Of a stretch of 38,693 bases of DNA, positions 1-38,693 are shown piece by piece. The notes under the pieces were generated by a model, which searched no databases, was not told where the DNA came from, and was given only the letters and a program-made list of their open reading frames with translations. Numbering within the stretch: the first letter of the stretch is position 1; each line of letters starts with the position of its first letter. The DNA is taken from positions 1 through 38,693 of IMG/VR virus record IMGVR_UViG_3300046373_000082; one strand, 5' to 3'. This DNA comes from a virus. The translations under genes were made by a program, and so were the position numbers.

Positions 1-31
1 GGTTACCGAATGGGTAGAGACTGGCATAGAG

Positions 32-247
32 ATGAACACTGATTGGCGTAACGGTCTGTCGGGGATCATACAGAAGCGCCTTGAGCGGCTTCACGCCGCC
101 CCGCCGGTCGCGGTAGTGCTGCCTGAGCGAAGAAAAGGCGAACCATACTGGTCACAAGAAATTGACCCGGACTTTGAACAGAGACTTGAATGGGCAGAAG
201 CGCGGGGCTGGAACGCCTGCCTCGACGCCACCGCTGCGCTGAATTAG
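32..247 (+). CDS. Hypothetical early protein, 71 aa, possibly 5'-truncated
   Basis: Unrecognised small acidic/basic mixed protein with no membrane segment. The ATG at 32 has only a weak purine-rich stretch before it, and the frame stays open back to base 2. The true start may therefore lie upstream of the window and this may be the 3' part of a longer gene. It is followed 8 nt later by the next early gene in the same direction, so it fits the tightly packed plus-strand early operon. The C-terminal part (LEWAEARGWNACLDA) resembles short phage proteins with a GWN motif, but I assign no function. Confidence 0.55.
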   Translation: MNTDWRNGLSGIIQKRLERLHAAPPVAVVLPERRKGEPYWSQEIDPDFEQRLEWAEARGWNACLDATAALN

Positions 248-255
248 GTGCGCAA

Positions 256-495
256 ATGAAATGTCCACATCCTGAGCAATGCGCAGAAGAGGCTGCGTGG
301 ATTTTCAACCCCTACAAAGACTGGTGGGGATTGGGGAATTATAAAGGTGTCTGCCATATGTTCCCGCCAACTATAAAACTGACAGTTCGCGAGTGTCGCT
401 TTTCCGCGCCTGCAGAAAAGGTTTCGAAAGAAACGATGCTCTCGAAAGTTTTGAAATTTATCGGAAGCTACACGAACGGGGGTGAGCGGAAATGA
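256..495 (+). CDS. Hypothetical early protein, 79 aa, Cys-rich N-terminus
   Basis: The start at 256 is chosen because AGGTG lies 5 nt upstream. The longer reading back to 190 would overlap the previous gene and lacks a binding site. The N-terminus carries three cysteines (CPHPEQC at residues 3-9, then a Cys near residue 33) that could bind metal, but no family is recognised. It ends in a basic tail. It overlaps a possible 13-codon micro-ORF at 492 by an ATGA junction and is part of the early operon. Confidence 0.6.
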   Translation: MKCPHPEQCAEEAAWIFNPYKDWWGLGNYKGVCHMFPPTIKLTVRECRFSAPAEKVSKETMLSKVLKFIGSYTNGGERK

Positions 496-533
496 TCGCC
501 ACCACCTGGTTCTACTTCGTCTATATACGCTGA
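492..533 (+). CDS. Possible 13-aa hydrophobic micro-ORF
   Basis: ATGA overlap with the stop of the preceding gene, with a GGTGAGCGG purine stretch a few bases upstream. It encodes only 13 residues, half of them aromatic or aliphatic (MIATTWFYFVYIR). The stop lies 7 nt before the next start, and the GAGG that serves the gene at 541 overlaps this stop. It could be a leader peptide or a coupling device that carries ribosomes to gene 541, or simply chance. Confidence 0.2.
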   Translation: MIATTWFYFVYIR

Positions 534-540
534 GGTTCCG

Positions 541-702
541 ATGAATTACCAGCCTAAGGGCGGAATGTGCGCGACGTGTGTTCATGCCCATCGAAACTGC
601 AGCCACTTGCCCTTCATTACCATGCCTCCGCTATCCCGCGACAACCAGACCGTAATCGTCCGCTGCACTGACTTCCAGCGCCGCGAACAGCCTCAGCTGT
701 AA
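541..702 (+). CDS. Small Cys-rich phage protein, 53 aa
   Basis: ATG at 541 with GAGG about 6 nt upstream. Four cysteines are visible: C10 and C13 as a CATC knuckle, one near residue 20 (NCSHLPF) and one near residue 44 (VRCTDF). The pattern GxCxTC...CSxLPF..MP....VRCTxFxR is one I recognise from many small proteins of Pseudomonas phages and prophages. It may be a zinc ribbon, with no known function. After the stop come 52 bases with no gene before the next ATG. Confidence 0.65.
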   Translation: MNYQPKGGMCATCVHAHRNCSHLPFITMPPLSRDNQTVIVRCTDFQRREQPQL

Positions 703-754
703 ACCCCTAGTTGACTACTCACTGCTTGCGATTTGTCGCTGGCGAGGAATTCCT

Positions 755-1249
755 ATGCTTGATGCAAACATTCACCACTCACTGAACACGCTCACTGCAA
801 GCCAGATGGCAAAGCTGCTCGTCATGCGCAAGGGGCTTCAGTTCGGCTACGCCTACACGTTTACCGATGATGATGGGCAGGACAGCAACATCGACAATGC
901 TTTTCTGTCAGCCGCGCCGGGCGAACTACTCGATACCCTGTTCGAGGAAAACGAGCATGACGATGCCATCAACGAAGTGCGTTATGAGGCTGAAGACGTT
1001 CGCGGTATCCCTGCTTGGTGCCACTACAGCTGGGAGCGCAACTACGAGGTCGATGTGAAGGCCTTCATCCTGCCCGATGGCCGTGCTCTCGCTTTTTGTG
1101 AGATGAGCGGCGGCGGCAAGCACGGCGACCCAGACGCCTACCCTTGGGTTGACGAGGCCAAGTTCATCAAGGTCGCTGGCGTCGAAGAGCGCATCATCAA
1201 GACTTACAAGTTTGAAGACCTCCCAGAAACTCCAGAAGCACCGGAATGA
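755..1249 (+). CDS. Hypothetical early protein, 164 aa, acidic
   Basis: The ATG at 755 follows GCGAGGA by about 8 nt. The protein is strongly acidic (TDDDGQDSN, EENEHDD, several Glu near the C-terminus) with no membrane segment. Mixed hydrophobic and acidic blocks suggest a globular protein, but no family is recognised. The acidity would suit a DNA mimic or an inhibitor of a DNA-binding host protein, which is only a guess. It is followed by 84 non-coding bases and then a new cluster of overlapping genes. Confidence 0.6.
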   Translation: MLDANIHHSLNTLTASQMAKLLVMRKGLQFGYAYTFTDDDGQDSNIDNAFLSAAPGELLDTLFEENEHDDAINEVRYEAEDVRGIPAWCHYSWERNYEVDVKAFILPDGRALAFCEMSGGGKHGDPDAYPWVDEAKFIKVAGVEERIIKTYKFEDLPETPEAPE

Positions 1250-1333
1250 TCTTCGCCACGCCCTAGGACGCCCACACCCCACCCAGCACCCCAGAAATTA
1301 TTGCTTGCCGCCCCGTGCGGCCGGAGCATCGCC

Positions 1334-1528
1334 ATGTCTCGCATTGAAGAACGTGAAGGCTGGAACCACGCCGACCAACTGCTCAAGGACGGGCGCCAAG
1401 TAGACCCGATATTCGGCGGCGTCGAGCGGGTCATCGCCAATATCGAAAAGACCGCCGCGCTCCGGCCTGAAGGGTATCGGGTTGGCATTCAGAAACGCAT
1501 CGAGGTGGAACGCCATGGAAACTGTTGA
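1334..1528 (+). CDS. Hypothetical early protein, 64 aa
   Basis: The start at 1334 is supported by GGAG 8 nt upstream. A longer reading from 1301 uses a non-ATG start without a binding site. No domain is recognised; the N-terminal half (REGWNHADQLLKDGRQ) looks helical. The last 14 bases overlap the start of the RMF-like gene in another frame, and GAGGTGG inside this gene serves as the binding site of that gene, so the two are probably translationally coupled. Confidence 0.55.
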   Translation: MSRIEEREGWNHADQLLKDGRQVDPIFGGVERVIANIEKTAALRPEGYRVGIQKRIEVERHGNC

Positions 1529-1700
1529 GCTGCACGGACAGAAGATCAACCCTTTCGAACAGGGCTATGCGGCATTCCTGCGCGGCGTAGATCTTAAGCA
1601 GAACCCGTTCGAGGTCGAGAACGACCCAACCCCATATTCAAAAACGCGCTGGGCCCAAGGCTGGAACAAGGCGCAGCGTGAAGCGAGGAACAAATCATGA
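1515..1700 (+). CDS. RMF/CrpP-like small protein, 61 aa
   Basis: The spacing of key residues matches the ribosome modulation factor fold: G17-Y18, G24, N30-P31-F32, W46, G49-W50, A53. The pattern is Y..G..A...G.....NP(F/Y).......W..GW..A. In bacteria RMF binds 16S rRNA near the anti-Shine-Dalgarno end and drives 70S dimerisation. Phage copies are seen but not well characterised. A role in hibernating or reprogramming host ribosomes is inference. GAGGTGG lies about 7 nt before the ATG. It overlaps the preceding gene by 14 nt and the next by ATGA. Confidence 0.6.
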   Translation: METVELHGQKINPFEQGYAAFLRGVDLKQNPFEVENDPTPYSKTRWAQGWNKAQREARNKS

Positions 1701-2257
1701 AGGATCTGAAAATCATCTTGGAGAATGTCGATGACATCTGCGAGAAATTTGAGCTTGAGGGACTGCACACCCACCCAACCTACAAGCAGTTCAAGCGGCT
1801 TTTCACCGAGCTGAACAAGATAGCTGAGCCGGTACAGCTTGTAAGCTACGCCACTGACATGAGCACCTGCACACTCACGAATGGCGACGGCATCGGTTAC
1901 TTCTACGACCGTGTAGACCCGGATCAACCGGCAGCGTACACCGCCGTAGACATGGCCAATGCGGCGCGGGACGGGTTCAGAGATGGCGCGGCGAGTCACT
2001 GGCAACCGATGGAAACATGCCCCAAGCACGTTGATGTCCTGTTCTACCGGGAGGACTGCGGTGTAATCAATGGGCAGTTCACCTGCGCCGATTCTTTCAT
2101 GACCGAAAAGGAGCGAGACAGCGGCGATTACAGCGAGGATGAACAGTTCAATGAGGACGCTTGGTGCTACGGCCCTCAAGGTGTTGAACGCTTGGACGGG
2201 GATCTTGTACCAACGCATTGGATGCCATATCCACCAGAGCCAGAGGTGAAGCTATGA
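1697..2257 (+). CDS. DUF551-like phage protein, 186 aa
   Basis: Residues ~100-182 follow the DUF551 pattern: W.PMETCPKHVDVLFY, a Gly-rich acidic middle, then THWMPYPPEP near the C-terminus. DUF551 proteins are common in lambdoid and Pseudomonas phages and have no settled function. The N-terminal 95 residues are a separate part with no recognised domain. ATGA overlaps link it to the genes on both sides. Its final codons (GAGGTGAAG) double as the ribosome binding site of the next gene. Confidence 0.65.
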   Translation: MKDLKIILENVDDICEKFELEGLHTHPTYKQFKRLFTELNKIAEPVQLVSYATDMSTCTLTNGDGIGYFYDRVDPDQPAAYTAVDMANAARDGFRDGAASHWQPMETCPKHVDVLFYREDCGVINGQFTCADSFMTEKERDSGDYSEDEQFNEDAWCYGPQGVERLDGDLVPTHWMPYPPEPEVKL

Positions 2258-2514
2258 GTATAGGAAACGAAGAATTTGAGGCTTGGGCCAGATCTAAATC
2301 GCTGGATCTGGCATATCGGAACTTCCCTGGCATAGGGAAATATTACGAGTGTCCACGAACTCTTTTAGCGCTGGAGACGTGGAAAGCCTCCCGCGAATCG
2401 CTGGTGATTGAGCTGCCTGATTACCTCGACACAGAGAAGCTCGGACTCCCCGCATACGACGCCAACGCTGTAGACGCTGCCATCGAAGCCGCCGGCCTGA
2501 AGGTGAAGCCATGA
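2254..2514 (+). CDS. WKASRESL-family phage protein, 86 aa (copy 1 of a duplicated module)
   Basis: The N-terminal FEAW motif (residues ~8-11) and the central WKASRESLVIELP stretch place it in a family of short phage proteins with a variable middle and unknown function. AGAGGTGA precedes the ATG at 2254, which overlaps the previous stop as ATGA. The last 42 codons are identical at DNA level, over 126 bp (2384-2509), to the 3' end of the minus-strand gene at 28681-28938. The N-terminal halves are unrelated apart from FEAW. This points to recent duplication or gene conversion of the C-terminal module. Confidence 0.65.
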   Translation: MSIGNEEFEAWARSKSLDLAYRNFPGIGKYYECPRTLLALETWKASRESLVIELPDYLDTEKLGLPAYDANAVDAAIEAAGLKVKP

Positions 2515-2894
2515 ACGACTACAGCGAACTGAAGCTGCTGGCTCAATGTGTTGGCGGGCTCTTGATGCTGCAGAAGCAGCAGGCCTACATCATGAATCAT
2601 GAAGAGCGTTGCGCGTTGAGGCAGTTCTTGGGTGAAGTAAACCCCGTTACGGTTCTTCGGATGATTGAGGAAATCGAAAAGCTCACCACCGAGAACGTGG
2701 AGCTGCGCAAAGACAAATCCGAGCCATGCGACGGATGCTTCATGGCGGATGCAGAGGCCTTGCGCAAGGATGCAGAACGCATGAAGAAGGCTACCGAATT
2801 CGTCCAGCGTCTATGCGATTCCGCAGGCACCCAGCCAAGTGTGGCGACTGGCTATCTACACGACATCCTATCAGTCATGAGCAAGGATGGTTGA
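2511..2894 (+). CDS. Ead/Ea22-like protein, 127 aa
   Basis: NPVTVLRMIEEIEKLTTENVEL (residues ~45-66) is the hallmark of the Ead/Ea22-like family, in which an NPxxVLxLLxE.E.L helix runs into a coiled coil. The C-terminal half is mostly helical, with two Cys (CDGC) near residue 75. The family is frequent in lambdoid early regions and has unknown function. It starts by ATGA overlap with the previous gene and is the last gene of this plus-strand operon; a stem-loop follows about 45 nt later. Confidence 0.6.
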   Translation: MNDYSELKLLAQCVGGLLMLQKQQAYIMNHEERCALRQFLGEVNPVTVLRMIEEIEKLTTENVELRKDKSEPCDGCFMADAEALRKDAERMKKATEFVQRLCDSAGTQPSVATGYLHDILSVMSKDG

Positions 2895-2939
2895 GATGAT
2901 CAAATGACAGAAATCGGCGACAGCATGAGGAATGAGGAG

Positions 2940-2958
2940 CGCCGGCGCGATGCCGGCG
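2940..2958. terminator. Stem-loop between convergent operons
   Basis: A perfect 7-bp G+C stem (CGCCGGC/GCCGGCG) with a 5-nt loop sits between the end of the plus-strand early operon (2894) and the end of the tailspike gene (2964, minus). T-rich tracts on either side are short, so it is not a textbook intrinsic terminator. Its symmetry and position suggest it ends transcription, or protects 3' ends, in both directions. Confidence 0.5.
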
Positions 2959-2963
2959 TTCGT

Positions 2964-5204
2964 CTATCCAAGGTAATCATTAGCCGTAATATCGACTTGG
3001 CAGTCGAGCATGTTTAATGCTGCTGCAGCGTTGTGGCGGATCCTAAGTTGCCAATAGGTTCCAGGTGGGCCAGATACTTTGAACACAGACTTGATCCGGT
3101 CTGCATCAGGGTTTATGCCCTTCAGTTCTCCCTCCCCGTCAACGTATGTGCCTCCAGAATCAACCAAGTCAAAGATGATGGTCTTGGCGGCGCCATCAAC
3201 GGCCATGATCAGCGATGCGTTAATAGTCATCTTGTTGCATCCGTTTGGCATAACAAGCCGCGTCGGGTTTGTTAGCGAGAATGCACCAATGTTGTCGTCT
3301 ACAATCGTCGCGAAAGAAACAAGGTTAACCGCAAGGCCATTGCTGATCGATTGAGTTTGTTTGCGAACTTTTGTAGATCTTCCCTTGACATTGTAAGGGG
3401 CTAGACCTGCAGGAATCATTGGGCGGATCGGCGTATATGCCGCAAGATCGTGGTTAACATCATCGATCTGAATTTTGAAATATTCGTAAGCTTTTCTTCC
3501 GCTAGCCGCTTCAAACGCTGCGAAATAAGCCGGCAGGTTAGTAGAAGAAAGGTTTGCAATTATCGGACTGGACAGAGGCCCCGTGCAATCGCGCATCACG
3601 AACCTATTAGGTACTTGGCCCTGAATCGCAAGAACACACGAATCAGCAGATCCGTCTGGCCCAGCAAATAGGAAACATCCGTAAAATGCTACTTCAGTGC
3701 TGTTCCATGGAAAGCCAGTGTTTGGCGCTCCTAGCTGCGCAACAATTTGCATTCCTCCGTTCTCTCCGCCAAACCTTGTCTGCGAGGCGGAAATACTTCC
3801 ATAGTTATCGATCCATCTAACCCCCGCAACTCTATCGACACCCAACGTTCCGACATTCGGAATCATAAAGGTGTCTTTGATGTGCATGCGCGTCAGCGCG
3901 TTAGGGTCTGTGGCAGATGCACCTTTGTTGATAATCTGCGCAGTGGACGGCGTAATGTTAGATTTATCAGCCTGAATCCAAGATTGGCTGATCGTCATAT
4001 GATCGCAAGCGTTATTGATGGCTTGCTTGCACGATAGAATTCGAACCTTGTGAATATTGAACTCGGTTGAGAGGTGGCTGTAGGCATTGCCTCCACCATC
4101 AGAACCGGTTGCAAAAGTATTGAAACCGAAACCATTAGCCAGTTGGACATCGCAATTGGAAATCTCAACCATGGCCGAGTTGATATTGTCGTTATGGAAA
4201 CTGAAGGCATTCCTGCCGCCGGCCGTGTTGAAACCCTGGATTTGCCAGAGATAGGCCACCCCTGTGAAGATGTCTTTAGTGACCCCTCCATTTTGTGTAA
4301 TAAGGCATTCTTCGCCTTCAAGATTCACATATGCAGGAAGTGTTAATGCATCACTCAGGGAATAGTCACCAGCCCTTACGATTACTCTTGGCGTCGTCCC
4401 GCTATAACTGGACTGAAGACCGCCGATGGTGATCAGGCGACTTACCGTTTTATTTGGAATATCGGCAAGCATGTTATTGAACTGGATCTGATCGTTGGCG
4501 CCGCCAGCAAGATAGTCCCCAAGCTCTATTTCTCGGCGGGTCTTTTCGTAAATATCACGCTGAACGGTATTCGTCCCGGTTTGCTTAAAGCCATTGAGCT
4601 TTCCACCCTGGGGGCCGCTCATGTCTTGCACTACCTTTGGGACACCGTATGGGTCGATGTAGATTACATTCTGCGCCAGGTTGAACGGGCCTGTGCCTGC
4701 AGTGATAACCTCACCAACGTAGACTTCCATGGCGTTCTTGGTTACAGCGTCCTGCTGATCGACGGGATCTTCGAGATTGACTATCCGGCGGTTTTCCGCC
4801 TCGTAATGTTCGCTATCAACAGGGTGGCGCAGCGCACGACTTTCTTCTTCGGACAGTTGCTGCGTAATCATGGTCAGCTTATCAAGAGCACGCTCATGCG
4901 ATTCGGCTGGGAAATCGTCGTTCGGCTGATAGTCAGTCAACTGAGTGACTGGAACTACGCGAAGGATTACCAAAGATGAGAGATTTGGTGGCGCAACGTT
5001 GAATGTCAGCGAGCCGCCCGCTTGGTTTCCGGCTCCAGTCACTGTGTAATCGACGTCAAGCACCTTAGGGATCGCAACACCATTCGATGACGTCAAAGAT
5101 ACGACAATGTGCGTTTTGTCCAAAAAGTAATAGGGAATGGCGAATGTAGTGGTAGCCCCGTTGCCCACATACGATACGCTGCTTTGCTCACTGCTAACGG
5201 TCAT
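2964..5204 (-). CDS. Tailspike / tail fibre, 746 aa, probable beta-helix
   Basis: Residues ~8-115 (SYVGNGATTTFAIPYYFLDK...DVDYTV...GSLTF) match the N-terminal particle-binding domain of T7 gp17-type fibres. A short helical linker (~120-140) follows. The middle (~250-620) is rich in short beta repeats with Asn/Gly turns (FSFHNDNINSAMVEISNCDV) as in right-handed beta-helix tailspikes that bind or cleave surface polysaccharide. The last ~120 residues look like a separate beta domain. Catalytic residues cannot be assigned. AAGGAA lies 6 nt before the ATG. It is the last gene of the late operon. Base composition looks more AT-rich than its neighbours, consistent with exchange of receptor-binding genes. 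Confidence 0.8.
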   Translation of the reverse strand: MTVSSEQSSVSYVGNGATTTFAIPYYFLDKTHIVVSLTSSNGVAIPKVLDVDYTVTGAGNQAGGSLTFNVAPPNLSSLVILRVVPVTQLTDYQPNDDFPAESHERALDKLTMITQQLSEEESRALRHPVDSEHYEAENRRIVNLEDPVDQQDAVTKNAMEVYVGEVITAGTGPFNLAQNVIYIDPYGVPKVVQDMSGPQGGKLNGFKQTGTNTVQRDIYEKTRREIELGDYLAGGANDQIQFNNMLADIPNKTVSRLITIGGLQSSYSGTTPRVIVRAGDYSLSDALTLPAYVNLEGEECLITQNGGVTKDIFTGVAYLWQIQGFNTAGGRNAFSFHNDNINSAMVEISNCDVQLANGFGFNTFATGSDGGGNAYSHLSTEFNIHKVRILSCKQAINNACDHMTISQSWIQADKSNITPSTAQIINKGASATDPNALTRMHIKDTFMIPNVGTLGVDRVAGVRWIDNYGSISASQTRFGGENGGMQIVAQLGAPNTGFPWNSTEVAFYGCFLFAGPDGSADSCVLAIQGQVPNRFVMRDCTGPLSSPIIANLSSTNLPAYFAAFEAASGRKAYEYFKIQIDDVNHDLAAYTPIRPMIPAGLAPYNVKGRSTKVRKQTQSISNGLAVNLVSFATIVDDNIGAFSLTNPTRLVMPNGCNKMTINASLIMAVDGAAKTIIFDLVDSGGTYVDGEGELKGINPDADRIKSVFKVSGPPGTYWQLRIRHNAAAALNMLDCQVDITANDYLG

Positions 5205-5213
5205 TGTCGTTCC

Positions 5214-7760
5214 TTACCGGGCGATCCCCAGTGGGTCAAGGTAGCTCTGAGAAGGACGGATCAGAAATTCCTGATTGTTCTGCTCGCGGATGGTTTGTTC
5301 TGTTCGGCGCAGAGATCCAGGATTCGCTGCCTCCTGAAATGACCACAACACGAGATGGTCAAGCATTATCCTCGTATAGAAGAGATTCAGGAAAGGGGTG
5401 TTATTGAAACCTAGACGCAAAGCTGAGGCAGCGGCATCGTCGCCGGTTCTTGCTCGATTCCACAGGTTTATCAGGTCTGACCCAGTCCCAATCACCGGGC
5501 CTGCCGCAGTTTCAAGAGCGGAGTTTCCAAACCGATTGGCCTGACCAAAAAAGAAATCCCCCATGATCCCAATTCCGCCGCCTTGGGTGAATGCTGCGCC
5601 CCATGTGGCAGCACTGTTGACTGGGCGCGGCTCACGACCTTTAACCGCGTCCTTTGCAGTCATCGACAAGTAGCCGAAAGCTGTAGTCCAGACGATCAAT
5701 TGCGCAAGAGCAAGCATTTCACCATTGCCGTTTTTCATAGCTGATAGGAAGTCCTTGCTCCCCCTATAGCCTTCACCAAGCGGTGTTGGAGCATACCCCC
5801 TGCCATAAAGCTCGCGCCCCATGGTTTTCTGCATGTATGCAGCCGGGAAGCTTTTAAACTGGGTCACGAAACGCAGAAGGTCTCCGGGGACAGTTCCTGG
5901 CTGAGTCCCTTGGTTCATGATCGATCGAGTTCTTGCGTCAGGCTCAAGTACGGCATAGCTAACCCGGTCATTGATATATGAGCGCAGGCTTCGCTGAAGT
6001 CCTTCACGCACTTCACGGATGGCTGGCACCGACGAACTCAGCCCGATGTTTTTCAGGTATCCATAAAGCGTTGCATCCGGGATTTCAGCGATTCCATCAG
6101 CCGTCAGATAGTCACGCCCGTCTGCGTGCTTAGACTCCATGTTGCGCAACAGATCCCACTTCGCTGCATCAATGTCGTAGAGGCTGAGCGAGCGCTGAAG
6201 GTTAGGATTGAGTTTGTCCCATCCGAGTGATTTGTTCTGCGCCAGATGGTTGGACATCATCAGACCGGCGCTAGCCTTGTTCGCGTCAGTCCACCACGAC
6301 AGGCCGTTGAATCTGAAAAAGTGGCCCATCCATCGCGATGTTTTGCCACCGACAGAATCATCAGCCGAGAAGCGCCTGACGATCTCGCCACGCATCGAGT
6401 CCGCATAAACTCCAAAAGATGACAGAATCTGCTTCTGCTCTTGGCTGCCACGCCCCTTCGTTAGTCCGCCAACCATCTCGCCAAGCGACCCTAGAAAGTT
6501 CTTACCCTGATATTTCATCTCGCTGGCGGCAACAGGCAAGTCTGTAAAGCTCGATAGCAAGGCACCACCGAGCTTTGACATAGACTGCCACGCCCGAACG
6601 TTCGCAGCGACTCGGGCCTGACTGGCGTTGCCGGGGATTCGGGTTTGTCCGCTGACTTCCTTAAACCTGTTGTCCAGCTTTGTAGCGCGGATATCGTTGA
6701 AATTTCGCAGAGCGGCGTCATCACCTGTCTTGCGAATGTCTTCAGCAACGATATCCATTGCCATGTTCAGATTGACTTCAGGATTAGTCCCGAGCCGTCG
6801 CATCAGAGCCGTGTTTTGTCCAGCCATGTCGAGCGCGCTCAGTACCGATTCGCGCAGACTGCCGGAGCCGTAAAGTTTGTTGTATTCGTGCCAGGCCACG
6901 CCATCCTTGAAGTGAAGAACGCGTTCCTGGCTCATCTTTTTTGCAATGTTGGATGGCCCCTTAAACCCCGTTGGAGCTACCGACGCAGACTTCAGGTGGT
7001 CACCCGTTACCAAACCGCTATAGACGCCACGCATGAAGGCGCTTATATCCGTCACGCCCTCGAAGGTTGTGTTATCCAACTTTGGCAGGATGTCATTCAT
7101 CCACTTGTCGAAGCCTGCAGTCTCGATCTTCTCACCATCATGGCTTTGTCTTGTGATATAGCCATCCAGCTTACCAATGCTGGCGCCGGCGCGGTTGGCA
7201 TCAATGCGGGATGCCTCCTGATACTTCTGAATGATGCTGGCGATCTTCACCACGTCAGGATTCAGATTCTTTGTGTCTTGTCCTTTGCCGATCTTCCAGA
7301 GCGCGTCAGCAATGTCGAGATCTGAATCGCCACGTGCGAGCAGGGGTAAGAGATCTTCCTTGCTCAGGTCATTCAGCAGACCGCCGATGTACGCATCCCC
7401 CAGCGTTTTCTGCTCGGCAGCGACAGAAAGACGCGAACCTTTACGAGCAAGGTTGGTTCCTACCAACAGGGATTCAAAGCCAAGGTCAGGACGGTCTGCG
7501 AAGTTCGTTCGGATGAACGACACCACCTCCGCCCGCCGACGGAGGTTGATCAGTGCGTTGCGCTTTTCAATGAGTGCCGCTTGCTTGGCCTGTTTCTGGA
7601 GTTCATCGGCAGCGCGCAAGGTTGCGTCTTCCATGCTGAGCGATTGCTCGCGGGCCATTAATTCTTTGGCGCGACCACGCAGCGTCTCGAAGATCTCAGA
7701 CAGTTCACGATCGTCAAGATCTCCAGCCGCTGCCTTTACTGCATCAATGCAGGGGTTCAT
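5214..7760 (-). CDS. Large internal virion / DNA-ejection protein, 848 aa
   Basis: A long helical protein at the position of T7 gp16. The start (MNPCIDAVKAAAGDLDDREL) resembles that of the large internal protein of BPP-1/Bcep22-like podoviruses. Charged coiled-coil segments lie at ~30-90. Gly/Ala-rich, weakly hydrophobic stretches in the last third (around FGYLSMTAKDAV and GGGIGIMGDFFFG) could insert into membranes. No transglycosylase motif was recognised. It probably leaves the capsid ahead of the DNA and helps build the channel across the cell envelope. It overlaps the next internal protein by ATGA. Confidence 0.65.
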   Translation of the reverse strand: MNPCIDAVKAAAGDLDDRELSEIFETLRGRAKELMAREQSLSMEDATLRAADELQKQAKQAALIEKRNALINLRRRAEVVSFIRTNFADRPDLGFESLLVGTNLARKGSRLSVAAEQKTLGDAYIGGLLNDLSKEDLLPLLARGDSDLDIADALWKIGKGQDTKNLNPDVVKIASIIQKYQEASRIDANRAGASIGKLDGYITRQSHDGEKIETAGFDKWMNDILPKLDNTTFEGVTDISAFMRGVYSGLVTGDHLKSASVAPTGFKGPSNIAKKMSQERVLHFKDGVAWHEYNKLYGSGSLRESVLSALDMAGQNTALMRRLGTNPEVNLNMAMDIVAEDIRKTGDDAALRNFNDIRATKLDNRFKEVSGQTRIPGNASQARVAANVRAWQSMSKLGGALLSSFTDLPVAASEMKYQGKNFLGSLGEMVGGLTKGRGSQEQKQILSSFGVYADSMRGEIVRRFSADDSVGGKTSRWMGHFFRFNGLSWWTDANKASAGLMMSNHLAQNKSLGWDKLNPNLQRSLSLYDIDAAKWDLLRNMESKHADGRDYLTADGIAEIPDATLYGYLKNIGLSSSVPAIREVREGLQRSLRSYINDRVSYAVLEPDARTRSIMNQGTQPGTVPGDLLRFVTQFKSFPAAYMQKTMGRELYGRGYAPTPLGEGYRGSKDFLSAMKNGNGEMLALAQLIVWTTAFGYLSMTAKDAVKGREPRPVNSAATWGAAFTQGGGIGIMGDFFFGQANRFGNSALETAAGPVIGTGSDLINLWNRARTGDDAAASALRLGFNNTPFLNLFYTRIMLDHLVLWSFQEAANPGSLRRTEQTIREQNNQEFLIRPSQSYLDPLGIAR

Positions 7761-9514
7761 ACACCAGTCCTCAAATCACAGAGTGCAGCAGCATTGTAGG
7801 CCTTGGCATATTGCTCAGCCTTTTGCGCTTGCAGGTTTGATGCTTCAATTTCAGCGCCCGCTGCTTTCTCAACTGCCGCGCGATCAGCTTCTGGCAGCTG
7901 CTTAAGCATGGATTCGGATAGTGCAAGCTCTTCGTCATAGTCAGCTTGAGTCTGATCAAGGTCGTCCTTCTGCGATTTTACAACGTCATCGGCTCTCAAG
8001 CTGTCATTGTTTGAAATAGGATCTGGTTGTCGCACAGCGCCCTTCCTGATGGACTCACTGGCCATCATGGCTTTGCTAGGGTCTTCCAGGTCGAACAAGT
8101 GCTGCACGTCAATATCGCGACCTGTTACTGCCTGAGAAACTGCTGTTTTCAATGCGCTCTCTCGAACAGTCCAATCTGCAGTCTCAGCTTTCTCGCGAGC
8201 TGTCTGTATAGCTGGGCCTATAGGCCTCTGCTCGTAGCCCTGCATAATCTGAGAAGTACGCGCTTCAATGATTGGCTTCAGGCGCTCAGGGATTACGCCT
8301 CGATTCAGCGCGTTGAGATCTGCACGGTTCAGTTCGCCTTGACGATTTATGTCAAGGGTTGCATCAATTCCAGACGATTGAGCCTCAAGCTGGTCACGCT
8401 CCACTGCAATTGCTCGGCGAGCTGCAGACTCAGCCTTTTTCCTTGACAGTCCTTGGCCCTGAAATTCCTTTGCTCTTGCCTTGAATGTGTCATCCAATCC
8501 AAGCAAGCGCGTATCAATGCCAAGCTTCTGCGCCTTCAAATCGGCGACGTTACCAATCCGCTCGCCAGTCAAGGTCGGGATTATTTCGTCAATAGCACGC
8601 TTCTGTGCCGACGTCAGCAGAGACGCCTGGTCATCCTGAAGTTGGCGTGCCAGCGTTGTTTTCAAAGCGGTAATAGGGTCGTTATCGAATGCCCGGTCAA
8701 AGCCCGCGAGGCTTGGCGAACGTGCAGCGACTGACTCCACCGACTCCGGCGCCAGCGCTGCGCCCGGGACATCAGTTTCGGTCGCGATGTTTCTGCGCAG
8801 CCGATCAGTCACTGCGCCGCCGACGGTATGCAAGCCGCCTCCGAGGATCGCGCCGAACGCGATATTCGACAGGGAATCTGAAAGATCGTAATCGGTTTGA
8901 TCCTGACGTGCCGCGAGCAATGGTAATGGCTCGACGATTGCCGCGCCGACTGCTCCTTCAACGGCGCCGACGCCAACACGAACGCCAGCCCGCGCAAGCG
9001 GAGTTGCTGCTCGCCCAAGTAACGCCGCATAACGAGCTTCGCCAACAACTGGGACAAAAGCTGATGCGATATTGATCGGATCAATAATCGATGCGGCAAG
9101 GCCGGCAGAAAGCTGCGTCCCAAATGAACTGCCGGCACGCGCCAGAACTTGTTGTCGGGCAAGCTGTGCCTGTTGCCGTTCGATCAACACGTCAAGCGCA
9201 CCAGAACGAATCCCTTGGTCGGGGATATTCAGCTTCAGACCAAGAGAGTCGACCTTATCGCGTGCGTCCTGAGCGCTAACCAGCGGGCTGTCAGGCTCCA
9301 TCCTCGCTTGATTAGGAGCGAAGTAAGACTCAGGCCCCATGACCACAGCACGGCCTTCCTGCTCCTGAGTAAGGCCTTCCATGCGCGCAAGAGATGTTGA
9401 AGGGTTGGTTGCGAACGCCTCGTCAAAAGCCGCGCCGAATACTCCGCTTTCTGCCGGGACATCAAGAATCGTGCGGCGGTCTAACGCCGGGGCGTCACCA
9501 GCATAAATCGTCAT
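7757..9514 (-). CDS. Internal virion protein with central hydrophobic region, 585 aa
   Basis: Residues ~125-235 are rich in Ala, Gly, Val and Ile (GLAASIIDPINIASAFVPVVGEA; GVGAVEGAVGAAIVE; IAFGAILGGGL), typical of ejection proteins that become membrane-embedded. Long charged helices and coiled-coil regions follow (~330-420 and ~500-570). I infer a T7 gp15/gp16-like DNA-ejection role from composition and gene order; no catalytic domain is visible. It has ATGA overlaps with both neighbouring internal-protein genes, suggesting tightly balanced synthesis. Confidence 0.6.
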   Translation of the reverse strand: MTIYAGDAPALDRRTILDVPAESGVFGAAFDEAFATNPSTSLARMEGLTQEQEGRAVVMGPESYFAPNQARMEPDSPLVSAQDARDKVDSLGLKLNIPDQGIRSGALDVLIERQQAQLARQQVLARAGSSFGTQLSAGLAASIIDPINIASAFVPVVGEARYAALLGRAATPLARAGVRVGVGAVEGAVGAAIVEPLPLLAARQDQTDYDLSDSLSNIAFGAILGGGLHTVGGAVTDRLRRNIATETDVPGAALAPESVESVAARSPSLAGFDRAFDNDPITALKTTLARQLQDDQASLLTSAQKRAIDEIIPTLTGERIGNVADLKAQKLGIDTRLLGLDDTFKARAKEFQGQGLSRKKAESAARRAIAVERDQLEAQSSGIDATLDINRQGELNRADLNALNRGVIPERLKPIIEARTSQIMQGYEQRPIGPAIQTAREKAETADWTVRESALKTAVSQAVTGRDIDVQHLFDLEDPSKAMMASESIRKGAVRQPDPISNNDSLRADDVVKSQKDDLDQTQADYDEELALSESMLKQLPEADRAAVEKAAGAEIEASNLQAQKAEQYAKAYNAAALCDLRTGV

Positions 9515-11574
9515 GGCAGCACCATTGTTGGAGCGATCCGATATTCAGCAGGCGCCTGCGTCCCGGCGTCTATCAATTCGTTCCAGCTCTTCGTTATCGG
9601 CTTACGATCCTTGTCAAGCACGCGATAGCCGTTGACGGTGAGAGATAACCCAGTTTCATCTGCGTTTGAAACCCACTGCCCTGACGTGCGTACGGCCTCT
9701 TGAAGTTGTTGACGGTTTGTCTCTTCAGTAACGCCAGGGACGCCAGGCAGAGCAACAAGATCATCTGCCGTGATCGATTGCAATGATGCTTGCGCACCTC
9801 TGCGCACGGCGGCAGTGTCCAATGCTTTTGGAACACGATAGGTTTCGTAGAATTCGTATTTCTGATTGACCATCCCATCGGCGACTTTTTGAGCAGCCTT
9901 CTTTGGATCTGCTCCGCCAAGTACATAAGATGCTGTTGCGCGAATAGCAGTGTCATAGAAAGTGTTGAACGTTTGTTGCCCCCCGGCCTGGCCTTGGAGC
10001 GATTGAGAAAATGGTTGGAGGGCATCAGATACGGCTTCCTGAATCTCAGCCTTTTGGCCCTTTTGCAGAGGCCGGTACAGCTCTTCATCCTTAAGGGTGG
10101 CCGTGGATGCCAAACGTTCTGACAGATCCTTCGGAACTCCGCTAGCGATGACTTGAGCCTCTTTCGGCAACTTCGTCCCGATCTGTTGCATGATCTTCGG
10201 CCAGTATGCTCCCCATGTTTGCTGGTTCTGTTCGATCATCGTGGCCGCATTCTCGCCTCCATTCGGCTGCTGATAGAAACCGGCGACAATATCCTGTTCA
10301 TACGCTTTCGGCAGAATGTGAGGATTGAGAACACCAAGGTCATTTTGCTGAGCAAGAGACTTGGTTGCATAAATCTGAGCCGCCTGAGTTCTTGCCTCTG
10401 GCGTAGCTCCAGGGTCAGACATTACCGCAGCAAACTGATTGTACGATCGGGCTACATCTGGCGAATGACGCAACATGAAATCGGCAGGTTCTTTATTACG
10501 CTGAACGAGTGTTTGCTGCGCAGCTCTTACCCTTTGATCTTGGAGTCGGGCTGCATCAGCATAACCTGACGTCTGGGTCGGCTGCCTTTCGGAAAGTGTT
10601 TTTTGGATCTCTTCAGGCGGCATCATCGCGAAGTCGCGGACATCTCGGCCGTACTGACGAGCATTGTTCAGGCGGCTGATGATTGGTGCAGCCTTGTCAG
10701 CCCCAAATGCAGCGGTGATCTGAGCAGAAGATGGCGCGGAAGTAGGCTCAATGCCATCCATCAGCTGCGCCTGCACATCACCGAGTTGAAGCGATATGGC
10801 CTGACGTGCTTCAGCTGCATACTGACGCTGTCGCTGAGCTGCAAAGTCCATCAGCTTGAGTTGCTTGTCCGCGTCAAGTGCATCGAATGACCAGCGAGAA
10901 CCTTGCTTGAATGATGCGCCAGGGTTGCGATCGGCAATAGCCTGCTCAGCTGTAAAGGCGATCCCTTCGACTGTCTTCTGAATCGCATCGCGCTTGTACT
11001 CTGGGGCGATCTGCATCGCATCAACATCAGCTTTGTACTGAGCTGCGTATTGCTGAGCAAGAGCAGGATTTTGGATAACGGCCTTCTTGTAATTCTCGGC
11101 TACGGTATCTAGGCCAGCAATCTGCGATCGAGCGTTTTCCTGTGCTTGCCATTGGATAGCGCGACTACCCCAATTAGCCCGGACATCCTCTAGTCGATTG
11201 CTCAGCATGTCCTTGCCCTGCTGAGTCTTCAACCCTTCGAGCGAAGACTTTGTGTAGTCTTTGTAGTAGCTGAAGAACTTGTCAGGAAGGTCTCCATCTC
11301 CCTCCTTGTAGTTGTTTTGCATTTCAGTCCAGGCGCTCTGCAGATCTATGTCTGCCTGGCTGTTTCGCTTGGCGATCTCAAGTTTGTCCGCTTCAAGGTC
11401 TGCTTGATGCTGCTTCTGGGCAAGGTTGATCTGTTCCGCCTGCAGGCCTTGTCCTACGTCTTGAAGGCCATGCGCAATACTATTCAAGCCACTGCTGACG
11501 TCTTGCTCGCGCACTCGTGCGAACTGCTCACGGCCCTGCGAAACCTGATCTCGGTAAAACGGAATTGTAGGCAT
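9511..11574 (-). CDS. Internal virion protein, 687 aa, gp15-like by position
   Basis: A Gln/Ala-rich, mostly helical protein with long coiled-coil stretches. The first ~110 residues (HGLQDVGQGLQAEQINLAQKQ onward) are almost entirely heptad-like. The position between the short gp14-like gene and two further large internal genes matches T7 gp15 and the equivalent genes of BPP-1-like phages. It probably forms part of the ejectosome. It overlaps the upstream gene by TAATG and the downstream one by ATGA. No enzymatic motif is seen. Confidence 0.6.
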   Translation of the reverse strand: MPTIPFYRDQVSQGREQFARVREQDVSSGLNSIAHGLQDVGQGLQAEQINLAQKQHQADLEADKLEIAKRNSQADIDLQSAWTEMQNNYKEGDGDLPDKFFSYYKDYTKSSLEGLKTQQGKDMLSNRLEDVRANWGSRAIQWQAQENARSQIAGLDTVAENYKKAVIQNPALAQQYAAQYKADVDAMQIAPEYKRDAIQKTVEGIAFTAEQAIADRNPGASFKQGSRWSFDALDADKQLKLMDFAAQRQRQYAAEARQAISLQLGDVQAQLMDGIEPTSAPSSAQITAAFGADKAAPIISRLNNARQYGRDVRDFAMMPPEEIQKTLSERQPTQTSGYADAARLQDQRVRAAQQTLVQRNKEPADFMLRHSPDVARSYNQFAAVMSDPGATPEARTQAAQIYATKSLAQQNDLGVLNPHILPKAYEQDIVAGFYQQPNGGENAATMIEQNQQTWGAYWPKIMQQIGTKLPKEAQVIASGVPKDLSERLASTATLKDEELYRPLQKGQKAEIQEAVSDALQPFSQSLQGQAGGQQTFNTFYDTAIRATASYVLGGADPKKAAQKVADGMVNQKYEFYETYRVPKALDTAAVRRGAQASLQSITADDLVALPGVPGVTEETNRQQLQEAVRTSGQWVSNADETGLSLTVNGYRVLDKDRKPITKSWNELIDAGTQAPAEYRIAPTMVLP

Positions 11575-12062
11575 TAGGCAACGCTCCCGTACGAGCCATA
11601 ACCTGTTCTCTGAGAATTCAGAACACTTTTGTTACGCAGGGAATTACCGTAGCCGCCGGCTATGGAACCTACCGCTGAAAGCGTGGCGTTCTTCTTGGCG
11701 TTATTCGCTGCAATCGTATCCTGATCCGCCTGCGCAAGAAGCCCAGACGCCTGTAATTGGGCGTTGTATCGAGTATTCAGCAAGTCGAGCTGCTGAAGCG
11801 TTGCGTTCTGCCTCGCGACGTCAAGGTTAGACCCATCAAACCCAGTACCCGATTGAGCAGTCTGTGCGCGAGCCTCACCATTGAATGCTGCTTGCTGCCG
11901 GCGCAGCCTGTCCTCGTCAGCCACGCCTTGTTGCAGCGCAGATTGTGCTTGCTGTTTGGCAAGCGATGCGTTGGCGTTTGCCGCAGACGAGGCCTGCTGG
12001 CCTTGCGAAATAGCGCCATATGCGCTGATGCCAGCAATGACAAATGGAATTGCGGCTGCCAT
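11574..12062 (-). CDS. gp14-like internal virion protein, 162 aa
   Basis: The N-terminus (AAIPFVIAGISAYGAISQGQQ) is a hydrophobic Ala/Gly helix followed by a long Gln/Ala-rich helical region. This is the usual look of the short internal virion protein (T7 gp14) that forms the outer-membrane pore during ejection. The C-terminus is Ser/Gly/Tyr-rich. The start overlaps the stop of the GNAT-like gene as TAATG. Role inferred from composition and from its place before the larger internal proteins. Confidence 0.6.
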   Translation of the reverse strand: MAAAIPFVIAGISAYGAISQGQQASSAANANASLAKQQAQSALQQGVADEDRLRRQQAAFNGEARAQTAQSGTGFDGSNLDVARQNATLQQLDLLNTRYNAQLQASGLLAQADQDTIAANNAKKNATLSAVGSIAGGYGNSLRNKSVLNSQRTGYGSYGSVA

Positions 12063-12487
12063 TAGGAAAACCTCACATATTGATCTGCATCTCGGCCTTC
12101 ATATCCCCAGCCGGGCATATGGGCTTCATGTTTGAACCCAAGCATCTTTGCCCAGCGATGAGCTGCTGGAAAATCCGAGTCAACGACAAATTCCAGTCGC
12201 GGTGGGACATCGCCAATTAGAATTTCTGAAACCATGCGGTGCATGATAACGAGCCGAGATGGCGTCACATGCTTCGATATAAGCGACCAGATCATGCCTC
12301 GGCCAGGCCAGAAGTTGCATATCCCCGCACAGCAAATGACCAACCCATCATCCATGACCGTGTAACACGGCCCCAGCAAAGGACGGGCCTGAATATCGTC
12401 TTCCGTAAGGAATTCGCGCATATACTCCTGAGCCTTTTGCAGCTCAATCATTCTAGCGTGCCATGGCTCATAGGGTATTAGGCGCAT
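12062..12487 (-). CDS. gp13-like / GNAT-fold virion-associated protein, 141 aa
   Basis: The sequence has the rhythm of a GNAT acyltransferase: an N-terminal helix after the first strand, a central beta region (YTVMDDGLVICCAGI), and a C-terminal AHRWAKMLGFKHEAHMPGW segment like the GNAT motif in which a helix leads to GF. T7 gp13 and its relatives (Phage_T7_Gp13, formerly DUF2833) have this shape and lie next to tail and internal-protein genes, as here. A clear acetyl-CoA loop (Q/RxxGxG/A) is not visible, so enzymatic activity is doubtful. Its stop directly abuts the next start. Confidence 0.6.
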   Translation of the reverse strand: MRLIPYEPWHARMIELQKAQEYMREFLTEDDIQARPLLGPCYTVMDDGLVICCAGICNFWPGRGMIWSLISKHVTPSRLVIMHRMVSEILIGDVPPRLEFVVDSDFPAAHRWAKMLGFKHEAHMPGWGYEGRDADQYVRFS

Positions 12488-14695
12488 TTACCGATCCTGA
12501 GTGTTAACTTCCGGGATTATGGCATTTAGTGTAAACGGCAAGGGCTGGTCATTCACATACCAGATACGCGCCTCTTTCTCATATCCGCTGTTCCATGTCT
12601 GACGCTTGTCGCCGTCTTCAAGTGTTGGCGGAGCGCGATCCATTGGGTCACTTCCAGACCTGAAGTCGATCGTTTCAAGCTTGTCTTCCGACGGCCCGAA
12701 TTTTCCGCCAAGCGTCATCATGAACCGGAACGTGACATGGGTTATCCTCTTGATCTTGCCCTGGGCGGTTCCATCAGCGGCGCCGGCCTCTAGCCTCATT
12801 GTAGCGACCTTTGCTGGACAAGGGATGCCTACCACAAGCTTGCTGGACGGGCGGTCTAGTGTGATCTTTCCGCCGATTACCTGATTGCGCGGTCGAGGGG
12901 CGCCATCAGCAAGAACATCGACGACTTCGCCTTCAAGATGGGAAAGTCCCGATACGGTGGTGATTGGAGAGCCACTATAGGTCAGGCCGCTATCGACATA
13001 GAAAGCATCGGCAAGCGGTAGGCTGTCATCCCATTCTTCATCAAGATATTCCACATAGCGTCTGGTGATGCTGTTTATGATTCGCTTGGTAATCATCCAA
13101 ACATCGTCTCGACCGCCATCTGGAGAAGGAATCGAAACGACAGATTCTACTTCACCGTGAAATGTGTGACGGTGCCACGCCTGTACAGACTGTTCTTGGT
13201 CGAATGTGAATCCAAGTAACAGACCATCCGTGCGGACGCTCCAAACTATGCTGTATGGGTCTTGCTGGAAGCATGCTTGAGTGATTCGGTAACCCCTTCG
13301 GAAGAAGTGCGGAGCCAGTGCTGACATGTCCGCGCCGTCGTAAGAGTCTCTGCTGAAATCGTATTGATAGGTGCGCAGTTTACGACCACTGCGTTGCGCG
13401 AACATGATCGTGGCGCCGGCAAAGACAGGTGTCATACCTGATGAGCCGTAGTTCGATTGCTTGGTGATCTTTACGTTCCCGGGGCCAAACGCCTCGTTGG
13501 TTGTCATCTCGCGCACGGCATGCTCTGCGCCTGAGGTGCCTACCAGCAAAGCATCCGCCGGGGCTAGCCATTGGATCGTGTCTATCTTGTCGGAGTCGAT
13601 ACGGATCGAGATCGCCTGATCAGCAACAACATTTCCGCCAGCATCTTTTGGGCTGAAGTCTTCAAAGTCGCCGGCAACCGAGAACCACAACTTTTGGTCA
13701 GATGCCCGGGCAAAACAGAGACGCTCACGGAAAAAAGTCACATGCGACGGCCAGCCTGCCTGGCTGTTCCATGAGCTAAAGGCCCATCGATTACTCGGCG
13801 TAGATACGGCGCCATTTGGGAACGGGCTGTCGATAGAGCCGACAACAACTGTCGGGCTGGTGTAGCCCGTTATCAATGCCCATCCATAACCTGGGTCAAG
13901 GAACTGCCAATTGATTACGCCATCAGATCGAGTCCCAAGAGTGTGCACAGGTCGCACGGAACCGGTTGTCCCGGCGTTCGTAGCTTTGTAGTTTTTACCA
14001 TCACTGCGGACGATCTGGTTTAGTGTGACTGTCTTGCTGACTTCCCATTGCGTGTTTCCATCGACAATGTTTTGCTCGATCAGAATACGCTTACCAATGT
14101 CCTGAGGAGTAAAGATTGAGGCTGACGCCGTGATCGTTACTCCGCCAGTGAACGCGGTGGTACTCGCCTGCATCGTGATCGTTTGGTCAGGATTGATGTC
14201 CTCGAATGGCCCCCCCTGAACATCCATAACCGACAAGACGAAAGTGTTTGGCCCGGTTCGTGAAAGCTTGCGCGTCTGGAAATTTGGGTGAGCAATGTAG
14301 AGAACATCAGCCGATTGCACGAAACTCAGCGCAAAAGAACCATCAGGTCGCACAAGATCCGGGGTCGTATACGGGCTTGCAATCTCGACAGGCGACAGAC
14401 CTGATACAACAGCTGCATGGTTAGCAAAAAACCGGATGTAGAATTGCCCGAACTCAAGGACATATGCCTGATCCGAAGCCACTTCGAATGGAACCAACCA
14501 CGTCTTGACGCCAGAGCTTTTAACCTCGGCGACGAAGTGAGACCCGGCACGGCGCCGGACTGGCCCCTGAACCAATGGGATGCAGTTCTCCATTCGGTAG
14601 CAACTGTTGCCGTACTTTGCCAGATCAGTGCGCCCTGACAGCTCAGGCGCCCACTCACCAGCGTTGAAGCTGCTTTGAATCGGCGTTGCTTTCAT
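12488..14695 (-). CDS. Tail tubular protein B / nozzle-like, 735 aa
   Basis: The start (IQSSFNAGEWAPELSGRTDLAKYGNSC...PLVQGPVRRRAGSHFV) is highly typical of the tail nozzle family that includes T7 gp12-like and BPP-1-like proteins. It is long and beta-rich, with many Trp/Tyr motifs (WLVPFEV, WHRHTF) expected of a propeller-like nozzle. It forms the distal tail tube below the adaptor and contacts fibres. It sits immediately after the tail tubular A-like gene (ATGA overlap), the usual podovirus pairing. Confidence 0.8.
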   Translation of the reverse strand: MKATPIQSSFNAGEWAPELSGRTDLAKYGNSCYRMENCIPLVQGPVRRRAGSHFVAEVKSSGVKTWLVPFEVASDQAYVLEFGQFYIRFFANHAAVVSGLSPVEIASPYTTPDLVRPDGSFALSFVQSADVLYIAHPNFQTRKLSRTGPNTFVLSVMDVQGGPFEDINPDQTITMQASTTAFTGGVTITASASIFTPQDIGKRILIEQNIVDGNTQWEVSKTVTLNQIVRSDGKNYKATNAGTTGSVRPVHTLGTRSDGVINWQFLDPGYGWALITGYTSPTVVVGSIDSPFPNGAVSTPSNRWAFSSWNSQAGWPSHVTFFRERLCFARASDQKLWFSVAGDFEDFSPKDAGGNVVADQAISIRIDSDKIDTIQWLAPADALLVGTSGAEHAVREMTTNEAFGPGNVKITKQSNYGSSGMTPVFAGATIMFAQRSGRKLRTYQYDFSRDSYDGADMSALAPHFFRRGYRITQACFQQDPYSIVWSVRTDGLLLGFTFDQEQSVQAWHRHTFHGEVESVVSIPSPDGGRDDVWMITKRIINSITRRYVEYLDEEWDDSLPLADAFYVDSGLTYSGSPITTVSGLSHLEGEVVDVLADGAPRPRNQVIGGKITLDRPSSKLVVGIPCPAKVATMRLEAGAADGTAQGKIKRITHVTFRFMMTLGGKFGPSEDKLETIDFRSGSDPMDRAPPTLEDGDKRQTWNSGYEKEARIWYVNDQPLPFTLNAIIPEVNTQDR

Positions 14696-15291
14696 AGGCG
14701 CGAGATCATCCAGGATTCGTCAGGAAGTTGCTGAGGCGGGTTTTCTACTGCATCCACTCTAAGGGCCATACGCATTGTTTCCTGGTACTGCTGCTGGATC
14801 GACTGCAACTTCGTATTTGATTGAGTGATTCGCTCGCAAGCTTCCAGCGCAAGCCGGCAAGCAAACGCCTCAACGAAAAGCGAGTCATAGAGGCCGGTGT
14901 CGTCAACTCTCGATATGTAACGGATGTCGAGAGGCGCATCGTAGTCTGTCAGAAGCTTGCGGCCTTCAATCTGGAACTGGCTCATTGGTCCTGTTACCCA
15001 GTCTTGACCGCCCCACCAATACCATTCTTCAGCAACCTGAATAATTCTCAGGCTGTCTGAAGGTAATTGGTATTCGAATTTGAAGCCGAAAGCCGGCACG
15101 CTTGCCAGCCTCGGCAGTGATACACGTTGAACAGCGAAGTTCCAGACATGCGCCCGCAGCTCTGCATCCCGGCATGAGTTATACAAGCTGTTGATCGTCC
15201 GGGCGCGCTCTGTGTCGTCTAGCAAGTCGATGATACGATCATCGCCCAACTTGGTTAGAGCGCGGTTAGCAATGTCTGTCTTCGATGCCAT
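14692..15291 (-). CDS. Tail tubular protein A / head-tail adaptor-like, 199 aa
   Basis: KTDIANRALTKLGDDRIIDLLDDTE at the N-terminus, then NSLYNSCRDAELRAHVWNFA, is the signature of T7 gp11-like tail tubular A proteins (about 200 aa, as here). These form the dodecameric gatekeeper between portal and nozzle. GAGGT lies 4 nt before the ATG. It overlaps the nozzle gene by ATGA. Confidence 0.8.
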   Translation of the reverse strand: MASKTDIANRALTKLGDDRIIDLLDDTERARTINSLYNSCRDAELRAHVWNFAVQRVSLPRLASVPAFGFKFEYQLPSDSLRIIQVAEEWYWWGGQDWVTGPMSQFQIEGRKLLTDYDAPLDIRYISRVDDTGLYDSLFVEAFACRLALEACERITQSNTKLQSIQQQYQETMRMALRVDAVENPPQQLPDESWMISRL

Positions 15292-15298
15292 ATTGACC

Positions 15299-15769
15299 TC
15301 AGGAGAGTGGCTGACTCACACAGTTACCCAAAACAGCGCGGGTTCCGTTCGTGCGCCTTACCGCGTAATACCACCCGATAGGCAGAGTGGCTACAAGCTG
15401 GTTTTCTTGGTCAAGACCCATGCCCACAGCAAGCGCAATCCCAGTGATGCCAAAGATTGCCTCTGCTACCTTGATGCTCGATCCAGTGCCGCTCGCGACT
15501 TCAGAGGCCACTGCGCCGATCCTCAGCTCTACAGTGTCAGTATACGTCGCTGCTACCGTGATGCTGTATGTCGCCCGCGTCATAATCGATATCTGGGCTG
15601 GCTTTGTCGGATCAGCGGCTTGCGCGGCGACCCCAAACACAGGCGTCACAACTGTCGGCGTATTGGGCGTGAATGGTGTCCCAGGGGCTCCAGGGGCGCC
15701 ATTCGTTCCGTTTGTCCCATTAGTCCCATCTTTCCCTGGAATACCTTCAATAGCTTCAGTGCTTGGCAT
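15299..15769 (-). CDS. Collagen-like virion protein, 156 aa
   Basis: Residues ~10-31 form seven consecutive Gly-X-Y triplets (GKDGTNGTNGTNGAPGAPGT), a short collagen-like triple-helix region. A Pro/Thr hinge and an Ala/Thr/Val-rich beta domain (~45-156) follow. Similar proteins in other phages are trimeric capsid decorations or small fibres. It lies between head genes and tail tubular A, so it is probably a virion surface protein. Part of the repeat is encoded by near-identical tandem codons and may vary in length by slippage. Confidence 0.55.
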   Translation of the reverse strand: MPSTEAIEGIPGKDGTNGTNGTNGAPGAPGTPFTPNTPTVVTPVFGVAAQAADPTKPAQISIMTRATYSITVAATYTDTVELRIGAVASEVASGTGSSIKVAEAIFGITGIALAVGMGLDQENQLVATLPIGWYYAVRRTNGTRAVLGNCVSQPLS

Positions 15770-15773
15770 GGGA

Positions 15774-16100
15774 TCACCCGTAAAAGCTGATGTTTAGTTT
15801 GGCGCCTGCTGCCTCTTGGATGATGCGCACCGCACTCAACGTGGTGTCGAGTTTTAGCTCGCCGGTGGTTGTCAGCCTCATCCCTGTGGTAGCCGTTGGG
15901 TTCACGCCATCATCTCTCCACCGAACTGGCGCGCCTTCTACCTGAACAAGCGCAAAGTTCGCACCGGTCGGAACCGTGAGAGAGACGACAGAGCTGACGT
16001 CGGTGATCTGGGCATATCCCAAAGGGAACATCTGCCCTGGAGTTGTAGCCACCGTGAAAGCATCAGTGCCGTCTGATCTGACCTTCTTCCGATTGGTCAT
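15774..16100 (-). CDS. Hypothetical virion-region protein, 108 aa
   Basis: The start at 16100 (MTNRKK) is chosen because AAGGA lies 7 nt upstream; a longer reading from 16139 overlaps the previous gene and lacks a site. The protein is mostly beta (MFPLGYAQITDVSSVVSLTVP, MRLTTTGELKLD) with a basic N-terminus. This looks like a small structural or decoration protein, but no family is recognised. It lies between the 65-aa gene and the collagen-like gene. Confidence 0.55.
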   Translation of the reverse strand: MTNRKKVRSDGTDAFTVATTPGQMFPLGYAQITDVSSVVSLTVPTGANFALVQVEGAPVRWRDDGVNPTATTGMRLTTTGELKLDTTLSAVRIIQEAAGAKLNISFYG

Positions 16101-16110
16101 TTCCGTGTCC

Positions 16111-16308
16111 TTACGAGTTAACTGGAGGCCATGGCTCACGCTGGATGCGCGTAACCAGTTCGGTAAGAAGGACGATCGCGTCTTCCTTCTTTGTCAGCTT
16201 TGCGTCATCGATGAGCAACTGAAGACCGGCGGTCGCACCAGATCCGGTTGTGATGACTACTTGCGAATAATGCTGACCAACATCAATTGCGTATTGTCGC
16301 TGTGCCAT
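16111..16308 (-). CDS. Hypothetical small protein, 65 aa, head region
   Basis: A strong AAGGAGT sequence precedes the ATG. The protein has a beta N-terminus (QYAIDVGQHYSQVVITTG) and an amphipathic C-terminal helix (KEDAIVLLTELVTRIQ). It is unrecognised. It is the first gene after the UUCG hairpin that follows the capsid and cement genes, so it and the following tail genes may be expressed at a lower level. Confidence 0.55.
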   Translation of the reverse strand: MAQRQYAIDVGQHYSQVVITTGSGATAGLQLLIDDAKLTKKEDAIVLLTELVTRIQREPWPPVNS

Positions 16309-16326
16309 GTTCTTACTCCTTAAAGG

Positions 16327-16353
16327 AAACCGGCGTCCGAAGACGCCGGGTTT
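16327..16353 (-). terminator. UUCG-capped hairpin after the cement gene
   Basis: On the minus-strand transcript an 8-bp perfect GC-rich stem closes a C(UUCG)G tetraloop. The stem extends by three A-T pairs past one bulged G, and a T-rich tract (TTTCCTTT) follows. This is a good intrinsic terminator, or a 3'-end stabiliser, just downstream of the major capsid and cement genes. It probably terminates only partly, since the genes beyond it are virion genes needed from the same operon. Confidence 0.65.
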
Positions 16354-16356
16354 GGC

Positions 16357-16842
16357 TTACTCGACCCAGTGAATATCCATCGAGATGTTGGCGGCGGTCG
16401 AGCCGGACGTGGTGGCCAGCAAAGCGATGTCTACCGACTTGCCTGGATCGGTCGCGAGGCCCAGAAGCTGCCACAAGGTCTTCTCAACGTCTGCAGCACC
16501 GGGTAGAACTGTCTTGATCCCAGCAGTCGAGAGATCGAGCGCAGCGCCGAACGAAGTCAGGTTAGCGATGACTACGCCAGAGTTGGCGGTCGGCGTGTCA
16601 TAACCAGCCAGCTGGAAGGCAGTGCCGCCAGTGATGGCAGCGTCGGAGTTGACGGTGATGGAGCGAATGATCGCGTTCGATGGCAGGCGCGCAAAGCGGA
16701 ATACCGAGTTGTTGCTGTCGGATGCCGCCTTGATAACGAAGCCAATGGAACTGAGAACGCGAGCGCGGGCCAGTTTGCGGTCACTCAGAACGCCAGCATC
16801 GGCGTTAGTGATGACCGTGGACTTGGTGTTTACGAGAGCCAT
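16357..16842 (-). CDS. Bbp16-like capsid cement protein, 161 aa
   Basis: Ala/Thr/Ser-rich and beta-dominated (SIGFVIKAASDSNNSVFRFARL, IIRSITVNSD, GTAFQLAGYD, VDIALLATTSG). Size, composition and position directly after the major capsid gene match the cement protein of Bordetella phage BPP-1 (Bbp16), a jellyroll that stabilises the shell. The binding site AAGGGGA precedes the ATG, and the start follows the capsid stop by 12 nt. Assignment is from memory of that family. Confidence 0.65.
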   Translation of the reverse strand: MALVNTKSTVITNADAGVLSDRKLARARVLSSIGFVIKAASDSNNSVFRFARLPSNAIIRSITVNSDAAITGGTAFQLAGYDTPTANSGVVIANLTSFGAALDLSTAGIKTVLPGAADVEKTLWQLLGLATDPGKSVDIALLATTSGSTAANISMDIHWVE

Positions 16843-16854
16843 GAGTCAGTCCCC

Positions 16855-17739
16855 TTAGGATTCGAAGCAGTTGATTTGGACGACCTTCTTCTCTTCGAGG
16901 CGGGTAGCACCGAAGGTCGCAGAAACGTATACCTGCCAAGGCAGGGACGACAGGTCGAAGCGCTGATCCACTCGGCCGGATACGTCCTTCCACATGCCAA
17001 GGTGCATGCCCGATTTCGCCCACACAGGTACGGCGCGGATGCCAGCTGATACCAGCGGGAGGCCTTCGATGTGGATGAAGTTGAAGCCGAGGTACGATTG
17101 AATGCGGCCATCCATCAGGACAGGGCGACTCACGTAGTCGGTGTTGACCACCTGCGTTTCTTTCAGCAAGTCAGCATGCTGAGCAGCAGTGATGGCGACG
17201 TAAAGCGGGTCGTTGTCGATATCGACCTCAGCGGCCATCAACAGACGGCGAGCAGCGACCAGTTTGTCTTTGTTCAGACCAGTGTTGGTGCCGCCGACGT
17301 TTACACCTACAACCTGGCTGGCTGGCAGCGTGGTTGCTGTGGTGCCGGTTTTCCCGGTCTGCGCAGTGCCCAACAGGGCGCGAACGATTTCGGCGTCGAT
17401 AGCACGACCGATGGCGTAGGTACCCTGGGTCACGTAAGACGAGGTTGGATCGACCAGCAGGCGCAGTTTGTCGAAGTTGTCGACCAGATCGTTCCAGTCG
17501 TAATCCCCTGGAGACACCCAGCGACGATCAGTTGGGGTGTCATCAGGAACCAGAGGCTGATAACGGCCAGTCACTTGGCGAGCGGTAACAGGGCCGAGCT
17601 GATCAACAGCTACAGCTTTCTCGCCGATGTGGGAGGATGTCATCACTGCATCGCGAAGGCGCGAACCTTTTTGCTGCAGCAGCATTTGGAGGTTAGACGT
17701 GTATTGCTGAACAAAGTGTGTTGGTACAAATTGCGACAT
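16855..17739 (-). CDS. Major capsid protein, 294 aa
   Basis: Size, position (scaffold, capsid, cement) and sequence texture match the major capsid proteins of BPP-1/Bcep22-like podoviruses with the HK97 fold. The N-terminal VPTHFVQQYTSNLQMLLQQKGSRL helix leads to a spine-helix region (DYDWNDLVDNFDKLRLLVDP...AIGRAIDAEIVRALLG) and a beta-rich C-terminus. The ATG at 17739 is preferred over a GTG at 17748 because AGGTGA sits 5 nt upstream and would cover that GTG. That binding site is predicted to be buried in a leader hairpin (17748-17792), suggesting translational control. Confidence 0.8.
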   Translation of the reverse strand: MSQFVPTHFVQQYTSNLQMLLQQKGSRLRDAVMTSSHIGEKAVAVDQLGPVTARQVTGRYQPLVPDDTPTDRRWVSPGDYDWNDLVDNFDKLRLLVDPTSSYVTQGTYAIGRAIDAEIVRALLGTAQTGKTGTTATTLPASQVVGVNVGGTNTGLNKDKLVAARRLLMAAEVDIDNDPLYVAITAAQHADLLKETQVVNTDYVSRPVLMDGRIQSYLGFNFIHIEGLPLVSAGIRAVPVWAKSGMHLGMWKDVSGRVDQRFDLSSLPWQVYVSATFGATRLEEKKVVQINCFES

Positions 17740-17747
17740 GATGGTCA

Positions 17748-17792
17748 CCTATCGGTTAAGTCAAAAGGGTTCTTTTGGCTTGTCCCGATAGG
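17748..17792 (-). promoter_or_regulatory. Leader hairpin burying the capsid ribosome binding site
   Basis: An 8-bp perfect inverted repeat (CCTATCGG/CCGATAGG on the minus strand) encloses a second perfect 6-bp hairpin (CAAAAG/CTTTTG with a 4-nt loop). The downstream arm includes the AGG of the AGGTGA binding site of the capsid gene, so the folded RNA would block initiation. This is read directly from the sequence; the regulatory role is inferred. Confidence 0.55.
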
Positions 17793-17846
17793 GGGCCGAT
17801 CACTGCTTGTTTGTTTCTGCGCGGGGCTTTCGCCTTGTCCGCATAT

Positions 17847-17873
17847 CTGTCGCGCCAAATATCGGCGCGACAG
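17847..17873 (-). promoter_or_regulatory. Perfect 10-bp stem-loop between scaffold and capsid genes
   Basis: CTGTCGCGCC pairs perfectly with GGCGCGACAG across a 7-nt loop, just after the scaffold stop. No T-run follows on the transcript, so it is unlikely to be an intrinsic terminator. An RNA processing or stability hairpin that separates scaffold from capsid expression is a reasonable reading. Confidence 0.5.
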
Positions 17874-17883
17874 ACTAGTTCTT

Positions 17884-18717
17884 TTACGAAGGATACGCCG
17901 TCTTATTCAGACGTTCAAACTCTGCCTTGGCATCAGCATCCCCAGCAAAGTAGCGCTTTTGCCATGCAGCATCCCTGGTCAATGAATCAATTCTAGCTTT
18001 AGCCTCTTCAGGTGTTTGCGAGAACCGACCACCACCGCTGTTCTCAAAGCCTTTACCAGAATGCTCAGAGAACAATTTACCGAAGAATTCGAATGCCTTC
18101 GCCGCCTTATGAACGCCAAGTGCATTTTCCAGCAGTGCACCTTCTTCTGGTGTAAGCCCAGCTTCTCGCATGGCGCGGCGCGCGATCTCAGAGCGCGTAT
18201 TAAATTGGTCGCCCCATTCCTGTTCAAGCTTGGAAAAGTCTTCATCACGCTTGCGCTCAACCTCGGCGTTCTGCTGCTGCTGAAGTTGCGCGCCGTGGCC
18301 ATTGAACCATTCGGCCAGGGCTTGGCCTTGCTTCGAAGACAGCCCTAGCTCGTGAAACTTTCCAGCAGCAAGTTTAGCGAACTCGCCGGCGTCACCTTCA
18401 GGAATGGCAAGCTTATAGTCTTCAGCGGATGCAGGCCGTCCTAGACGGTCGTAGATCTTGCCTAGGGTCTCGGTGTCCTGATCGTCCTTTGGCAGCACCA
18501 TGGTGCGGCCGGCGCGGTCATGACCCATCAGCTTCTCAAGGTTCTGATAGCTATTGACCACGGCAGCAGGATCTTTGAATCCTTTCTGTTCTACGTAGCC
18601 TCGGGTCAGTTCGTCGAAGCCTGAGTACCACGACTTCGACGCATCTTGTGCTGCAGCTTGTTGGTCTGGTGTAGGTGCGGCTTGTTGTTGCTGTTCGCCG
18701 CTTGGTACTTGTTCCAT
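17884..18717 (-). CDS. Scaffolding / capsid assembly protein, 277 aa
   Basis: A Gln-rich N-terminus is followed by WYSGFDELTRGYVEQKGFKDPAAVVNSYQNLEKLMG, a pattern typical of podovirus scaffolds. The middle is a long charged helix (~125-190, FNGHGAQLQQQQNAEVERKRDEDFSKLEQEW). The C-terminus is short and basic/helical (TRDAAWQKRYFAGDADAKAEFERL), as expected for the coat-binding end. It lies between the Bbp19-like gene and the capsid gene. It is probably released or degraded during maturation. Confidence 0.7.
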   Translation of the reverse strand: MEQVPSGEQQQQAAPTPDQQAAAQDASKSWYSGFDELTRGYVEQKGFKDPAAVVNSYQNLEKLMGHDRAGRTMVLPKDDQDTETLGKIYDRLGRPASAEDYKLAIPEGDAGEFAKLAAGKFHELGLSSKQGQALAEWFNGHGAQLQQQQNAEVERKRDEDFSKLEQEWGDQFNTRSEIARRAMREAGLTPEEGALLENALGVHKAAKAFEFFGKLFSEHSGKGFENSGGGRFSQTPEEAKARIDSLTRDAAWQKRYFAGDADAKAEFERLNKTAYPS

Positions 18718-18728
18718 CTGGTATTACC

Positions 18729-19037
18729 TCACTGGTTATCGGAATGCCCGGCCATCTGTTGTGCTAACTCTCGGAGATCCATATCACTAATCCCCAATTG
18801 AGATTGTATGCGAATAAGAACCTCCCGGCGACCTTCTGCGAGGTGAGTCGCGAAAGGATCGATTACCCCTGTTGGTGAAATTTGAGCAGTTGACTTTGTT
18901 GAGCGGCAAAACTTCATCAGATCGGCCATAACAAGTTCGCCATCCTGGCTTAGTTTCCCATCCTCGCCAAGAAAACAAGATCGATACGCCATACGCCGGC
19001 CCATCAACTTGTCGTAGATAAACTTCAATGGATTCAT
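18729..19037 (-). CDS. Bbp19-like protein, 102 aa
   Basis: YRSCFLGEDGKLSQDGELVMADLMKFC (residues ~18-44) followed by EGRREVLIRIQSQLGISDMDLREL is the pattern I associate with the small Bbp19 family found between portal and scaffold genes in BPP-1-like phages. Function unknown; possibly a head-assembly factor. It overlaps the portal stop by ATGA. Confidence 0.6.
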   Translation of the reverse strand: MNPLKFIYDKLMGRRMAYRSCFLGEDGKLSQDGELVMADLMKFCRSTKSTAQISPTGVIDPFATHLAEGRREVLIRIQSQLGISDMDLRELAQQMAGHSDNQ

Positions 19038-20689
19038 TGGCTAACCACCGATGGGCCTGATTGATTCGCCAGAATATTGGCCTTGGCGAAACTTTCGGCC
19101 GCCTGCCCAGCCACCGGCGCGGCTTGCAGGAGCTGAGATAGCTGCTGTTGCTGGGCGTCCTGCGCGTTGATCTGCTCCATCTCTTCTGGAGAGTAAAGCA
19201 ACTTCGATGGCATGCCGTTGATATCTGCGAGTTCACGCATTGCATCCTGTCCTTTGAACAGCTTCACAACGCTTGGATCGAACTGCGCGACAGATCCTGC
19301 AGCTGACAACGTGTTCAAAATAGCCATACCCTCCTCAGCGCGTTGCGCCCGATTCAACGGCGATTCATAACTGATCTCTACCTGGCCACCACGATCCATC
19401 ATCGCTTTGGGCATTGGTGGAAGCATCCCGGCATTACCAAGAATATCAAGCTCACGCTCGATCATTGGGCCAAGCTGCTCAGACTGCCAGCGGCCCATGG
19501 TTGGCGCCAGCAACTGACCCTTCTCTTGGGCGCGAAGCATCGCCTCAGTCGCGGTCATATTCGGCTGATCAACTAGGATCTGAAACAGAGTGACAAGGAA
19601 CGCATCTTGAATTACCTTGCGCTTTTGGTCTTGCAGCTCCAGCCCGAGAGGAATGTTCCCATTCATTTGCAGAGGCTGCACGAGAGCTTCGCCGCGATCG
19701 TTTAAGTAGCCATAGTTCAAGGCATTAGGCCGCACATTAAACGGCTGTAAAGCCCCGTCTTCGCTGACCAGCAAAGGAGGTTCAACCATTCGCTGGGCGG
19801 CACGCATCACGGTCTTTTCTTGCTCATTGAGCATCTTGATGTCAGGTAGCACGAGCATAGCCGGGGAGCGCCCGTAAACCTCCCCAGGCGTGGTGATGTA
19901 ACGACCGATACTGTACGGCATGGTGCGGTAGCCGCCTTCATCAACCGTTTCCCGGAAGTCAACGGACACGTAGATAGAGCGCCACGGCATCCCTTTCCAA
20001 CTACGGTCACCGCCCTTCCGCTCCTTATTCTCATACACGCAATGGATGAAATCGGTCTTGTCGTCTGCCTGCGGGCCTTCAGACTTGTTGACGATACCGT
20101 CTGGGAGGGCTTCGCGGCCGAACATGTCCACTGCTTGACGGTTTGTCAGGCGAAACCTGCGGTGTACGCGATTGATGATCCCGGAAAAGTCTTCAGCTAT
20201 GAAAACTTCAGACAGCGGGATTGCACGGTAACGCAGCGACTCGCCTACTATCTCATCAACGAAGATCACGCCAGTACCAAACGCACCATTGCTTAGATAG
20301 GCCTCATGCTGCTGGCTAGCAAAGTTGGCTTTTGGCGCATACCTGGCACGGAATAAAACGTCGGTGACCGCATCGAGGTATCGCTGGACTTCTGAGTTCT
20401 CCTGAAGCTCTGGGTCTGGAACGCTCAGACGATGCCAGCGCTGGGTACGCGGGGTGAGCATTGCTTCCATCGCCGCAGCGAATCTGGTCAACGCCAGCGC
20501 AGGGGTAGACTCGAACACTTTTTCTGTACGCTTCTCGCCACCAGGCTTCTCACCCTGAAATAAAGCACGATCTGGCCATATCCGCTCAGCAATCTCCTGC
20601 CAATGCGAATCCCAGATGCCGCGACACCCCTTCATGCGCTCCTGCTCACGGATTACTTCTGATGCGCGGTCATCTTCGGCCTTGATCAT
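19034..20689 (-). CDS. Portal (head-tail connector) protein, 551 aa
   Basis: Features of the T7 gp8-like Head-tail_con family: an N-terminal helical region (MKGCRGIWDSHWQEIAERIWP), FESTPALALTRFAAAMEAMLTPRTQRW, the ..SNGAFGTGVIFVDE.. segment, and a Gln-rich helical C-terminus after about residue 490. Its length is close to the usual 510-550 aa. It forms the dodecameric ring through which DNA is packaged and ejected, and to which the terminase and the tail adaptor dock. AAGGAA lies 7 nt before the ATG. Confidence 0.85.
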   Translation of the reverse strand: MIKAEDDRASEVIREQERMKGCRGIWDSHWQEIAERIWPDRALFQGEKPGGEKRTEKVFESTPALALTRFAAAMEAMLTPRTQRWHRLSVPDPELQENSEVQRYLDAVTDVLFRARYAPKANFASQQHEAYLSNGAFGTGVIFVDEIVGESLRYRAIPLSEVFIAEDFSGIINRVHRRFRLTNRQAVDMFGREALPDGIVNKSEGPQADDKTDFIHCVYENKERKGGDRSWKGMPWRSIYVSVDFRETVDEGGYRTMPYSIGRYITTPGEVYGRSPAMLVLPDIKMLNEQEKTVMRAAQRMVEPPLLVSEDGALQPFNVRPNALNYGYLNDRGEALVQPLQMNGNIPLGLELQDQKRKVIQDAFLVTLFQILVDQPNMTATEAMLRAQEKGQLLAPTMGRWQSEQLGPMIERELDILGNAGMLPPMPKAMMDRGGQVEISYESPLNRAQRAEEGMAILNTLSAAGSVAQFDPSVVKLFKGQDAMRELADINGMPSKLLYSPEEMEQINAQDAQQQQLSQLLQAAPVAGQAAESFAKANILANQSGPSVVSQ

Positions 20690-20694
20690 CTTTC

Positions 20695-20925
20695 TTATTC
20701 CTTGATTTCAGGCTGCGATACGGCGCCGACCCGGGTGTCCCAGCACGGGTAAATCTGGCCGCGCTCGATAATGACCATATATTGGATGTCAGAGTCGGAG
20801 GACTTGACCGCTTCAAGTTGGTCTACCGCCACCTTTAAACTCTTGGCTTCCTTTTCATGAGCAACCCGGGGGATACCATCCGAGCCTTCTGTGTAACAGG
20901 AAATTTCTGTGTATTTGAATGTCAT
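20695..20925 (-). CDS. Hypothetical protein, 76 aa, head region
   Basis: The start at 20925 (MTFKYTEI) lies just after the preceding stop, with GGGGGC as the binding site; a reading from 21069 would overlap the upstream gene. The sequence is beta-rich at the N-terminus, with a helix in the middle (EKEAKSLKVAVDQLEAVKS) and a strand (YMVIIERGQIY). No recognised family. Confidence 0.55.
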   Translation of the reverse strand: MTFKYTEISCYTEGSDGIPRVAHEKEAKSLKVAVDQLEAVKSSDSDIQYMVIIERGQIYPCWDTRVGAVSQPEIKE

Positions 20926-20926
20926 G

Positions 20927-21139
20927 TCAGCCCCCAAGTAATGTCTTTGCAGGTGCGGTTGACGCCGAAGAAGTCGTCCCGAGTGGAGAACCAGCGGCCA
21001 GAATAGTGGCGCTCCGCCCGCGACGGCGAAGTTGTGCGTCTTCTGCATCCTGATTACGCACAGCGTCATCGATAACCGGCGCCGGCTCGATTGCTACAGG
21101 TGCGGGTTTAGGTTTCGAACCGCCTAGAATGCCGCCCAT
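20927..21139 (-). CDS. gp7.3-like small virion protein, paralog B, 70 aa
   Basis: A low-complexity Gly/Pro/Ala N-terminus, then IDDAV..QDAEDAQLRRRGR..TIL and a C-terminal KTLLGG. This layout, with an RRRGR basic patch and a terminal LLG(G), is one I recognise in small podovirus proteins beside portal and terminase genes; T7 gp7.3 is a distant analogue. It shares IDDAV, DA, RRRGR, T-L and LLGG with the next upstream gene, so the two are tandem paralogs. The binding site GGGAGG lies inside the last codons of that upstream paralog. Confidence 0.55.
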   Translation of the reverse strand: MGGILGGSKPKPAPVAIEPAPVIDDAVRNQDAEDAQLRRRGRSATILAAGSPLGTTSSASTAPAKTLLGG

Positions 21140-21142
21140 ACT

Positions 21143-21460
21143 TTAGCCTCCCAGCAGCGACTTCTGAGCCGTGCTGACTTGATTGAAGTTGGTGTTAGAA
21201 AGAACTGTGCTTTGACGACCGCGACGACGTGCAAGCGCTCGCGATGCATCTTCTGCAACAACAGCATCATCAATTGTCGGCGCACTTTGCACGGCAGGAG
21301 TCTCAACATCTGGCGTGTAGCCCAGAATGTTTTTCTCCTTATCGCCAGTCAGCGTTGGAAGCCCAGCCTTTTCGAGAATGACGTCGCCACCACGAAGTGG
21401 GTCAAGCTTCTGGATCTTCTTGCCGAGTGCGCCAAACGCATTACCGCTTAGTCCGCCCAT
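21143..21460 (-). CDS. gp7.3-like small virion protein, paralog A, 105 aa
   Basis: A Gly-rich N-terminus (MGGLSGNAFGALGKKIQKLDP) and a spacer of ~50 residues precede the shared module IDDAVVAEDASRALARRRGR..TVL...TAQKSLLGG. It is longer than its paralog at 20927-21139 by a central insertion. GGGGTGA precedes the ATG, which follows the terminase stop within 6 nt on the other side. Probably a minor head or tail component; no enzymatic motif. Confidence 0.55.
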   Translation of the reverse strand: MGGLSGNAFGALGKKIQKLDPLRGGDVILEKAGLPTLTGDKEKNILGYTPDVETPAVQSAPTIDDAVVAEDASRALARRRGRQSTVLSNTNFNQVSTAQKSLLGG

Positions 21461-21463
21461 GTA

Positions 21464-22933
21464 TCACCCCAGTATCTTATAGTCCGATTCGGCATATTGA
21501 TGTCGCCGAACAGTTGGAAGTGCCTTGCGGATTATAGCCTTGCCTTCACCTCCGCCGATAAGCATATATTCCGCTGCTTCACATACGTGGGAGTACATGT
21601 TCTTGCAAGGCATGTCCTTGAATCTTTCGTCGCCGGCCACTTGTATCCTCTCATAGTGAAACCCACCAGCCATACCTTTCCTGAGAGTCTTGCAGTCTGG
21701 ATGAATGAGAATCCCTGGCTGCCCATCTACAAGGCGCATCAACGGGTTGTTCATGGAGTCTCGGCGAATCACTGGGTCGTTCGTAAACGTAGGGGTCAGC
21801 GCAATGCCGTGCTTCCTCATGATCAAGAATGGCGTGTTGTCGTCCGTCTGTGCGCGGTTGTCACCAGATGGGTCGCCCTTCATTGATTCGAATTCAAACT
21901 CGGACAGGTGCCGAGCGATGAACTGGTTGATCTCTCCGGCAAACTCAGTTGCGCCCATGTCTTCTGTGACAATTTCGTAACGAATGCGCCACTGCCCCAT
22001 TGGGGTTTTTTGTCCGATCACGGCTGCAGGAGTACGACCGAAGTCTACGCCCATGAATAGCGGAAGTGCTGGGTTAAGCTCAAACTCTCCGCAATGGATA
22101 CTATCCACGTAGTGTGGATAAATCGGCTTGCCCTCTGCAACAAATCCATACTCGTTGGCGAGGTTTACCGAGATCCAGTCATCAGACTTGCCCTGCGCAC
22201 CATTGATGTAATAGCCGGGCGGGAGGTTGACTATGTTCTCAGCCATAGGATTGAGCGCCCACTTCTGCCGGCCATTGGCATCAACGCCATCTTTGACCAA
22301 TCCCCCAGGCTGGCGAAGGAACGTCCAACCATTAGGCTTGATCTCTTCTGCAAGCTTGTAATACCAGTGGTCATCGTCAGGGGCGTTGGTGTCGCCAATC
22401 ATACCGTGCCAACTGGGACCTCCATCCATAGCCGATGGATAACGCCCATGACGCAGGTCGCACATGTCTACAACCTGCTTATTCAGCTCCTTGACTTCGT
22501 TGAGCCAGAACCCTGTCACCTGCATGCCGCGCAGCTTCTTCACTGCGCCGGGGCGATCCAGCGCAAGGAATATGATCTCTGCCTGAACTTCTGTCCCGTC
22601 ATCCAGCAGGAAGTTCAGGTCTTGATGTGGAGGCTCTAGACCGCCACCAACGAACTTACCTAGGTCGCCGTACAACTCCAACCAGTCCTTGATGGTCGTA
22701 CTCATCAAGTCCGGGTACGTGTTACGCACCGCGCACCAGCGAGACTTTCTGACTTTCTGCGCATTCGGCTTCTGATCGCACATGAGGCCAAAGGCTTTCT
22801 GACATGACTCAATGGTCTTGCCAGATCCTAAAGGCCCCATGATGAACGTCACGCGCGTGTGAGACGCTTTGTATTCAGCCAGAACTTCGCCCTGCGGCTT
22901 GGTTCTGAACTCAATCGTCTGCTGCTGGCTCAT
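21464..22933 (-). CDS. terL: Terminase large subunit, 489 aa
   Basis: ATPase domain: Walker A GPLGSGKT at residues 33-40 and a Walker B-like FWLNE at 142-146 with the catalytic Glu. Nuclease domain: GVDFG at 295-299 (RNase H-fold Asp) and KGDPSGD at 352-358 (second acidic motif). This is the packaging motor and headful or cos nuclease, which docks on the portal. The start lies within the end of the small terminase gene (23-bp overlap). The sequence alone does not tell cos from pac packaging. Confidence 0.85.
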   Translation of the reverse strand: MSQQQTIEFRTKPQGEVLAEYKASHTRVTFIMGPLGSGKTIESCQKAFGLMCDQKPNAQKVRKSRWCAVRNTYPDLMSTTIKDWLELYGDLGKFVGGGLEPPHQDLNFLLDDGTEVQAEIIFLALDRPGAVKKLRGMQVTGFWLNEVKELNKQVVDMCDLRHGRYPSAMDGGPSWHGMIGDTNAPDDDHWYYKLAEEIKPNGWTFLRQPGGLVKDGVDANGRQKWALNPMAENIVNLPPGYYINGAQGKSDDWISVNLANEYGFVAEGKPIYPHYVDSIHCGEFELNPALPLFMGVDFGRTPAAVIGQKTPMGQWRIRYEIVTEDMGATEFAGEINQFIARHLSEFEFESMKGDPSGDNRAQTDDNTPFLIMRKHGIALTPTFTNDPVIRRDSMNNPLMRLVDGQPGILIHPDCKTLRKGMAGGFHYERIQVAGDERFKDMPCKNMYSHVCEAAEYMLIGGGEGKAIIRKALPTVRRHQYAESDYKILG

Positions 22934-23339
22934 CTTTGCGCCCCGACAGATCTTTGATGATTACGGTAGGAAGACCGACGTTGTTGACCTCAAGCTTGTC
23001 GCCATAGTCGCGAGGCGCAATCTTAGCCGCCTTCCAGCGATAGTGATGAGCCAGCTCTTTTGCCTTCTTCAGCTCGAACTCGTCGGCCGAATCACGGATT
23101 TCAGTCTCTGCACGCTCAACCCAGTACGAAGCCATTTGAGTTCTGACCTCTCGCACGCGCGCGGAACGCTCACTATCTGCCTCGATCCATCCAAGCAGAG
23201 CACCAATAGACACTCCGACTTCGAGCGCTACAGACGTTAGTGATTTACCACTACCAACTGCATCACACAGCGAATCAACACCGAATGCGTCGAGCTTTTC
23301 TCTTGCTATAGGCCTTGGGCTCATGCTGGACATACCCAT
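22911..23339 (-). CDS. terS: Terminase small subunit, 142 aa
   Basis: The N-terminal ~45 residues contain an HTH-like segment (LCDAVGSGKSLTSVALEVGVSIGALLGWI), as in DNA-recognising small terminases. A central helical part (ASYWVERAETEIRDSADEFELKKAKELAHHYRWKAAKIAPRDYGDK) is typical of this family, and a short acidic tail follows. It recognises the packaging site and feeds DNA to TerL. No good ribosome binding site precedes any of the three candidate ATGs (23339, 23333, 23324). The start overlaps the 3' end of the GIY-YIG gene, so expression may depend on translation of that gene. Confidence 0.7.
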   Translation of the reverse strand: MGMSSMSPRPIAREKLDAFGVDSLCDAVGSGKSLTSVALEVGVSIGALLGWIEADSERSARVREVRTQMASYWVERAETEIRDSADEFELKKAKELAHHYRWKAAKIAPRDYGDKLEVNNVGLPTVIIKDLSGRKDEPAADD

Positions 23340-23845
23340 TTGCCAGGGAGGAGATCAGGGCGAACCAACGCTACGTATTTCAGAATTTCTTGTATACGCA
23401 GATAGGCAGCCGATTGAGTTCTTCCGTTCTTTTCTGCCCAATGCAGGAACTGGCCAATATTCCGTTTCAGCTCGTACATCCGCTTCTTCTGCGGAGTGGC
23501 AGCGCGCAGTTCACTTACAGCCTTGCCGTTCCTCTGCCTTTGCTCTTTGGTCATGTGAGGCTGCTCACCACCGTCAGCCACATTAAGCAGCCGATATCCG
23601 AGATCGCGCAACCCAGCAATCAATGCTCGCTCTTGCTCTTGCCACTTGTCGCCTACATCAGCCAACACGCAAAGCTCAGGCATCTTGCCTTGAGCCGCTA
23701 ATGACGTAACCCAGCAGTAGACTGGAAGGTTCCGGCGTCGAGAGTCTCGGATATGACCTGCGTATCTGACCAAGCTCCTGTTTGCCTTCCCGACATAACG
23801 GACTTCGCCTGTATCTGGACAGCACAGCGCGTATAGTTCTGCCAT
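23321..23845 (-). CDS. GIY-YIG family nuclease, 174 aa
   Basis: The N-terminal LYALCCPDTGEVRYVGKA (residues 4-21) is a GIY-YIG core (LYAL for GIY, RYVGK for YIG). The expected Arg/His follow at ~24-31 (RSLVRYAGHIRDS) and an Asn near residue 89 (LLNVADGG) could be metal-linked. The C-terminal ~60 residues are basic and may bind DNA. Such genes are often homing endonucleases, but free GIY-YIG or HNH nucleases next to terminase genes can also assist packaging. It overlaps the small terminase gene by 19 bp and its upstream neighbour by TAATG. Confidence 0.7.
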   Translation of the reverse strand: MAELYALCCPDTGEVRYVGKANRSLVRYAGHIRDSRRRNLPVYCWVTSLAAQGKMPELCVLADVGDKWQEQERALIAGLRDLGYRLLNVADGGEQPHMTKEQRQRNGKAVSELRAATPQKKRMYELKRNIGQFLHWAEKNGRTQSAAYLRIQEILKYVALVRPDLLPGKWVCPA

Positions 23846-24159
23846 TACACACCCACCGGGCCATAGCCTTGCTTGACCATGATCGCATCACCGTCAGCGA
23901 TGAATTCAGGCTGCATGAACGTGACCAGGTGAGCGTCATCGAGATAGAACGACTCGCTATGGTCATCTTTGTTTACTTCGCATCTCATCCGACCTTTGAG
24001 GGATACAACGTCTTCTACGCTGAGGACGTCCTTGCCAAGATGCGCGCCGATTGCATTGAGGATCTTCTGTTCGCGCCGGCGTGTGAGATCAGCGAGCGCT
24101 TGTTGAGCTTTGGCCGATCCGAATGATTCTGTGAGGCTTTGTTGCGTGCAAGGGATCAT
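23845..24159 (-). CDS. Hypothetical protein, 104 aa, next to spanin genes
   Basis: The start at 24159 (MIPCTQ) is chosen because it overlaps the Rz stop as ATGA and follows AAAGGA; a start at 24183 would have no binding site. The N-terminal half is helical (AKAQQALADLTRRREQKILNAIG). The C-terminal half is acidic, with beta strands. No family recognised. Confidence 0.55.
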   Translation of the reverse strand: MIPCTQQSLTESFGSAKAQQALADLTRRREQKILNAIGAHLGKDVLSVEDVVSLKGRMRCEVNKDDHSESFYLDDAHLVTFMQPEFIADGDAIMVKQGYGPVGV

Positions 24160-24653
24160 TGGCTGACTTGTCCTTTGAGGCATACGGTTTTGATATAGGT
24201 CTGCAGACCAGTTATTTGGGCGGCTTGTCTTTGGATTCCGGATCGGAGATCGAGATAATCCCGTTGAGCGGAATCAGTAAGTCTTGGGGCGGCTGCATCA
24301 GGCTGGCTGATGGTGCTGGAATTTCTGGCTGGCCGCACGCAGGTGGCGTTGACTGACACCCTGAGGCTGCCATCAGCAAGGTCGCGAGAAAGCTTGTCCT
24401 TGTCAGACTGTAGCGCGTTGATCTTGGCGTCGTACTCATCGCTCACCGCCTGAGTGTCTTTATACAGTTGGCGCTGCAACTGTAGTGTGGATTTTAGTGA
24501 GTCTACCTGCCTGATAGATTGGCCCAGCTCATCCTTGGTTATGACTAGCTGAGCTTGCGTGTTCTCTAGCTGAACAATGGTTAAGCCGAAGATGGCAGCA
24601 ACGCCGATGACAAGCCATAGCCAAAGCGGCACTGCCCTCAACATGGCGATCAT
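24156..24653 (-). CDS. Rz: Inner-membrane spanin Rz-like, 165 aa
   Basis: One N-terminal transmembrane helix (residues ~7-27, VPLWLWLVIGVAAIFGLTIV) with few charges before it, then a long periplasmic coiled coil (~28-100). SLRVSVNATCVRP follows, a segment seen in many Rz proteins. It spans the periplasm and, with the lipoprotein Rz1, fuses inner and outer membranes at the end of lysis. It overlaps the endolysin gene by ATGA and contains the Rz1 gene in another frame. Confidence 0.75.
   Translation of the reverse strand: MIAMLRAVPLWLWLVIGVAAIFGLTIVQLENTQAQLVITKDELGQSIRQVDSLKSTLQLQRQLYKDTQAVSDEYDAKINALQSDKDKLSRDLADGSLRVSVNATCVRPARNSSTISQPDAAAPRLTDSAQRDYLDLRSGIQRQAAQITGLQTYIKTVCLKGQVSQ
24212..24439 (-). 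CDS. Rz1: Outer-membrane spanin Rz1-like lipoprotein, 75 aa, embedded in Rz
   Basis: This gene lies wholly within Rz in a different frame, the classical nested Rz/Rz1 layout. It has a basic N-terminus, a hydrophobic stretch (SFLATLLMAASG) and a lipobox ending in C28 (AASGC). The mature part is Pro-rich (PPACGQPEIPAPSAS...PPQD), as expected of an o-spanin. GGTGAG lies shortly before the ATG at 24439. Being embedded makes it easy to miss in automatic annotation. Confidence 0.75.
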   Translation of the reverse strand: MSTTPRSTRYSLTRTSFLATLLMAASGCQSTPPACGQPEIPAPSASLMQPPQDLLIPLNGIISISDPESKDKPPK

Positions 24654-25090
24654 GCCAACACCCTGCGAATACCTTCACTTACGACAGCATCTGGGTATAC
24701 ATACCCGGAATTTTCGTGACGAATTATCGCATTTACGACAGCTTTAAGCGCTGCTGGGTCTCTCAGGTTGATGATCCCGGTCGCATCTTTCCCTGTGGCA
24801 GCTTTCACGCTGGTCTGAACCGAACTCACATAAGCACCGGTGTCGTTCTCTTTCGGAGGTGCCCAGCGATTGATGATTCCCTTTACGGTCATCAGGTTAT
24901 GCCTGGTGTAATAAGTCAGAAGGAGTTTGCCAAGCGCCCGAATTCCGTTTTCTGGCGTGTCGAATCTGGCAAACCTTGCTTTAGTAGATCCTGAAGTGAT
25001 TTCAAGTCCGAGCTGTCCCTGCCACTGATTGGCCTGGTTGTAATCGATGTTGCCGGGGTTTTTGTTACGAACTCCGCGAGTCTCAGTCAT
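24650..25090 (-). CDS. Endolysin (lysozyme/transglycosylase-like), 146 aa
   Basis: RGVRNKNPGNI at residues 5-15, then FARFDTPENGIRALGKLLLTYY, TVKGIINRWAPPKENDTGAYV and a C-terminal NAIIRHENSGY. This set identifies the RGxRNxNPGNI family of phage peptidoglycan hydrolases, sometimes annotated as structural protein P5 or endolysin. There is no signal peptide, so release depends on the holin. Its place between membrane proteins and Rz/Rz1 supports an endolysin role. It has ATGA overlaps at both ends. Confidence 0.7.
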   Translation of the reverse strand: MTETRGVRNKNPGNIDYNQANQWQGQLGLEITSGSTKARFARFDTPENGIRALGKLLLTYYTRHNLMTVKGIINRWAPPKENDTGAYVSSVQTSVKAATGKDATGIINLRDPAALKAVVNAIIRHENSGYVYPDAVVSEGIRRVLA

Positions 25091-25425
25091 CGCGTCACCC
25101 TCTTTGGCTTCTTCAAGCCAACTAACCGCATGACAAGTAAGGCGATCAACACGCCATCAATACCTATTTGAGCGAGCCAGTCATTGCGCTGGAAGAAGTC
25201 CAGCAGCATCAACTGTTCTACTGACAGCCCCACAGACCACGCCATAGAGAAAATCAAGGCCATTCTAACCTGATTGTCCTTAGCTAAGGCGCACGCGATC
25301 AGGTCTACAGCCGCAAATGCAATATACCACTTAGCTAGGAAGTAGGCGTCCGCCGATCCGACCCACGGTGGTATTGCTGAATTGATCAGCAGAAAGCCGA
25401 GAAAGTGGAAGAGTATGGCTGGCAT
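25087..25425 (-). CDS. Polytopic membrane protein of the lysis cassette, 112 aa
   Basis: About three to four hydrophobic segments: ~2-18 (AILFHFLGFLLINSAIP), ~30-48, ~56-75 and ~88-103 (GIDGVLIALLVMRLVGL), with a basic C-terminal tail (KKPKRVTR). It could be a holin, an antiholin or a superinfection-exclusion protein. It lies directly upstream of the endolysin (ATGA overlap) and downstream of a 36-aa gene (TGATG). Confidence 0.6.
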   Translation of the reverse strand: MPAILFHFLGFLLINSAIPPWVGSADAYFLAKWYIAFAAVDLIACALAKDNQVRMALIFSMAWSVGLSVEQLMLLDFFQRNDWLAQIGIDGVLIALLVMRLVGLKKPKRVTR

Positions 25426-25535
25426 CAGCGTTTACCAAGGATAGTCCGGCGCGCCTTCTCCAGCTCTTCTTGTTCTTTGGTCTTCCGATAGTAATCATTG
25501 CCAGGCTTGCGGGTTGCTTCGATCTGTTTGCGCAT
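25425..25535 (-). CDS. Tiny basic protein, 36 aa, in the lysis cassette
   Basis: An open frame of 36 codons whose ATG overlaps the stop of the holin gene (TGATG) and whose stop overlaps the start of the next membrane-protein gene (TGATG). The gene-to-gene junctions on both sides are therefore preserved. The product is highly charged and helical (KTKEQEELEKARRTI). No separate binding site is evident, so it would rely on translational coupling. Unknown role; possibly a regulator of the adjacent membrane proteins. Confidence 0.5.
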   Translation of the reverse strand: MRKQIEATRKPGNDYYRKTKEQEELEKARRTILGKR

Positions 25536-25852
25536 CAGGGGAGTCTCTCTAGAATTTTCCTTGGGAGTATTTTCGCCACGTTCCCACCGGACCATACGAC
25601 GAAGATCAGAACAAGCACCATTATACCCGGCAAGTAAGGCTCTACGTTGAGAAGGAACGCATCGAAATTGTTAACGATACGCAAGAACTCAGAAGCATTG
25701 AATCCTGCGAAAAGCCCTGCGCAAACACCTACAACTTTACGATGGTTCGCATCCTTCTCAGTCATGTAACTAGCTACACGGACACAAATCAGAAGGTGAG
25801 CAATAGCCCGAATCGCAAGAAGCGACGCGGGGACCAGTGGGAATTCCGTCAT
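25535..25852 (-). CDS. Holin-like membrane protein, 105 aa
   Basis: Three hydrophobic segments: ~5-25 (LVPASLLAIRAIAHLLICVRV), ~37-50 and ~72-90 (LPGIMVLVLIFVVW). A conserved-looking H-R patch (DANHRK) follows the first, as in small Pseudomonas phage holins. The tail is basic. GGAGG lies 6 nt before the ATG, inside the last codons of the upstream gene. It probably forms the inner-membrane lesion that times lysis. Confidence 0.6.
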   Translation of the reverse strand: MTEFPLVPASLLAIRAIAHLLICVRVASYMTEKDANHRKVVGVCAGLFAGFNASEFLRIVNNFDAFLLNVEPYLPGIMVLVLIFVVWSGGNVAKILPRKILERLP

Positions 25853-26229
25853 TCAGAACCTCCGCCCTTCTTCCATCCGAATGGGATGAGCTTGCTTAGG
25901 AGCAATACCCATTTAGGAGTTGGACCACCATTCCCCCATTTGTGCAGGGAGCCAACAATGGCACTCCCCAGAGAAGATGCAGCGAACGCGAAGATTGCGG
26001 CAAATGGACTCAAATTCCCAAAAGACATACACAGCATGCCTATCAAGTAGCCAAAAATAGCACTACCTATCGCAAAGAAGAATCTTGACTGAAGTGGAAT
26101 CGCCACAGAAATGGCGAGGAACATGAACATCCCGCCAGTAGTCGCCATCGCCAGGCCCTGATCGTAGACAAGGGCTACTGATGCGGCTCCTACTCCGGCG
26201 GCTGTAGCCAGGACTGAATCAGCACTCAT
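25849..26229 (-). CDS. Holin/antiholin-like membrane protein, 126 aa, first late gene
   Basis: The start at 26229 (MSADSV) has GGAGAG 6 nt upstream. It contains three to four hydrophobic, Gly/Ala-rich helices (~8-25, ~30-48, ~52-73, ~75-95) and a basic C-terminus (KWVLLLSKLIPFGWKKGG). The size and layout are those of phage holins. As the first gene after the late control region it is probably expressed at the onset of late transcription. Two holin-like genes in a row suggest a holin/antiholin pair. Confidence 0.6.
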   Translation of the reverse strand: MSADSVLATAAGVGAASVALVYDQGLAMATTGGMFMFLAISVAIPLQSRFFFAIGSAIFGYLIGMLCMSFGNLSPFAAIFAFAASSLGSAIVGSLHKWGNGGPTPKWVLLLSKLIPFGWKKGGGSE

Positions 26230-26310
26230 CCATGGCTCTCCATGTTTGGGTTTTAGAATGATGCCAGTATAACGCAATCATTCAAGCTGTACGATTTCTG
26301 ATCAGGCATG

Positions 26311-26338
26311 AAAAAGCCCGGGTGGTTTATGTCCGGGC
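26311..26338 (-). terminator. Intrinsic terminator ahead of the late operon
   Basis: On the minus strand a 6-bp GCCCGG/CCGGGC stem with an 11-nt loop is followed directly by TTTTT. Transcripts from the early operon or from a late promoter to its right would stop here before the lysis genes unless antiterminated. Confidence 0.7.
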
Positions 26339-26481
26339 CGTGCCGGTTACCTGATCCGGCGCCGTTGCCGGCGGAGTGTTGAGGCCTGATCCGCAGCGGC
26401 ACGCTGTTTCACTTCCTCTGAGTTGGCTGCAGATGGTTGGTGCCGATCTCCAACTTAGATAACCTTGATAGACCGCAACGA

Positions 26482-26509
26482 ATTATCCAGACTGCCTGTT
26501 AACTATCAC
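26482..26509 (-). promoter_or_regulatory. Candidate late promoter
   Basis: On the minus strand GATAAT (26482-26487, five of six matches to the -10 consensus) lies 16 bp downstream of GTGATA (26504-26509, four of six to -35). Initiation near 26475 would give a leader of about 150 nt that meets the terminator at 26311-26338, as at lambda PR'. The match is modest. Confidence 0.3.
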
Positions 26510-26681
26510 CGCCAATCGGCCTTGGCATTCATCTGCATCAGACTGCTGACTCAGTAGCGGGCGTGTTGGGCAATGGACTTAACCACGCGTTCTCATCCCT
26601 TCAAGTAAGCAGTCTGATGAAGACGATTCCCGCATGTGCGGGCTGGTGGCGGCTGTCTGCCACGTCGCCGAGGTTCCGATA

Positions 26682-26984
26682 TTAATCTCTGCACGCCCCC
26701 TGCACAAGCATAGTTGTTCTCGAGAGCGCTTCGGCCTTTAGTGCTGAATACGCAACACCATCCTCGGCGGAATCAGCATGGTATGCAGGGTTCTGCCACT
26801 GGCGCACGTCCTTCAGGATCTGGAGCAGCAACCACCCTTCAGCCTCAGTCAGCGATTGTCCGGTGATGGCGTTGAACGCGCTCACAGTGGCCGCCATGCT
26901 GCGCTCGCCCTCTGGCTTGTCGTACTGCTTGCCGCGCTCCAGCATGAGAGCCTGGGCCTTGCCGAGAAATTCGTGTGCTTTCAT
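26682..26984 (-). CDS. DUF6378-like protein, 100 aa
   Basis: The pattern ERGKQYDKPEGERSM..TV.AFNAITG..LTE.EGWLLLQILKDVRQ......HADSAEDGVAYSAL matches a family of short phage proteins I know as DUF6378. The function is unknown; the spaced acidic residues and the D-x-x-x-Y helix recall nucleotide-handling proteins such as MazG-like enzymes, but no catalytic site can be claimed. AAGGA lies 7 nt before the ATG, which overlaps the NinG stop as ATGA. It is the last gene of the early minus operon. Confidence 0.6.
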   Translation of the reverse strand: MKAHEFLGKAQALMLERGKQYDKPEGERSMAATVSAFNAITGQSLTEAEGWLLLQILKDVRQWQNPAYHADSAEDGVAYSALKAEALSRTTMLVQGACRD

Positions 26985-27604
26985 GCTGTTGTCCTTTTGA
27001 GTTTACGGGTCTTGGCGCGGTATTCGGCGGTGATGGCCTTGAGATCTTCTTTGGTGTACTTGCGCACCGACTGATCCGCCTCAAGCTCTTCCACTGCAAG
27101 CAGCCCGATTCGCTTGATGAGGCCGATCCGGTAGTCAATGGCGTTGCCAGACAGGTAGCGGTTGTCTTGCTTGCTCTGGGCATGGCAGTTACGCTCATCG
27201 AAGCGGAGGTGGGGGGCGGCGCCGACGCTGCGGTAATGCCCTGCATCGACTGCGTTTCCGGCCCAGTCCAGTGGCCGACCGCTTGAGATGCATGCGTGCC
27301 CGGCGAGCTGGTCGCGAACCCGGATGAAATCGTTGAACGCCCGTTGCGCGTCTCGCATGTAGTCGCCGCGACTTTTCAGGTCCTCTTTGCGCACCTCAAT
27401 GTCTCGGCGCTCTATATCCGCCAAGGCCTTGCGAGTGGCTTTCTGGCCCTTCTCCGATTTACCGTAGGCGATGGCGCACTCAACCTCTCCACACACCGCC
27501 TGCGAGCTCCTGGAAGGCGTGAACATCACTCGGCACTCCGGGCAACGCTTGCGGCGCGGCCCAGAGGCGAGCGGAGTCTTTCGTTGCAGCGGCGTGCGCT
27601 TCAC
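26981..27604 (-). CDS. ninG: NinG/Rap-like Holliday-junction endonuclease, 207 aa
   Basis: Cys pairs at C21/C24 and C38/C43 form a likely zinc knuckle. A central basic coiled region and the conserved core RDQLAGHACISSGRPL...DAGHYRSVGAAPHLRFDERNCHAQ...YRIGLIKRIG mark the NinG (Rap) family. In lambda, Rap cleaves recombination intermediates in RecBCD/Red recombination. Its pairing with NinB in the same operon is the lambdoid nin arrangement. It has ATGA overlaps on both sides. Confidence 0.85.
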   Translation of the reverse strand: MKRTPLQRKTPLASGPRRKRCPECRVMFTPSRSSQAVCGEVECAIAYGKSEKGQKATRKALADIERRDIEVRKEDLKSRGDYMRDAQRAFNDFIRVRDQLAGHACISSGRPLDWAGNAVDAGHYRSVGAAPHLRFDERNCHAQSKQDNRYLSGNAIDYRIGLIKRIGLLAVEELEADQSVRKYTKEDLKAITAEYRAKTRKLKRTTA

Positions 27605-27876
27605 TCGACCACCTCCTGCGACTTCTGCTGCTCTAGCTGGAAATCGCCGCGAAGGGGCATTAGGTTTTTCTGCGCAAAAAGCCAGATATCATCGCCGCCG
27701 AAATTTACGAAGGCCGATGGAGATCCATCTGCGCGCCCACCGTGGGTAAAACCGTATGCCTCGTATTCTTTTTTTGTGTCGATAAGCACTTCAAGAATTT
27801 CAACGATTTTGCCGATGCATGCCTCATCACCAGAATTGATAACTAGCGCCAGATCGCCCGGCTTGAACTGGCTCAT
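27601..27876 (-). CDS. Hypothetical protein, 91 aa, SH3/KOW-like start
   Basis: The start at 27876 (MSQFKPGDLALVI) overlaps the NinB stop as ATGA; a much longer reading to 28194 is only a shadow of ninB. The N-terminus FKPGDLALVI......IGKIVEIL looks like a small SH3/KOW-type beta barrel. Gly-rich strands follow in the middle (THGGRADGSPSAFVNFGGDDIWLF), with a Gln/Glu tail. No function assigned. Confidence 0.6.
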   Translation of the reverse strand: MSQFKPGDLALVINSGDEACIGKIVEILEVLIDTKKEYEAYGFTHGGRADGSPSAFVNFGGDDIWLFAQKNLMPLRGDFQLEQQKSQEVVE

Positions 27877-28331
27877 GCTGCATCTCCCATGTTGCAACGC
27901 ATCTTCATGTACTCGCTGTCCTCTGGATGCGGCAGGTAGATACCGTGTTCGGATGCCCAAACGTCGATGCAGGTCATGAACGAGTGCATCTCGCCCTTGT
28001 CCAGATCGCTGGTGTGCTTCAGCTCGTAACGCTCGGTGACCTCGCCAGTCTTGAGATTGATATCGCGGATCACTTCTTCGCCCAGGAACGTCAATTTCAG
28101 ATTCCGCTTCATGTTTTCCATGGTCATGGGGGCACCGGTGGCGAAAGAGGTCTTGCCCATCGACACGAAGAACTGAGCGGCGCACACGCACCACTTGTGG
28201 AAGAGTGCATTTTGCGGGAGGCTGCGGGAGGCGCCAGTGATTGTGACGTTGCAGGGGAAGCCCTTCTTGCGGATCGCTGCCTGAAGGGTCGAGAGTTCGG
28301 CCAGTGAGTTGATGCGGATCTTCTCAGGCAT
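27873..28331 (-). CDS. ninB: NinB-like recombination protein, 152 aa
   Basis: The start at 28331 (MPEKIRINS) is preferred over an upstream in-frame ATG at 28385. The motif set RSLPQNALFHKWC..AA, FLGEEVI, ELKHTSDLDKGEMHSFM..ID.WASEHGIYLPHP is diagnostic of NinB (lambda Orf). That protein binds SSB-coated single-stranded DNA and takes part in recombination mediation. Together with NinG it gives the phage a lambda-like recombination helper set, in addition to the plus-strand YqaJ module. Confidence 0.85.
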   Translation of the reverse strand: MPEKIRINSLAELSTLQAAIRKKGFPCNVTITGASRSLPQNALFHKWCVCAAQFFVSMGKTSFATGAPMTMENMKRNLKLTFLGEEVIRDINLKTGEVTERYELKHTSDLDKGEMHSFMTCIDVWASEHGIYLPHPEDSEYMKMRCNMGDAA

Positions 28332-28425
28332 GGCTGCTAATCCCCCAAACAATGAACCCAATGTAAATGGCAATAGAGGCGCCAAGAAGCGTGAAGGCTA
28401 TGGCGGCTTGTGTTTTTGTTTTCAT
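28324..28425 (-). CDS. Tiny single-helix membrane protein, 33 aa
   Basis: A frame of 33 codons encodes a short polar N-terminus (MKTKTQ) and one hydrophobic helix (~7-28, AAIAFTLLGASIAIYIGFIVW). AAGGGA lies about 9 nt before the ATG. The stop overlaps the start of ninB by 8 nt and the start is 2 nt after the preceding tiny gene, so it fits the operon exactly. Function unknown. Confidence 0.55.
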   Translation of the reverse strand: MKTKTQAAIAFTLLGASIAIYIGFIVWGISSHA

Positions 28426-28427
28426 GG

Positions 28428-28502
28428 CTATTCATCCCTTCCACCTGAAATCACCATGATTGCCAAAATCACGGATATCACAATTACAATCCAACCACTC
28501 AT
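28428..28502 (-). CDS. Tiny single-helix membrane protein, 24 aa
   Basis: The ATG overlaps the stop of the lipoprotein-like gene as ATGA. The product is almost entirely one Ile/Val helix (SGWIVIVISVILAIMVIS) with a charged end (GGRDE). It resembles single-helix phage micro-proteins that act on host membrane proteins or lysis, but that is inference from shape only. Confidence 0.5.
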   Translation of the reverse strand: MSGWIVIVISVILAIMVISGGRDE

Positions 28503-28684
28503 TTACGCATCTCCGTGGGAACCGAACAAAGAATGGTTGCGGCCTGAGTAAGGTATGGGCGCATGCCGCCATCAATACAGGTCTTGAAGTCCTCTACCTG
28601 TTTTGCAGGCGTGCTTCGATCATCTTTGATTCCAGAATCGCATCCGCCCAGCAATCCAAGCGCAATGATTATGATGGCTTTCAT
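28499..28684 (-). CDS. Putative small lipoprotein, 61 aa
   Basis: MKAIIIIALGLLGGC is a short signal peptide with a lipobox ending at C15. The mature part is about 46 residues with two more Cys (one near residue 36, one near residue 53) that could form a disulfide. Small early lipoproteins in other phages can act in superinfection exclusion (Cor/Llp type). A similar role here would be inference. It starts by ATGA overlap with the preceding gene. Confidence 0.6.
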   Translation of the reverse strand: MKAIIIIALGLLGGCDSGIKDDRSTPAKQVEDFKTCIDGGMRPYLTQAATILCSVPTEMRK

Positions 28685-28938
28685 AGCTTCACCTTCAGGC
28701 CGGCGGCTTCGATGGCAGCGTCTACAGCGTTGGCGTCGTATGCGGGGAGTCCGAGCTTCTCTGTGTCGAGGTAATCAGGCAGCTCAATCACCAGCGATTC
28801 GCGGGAGGCTTGCCAAGCCAACCAACAGTGCTGGACGGTGAATCCCTGATATTCACCGTCGTTGAACTGGCTTAGCGACTGTGCTGGCCACTCCCGTTTT
28901 ACCCAAGCCTCAAACTCTTCCCGCATCTTGTCGCTCAT
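28681..28938 (-). CDS. WQASRESL-family phage protein, 85 aa (copy 2 of a duplicated module)
   Basis: EFEAWVKREWP at the N-terminus and CWLAWQASRESLVIELP in the middle place it in a widespread phage family of unknown function. The last 42 codons are DNA-identical (126 bp, 28686-28811) to the end of the plus-strand gene at 2254-2514. Even the stop overlaps the next ATG in the same way. The N-terminal half is the canonical family form (AWQASRE), which makes this the more likely parent copy. Confidence 0.65.
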   Translation of the reverse strand: MSDKMREEFEAWVKREWPAQSLSQFNDGEYQGFTVQHCWLAWQASRESLVIELPDYLDTEKLGLPAYDANAVDAAIEAAGLKVKL

Positions 28939-29069
28939 CGCACTATCTCCGCATCAGCCCAGATAACCCGCGCCGACTTCAGCGCGCCTTCACGATCCAG
29001 CTCTCCATCCAGCAACACCATGCTGAACGCTGGATAGCCGGGGATCTTCACTGTCCAGTTGCGTTTCAT
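28935..29069 (-). CDS. Small phage protein, 44 aa
   Basis: A 44-codon frame joined to both neighbours by ATGA overlaps. The sequence MKRNWTVKIPGYPAFSMVLLDG...EALKSAR-type ending in VIWADAEIV resembles short phage proteins of the form 'KRY.V.I.G..PF.M...EG..REAL..A...W..A.V'. Such proteins are common in Pseudomonas phages and have no known function. Confidence 0.6.
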   Translation of the reverse strand: MKRNWTVKIPGYPAFSMVLLDGELDREGALKSARVIWADAEIVR

Positions 29070-29281
29070 CTCAGTATCTCCGCTGCAAGTGACTGGATTC
29101 GGCTCCAGGTTTCTGAGGTTGGCCGGTCTTCGTATTGTCGAAGAAGCTTGGCGATTTGGACGTCACGGGGAATTCCTGTTGAACCCGATGCCGATATCAC
29201 GGCATCGGTCAGGATCGTGCATCGCTTGTGATCTATCACTGTCGCAAGTTCTAGCTGGCCGGGGAGGTGGGTGGCGGTCAT
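29066..29281 (-). CDS. Hypothetical protein, 71 aa
   Basis: Starts by ATGA overlap with the helicase gene and ends by ATGA overlap with the 44-aa gene. The C-terminal part (DVQIAKLLRQYEDRPTSETWSRIQSLAAEIL) is helical; the N-terminus is mixed. No domain recognised. Its position right after the helicase suggests a link to replication, but nothing in the sequence shows it. Confidence 0.55.
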   Translation of the reverse strand: MTATHLPGQLELATVIDHKRCTILTDAVISASGSTGIPRDVQIAKLLRQYEDRPTSETWSRIQSLAAEILR

Positions 29282-30639
29282 AGCTGCATCCCTCTTGATT
29301 TTTGCTTGTATTCTTCAGGCTTCGGCTCTGGCGGGCGCCAGCTTGAGTCAAGATTTACGAAGCGGTTGTATCTGCCTTCAAAGCCAACCCTTACGGTCTG
29401 GGCTTCAATATCCCTTCCGATACCAAGGATGATTTCGGCGGTTCCTTTGTATTCGCTGTCAGGGTTATAAACTTCGTCCCGATAGACGAACATGACGATG
29501 TCTGCGTCCTGCTCAATAGACCCGCTGTCACGAAGGTCTGACGCGATAGGCCGCTTGTCTGTTCGCTGCTCCAATGCTCGGTTGAGCTGGGACAGGAGGA
29601 TCACCGGAACTTGCAGCTCATTCGCCATCAGCTTCGCCTGACGCGTGATCTCGCTGACCTTCTGCAAAGTGTTCATGCGAGGGTCTTCCCCATCCAGAAG
29701 GCCGAGGTGATCGATCATGAGTAGGTCAAGACCGTCAGTTCTCTTCTGCCGACGCGCCATAGCCCTAACGCGACTGATTGTCAGGCCCGGGCGGTCAGAT
29801 ATCCGCATGCCTGACTTCATGGCAATCGTTGATGCCAGCCCAAGCTCGCTACCGAACTTCGTGCTTGCTGTTCCGTCCTTGAGGCTACTCAGTGGAATAG
29901 TACCCTCGGCCGACAATATGCGATCCATGAGCTGCGTCTTGCTCATTTCCAGGCTGACAATAAGAACCTTCTTGTTCTCGCGTATGCCAACATGCCGAGC
30001 AAGCCCCATGGCAAATGTCGTCTTGCCCATCTTGGCCCGGCCAGCCACCACGATGAGTTGTCCCGGCTTCATGCCACAGACGGCCTCGTCAAGCTTTTTG
30101 ATGCCAGTCCCAAGACCATCCATCCTTCCGCCGAGGTCTTCACGCCGCTGGAGCTCTTCAACGTGACCTCGCATGATGTCGGCGATGTCGAGGACTTCTG
30201 GAGTAGCAGCATCACCATCCAGCGACAGGACTTCAGATTGAACAGCAGCAACCTTCTCGGCGGTAGACTGAGTGCTGTACGCCAGATCATGGATGTTCTG
30301 CGCCGCAGTGATCAATTGCCGGTCTACGGCGCGATCACGAACCACGGCAGCGTATGACTGTGCGTTTGCGGTCGAGCGCGTTACCTGCGCGATCTCCCCG
30401 CAGTACACCAGCGCCATGGTTCCGTCTTCCATGTCGCCGATGCTGTCAGCGACAGTCAGGTGATCAATGTGCTTGTGTTCAGATGCCAGCGTCAAGATAG
30501 CTCGGTAGATCTCAGCGTTCTGCGGCCAGTGGAAGTCAGTTGACTTCAGGTCGGCTGAAATCAGATCTACGAGTTCAGGCCGGTTCATCAGCGCCCCTAG
30601 AACTCCTTGCTCTGCCTCTAGGTTGAATGGGTCACGCAT
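29278..30639 (-). CDS. dnaB: Replicative DNA helicase, DnaB family, 453 aa
   Basis: The N-terminal DnaB domain (MRDPFNLEAEQGVLGALMNRPELVD) is followed by a linker and a RecA-like core. Motifs seen: Walker A AGRAKMGKTT around residues 199-208, LIVSLEMSK at 226-234, Walker B LLMIDHLG at 306-313, VILLSQLNR at 346-354 and DLRDSGSIEQDAD at 368-380. The length is normal for the family. The phage thus brings its own hexameric helicase, where lambda P only recruits the host one. The start overlaps the initiator gene by 8 bp. Confidence 0.9.
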   Translation of the reverse strand: MRDPFNLEAEQGVLGALMNRPELVDLISADLKSTDFHWPQNAEIYRAILTLASEHKHIDHLTVADSIGDMEDGTMALVYCGEIAQVTRSTANAQSYAAVVRDRAVDRQLITAAQNIHDLAYSTQSTAEKVAAVQSEVLSLDGDAATPEVLDIADIMRGHVEELQRREDLGGRMDGLGTGIKKLDEAVCGMKPGQLIVVAGRAKMGKTTFAMGLARHVGIRENKKVLIVSLEMSKTQLMDRILSAEGTIPLSSLKDGTASTKFGSELGLASTIAMKSGMRISDRPGLTISRVRAMARRQKRTDGLDLLMIDHLGLLDGEDPRMNTLQKVSEITRQAKLMANELQVPVILLSQLNRALEQRTDKRPIASDLRDSGSIEQDADIVMFVYRDEVYNPDSEYKGTAEIILGIGRDIEAQTVRVGFEGRYNRFVNLDSSWRPPEPKPEEYKQKSRGMQL

Positions 30640-31369
30640 TGTCGTAATTCCCGTCTATGACCTTGCTGAAGTTTGCCGCCTTCAAAAACCAGTCGAAGCT
30701 GGCGACGTTCATGGTTGGCAAAAACTTGTGATTCTTGATGTACGTGAAATATTTCTTCCAGAACTCCACGGTTTGAAACCTCTCATCCGATTGCCACCTG
30801 CACCTGATTGCAGTCTTGCGCGCCTCACTTCTCAGGGTTGGCTGAGGCAATGACGGAAGAATCTCGCAGTACAAATCAAAGATCGCCTTGTAGGGAATCG
30901 CCGGCGCTTTTTTACCTACCGCCCCCGATTCATCATCCTGTTCGGCTTCAGCCGAATTGCGAAGAAGATCTTCTTGTATTTCTTGTACTTCTTTATTGTG
31001 GCGGCTTGCTGGTTGATTGCTGGCGGATTGCTGGTTATTTGCTGGTGAATCTGTTTGGTACTTTGCCCAGTTAGTCACTGTAATTACTGAGAATTTCGAG
31101 TGAGATTTGATGGTGATTTGCTGGAGGGTTTCCAGCGACTTGAGGGCCATCCTCAAAGTGTGCTCCGACACTCCGATTTGCTGTGCGAACTTGATCCTTC
31201 CGAACACCAGCTGGCCAGCTTCAAGCCTTATGACTTGATGACCAACCAAAACCTCTCCGGGCTTGTATGAGGCCGACAAAATCAAATGCATCCACACGGC
31301 CAGATACTCAGGCTTTGAGGCAATGGCGCTCGTCAGAAGCTTTCGAGATACCTTCACCCAAGAAGACAT
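30632..31369 (-). CDS. Replication initiator, O-like/DnaD-like, 245 aa
   Basis: Residues ~1-105 look like a winged-helix DNA-binding domain (VKVSRKLLTSAI..KPEYLAVWMHLILSASYKP...FAQQIGVSEHTLRMALKSLE), as in phage replication proteins of the O/DnaD type. A low-complexity Asn/Gln/Ser linker (~107-125) precedes a helical C-terminal half that probably contacts the helicase. The linker DNA carries four 11-bp-phased iterons next to an AT-rich stretch, so the origin appears to lie inside this gene, as in lambda O. It is directly upstream of the DnaB gene. Confidence 0.7.
   Translation of the reverse strand: MSSWVKVSRKLLTSAIASKPEYLAVWMHLILSASYKPGEVLVGHQVIRLEAGQLVFGRIKFAQQIGVSEHTLRMALKSLETLQQITIKSHSKFSVITVTNWAKYQTDSPANNQQSASNQPASRHNKEVQEIQEDLLRNSAEAEQDDESGAVGKKAPAIPYKAIFDLYCEILPSLPQPTLRSEARKTAIRCRWQSDERFQTVEFWKKYFTYIKNHKFLPTMNVASFDWFLKAANFSKVIDGNYDNA
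30961..31045. other. Probable replication origin: iterons and AT-rich tract
   Basis: Four exact copies of TTGCTGG start at 31006, 31017, 31028 and 31039, giving a constant 11-bp period. Since 11 is not a multiple of 3, the repeat is not an amino-acid repeat. Directly beside it, 30961-31000 is roughly 30% G+C and contains a perfect 14-bp palindrome (30962-30975) and a 9-bp-spaced direct repeat TTCTTGTA (30971, 30980). A fifth TTGCTGG at 31118 is out of phase. Iterons plus an AT-rich unwinding element inside an initiator gene is the lambda ori plan. Confidence 0.7.
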
Positions 31370-31372
31370 GTC

Positions 31373-31570
31373 CTACTTCTCCGGGAAAGGGAAGTAGGAC
31401 TCTTCAATCGTGTAGCGCATTTTGGCTTCCTCCATCATAGAACCGACCCATTCGGATACGGCGGATGCTTGCTCTGGGCTCAATTCAATAACCGAGTTTC
31501 CCTGTGCAATCCGGAAAAGCCCCATTTGATCTAGCTCTAACGCGGTTCTTTTTGATCCAACAATAACCAT
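31373..31570 (-). CDS. Hypothetical protein, 65 aa
   Basis: GGGGAGGA precedes the ATG at good distance. The protein is helical in the second half (SPEQASAVSEWVGSMMEEAKMRY). It is the second gene of the minus early operon, between the Cro-like regulator and the initiator, where lambda has cII. No HTH is visible, so it is not an obvious CII. Unknown function. Confidence 0.55.
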   Translation of the reverse strand: MVIVGSKRTALELDQMGLFRIAQGNSVIELSPEQASAVSEWVGSMMEEAKMRYTIEESYFPFPEK

Positions 31571-31572
31571 GA

Positions 31573-31773
31573 TCAGTCCTCCCCAAGCTTGATGAATTCG
31601 CTTACTGGCATATCGAACTGTGCCGCCAGCGCCTCTACCGTGGCAGTGGAAGCCTTTGGTTTATTTGCGAGAGCGCTCACCCATGTATGGGTCAAACCCA
31701 TCCGCTTTGCCAGAGTTGCCTGGCTCATGCCTTTCTGCGCCAGAGCAACCTTGATGCTTTTACCTACGTTCAT
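31573..31773 (-). CDS. Cro-like helix-turn-helix regulator, 66 aa
   Basis: A compact HTH_3/XRE-type domain fills the protein: helix 2 to helix 3 at residues ~17-36 (SQATLAKRMGLTHTWVSALA), followed by EALAAQFDMPVSEFIKL. The size is that of Cro. AAGGAA lies 8 nt before the ATG. It is the first gene of the minus early operon, facing the divergent plus promoter. It probably binds operators in the 31807-31908 interval and lowers early transcription. There is no CI-like partner beside it. Confidence 0.75.
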   Translation of the reverse strand: MNVGKSIKVALAQKGMSQATLAKRMGLTHTWVSALANKPKASTATVEALAAQFDMPVSEFIKLGED

Positions 31774-31806
31774 CTCTATTTTCCTTGTGGCGGTGTGTTG
31801 GTTGCT

Positions 31807-31835
31807 ATGTTAGTCGCTCGCGCCGAACACATCAA
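31807..31835 (-). promoter_or_regulatory. Candidate early promoter for the minus operon
   Basis: On the minus strand TTGATG (31830-31835) and TAACAT (31807-31812) are separated by 17 bp, each four of six to consensus. It would start transcription about 25 nt before the Cro-like gene. The -35 overlaps the palindrome at 31832-31849. Confidence 0.5.
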
Positions 31836-31849
31836 TCAAAAATAATTGA
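31832..31849. promoter_or_regulatory. Candidate operator between the divergent promoters
   Basis: TCAAT and ATTGA form inverted arms across an 8-nt AT-rich centre. The site covers the -35 of the minus promoter and ends 9 bp before the -35 of the plus promoter, ideal for a Cro-like dimer. Confidence 0.4.
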
Positions 31850-31858
31850 AATGTTTTG

Positions 31859-31888
31859 TTGACGAGGTGGCGGCGGTGAATCTATAGT
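31859..31888 (+). promoter_or_regulatory. Early promoter for the plus operon
   Basis: TTGACG (31859-31864) and TATAGT (31883-31888) are separated by 18 bp; both are five of six to the sigma-70 consensus. The start point would be near 31896, giving a 275-nt untranslated leader before the gene at 32172. Confidence 0.65.
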
Positions 31889-31908
31889 TCGTCTCAAGCA
31901 ACACGAAC
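31887..31908. promoter_or_regulatory. Inverted repeat at the plus transcription start
   Basis: GTTCGT and ACGAAC are perfect 6-bp inverted arms with a 10-nt centre. They overlap the last base pairs of the -10 and the predicted start point of the plus promoter. It could be an operator or the first hairpin of the leader RNA. Confidence 0.4.
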
Positions 31909-32171
31909 ACAGCAACAAGGCAGCGATGAACCGGCCTCAACGGTTCAGAGGGTTGGCAACTGACCCGGGTGTGCAGCGTAAAGCACCGAAAGCAGTTTTC
32001 TGGCGGACAGGGTCGCGGCTGGAAGAACAATCTGAATTCTGTCAGTCGCTGCCTCCAGTAGAGAGCGACCGGATATCAGATGGCTTCCTGCTGTTTCAGG
32101 ATCGCCATCTGGCTTTACAAGTGCTGTCTAAACCCCAGACAGCACTCGAAAGCCACGAACGGAGCAAGACC
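31896..32171 (+). promoter_or_regulatory. Structured 5' leader of the plus early operon
   Basis: No convincing gene. Perfect stem-loops seen in the transcript: 31928-31946 (6-bp stem), 32045-32069 (6 bp), 32077-32111 (8-bp CAGATGGC/GCCATCTG enclosing a 4-bp CCTG/CAGG) and 32121-32145 (9-bp GTGCTGTCT/AGACAGCAC, 7-nt loop). None is followed by a T-run. Tandem hairpins between promoter and first gene, with an intrinsic terminator further on, recall put RNA antiterminators of HK022, but sequence identity with put is not claimed. Confidence 0.5.
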
Positions 32172-32378
32172 ATGGATATTTACGAAGTCTATAAGGGTGT
32201 GACTATTAAAAAATCTCTTAATGTTTTTTGCGCTTCATTTCCTGATGGAAGCTGGTTCGGCTGGTCAAGTCTTTATGACGTAAAACAAAAAATTGATAGC
32301 TGGGAATTAGGTTTTTTAACCCTCTCCGTCGTCCGCCGTACGCAACGGCCCGATATCTCTCTGGGGAAACTCGTTTAG
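32172..32378 (+). CDS. Hypothetical early protein, 68 aa, first gene of the plus operon
   Basis: ATG at 32172 preceded by GGAG about 8 nt upstream. An in-frame upstream ATG at 31926 would add 82 residues encoded by the hairpin-rich leader and is rejected. The product starts MDIYEVYKGVTIKKS and has a small beta-like body with a W-F-G-W cluster (GSWFGWSSLYDVKQKID). It is not Arg-rich, so it does not look like lambda N. Function unknown. Confidence 0.6.
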   Translation: MDIYEVYKGVTIKKSLNVFCASFPDGSWFGWSSLYDVKQKIDSWELGFLTLSVVRRTQRPDISLGKLV

Positions 32379-32381
32379 AGC

Positions 32382-32525
32382 GGGTATTGGAGTGTGATCT
32401 GAATATGCAGGCTGAGGCAAAACGACTCCAGGCTTGTACTGGGCCTGCGGCGACCGAAAGGCAGTTCGACGCAAGTTTACTTGTTGTGCCGGGATCAGCG
32501 CCGGCCAGATCACACCCTAATACCC
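32382..32525 (+). ncRNA. Candidate structured RNA element, ~144 nt
   Basis: Two 19-nt arms (32382-32400, 32507-32525) pair with two mismatches and close a multi-branched interior. Inside are GCAGGC/GCCTGC (32407-32412, 32443-32448) stacked on CCAG/CTGG (32428-32431, 32439-32442), a CAAG/CTTG hairpin (32472-32483) and GCCGG/CCGGC (32488-32492, 32501-32505). No gene fits this interval. It may be a cis-acting RNA control element or, with the terminator at 32623-32650, the body of a small RNA. A small mobile element with terminal inverted repeats is the alternative; no target duplication is seen. Confidence 0.5.
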
Positions 32526-32548
32526 AACTCAACGCGGAGGATTTAGCC

Positions 32549-32563
32549 ATGAAGCGAGATTAA
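32549..32563 (+). CDS. Minigene, 4 codons, with strong ribosome binding site
   Basis: GCGGAGG lies 8 nt before ATG AAG CGA GAT TAA. The binding site is stronger than that of many real genes here, yet the frame ends after four codons. A second SD-like GGGAGG at 32602-32607 precedes GTG AGT GAG TAA. Such minigenes can tie up tRNA or act in attenuation, as with lambda bar minigenes. Low confidence as a gene. Confidence 0.25.
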   Translation: MKRD

Positions 32564-32622
32564 TTAAAGCCCTCCAGCAGGAGGCAAATCACTCTCACGT
32601 AGGGAGGTCTGCGTGAGTGAGT

Positions 32623-32650
32623 AAAGCCCGGCATACGTGCCGGGCTTTTT
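32623..32650 (+). terminator. Strong intrinsic terminator within the plus early operon
   Basis: An 11-bp perfect stem (AAAGCCCGGCA/TGCCGGGCTTT) with a TACG loop and five T's at its end. It lies 245 bp after the first gene and 22 bp before the next. No promoter is visible between it and the gene at 32673, so the rest of the operon needs read-through. Confidence 0.85.
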
Positions 32651-32672
32651 ATTGGGCGATTTGAGGTGAGTG

Positions 32673-32966
32673 ATGAAACCAACATGGATTGCTTTTGCTG
32701 ATCGCTGGCCTGCTGAAAATGCAGCGCTTGACAATCCAAGCGTTAAAACCACGCCAAGGGTTCTAGTGACAAATAACCTTGAAGCGAGAGATCGCATGGG
32801 CCGCATGAGCCACATCTGGTATGCAGCGCCAATGCGATCCAGCTCTCCAGACATAACCGGGCCAGTGATCGCGTTTGATGAGGGCGACCGAACAATTCAC
32901 GGCCTTACGCAATGGCTTGAAATGGCCAGCCTGCAAAGCATCGCCGACGAAGGTATGCAGCCATGA
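32673..32966 (+). CDS. Hypothetical early protein, 97 aa
   Basis: ATG at 32673 with GAGG about 6 nt upstream; a GTG one codon earlier is less likely. No domain recognised. The sequence includes MSHIWYAAPMRSSSPDI in the middle and an acidic C-terminal half. It is the first gene beyond the operon terminator and overlaps the next micro-gene by ATGA. Confidence 0.55.
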   Translation: MKPTWIAFADRWPAENAALDNPSVKTTPRVLVTNNLEARDRMGRMSHIWYAAPMRSSSPDITGPVIAFDEGDRTIHGLTQWLEMASLQSIADEGMQP

Positions 32967-33091
32967 AACGCACAACCCCACCCCTCCCCCGCAAGCCCCG
33001 CCCCGACGTCCACGACTGCGCCAAAGGTCGGATGCATGACCCGGTTGCAAAGCGGATCGTTACCACTATGCCAGGAGGCTACATCGCATGA
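32963..33091 (+). CDS. Micro-protein, 42 aa, Pro/Arg/Lys-rich N-terminus
   Basis: ATGA overlap on both sides. The N-terminus (MKRTTPPLPRKPRPDVHDC) is basic and proline-rich, and probably extended; two half-cysteine/His positions (HDC, MHD) follow. Unknown function; supported mainly by junction structure. Confidence 0.45.
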   Translation: MKRTTPPLPRKPRPDVHDCAKGRMHDPVAKRIVTTMPGGYIA

Positions 33092-33267
33092 GCAATTCAG
33101 ACGACACAGTGTTGCGAACACTTCGCGCGATGGCCTGGGAGCGCGCCAAGGGAGAGCTTCGTTCAATGGGTCAGACCTACTGGAATGACACTGCGCGCTT
33201 TGAACGATACGTAAGCGAAGCTGAAGAATTTATCAAGCACATCGAAGATGAAGGCATTTACGAATAA
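33088..33267 (+). CDS. Hypothetical early protein, 59 aa
   Basis: ATGA overlap with the previous gene; AGGAGG lies about 13 nt before the ATG. The product is helical and acidic at its C-terminus (VSEAEEFIKHIEDEGIYE). The N-terminal half is basic (RTLRAMAWERAKGELRSM). No family recognised. Confidence 0.55.
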   Translation: MSNSDDTVLRTLRAMAWERAKGELRSMGQTYWNDTARFERYVSEAEEFIKHIEDEGIYE

Positions 33268-33290
33268 CCCCGCCACTACTGGAGGCGATC

Positions 33291-33578
33291 ATGGAACACG
33301 AAGTAGTTGTAGAGGGCTTTGTCCTCCAGGTTGAGGTCACCCACTGCTTGAATATCCCGCCGGCGCCTGGAAGCAGGAACAGTGACTGGGATGCAATGGG
33401 CGAACGAGAACTTGAGTTCAAGCTGATCGACGGTCGTTGCTACGATGATGACGGCGTTCCGATGGATGTGCCAAAGTCGCAGCTCAGAGAGATCGAAACC
33501 TGCCACTACACTGCGATCATGGTCGCGCTCTGGCATGAGATCGACTCGCAGCGCGCAAGAGAAAGGAGAGTGGCATGA
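33291..33578 (+). CDS. Hypothetical early protein, 95 aa
   Basis: GGAGG lies 6 nt before the ATG. The protein begins with beta strands (EVVVEGFVLQVEVTHCLNIPPAPGSRNSD), then has a long acidic stretch and a C-terminal basic helix. No known domain. It is followed by an ATGA-overlapping gene. Confidence 0.55.
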   Translation: MEHEVVVEGFVLQVEVTHCLNIPPAPGSRNSDWDAMGERELEFKLIDGRCYDDDGVPMDVPKSQLREIETCHYTAIMVALWHEIDSQRARERRVA

Positions 33579-33826
33579 TTAGTTCAGAATACCTTTCCAG
33601 CCGTGCGCGCAATGTCGCGCTCGGAATGATCGAATCGCGTTTCGCGCTGCTGAACGCCGGCGACTCATCGGCGGCACTTCATGCCGAAACCAGTATGGCT
33701 ATCGAGATGGCTCACTCGCTCGGCGCAATCGACATCAACGAACACCGACACTATAACGAACGCCTGTCGAGGATCTACGAGGCGCAAGCCGAAGAATTCC
33801 TCAGGGACATCCGGAGGTCGCGATGA
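33575..33826 (+). CDS. Hypothetical early protein, 83 aa, helical
   Basis: An all-helical protein (SSRARNVALGMIESRFALL...SMAIEMAHSLGAI...YNERLSRIYEAQAEEFLRDIRRSR). The AGGAGAG binding site lies 6-7 nt before the ATG, inside the end of the previous gene. Resembles short helical proteins in Pseudomonas phage early operons; no function known. Confidence 0.55.
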   Translation: MISSEYLSSRARNVALGMIESRFALLNAGDSSAALHAETSMAIEMAHSLGAIDINEHRHYNERLSRIYEAQAEEFLRDIRRSR

Positions 33827-33972
33827 ACACAATGACCCTCGCCTTCACGCATAAATCTTGGCTCGGCGCGTTATCGCTGGCCTACGACGCTGGTATTGAA
33901 AACGTTCACGCCTGGTCGCGCCGGGCCTGCCTGTGCGGAGAGTGGACTGTGGCGTACGAGGTGAAAGCATGA
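33823..33972 (+). CDS. Micro-protein, 49 aa, with CxC motif
   Basis: ATGA overlaps at both ends and GGAGG upstream. Contains CLCGEW near residues 36-41, a short CxC knuckle followed by a Trp, and a helix before it (WLGALSLAYDAGIENVHAW). No family recognised; a small metal-binding protein is possible. Confidence 0.5.
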   Translation: MNTMTLAFTHKSWLGALSLAYDAGIENVHAWSRRACLCGEWTVAYEVKA

Positions 33973-34559
33973 ATATCGACTGGAGCAAGGCGCCGGAAGG
34001 GGCAACTCACTTTGATGCGGCCGACAACCGCATAAACAGCTTCATGAAGCTTGAAGGTGGCCGCTGGTTTTTCTGGCCGCCTAACTCTCTAAGCCCAGCG
34101 TGGACATACTGGAAGCCTGAAAATACTGGCATCAAAGGCATGATTCCAAGGCCGCCAGAATGGAACGGCGAAGGCCTGCCGCCGGTTGGGACGGTGTGTG
34201 AGTTTCAGGGCGACGAAGCAAAATGCCCATATGATCCGTGGCATGAAGACTTGCACGATGGCGTGAAATGCACAGTTATTGCGCATTTCAAATCAAAAAG
34301 TCTTGATTTGGTAGCGTTCACTTTTGTTAAGTCTGATGGCAATACCGAAGTTGAGCAATCGCTTCCAGGTGCCTTAAAGCCTATCCGCACGCCCGAGCAG
34401 ATCGCGGCGGAAGAGCGCTCCCGACGCTGTATTGAAATCTCCAACCTGGCTTGGGCAGCACTAAGCAAGATCGATTCGCCAGCTCCAGCGCTTAGTAAAA
34501 TTAACGCAATTTCTGAGGCGCTCTATGACGCTGGCTACAGACTGCAGGTGGCGCCATGA
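33969..34559 (+). CDS. Phage protein of the 'MNIDWSKAPEGATH' type, 196 aa
   Basis: The N-terminus (WSKAPEGATHFDAADN...WFFWPP) is one I recognise from many enterobacterial and Pseudomonas phage early proteins. In these, a small domain of this type precedes variable sequence. Residues ~60-150 include GLPPVGTVCEFQGDE...VKCTVIAHF, another recurrent phage module. The C-terminal ~50 residues are helical. Function unknown. It is the largest gene of this micro-gene stretch. Confidence 0.6.
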   Translation: MNIDWSKAPEGATHFDAADNRINSFMKLEGGRWFFWPPNSLSPAWTYWKPENTGIKGMIPRPPEWNGEGLPPVGTVCEFQGDEAKCPYDPWHEDLHDGVKCTVIAHFKSKSLDLVAFTFVKSDGNTEVEQSLPGALKPIRTPEQIAAEERSRRCIEISNLAWAALSKIDSPAPALSKINAISEALYDAGYRLQVAP

Positions 34560-34687
34560 AACGCCTCGCCACCCGCGTCTACACCTTCCAAGAACTGATG
34601 AACCGCATCGACATGGAGTACTGGCTCGTCCATCACCACGGACAGGAGCAGTACACCTTCGTGCCAATCCAATACAAGGGGCGATGA
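34556..34687 (+). CDS. Micro-protein, 43 aa
   Basis: ATGA overlap with the previous gene, and a stop 1 nt before the next ATG. Basic N-terminus (MKRLATRVYTFQELMNRID) and a His/Tyr-rich C-terminal half (YWLVHHHGQEQYTF). Unrecognised; supported by tight junctions. Confidence 0.45.
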   Translation: MKRLATRVYTFQELMNRIDMEYWLVHHHGQEQYTFVPIQYKGR

Positions 34688-34688
34688 G

Positions 34689-34802
34689 ATGAAACCTGTC
34701 TGGTGGATTGTAACCGCGCTAACCGTCTTCTACTGGGGCATCTACGCAGAAATGCGCGAGATTGAGCAACAGCACAGCTTACCTTCGGCGGTAGCGCGAT
34801 GA
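34689..34802 (+). CDS. Tiny membrane protein, 37 aa
   Basis: One hydrophobic helix at ~3-20 (PVWWIVTALTVFYWGIYA) followed by a charged tail. GGGGCGATGAG precedes the ATG. It overlaps the next tiny membrane gene by ATGA; the two may work together. Function unknown. Confidence 0.5.
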   Translation: MKPVWWIVTALTVFYWGIYAEMREIEQQHSLPSAVAR

Positions 34803-34915
34803 CCAACCATCAGCGTGCACGGCGCCTACTTCTCTGGCGTGGATCTTTCCCTGTCCTCGCCATCTACACCTTCCTGATGCTGCTCAGCGCTCTCGCTGAC
34901 AAGATCACTAAATAG
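34799..34915 (+). CDS. Tiny membrane protein, 38 aa
   Basis: A basic N-terminus (TNHQRARRLLLWR) leads into a hydrophobic helix (~16-31, FPVLAIYTFLMLLSALA) and a short polar end. It overlaps the previous 37-aa membrane gene by ATGA. Function unknown; possibly a membrane-acting host-takeover peptide. Confidence 0.5.
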   Translation: MTNHQRARRLLLWRGSFPVLAIYTFLMLLSALADKITK

Positions 34916-34924
34916 GTATCAATC

Positions 34925-35206
34925 ATGTCTGAATTTCAACATACACCAGGCCCTTGGCAGTACTTGGGCGATCCTGATGATGACGAGTGCCGCGTACGAC
35001 AGGCAGCATCCGTGCGTATCGGTCACGGTTATTGCTCGGAAATTACAATTTGTGAGGGCATCAGTCTCGAGGCCAACGCCAAGCTGATCGCCGCCGCGCC
35101 GGATCTGCTTGAGGCGCTGATTGATGTTCGCCGCGCACTTGAGTTGGCAAACCTTACTGGCGAGCTTGCGGTTGTCGATTCCGCAATCGAAAAAGCCACT
35201 TCCTGA
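34925..35206 (+). CDS. HTPGPW-family phage protein, 93 aa
   Basis: Begins with FQHTPGPWQYLGD and contains ANAKLIAAAPDLLEAL at residues ~50-65, the two hallmarks of a very common phage early protein family. The family has unknown function. AGGT precedes the ATG. The following 206 bp up to the next gene hold no convincing reading frame. Confidence 0.65.
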   Translation: MSEFQHTPGPWQYLGDPDDDECRVRQAASVRIGHGYCSEITICEGISLEANAKLIAAAPDLLEALIDVRRALELANLTGELAVVDSAIEKATS

Positions 35207-35412
35207 TTCACCCTCGCTGGGAGGGCCTTAACTGGATGGCCCAGACGCGCAAGGCGGCAAGAGCGCGATAGCACATCACCGCCAGCAAAGGCAGATAGGC
35301 GCTGTCCTTCACCTGCAAGGCTTCGGCGGCGCAGGCCAACCCAGACCGTTTGTGACTTTGCACACCACCCCAACCGAACTCACACGCCGCCTGCATGGCG
35401 GGGAGGATCATC

Positions 35413-35934
35413 GTGTCCGATGAAACGAAAACTCACTTCAAGAAGGCCTTCAACAGCCCCTACCTGAGCAGCGCCGACATCGTTGGCTACATGACCTTCA
35501 CGGTGTCGCACGTCAAGCTTGAGATCGACAAGACGAAGAAGACCAAAGACATGTTCAACACGGCCTACTTTGTCGAGCGCGAGATCCGCCCGGGCGAGAA
35601 GTTGAAGCCGATGATCCTCAACGTCACCAACAGCAAGACGATGAAGGCGCTGACTGGCTCACCGTTCATTGAGGACTGGGCCGGCGTGAAGATCAGCGTC
35701 TACGTGGACTCGAACGTCAAGTTCGGTCGCGAGGTGATGGAAGGTTTGCGGATCAGCCCGAAAGCACCAGTGGTCGCATGGCTCACACCAGAAAACGCAT
35801 CCAAGTGGGAAAGTGCAAAGGCCGCGTACAAGCGCGATGGCAGCCTCGACAAGGTACTGGCCCGTGTATCCATGACAGAAGCCCACCAGCAGCAGCTCAT
35901 GGAGGAATGCGCCAATGAATCGCGTGTGGCATGA
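35413..35934 (+). CDS. Candidate single-strand-annealing or ssDNA-binding protein, 173 aa
   Basis: A GTG at 35413 is chosen because GGGGAGGA lies 5-6 nt upstream; an in-frame ATG at 35395 has no binding site. The sequence FKKAFNSPYLSSADI...V.VSHVKLEIDKTK, LNVTNSKTMKALTGSPFIEDWAGVKISVYVDSNVK...GLRIS is one I know from phages where it sits directly before a YqaJ exonuclease. Its partner here overlaps it by 20 bp. A recombination role (loading or protecting single strands) is inferred from this pairing; the biochemical function is not established. Confidence 0.6.
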   Translation: MSDETKTHFKKAFNSPYLSSADIVGYMTFTVSHVKLEIDKTKKTKDMFNTAYFVEREIRPGEKLKPMILNVTNSKTMKALTGSPFIEDWAGVKISVYVDSNVKFGREVMEGLRISPKAPVVAWLTPENASKWESAKAAYKRDGSLDKVLARVSMTEAHQQQLMEECANESRVA

Positions 35935-36538
35935 CGTTCCCCAAAACACGGAGGTCTGGCAGTCGCTGAGACTGGGCAAGGCCACCGCGTCGAACTTCGG
36001 TTGCATCATGGCTAACGACGGCGCGGCATTCGGCGAACCTGCCAAGAAGTACGCGCTGCAGCTCGCCCTGGAACTGGCGACTGGGCGCAAAGCCGAGTTC
36101 AGTTTCTCGACTGATCACATGGAGCGCGGGCACGAGCAGGAGCCGATTGCCCGCATGCTCTACGAGGACACCGAGTTCGTCGATGTCACGAACGGCGGGT
36201 TCTTCGATTGTGGTGCGTTCGGGGATTCTCCAGACGGCCGCATTGGCGAAAAAGGCGTACTTGAGATCAAGTCGGTAACTGCCTCGGTGCATTACGCCAA
36301 TCTGAAGCGGAAATCATTTGACCCGGCGTATCGCTGGCAGCTTGTAGGACACATCGATTGTGCCGGCGCCGACTGGGTCGACTTCGTCAGCTACTGCTCA
36401 GAGTTCCCAGAGGCAAGCCAGCTCATCATTTACCGGCAAACCCGCGACGACTTAAAGGACGAGCTGAAACGCCTACAAGATCGGCGCTCCAAATTCATTG
36501 AGCTGGTGCAAACCACACTGGAAAGTATTCCGAGGTAG
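35915..36538 (+). CDS. YqaJ-family phage exonuclease, 207 aa
   Basis: Lambda-exonuclease-like fold. Seen: the N-terminal W..LRLGKATAS (residues 15-25), MERGHEQEPIAR (69-80), GDSPDG (103-108) and VLEIKS (115-120). Asp107 and the E117-x-K119 pair form the metal site. The Gln in YRWQLVGH follows. These enzymes digest one strand from DNA ends for homologous recombination and possibly for processing replicating concatemers. AGGAGGAA-type binding site upstream; coupled to the preceding gene by overlap. Confidence 0.85.
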   Translation: MNRVWHDVPQNTEVWQSLRLGKATASNFGCIMANDGAAFGEPAKKYALQLALELATGRKAEFSFSTDHMERGHEQEPIARMLYEDTEFVDVTNGGFFDCGAFGDSPDGRIGEKGVLEIKSVTASVHYANLKRKSFDPAYRWQLVGHIDCAGADWVDFVSYCSEFPEASQLIIYRQTRDDLKDELKRLQDRRSKFIELVQTTLESIPR

Positions 36539-36540
36539 TC

Positions 36541-36780
36541 ATGATCTCGAATTTAAAGCACGACATCGAGGCCAAGGCCTCTAAAGCCGCCGAGCTATCT
36601 TGGCAGGTTGAAAAATACATCGCCAGCGGCGGACGCTACTCGCGGGAAGAGTCCGAGCTTAAGGCCGAACCGCCCAAGCGCTCCACGAAAATCGACCCAG
36701 AAACGAAGTTGAAGCGCCGCAAGCCGCCGATGTCGCTGGCTGAACGCCGGGCACTCAGGAAGATGGCGGAAGCGTTATGA
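36541..36780 (+). CDS. Hypothetical basic protein, 79 aa
   Basis: Begins 2 nt after the exonuclease stop. Helical N-terminus (LKHDIEAKASKAAELSWQVEKYI) and a very basic second half (KRSTKIDPETKLKRRKPPMSLAERRALRK), suggesting nucleic-acid binding. It overlaps the next gene by ATGA. Possibly part of the recombination module by position only. Confidence 0.55.
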   Translation: MISNLKHDIEAKASKAAELSWQVEKYIASGGRYSREESELKAEPPKRSTKIDPETKLKRRKPPMSLAERRALRKMAEAL

Positions 36781-37238
36781 AAAAGCGCAAACCCAACAAC
36801 ATGGCAGCCCGCATCGAACGCTCTTGCCGAGCCTTGCTCAGAACCAACCACGTCGCCGTAGTCAATATCGACCCAAGCGGGCGGCAGGGGATGATCAACT
36901 ACAAGTCGCTCAAAAATATCGCGCCGGGGAAGATTGGTCAGGCTGTATGCGGAATCGCTCACCGCTGGACGATCTACCTGAGCGTTATGTGCTTGGACGC
37001 TCGCGGCGACCGCTACACGAAGTCAATCGAAGTGGCGCCTGACGGAATGTACCTGTCAGATCATTTGGAAGACGTGATCGAGCACTGTTACATGGAGATT
37101 CGCGCTTCAGCCAACCCCACTCAAATAGTGGCAAGCGGATGGATAGCTATCCCAGAATCAGTTTCGCTGGCAGAGGATCATGCAAATCGCATATTCGAAG
37201 CAGTTGGGGCTTGGAATCAGCAAAAAGTTGCTGCTTAA
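36777..37238 (+). CDS. Hypothetical early protein, 153 aa
   Basis: Basic N-terminus (MKKRKPNNMAARIERSCRALLRTNHVAVVNIDPSGRQGM...INYKSL), a central beta region and a helical C-terminus ending in ANRIFEAVGAWNQ. I recall proteins of this type in Pseudomonas phage early regions, but no function. ATGA overlap with the previous gene. Confidence 0.55.
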   Translation: MKKRKPNNMAARIERSCRALLRTNHVAVVNIDPSGRQGMINYKSLKNIAPGKIGQAVCGIAHRWTIYLSVMCLDARGDRYTKSIEVAPDGMYLSDHLEDVIEHCYMEIRASANPTQIVASGWIAIPESVSLAEDHANRIFEAVGAWNQQKVAA

Positions 37239-37249
37239 AAGGAATATTT

Positions 37250-37390
37250 ATGACCGCCCTCTACGCCGCTTTAACCTGGCTGGCAATCATTACCATCGCA
37301 GTGATCGGCATCAGCCTTTACGGCGCACACCTGGCCAAGCTTCGCGATCAGCGGGCGAAGGACGGGGTTAATTGGAGTATTGAAGCGTGA
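37250..37390 (+). CDS. Small membrane protein, 46 aa
   Basis: AAAGGAA lies about 6 nt before the ATG at 37250. One transmembrane helix (~3-24, ALYAALTWLAIITIAVIGISLYG) is followed by a charged tail (KLRDQRAKDG). It resembles other tiny single-helix proteins of this genome. Its stop overlaps the GTG of the methyltransferase. Confidence 0.55.
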   Translation: MTALYAALTWLAIITIAVIGISLYGAHLAKLRDQRAKDGVNWSIEA

Positions 37391-38112
37391 TTAAGCTGAT
37401 GCTGGGCGAATGCCTAGAGATGATGCGCGGCATACCGGACGGATCGGTCGACATGGTGCTGTGTGATTTGCCGTACGGGACTACGCAGAACCGTTGGGAC
37501 TGCCCTATCGAACTGCTCGAACTCTGGCCGGAATACTGGCGGGTCTGCAAACAGAATGCCGCAATCGTGCTAACTGCTCAAACACCGTTTGATAAAATCC
37601 TCGGCGCCTCACAGATTGGTCACCTTAAATACGAATGGATTTGGGAGAAAACTGCAGCAACAGGATTTCTGAATGCCAAGAAATCTCCACTTAAAGCGCA
37701 TGAAAACGTGCTTATTTTTTATCGTCGCCAGCCCGTTTACAACCCAGCTATGACCTCAGGGCATACGATCAAAAGGTCTAATGCCTCATATGCTAACCAC
37801 GGCGAAAACTACGGCAAGGCTTCCTCTGTTCGAGCTGCGTATGAGTCAACAGAACGATATCCGCGCAGTGTGCAGAAGTTCGCCAAAGACAACCGGCTGA
37901 AAAATCAGCACCCAACCCAAAAGCCCGTTGCGTTAATGGAATACCTGATCCGCACCTATACCAACGAAGGCATGACCGTGCTCGACAACTGCATGGGCAG
38001 CGGCACGACTGGCGTTGCGTGCGTAAATACTGGCCGCAACTTCATCGGAATTGAGATGGACGAAAAATATTTCCAGATTGCCAAAGACCGAATCGAAGGG
38101 AGGCTTATATGA
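37387..38112 (+). CDS. Orphan DNA methyltransferase, beta-class, 241 aa
   Basis: The order is catalytic motif first: DLPYG (27-31, a DPPY-type motif IV) with the QNRWD stretch after it, then HPTQKP (175-180), then the AdoMet-binding motif LDNCMGSGTTGVAC (199-212). This is the beta-class layout, most likely N6-adenine (N4-cytosine not excluded). No restriction endonuclease gene is nearby, so it is an orphan enzyme; protecting phage DNA from host restriction is the likely use. GTG start overlapping the previous stop (GTGA). Confidence 0.8.
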   Translation: MIKLMLGECLEMMRGIPDGSVDMVLCDLPYGTTQNRWDCPIELLELWPEYWRVCKQNAAIVLTAQTPFDKILGASQIGHLKYEWIWEKTAATGFLNAKKSPLKAHENVLIFYRRQPVYNPAMTSGHTIKRSNASYANHGENYGKASSVRAAYESTERYPRSVQKFAKDNRLKNQHPTQKPVALMEYLIRTYTNEGMTVLDNCMGSGTTGVACVNTGRNFIGIEMDEKYFQIAKDRIEGRLI

Positions 38113-38198
38113 CCACCTACGCCTACTGCCTTATCGCCCTGGCCTGCCACGGCCTTCCGCAATTTATTCAATGGGGTATTGAAAAATGGATGATGTGA
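38109..38198 (+). CDS. Micro-protein, 29 aa
   Basis: ATGA overlap with the methyltransferase stop. Short, mostly hydrophobic (TTYAYCLIALACHGLPQFIQWGI) with two Cys. The 3' end overlaps the start of the next gene by 13 bp. Weak evidence beyond the junction. Confidence 0.4.
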   Translation: MTTYAYCLIALACHGLPQFIQWGIEKWMM

Positions 38199-38693
38199 AG
38201 CGTTACGTTGCAAGTTGGCACATGCAAGAGTTTTACGTGCGCCATGATGGCGACATTGTCAGGTTTCAGGATCACAAGGCCGCACTCGACGCCCAACGCC
38301 TGCGCGCCGTCACAGCACAAGAGCAGCAAGAACGTCACAGGGAAGCATGGTTTTCGATGAAGACAGAGCGTGATGTCGAACGCCTGCGCGCCGATACGGC
38401 TGAGGCTGCGCGGGATGCGTTGCGCGCAGTTCTGGAAGGCGCCCAGTACCAAAGCATCGAAGGCTTTTACGGGATGGGCATCAACGACTGCAAAATGGTT
38501 GGGGATGAAGTTGCCCACATAACGAAAGCAATCCAGCGTGAACGAAATTCACTCAGATCCGACCTTACCGCCGCCGAGCAGCGCATTGCGGAACAGCTCG
38601 AACTATTGCGCGAGGTTGTCGTAGCGCTTAGCGGAAGGCCTGAATTAGGCGTTGCGGTCCCCGCCTACACTGCCGATCGTCTGCGTCGGCGCA
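38186..38693 (+). CDS. Coiled-coil phage protein, 3'-truncated by the window end
   Basis: ATG at 38186; 169 codons are visible and the frame is still open at the last base. The protein is rich in Ala, Arg, Glu and Gln, with long helical stretches (KAALDAQRLRAVTAQEQQERHREAW; IAEQLELLREVVVAL). Proteins ending in a similar AAEQR...LLREV helix are common in Pseudomonas phages and have unknown function. If the molecule were circular, the frame would run only five codons into the beginning of this window before a stop. Confidence 0.55.
   Translation, partial: MDDVKRYVASWHMQEFYVRHDGDIVRFQDHKAALDAQRLRAVTAQEQQERHREAWFSMKTERDVERLRADTAEAARDALRAVLEGAQYQSIEGFYGMGINDCKMVGDEVAHITKAIQRERNSLRSDLTAAEQRIAEQLELLREVVVALSGRPELGVAVPAYTADRLRRR

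Follow-up and report, generated by a model that had tools for sequence, protein, structure and literature searches.

Among known RNAs, the element described here comes closest to tRNA itself and to stable RNAs C and D (species 1 and 2) from the tRNA cluster of phage T4, and it is a member of neither. The family to which it belongs resembles tRNA (RF00005) in having an acceptor-like stem followed by a hairpin at the T-arm position, a second hairpin at the D-arm position after a short linker, an elbow contact between the two loops, often a CCA after the stem, and a location in tRNA arrays. It differs from tRNA in that it has no anticodon arm, a 6-bp loop-loop pairing replaces the canonical D/T-loop contacts, the second loop has 9 nt and the stems of the long-stem members are about twice as long as those of tRNA. 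The element was not called a tRNA: ARAGORN made no call, its score fell below the RF00005 gathering threshold, and our covariance model R1, which was built from 24 relatives with none from the window (the whole stretch of 38,693 nucleotides analysed), matches no tRNAs. The T4 RNAs are likewise comparable as stable RNAs of a phage tRNA array, and rnaC has a T-arm-like 3' end; we know of no function assigned to them. As homologs, rnaC and rnaD were rejected, since there was no R1 match in L296 and the hairpin sequences of the family (H1 and H2, below) were not seen.

Structured RNAs of another make are found in phage leaders. HK022 put, likewise structured, lies near the start of an early operon in a lambdoid phage; set apart here by description of its architecture, it consists of two short hairpins, whereas the family is a closed multibranch RNA with a variable cargo that also occurs in tRNA arrays. 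The P4 CI RNA and the P1/P7 C4 antisense RNA are small RNAs in a phage operon leader, and their architecture differs from that of the family. At the element, cmscan with Rfam 15 gave no match to C4, riboswitches, ribozymes, Proteo-phage-1 or other listed families, neither by gathering threshold nor by E-value, and a direct BLAST against phages and plasmids gave no useful match. The family is absent from Rfam 15 and unannotated in phages. No description of this RNA was found in open-access full text, and an earlier one in the subscription literature is possible.

Fold and anatomy of the two window copies

Judged by comparison with its relatives, 32382-32525 is very probably, in its structural identity, a phage-encoded tRNA-like RNA. 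The MFE of this segment (element 1) is -67.5 kcal/mol, against -45.1 +/- 3.7 in dinucleotide shuffles (z -6.03, 0 of 200 as good), which bears out the fold proposed in an earlier sequence-only reading; the opposite strand likewise folds (z -5.83). Its predicted parts are the following.

32382-32525, plus strand: element 1, the whole putative tRNA-like RNA with a long closing stem (z -6.03; model R1 match 32394-32513)
32382-32401, plus strand: 5' strand of P1, the acceptor-like closing helix, pairing with 32506-32525 and covarying in relatives
32402-32404, plus strand: AAU linker between P1 and the H1 region, near-invariant among relatives
32406-32419, plus strand: H1, D-arm-like hairpin UGC-AGGCUGAG-GCA, 3 bp in element 1, placed by family comparison
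32420-32487, plus strand: variable domain (cargo), 68 nt, of a class in common with L077
32488-32505, plus strand: H2, T-arm-like hairpin GCCGG-GAUCAGCG-CCGGC, abutting P1
32506-32525, plus strand: 3' strand of P1, pairing with 32382-32401

The closing helix had been read as two 19-nt arms with two mismatches; the pairing stands, and the arms are in fact 20 nt long, with 19 of 20 positions paired, one A.C mismatch and one G.U pair. At least three more perfect stems had been placed inside it, among which H2 and the cargo stems of the MFE hold, while the 5' hairpin does not, the family implying H1 at 32406-32419 instead. As already noted in that reading, no gene is evident inside the interval. 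The same cargo was found in one other contig, L077, where P1 and one cargo pair show compensatory changes and the H1 stem position has CGC/GCG.

Because H1 and H2 hold the positions of the D arm and the T arm, we read the fold as a tRNA elbow with the anticodon arm replaced. The two loops would kiss through GCUGA of H1 (32411-32415) and UCAGC of H2 (32495-32499), a contact that is implied by family comparison and pseudoknotted and is thus not drawn by RNAfold. The pseudoknot-free MFE puts the H1 bases into another stem, so that H1 is absent from it, and this counts against the account proposed below; with P1, H1 and H2 enforced and the loops free, the fold has -60.6, to which the loop-loop duplex would add about -5.4, near the MFE. 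The element had not been recognised as tRNA-like in that reading, which has to be revised in the light of the tRNA-like architecture, with hairpins at the D- and T-arm positions, and of the copies in phage tRNA arrays.

A single element had also been implied. R1, whose E-values are rough, gave exactly two matches in the window, at 26428-26537 on the minus strand (63.3 bits, E 1e-14) and at 32394-32513 on the plus strand (44 bits, E 1.3e-9), the third-best match having an E-value of 0.28. The features of the second copy (element 2) are as follows.

26428-26537, minus strand: element 2, P1 TGCAGATG/CATCTGCA, R1 match with E 1e-14
Within element 2, minus strand: putative H1 GCCA-AGGCCGAT-TGGC and H2 GTTGG-AGATCGGCA-CCAAC, with loops predicted to kiss through GCCGAU/AUCGGC
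26424-26427, minus strand: G-CCA directly after the acceptor-like stem of element 2

P1, AAU, H1, H2 abutting P1 and complementary loops, the features that define the family, are present in both window copies. All four helices of element 2 depart from the consensus by compensatory changes and yet pair, and the CCA end, present in element 2, is absent from element 1 and the long-stem copies. The pseudoknot-free fold of element 2 reaches only z -0.9; with the scaffold enforced and the loops free, the energy is -28.5, plus about -8 for the loop duplex, the MFE being -31.1. Element 2 has a DUF6378/NinG gene group on one side and holin-like genes on the other, which is the same place as that of the copies of the lambdoid phages HK629 and HK633, between Q/PR' and holin. 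When R1 was run over a class of whole genomes, with 51 candidates scored per genome, the centre genome, which has a long-stem copy, was unmatched.

Covariation of the scaffold and its cargo

In many classes, the order of the scaffold is P1, AAU, H1, variable domain and H2, and throughout the family H2 abuts the 3' strand of P1. P1 is usually 7-10 bp long, and about 20 bp in element 1. The common H1 is GCGC-AGGCUGAU-GCGC and the common H2 is GCCGG-AGAUCAGCR-CCGGC, with complementary loops (GCUGAU/AUCAGC). Changes in both loops that still match were observed (GCCAA/UUGGC, GCGAU/AUCGC, GCCGAU/AUCGGC and GCGA/UCGC), and the contact is broken in a few variants (L018, L029 and L109), which speaks against the proposed account.

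P1 is strongly covarying, and the predicted H1 and kissing loops carry compensatory changes. In a 29-sequence scaffold alignment, both sides are altered in 16 of the 33 pairs, where shuffles give 4.3, and the signal is lost once the partner is slid; part of P1 was fixed there by the search pattern, so that less biased tests weigh more. When copies were retrieved by their 5' flank, without the inner arm sequence, the inner halves of P1 were quite different yet complementary, pairing at 0.99 with their own partner and at 0.55 with a swapped one, the arm pair of L143 being left out. A viral scan in which nothing but the two loops and one half of the H2 stem was specified gave 116 new loci. P1 is typically 7-10 bp in these and very varied (GTTGTGGTG/CACCACAAC, TGATAGTT/AACTATCA and CAAACCGG/CCGGTTTG, for example), its first 8 pairs are formed at 0.886 with their own partner against 0.620 with a swapped one, and all four Watson-Crick pairs occur at several positions. 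In one further sequence set, picked by full pairing, pairing is 100% by construction and only the variety of pair types is informative.

Finally, a scan for P1, AAT, H1 and H2 with no loop sequence set, over 6.69 Mb on both strands, found 81 distinct structures and 0 in shuffled sequence, the scanned sequence having been chosen for its relation to the family and hence being enriched for it. Loop-loop complementarity of at least 5 bp was found in 70 of the 81. Of the 12 structures whose first loop lacks GGCUGA, 4 reached at least 5 bp, against 1.8 on re-dealt loops, and for this reason the evidence for the loop contact consists of a few clear compensatory variants, not of a large number. The sequence-only reading had suggested an undescribed structured RNA and had pointed to covariation in homologs as the way to judge it; homologs and compensatory changes were both found and no Rfam family matches, which upholds the suggestion.

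The 140 distinct variable domains fall into 102 classes, with a median length of 53 nt. In one class of 17 sequences, the interior pairs 55-89, 57-87 and 58-86 are changed on both sides in 7-8 sequences; since the interior covaries within a class, the cargo is itself a selected RNA structure. T-arms are found inside some Pseudomonas interiors (L206, L178 and L190), and in L116 a recognisable tRNA with an odd anticodon is nested as cargo (3821-3970, Rfam tRNA 38.5 bits), whereas the nested tRNA was not called in L168, which is of the same class. Hairpins mimicking an anticodon arm (5 bp, 7-nt loop) are present in 5 of the 102 class representatives and in 2.6 in shuffles; they are not enriched, a point to be counted against the proposed account.

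Constant ends, swapped interiors and neighbours exchanged independently of the RNA class give these loci the look of a hot spot, and they could be decayed tRNA genes, or a mere conserved recombination boundary in a modular region, with no RNA function. We find this very improbable, given that P1, H1 and the loop contact show compensatory changes, as do all four helices of element 2, and that there is covariation within a cargo class; moreover, stems of wholly different sequence would not aid recombination.

Placement of the family in phage genomes

Comparison of the relatives establishes the predicted fold, the spread and the placement of the RNA family. Its members belong to temperate and lytic phages of Pseudomonas, Klebsiella, E. 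coli, Salmonella, Aeromonas, Burkholderia and others, and lie in or beside tRNA arrays (ZC08, KP591P1 and ASO78B), in late leaders (HK629 and HK633) and in the early-left operons of Pseudomonas prophages. One query matches 192 of 50,697 phage records, some over part only, and one coliphage version is present in 107 of 5,426 E. coli genomes.

The link with tRNA genes is seen in several phages: the copy lies between tRNA-Pro and tRNA-Leu in Pseudomonas phage ZC08, just before tRNA-Ser-Arg-Met in Klebsiella phage KP591P1 and about 340 nt before tRNA-Pro-Thr-Gly in Aeromonas phage ST4; in Escherichia phage ASO78B and in HC6 it precedes tRNA-Ser-Arg and tRNA-Ile, respectively, by about 100 nt. Among the 116 loci of the loop-fixed scan, 16 have a tRNA at most 300 nt away, against 2.4% expected at random places (p 2e-8, an optimistic value as related phages are not independent), and a tRNA within 1 kb is always on the same strand (21/21). 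CCA occurs at offsets 7-9 after H2, where tRNA has its CCA, in 31 of 90 loci, a minority, against about 9 expected. Further units that seem tRNA-like were observed upstream of the family member in HK633 (L420, about 1315-1510) and KP591P1 (L292, about 2280-2490); one has the closing stem AAGAGCA/TGCTCTT, and a T-arm is seen in KP591P1. These units suggest tandem arrays of tRNA-like RNAs in late leaders.

Such a location, together with the tRNA-like elbow, the T-arm-containing interiors and the nested tRNA of L116, could point to a decoy, the tRNA-like body of which would absorb host anticodon nucleases, tRNA-modifying toxins or other tRNA-targeting defences. There is a precedent: according to PMC13096335, tRNA-Tyr is cleaved by Septu, which phage T6 escapes through amplification of an anti-defence locus. 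We nevertheless hold a decoy to be distinctly unlikely, because the missing anticodon mimicry argues against its simplest form, and 102 cargo classes would be superfluous for it.

Arm-sequence scans of viral and genome contigs gave the long-stem set, which comprises 148 distinct elements and 53 interior classes; where a host is given, it is nearly always Pseudomonas. The arm pattern is present in 58 of 399 Pseudomonas-genus genomes, with 0 hits for a reversed control pattern; a wider order sample has it in 5 of 195 genomes, with two control hits in one genome. What the long-stem elements have in common is the closing stem and, 5' of it, a conserved flank with hairpin a, CCCGAT and hairpin b. 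At the 148 loci, the upstream side has CI-type repressors, nearly always on the same strand, and replication genes on the opposite one, and recombination genes follow downstream on the same strand; PAJU2, PAE2, phiPSA1 and the prophage-plasmid pSRV_K_1 are annotated examples of this setting. MFE does not settle the strand, 23 of the 53 class representatives being more stable on the plus strand; this strand is favoured by GNRA tetraloops (19 vs 4 among class representatives) and by operon direction. Long-stem copies often lie about 50-60 nt after a stop codon, the neighbouring genes are extremely diverse, and the RNA class or cargo does not track them. The distance from the stop codon prompted the idea of an integron attC-like cassette boundary, which we rejected since the interior RNA covariation speaks against it; moreover, the conserved bases of the family differ from what we take to be the attC core.

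The surroundings of element 1 contain the following predicted features.

32317-32380, plus strand: conserved 5' flank with hairpin a, a CCGAT motif and hairpin b
32335-32349, plus strand: hairpin a, GCCGT-ACGCA-ACGGC, with compensatory variants in relatives
32357-32380, plus strand: hairpin b, CTCT..AGAG
32549-32563, plus strand: mini-ORF of five codons, ATG AAG CGA GAT TAA, with the Shine-Dalgarno sequence GGAGG at 32536-32540
32623-32650, plus strand: strong intrinsic terminator downstream of element 1, conserved in close relatives

A 5' flank of the element 1 type is kept upstream of nearly all long-stem copies. A switch in which its motifs (CCCGAT and CTGCATC) would pair with the P1 arms was rejected, being barely above shuffled flanks. 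The nearest plus-strand frame upstream of element 1 is one of 68 aa that ends at 32378. This frame (32172-32378) runs through the conserved flank, which in relatives comes after a TAA stop; it may have lost its stop via a one-base change in the T run near 32312-32317. On the minus strand, element 1 is accompanied by a Cro-type HTH gene, an O-like replication gene and a DnaB helicase gene, and its plus-strand operon leads to a RecE-like exonuclease and a DNA methylase. By analogy with lambda, it would lie near the start of the early-left operon.

Two more conserved structured blocks are present in the element 1 leader, at 31893-32039 and 32043-32174 (both on the plus strand). The latter has three hairpins, one of them fully compensatory (GTGCTGTCT/AGACAGCAC in the window and ATGCCTCTC/GGGAGGCAT in L008), and relatives have an extra gene and RNA element between the matching blocks. 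Proteo-phage-1 RNA (RF03044), the only Rfam family in the window, lies at 35211-35287 (plus strand) directly after the stop of a small early gene, again in the order gene then RNA.

The strong terminator after element 1 was correctly seen in the sequence-only reading, and the Shine-Dalgarno sequence and mini-ORF just upstream of it are a possible attenuator or start-stop element. A strong Shine-Dalgarno sequence with a minimal frame was observed in L014, L115 and L149, and AUG-UAA at this place in several relatives. These features bear on a rival reading, in which the RNA would be a cis-acting leader element of the early or late operon, an antiterminator like HK022 put or an RNase III site, with the interior as filler. 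Copies do lie on the sense strand in early-left operons and late leaders, AUG-UAA mini-ORFs follow some of them, a 20-bp helix is a plausible RNase III substrate, and terminators 100-500 nt downstream are more often sense than antisense (26 vs 6), as in the window. However, a terminator is found within 400 nt downstream in only 19 of 134 loci, the tRNA-array copies of lytic phages have no evident leader to regulate, and the interior covaries within a class and is hence not filler, so that we regard a cis-acting leader as rather unlikely. A general association with terminators was weak and was set aside.

Proposed explanation and its meaning

We propose instead a tRNA-like RNA whose variable domain acts in trans, an account that we offer tentatively, with conviction a little nearer to doubt than to assent. 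Sequence comparison shows that P1 is a long acceptor-like helix continued by the T-arm-like H2, with the D-arm-like H1 after its 5' strand, that the H1 and H2 loops kiss as in the tRNA elbow, and that a large variable domain stands in place of the anticodon arm. Transcription would take place together with the operon or tRNA array; the tRNA-processing machinery, or RNase III in the case of the long-stem Pseudomonas form, would then cut out and protect the RNA, which would accumulate as a stable small RNA. The constant scaffold would present the variable domain, whose target in trans would be a host component, most likely a factor of defence or RNA metabolism. Such action would explain the free exchange of the domain on a scaffold that is retained. 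To the points counted above against this account must be added that the long-stem copies have no CCA end and stems about twice the length of those of tRNA. For a domain that is exchanged on an unchanging scaffold in accessory regions of phages, an arms-race RNA is, we infer, the best fit.

More broadly, and as a rather doubtful extension, Proteobacterial phages may share an RNA display system, in which a tRNA-elbow-like scaffold, processed and protected like a tRNA, would present interchangeable RNA domains to host factors. Such a system would be an RNA counterpart of protein anti-defence hot spots and would have escaped annotation in tRNA arrays, in early-left operons and in late leaders, those of the classical lambdoid coliphages among them.

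The family offers something concrete with which to compare the stable RNAs of the T4 tRNA cluster, and its natural compensatory pairs are ready-made mutants for testing. A constant scaffold, very probably tRNA-like, with a hypervariable insert makes it a structured RNA class that is unannotated in many phages, including relatives of lambda. Action in trans would add a new layer of phage-host interaction, and even a role in cis would make the family a new leader element of lambdoid phages that have been well studied.
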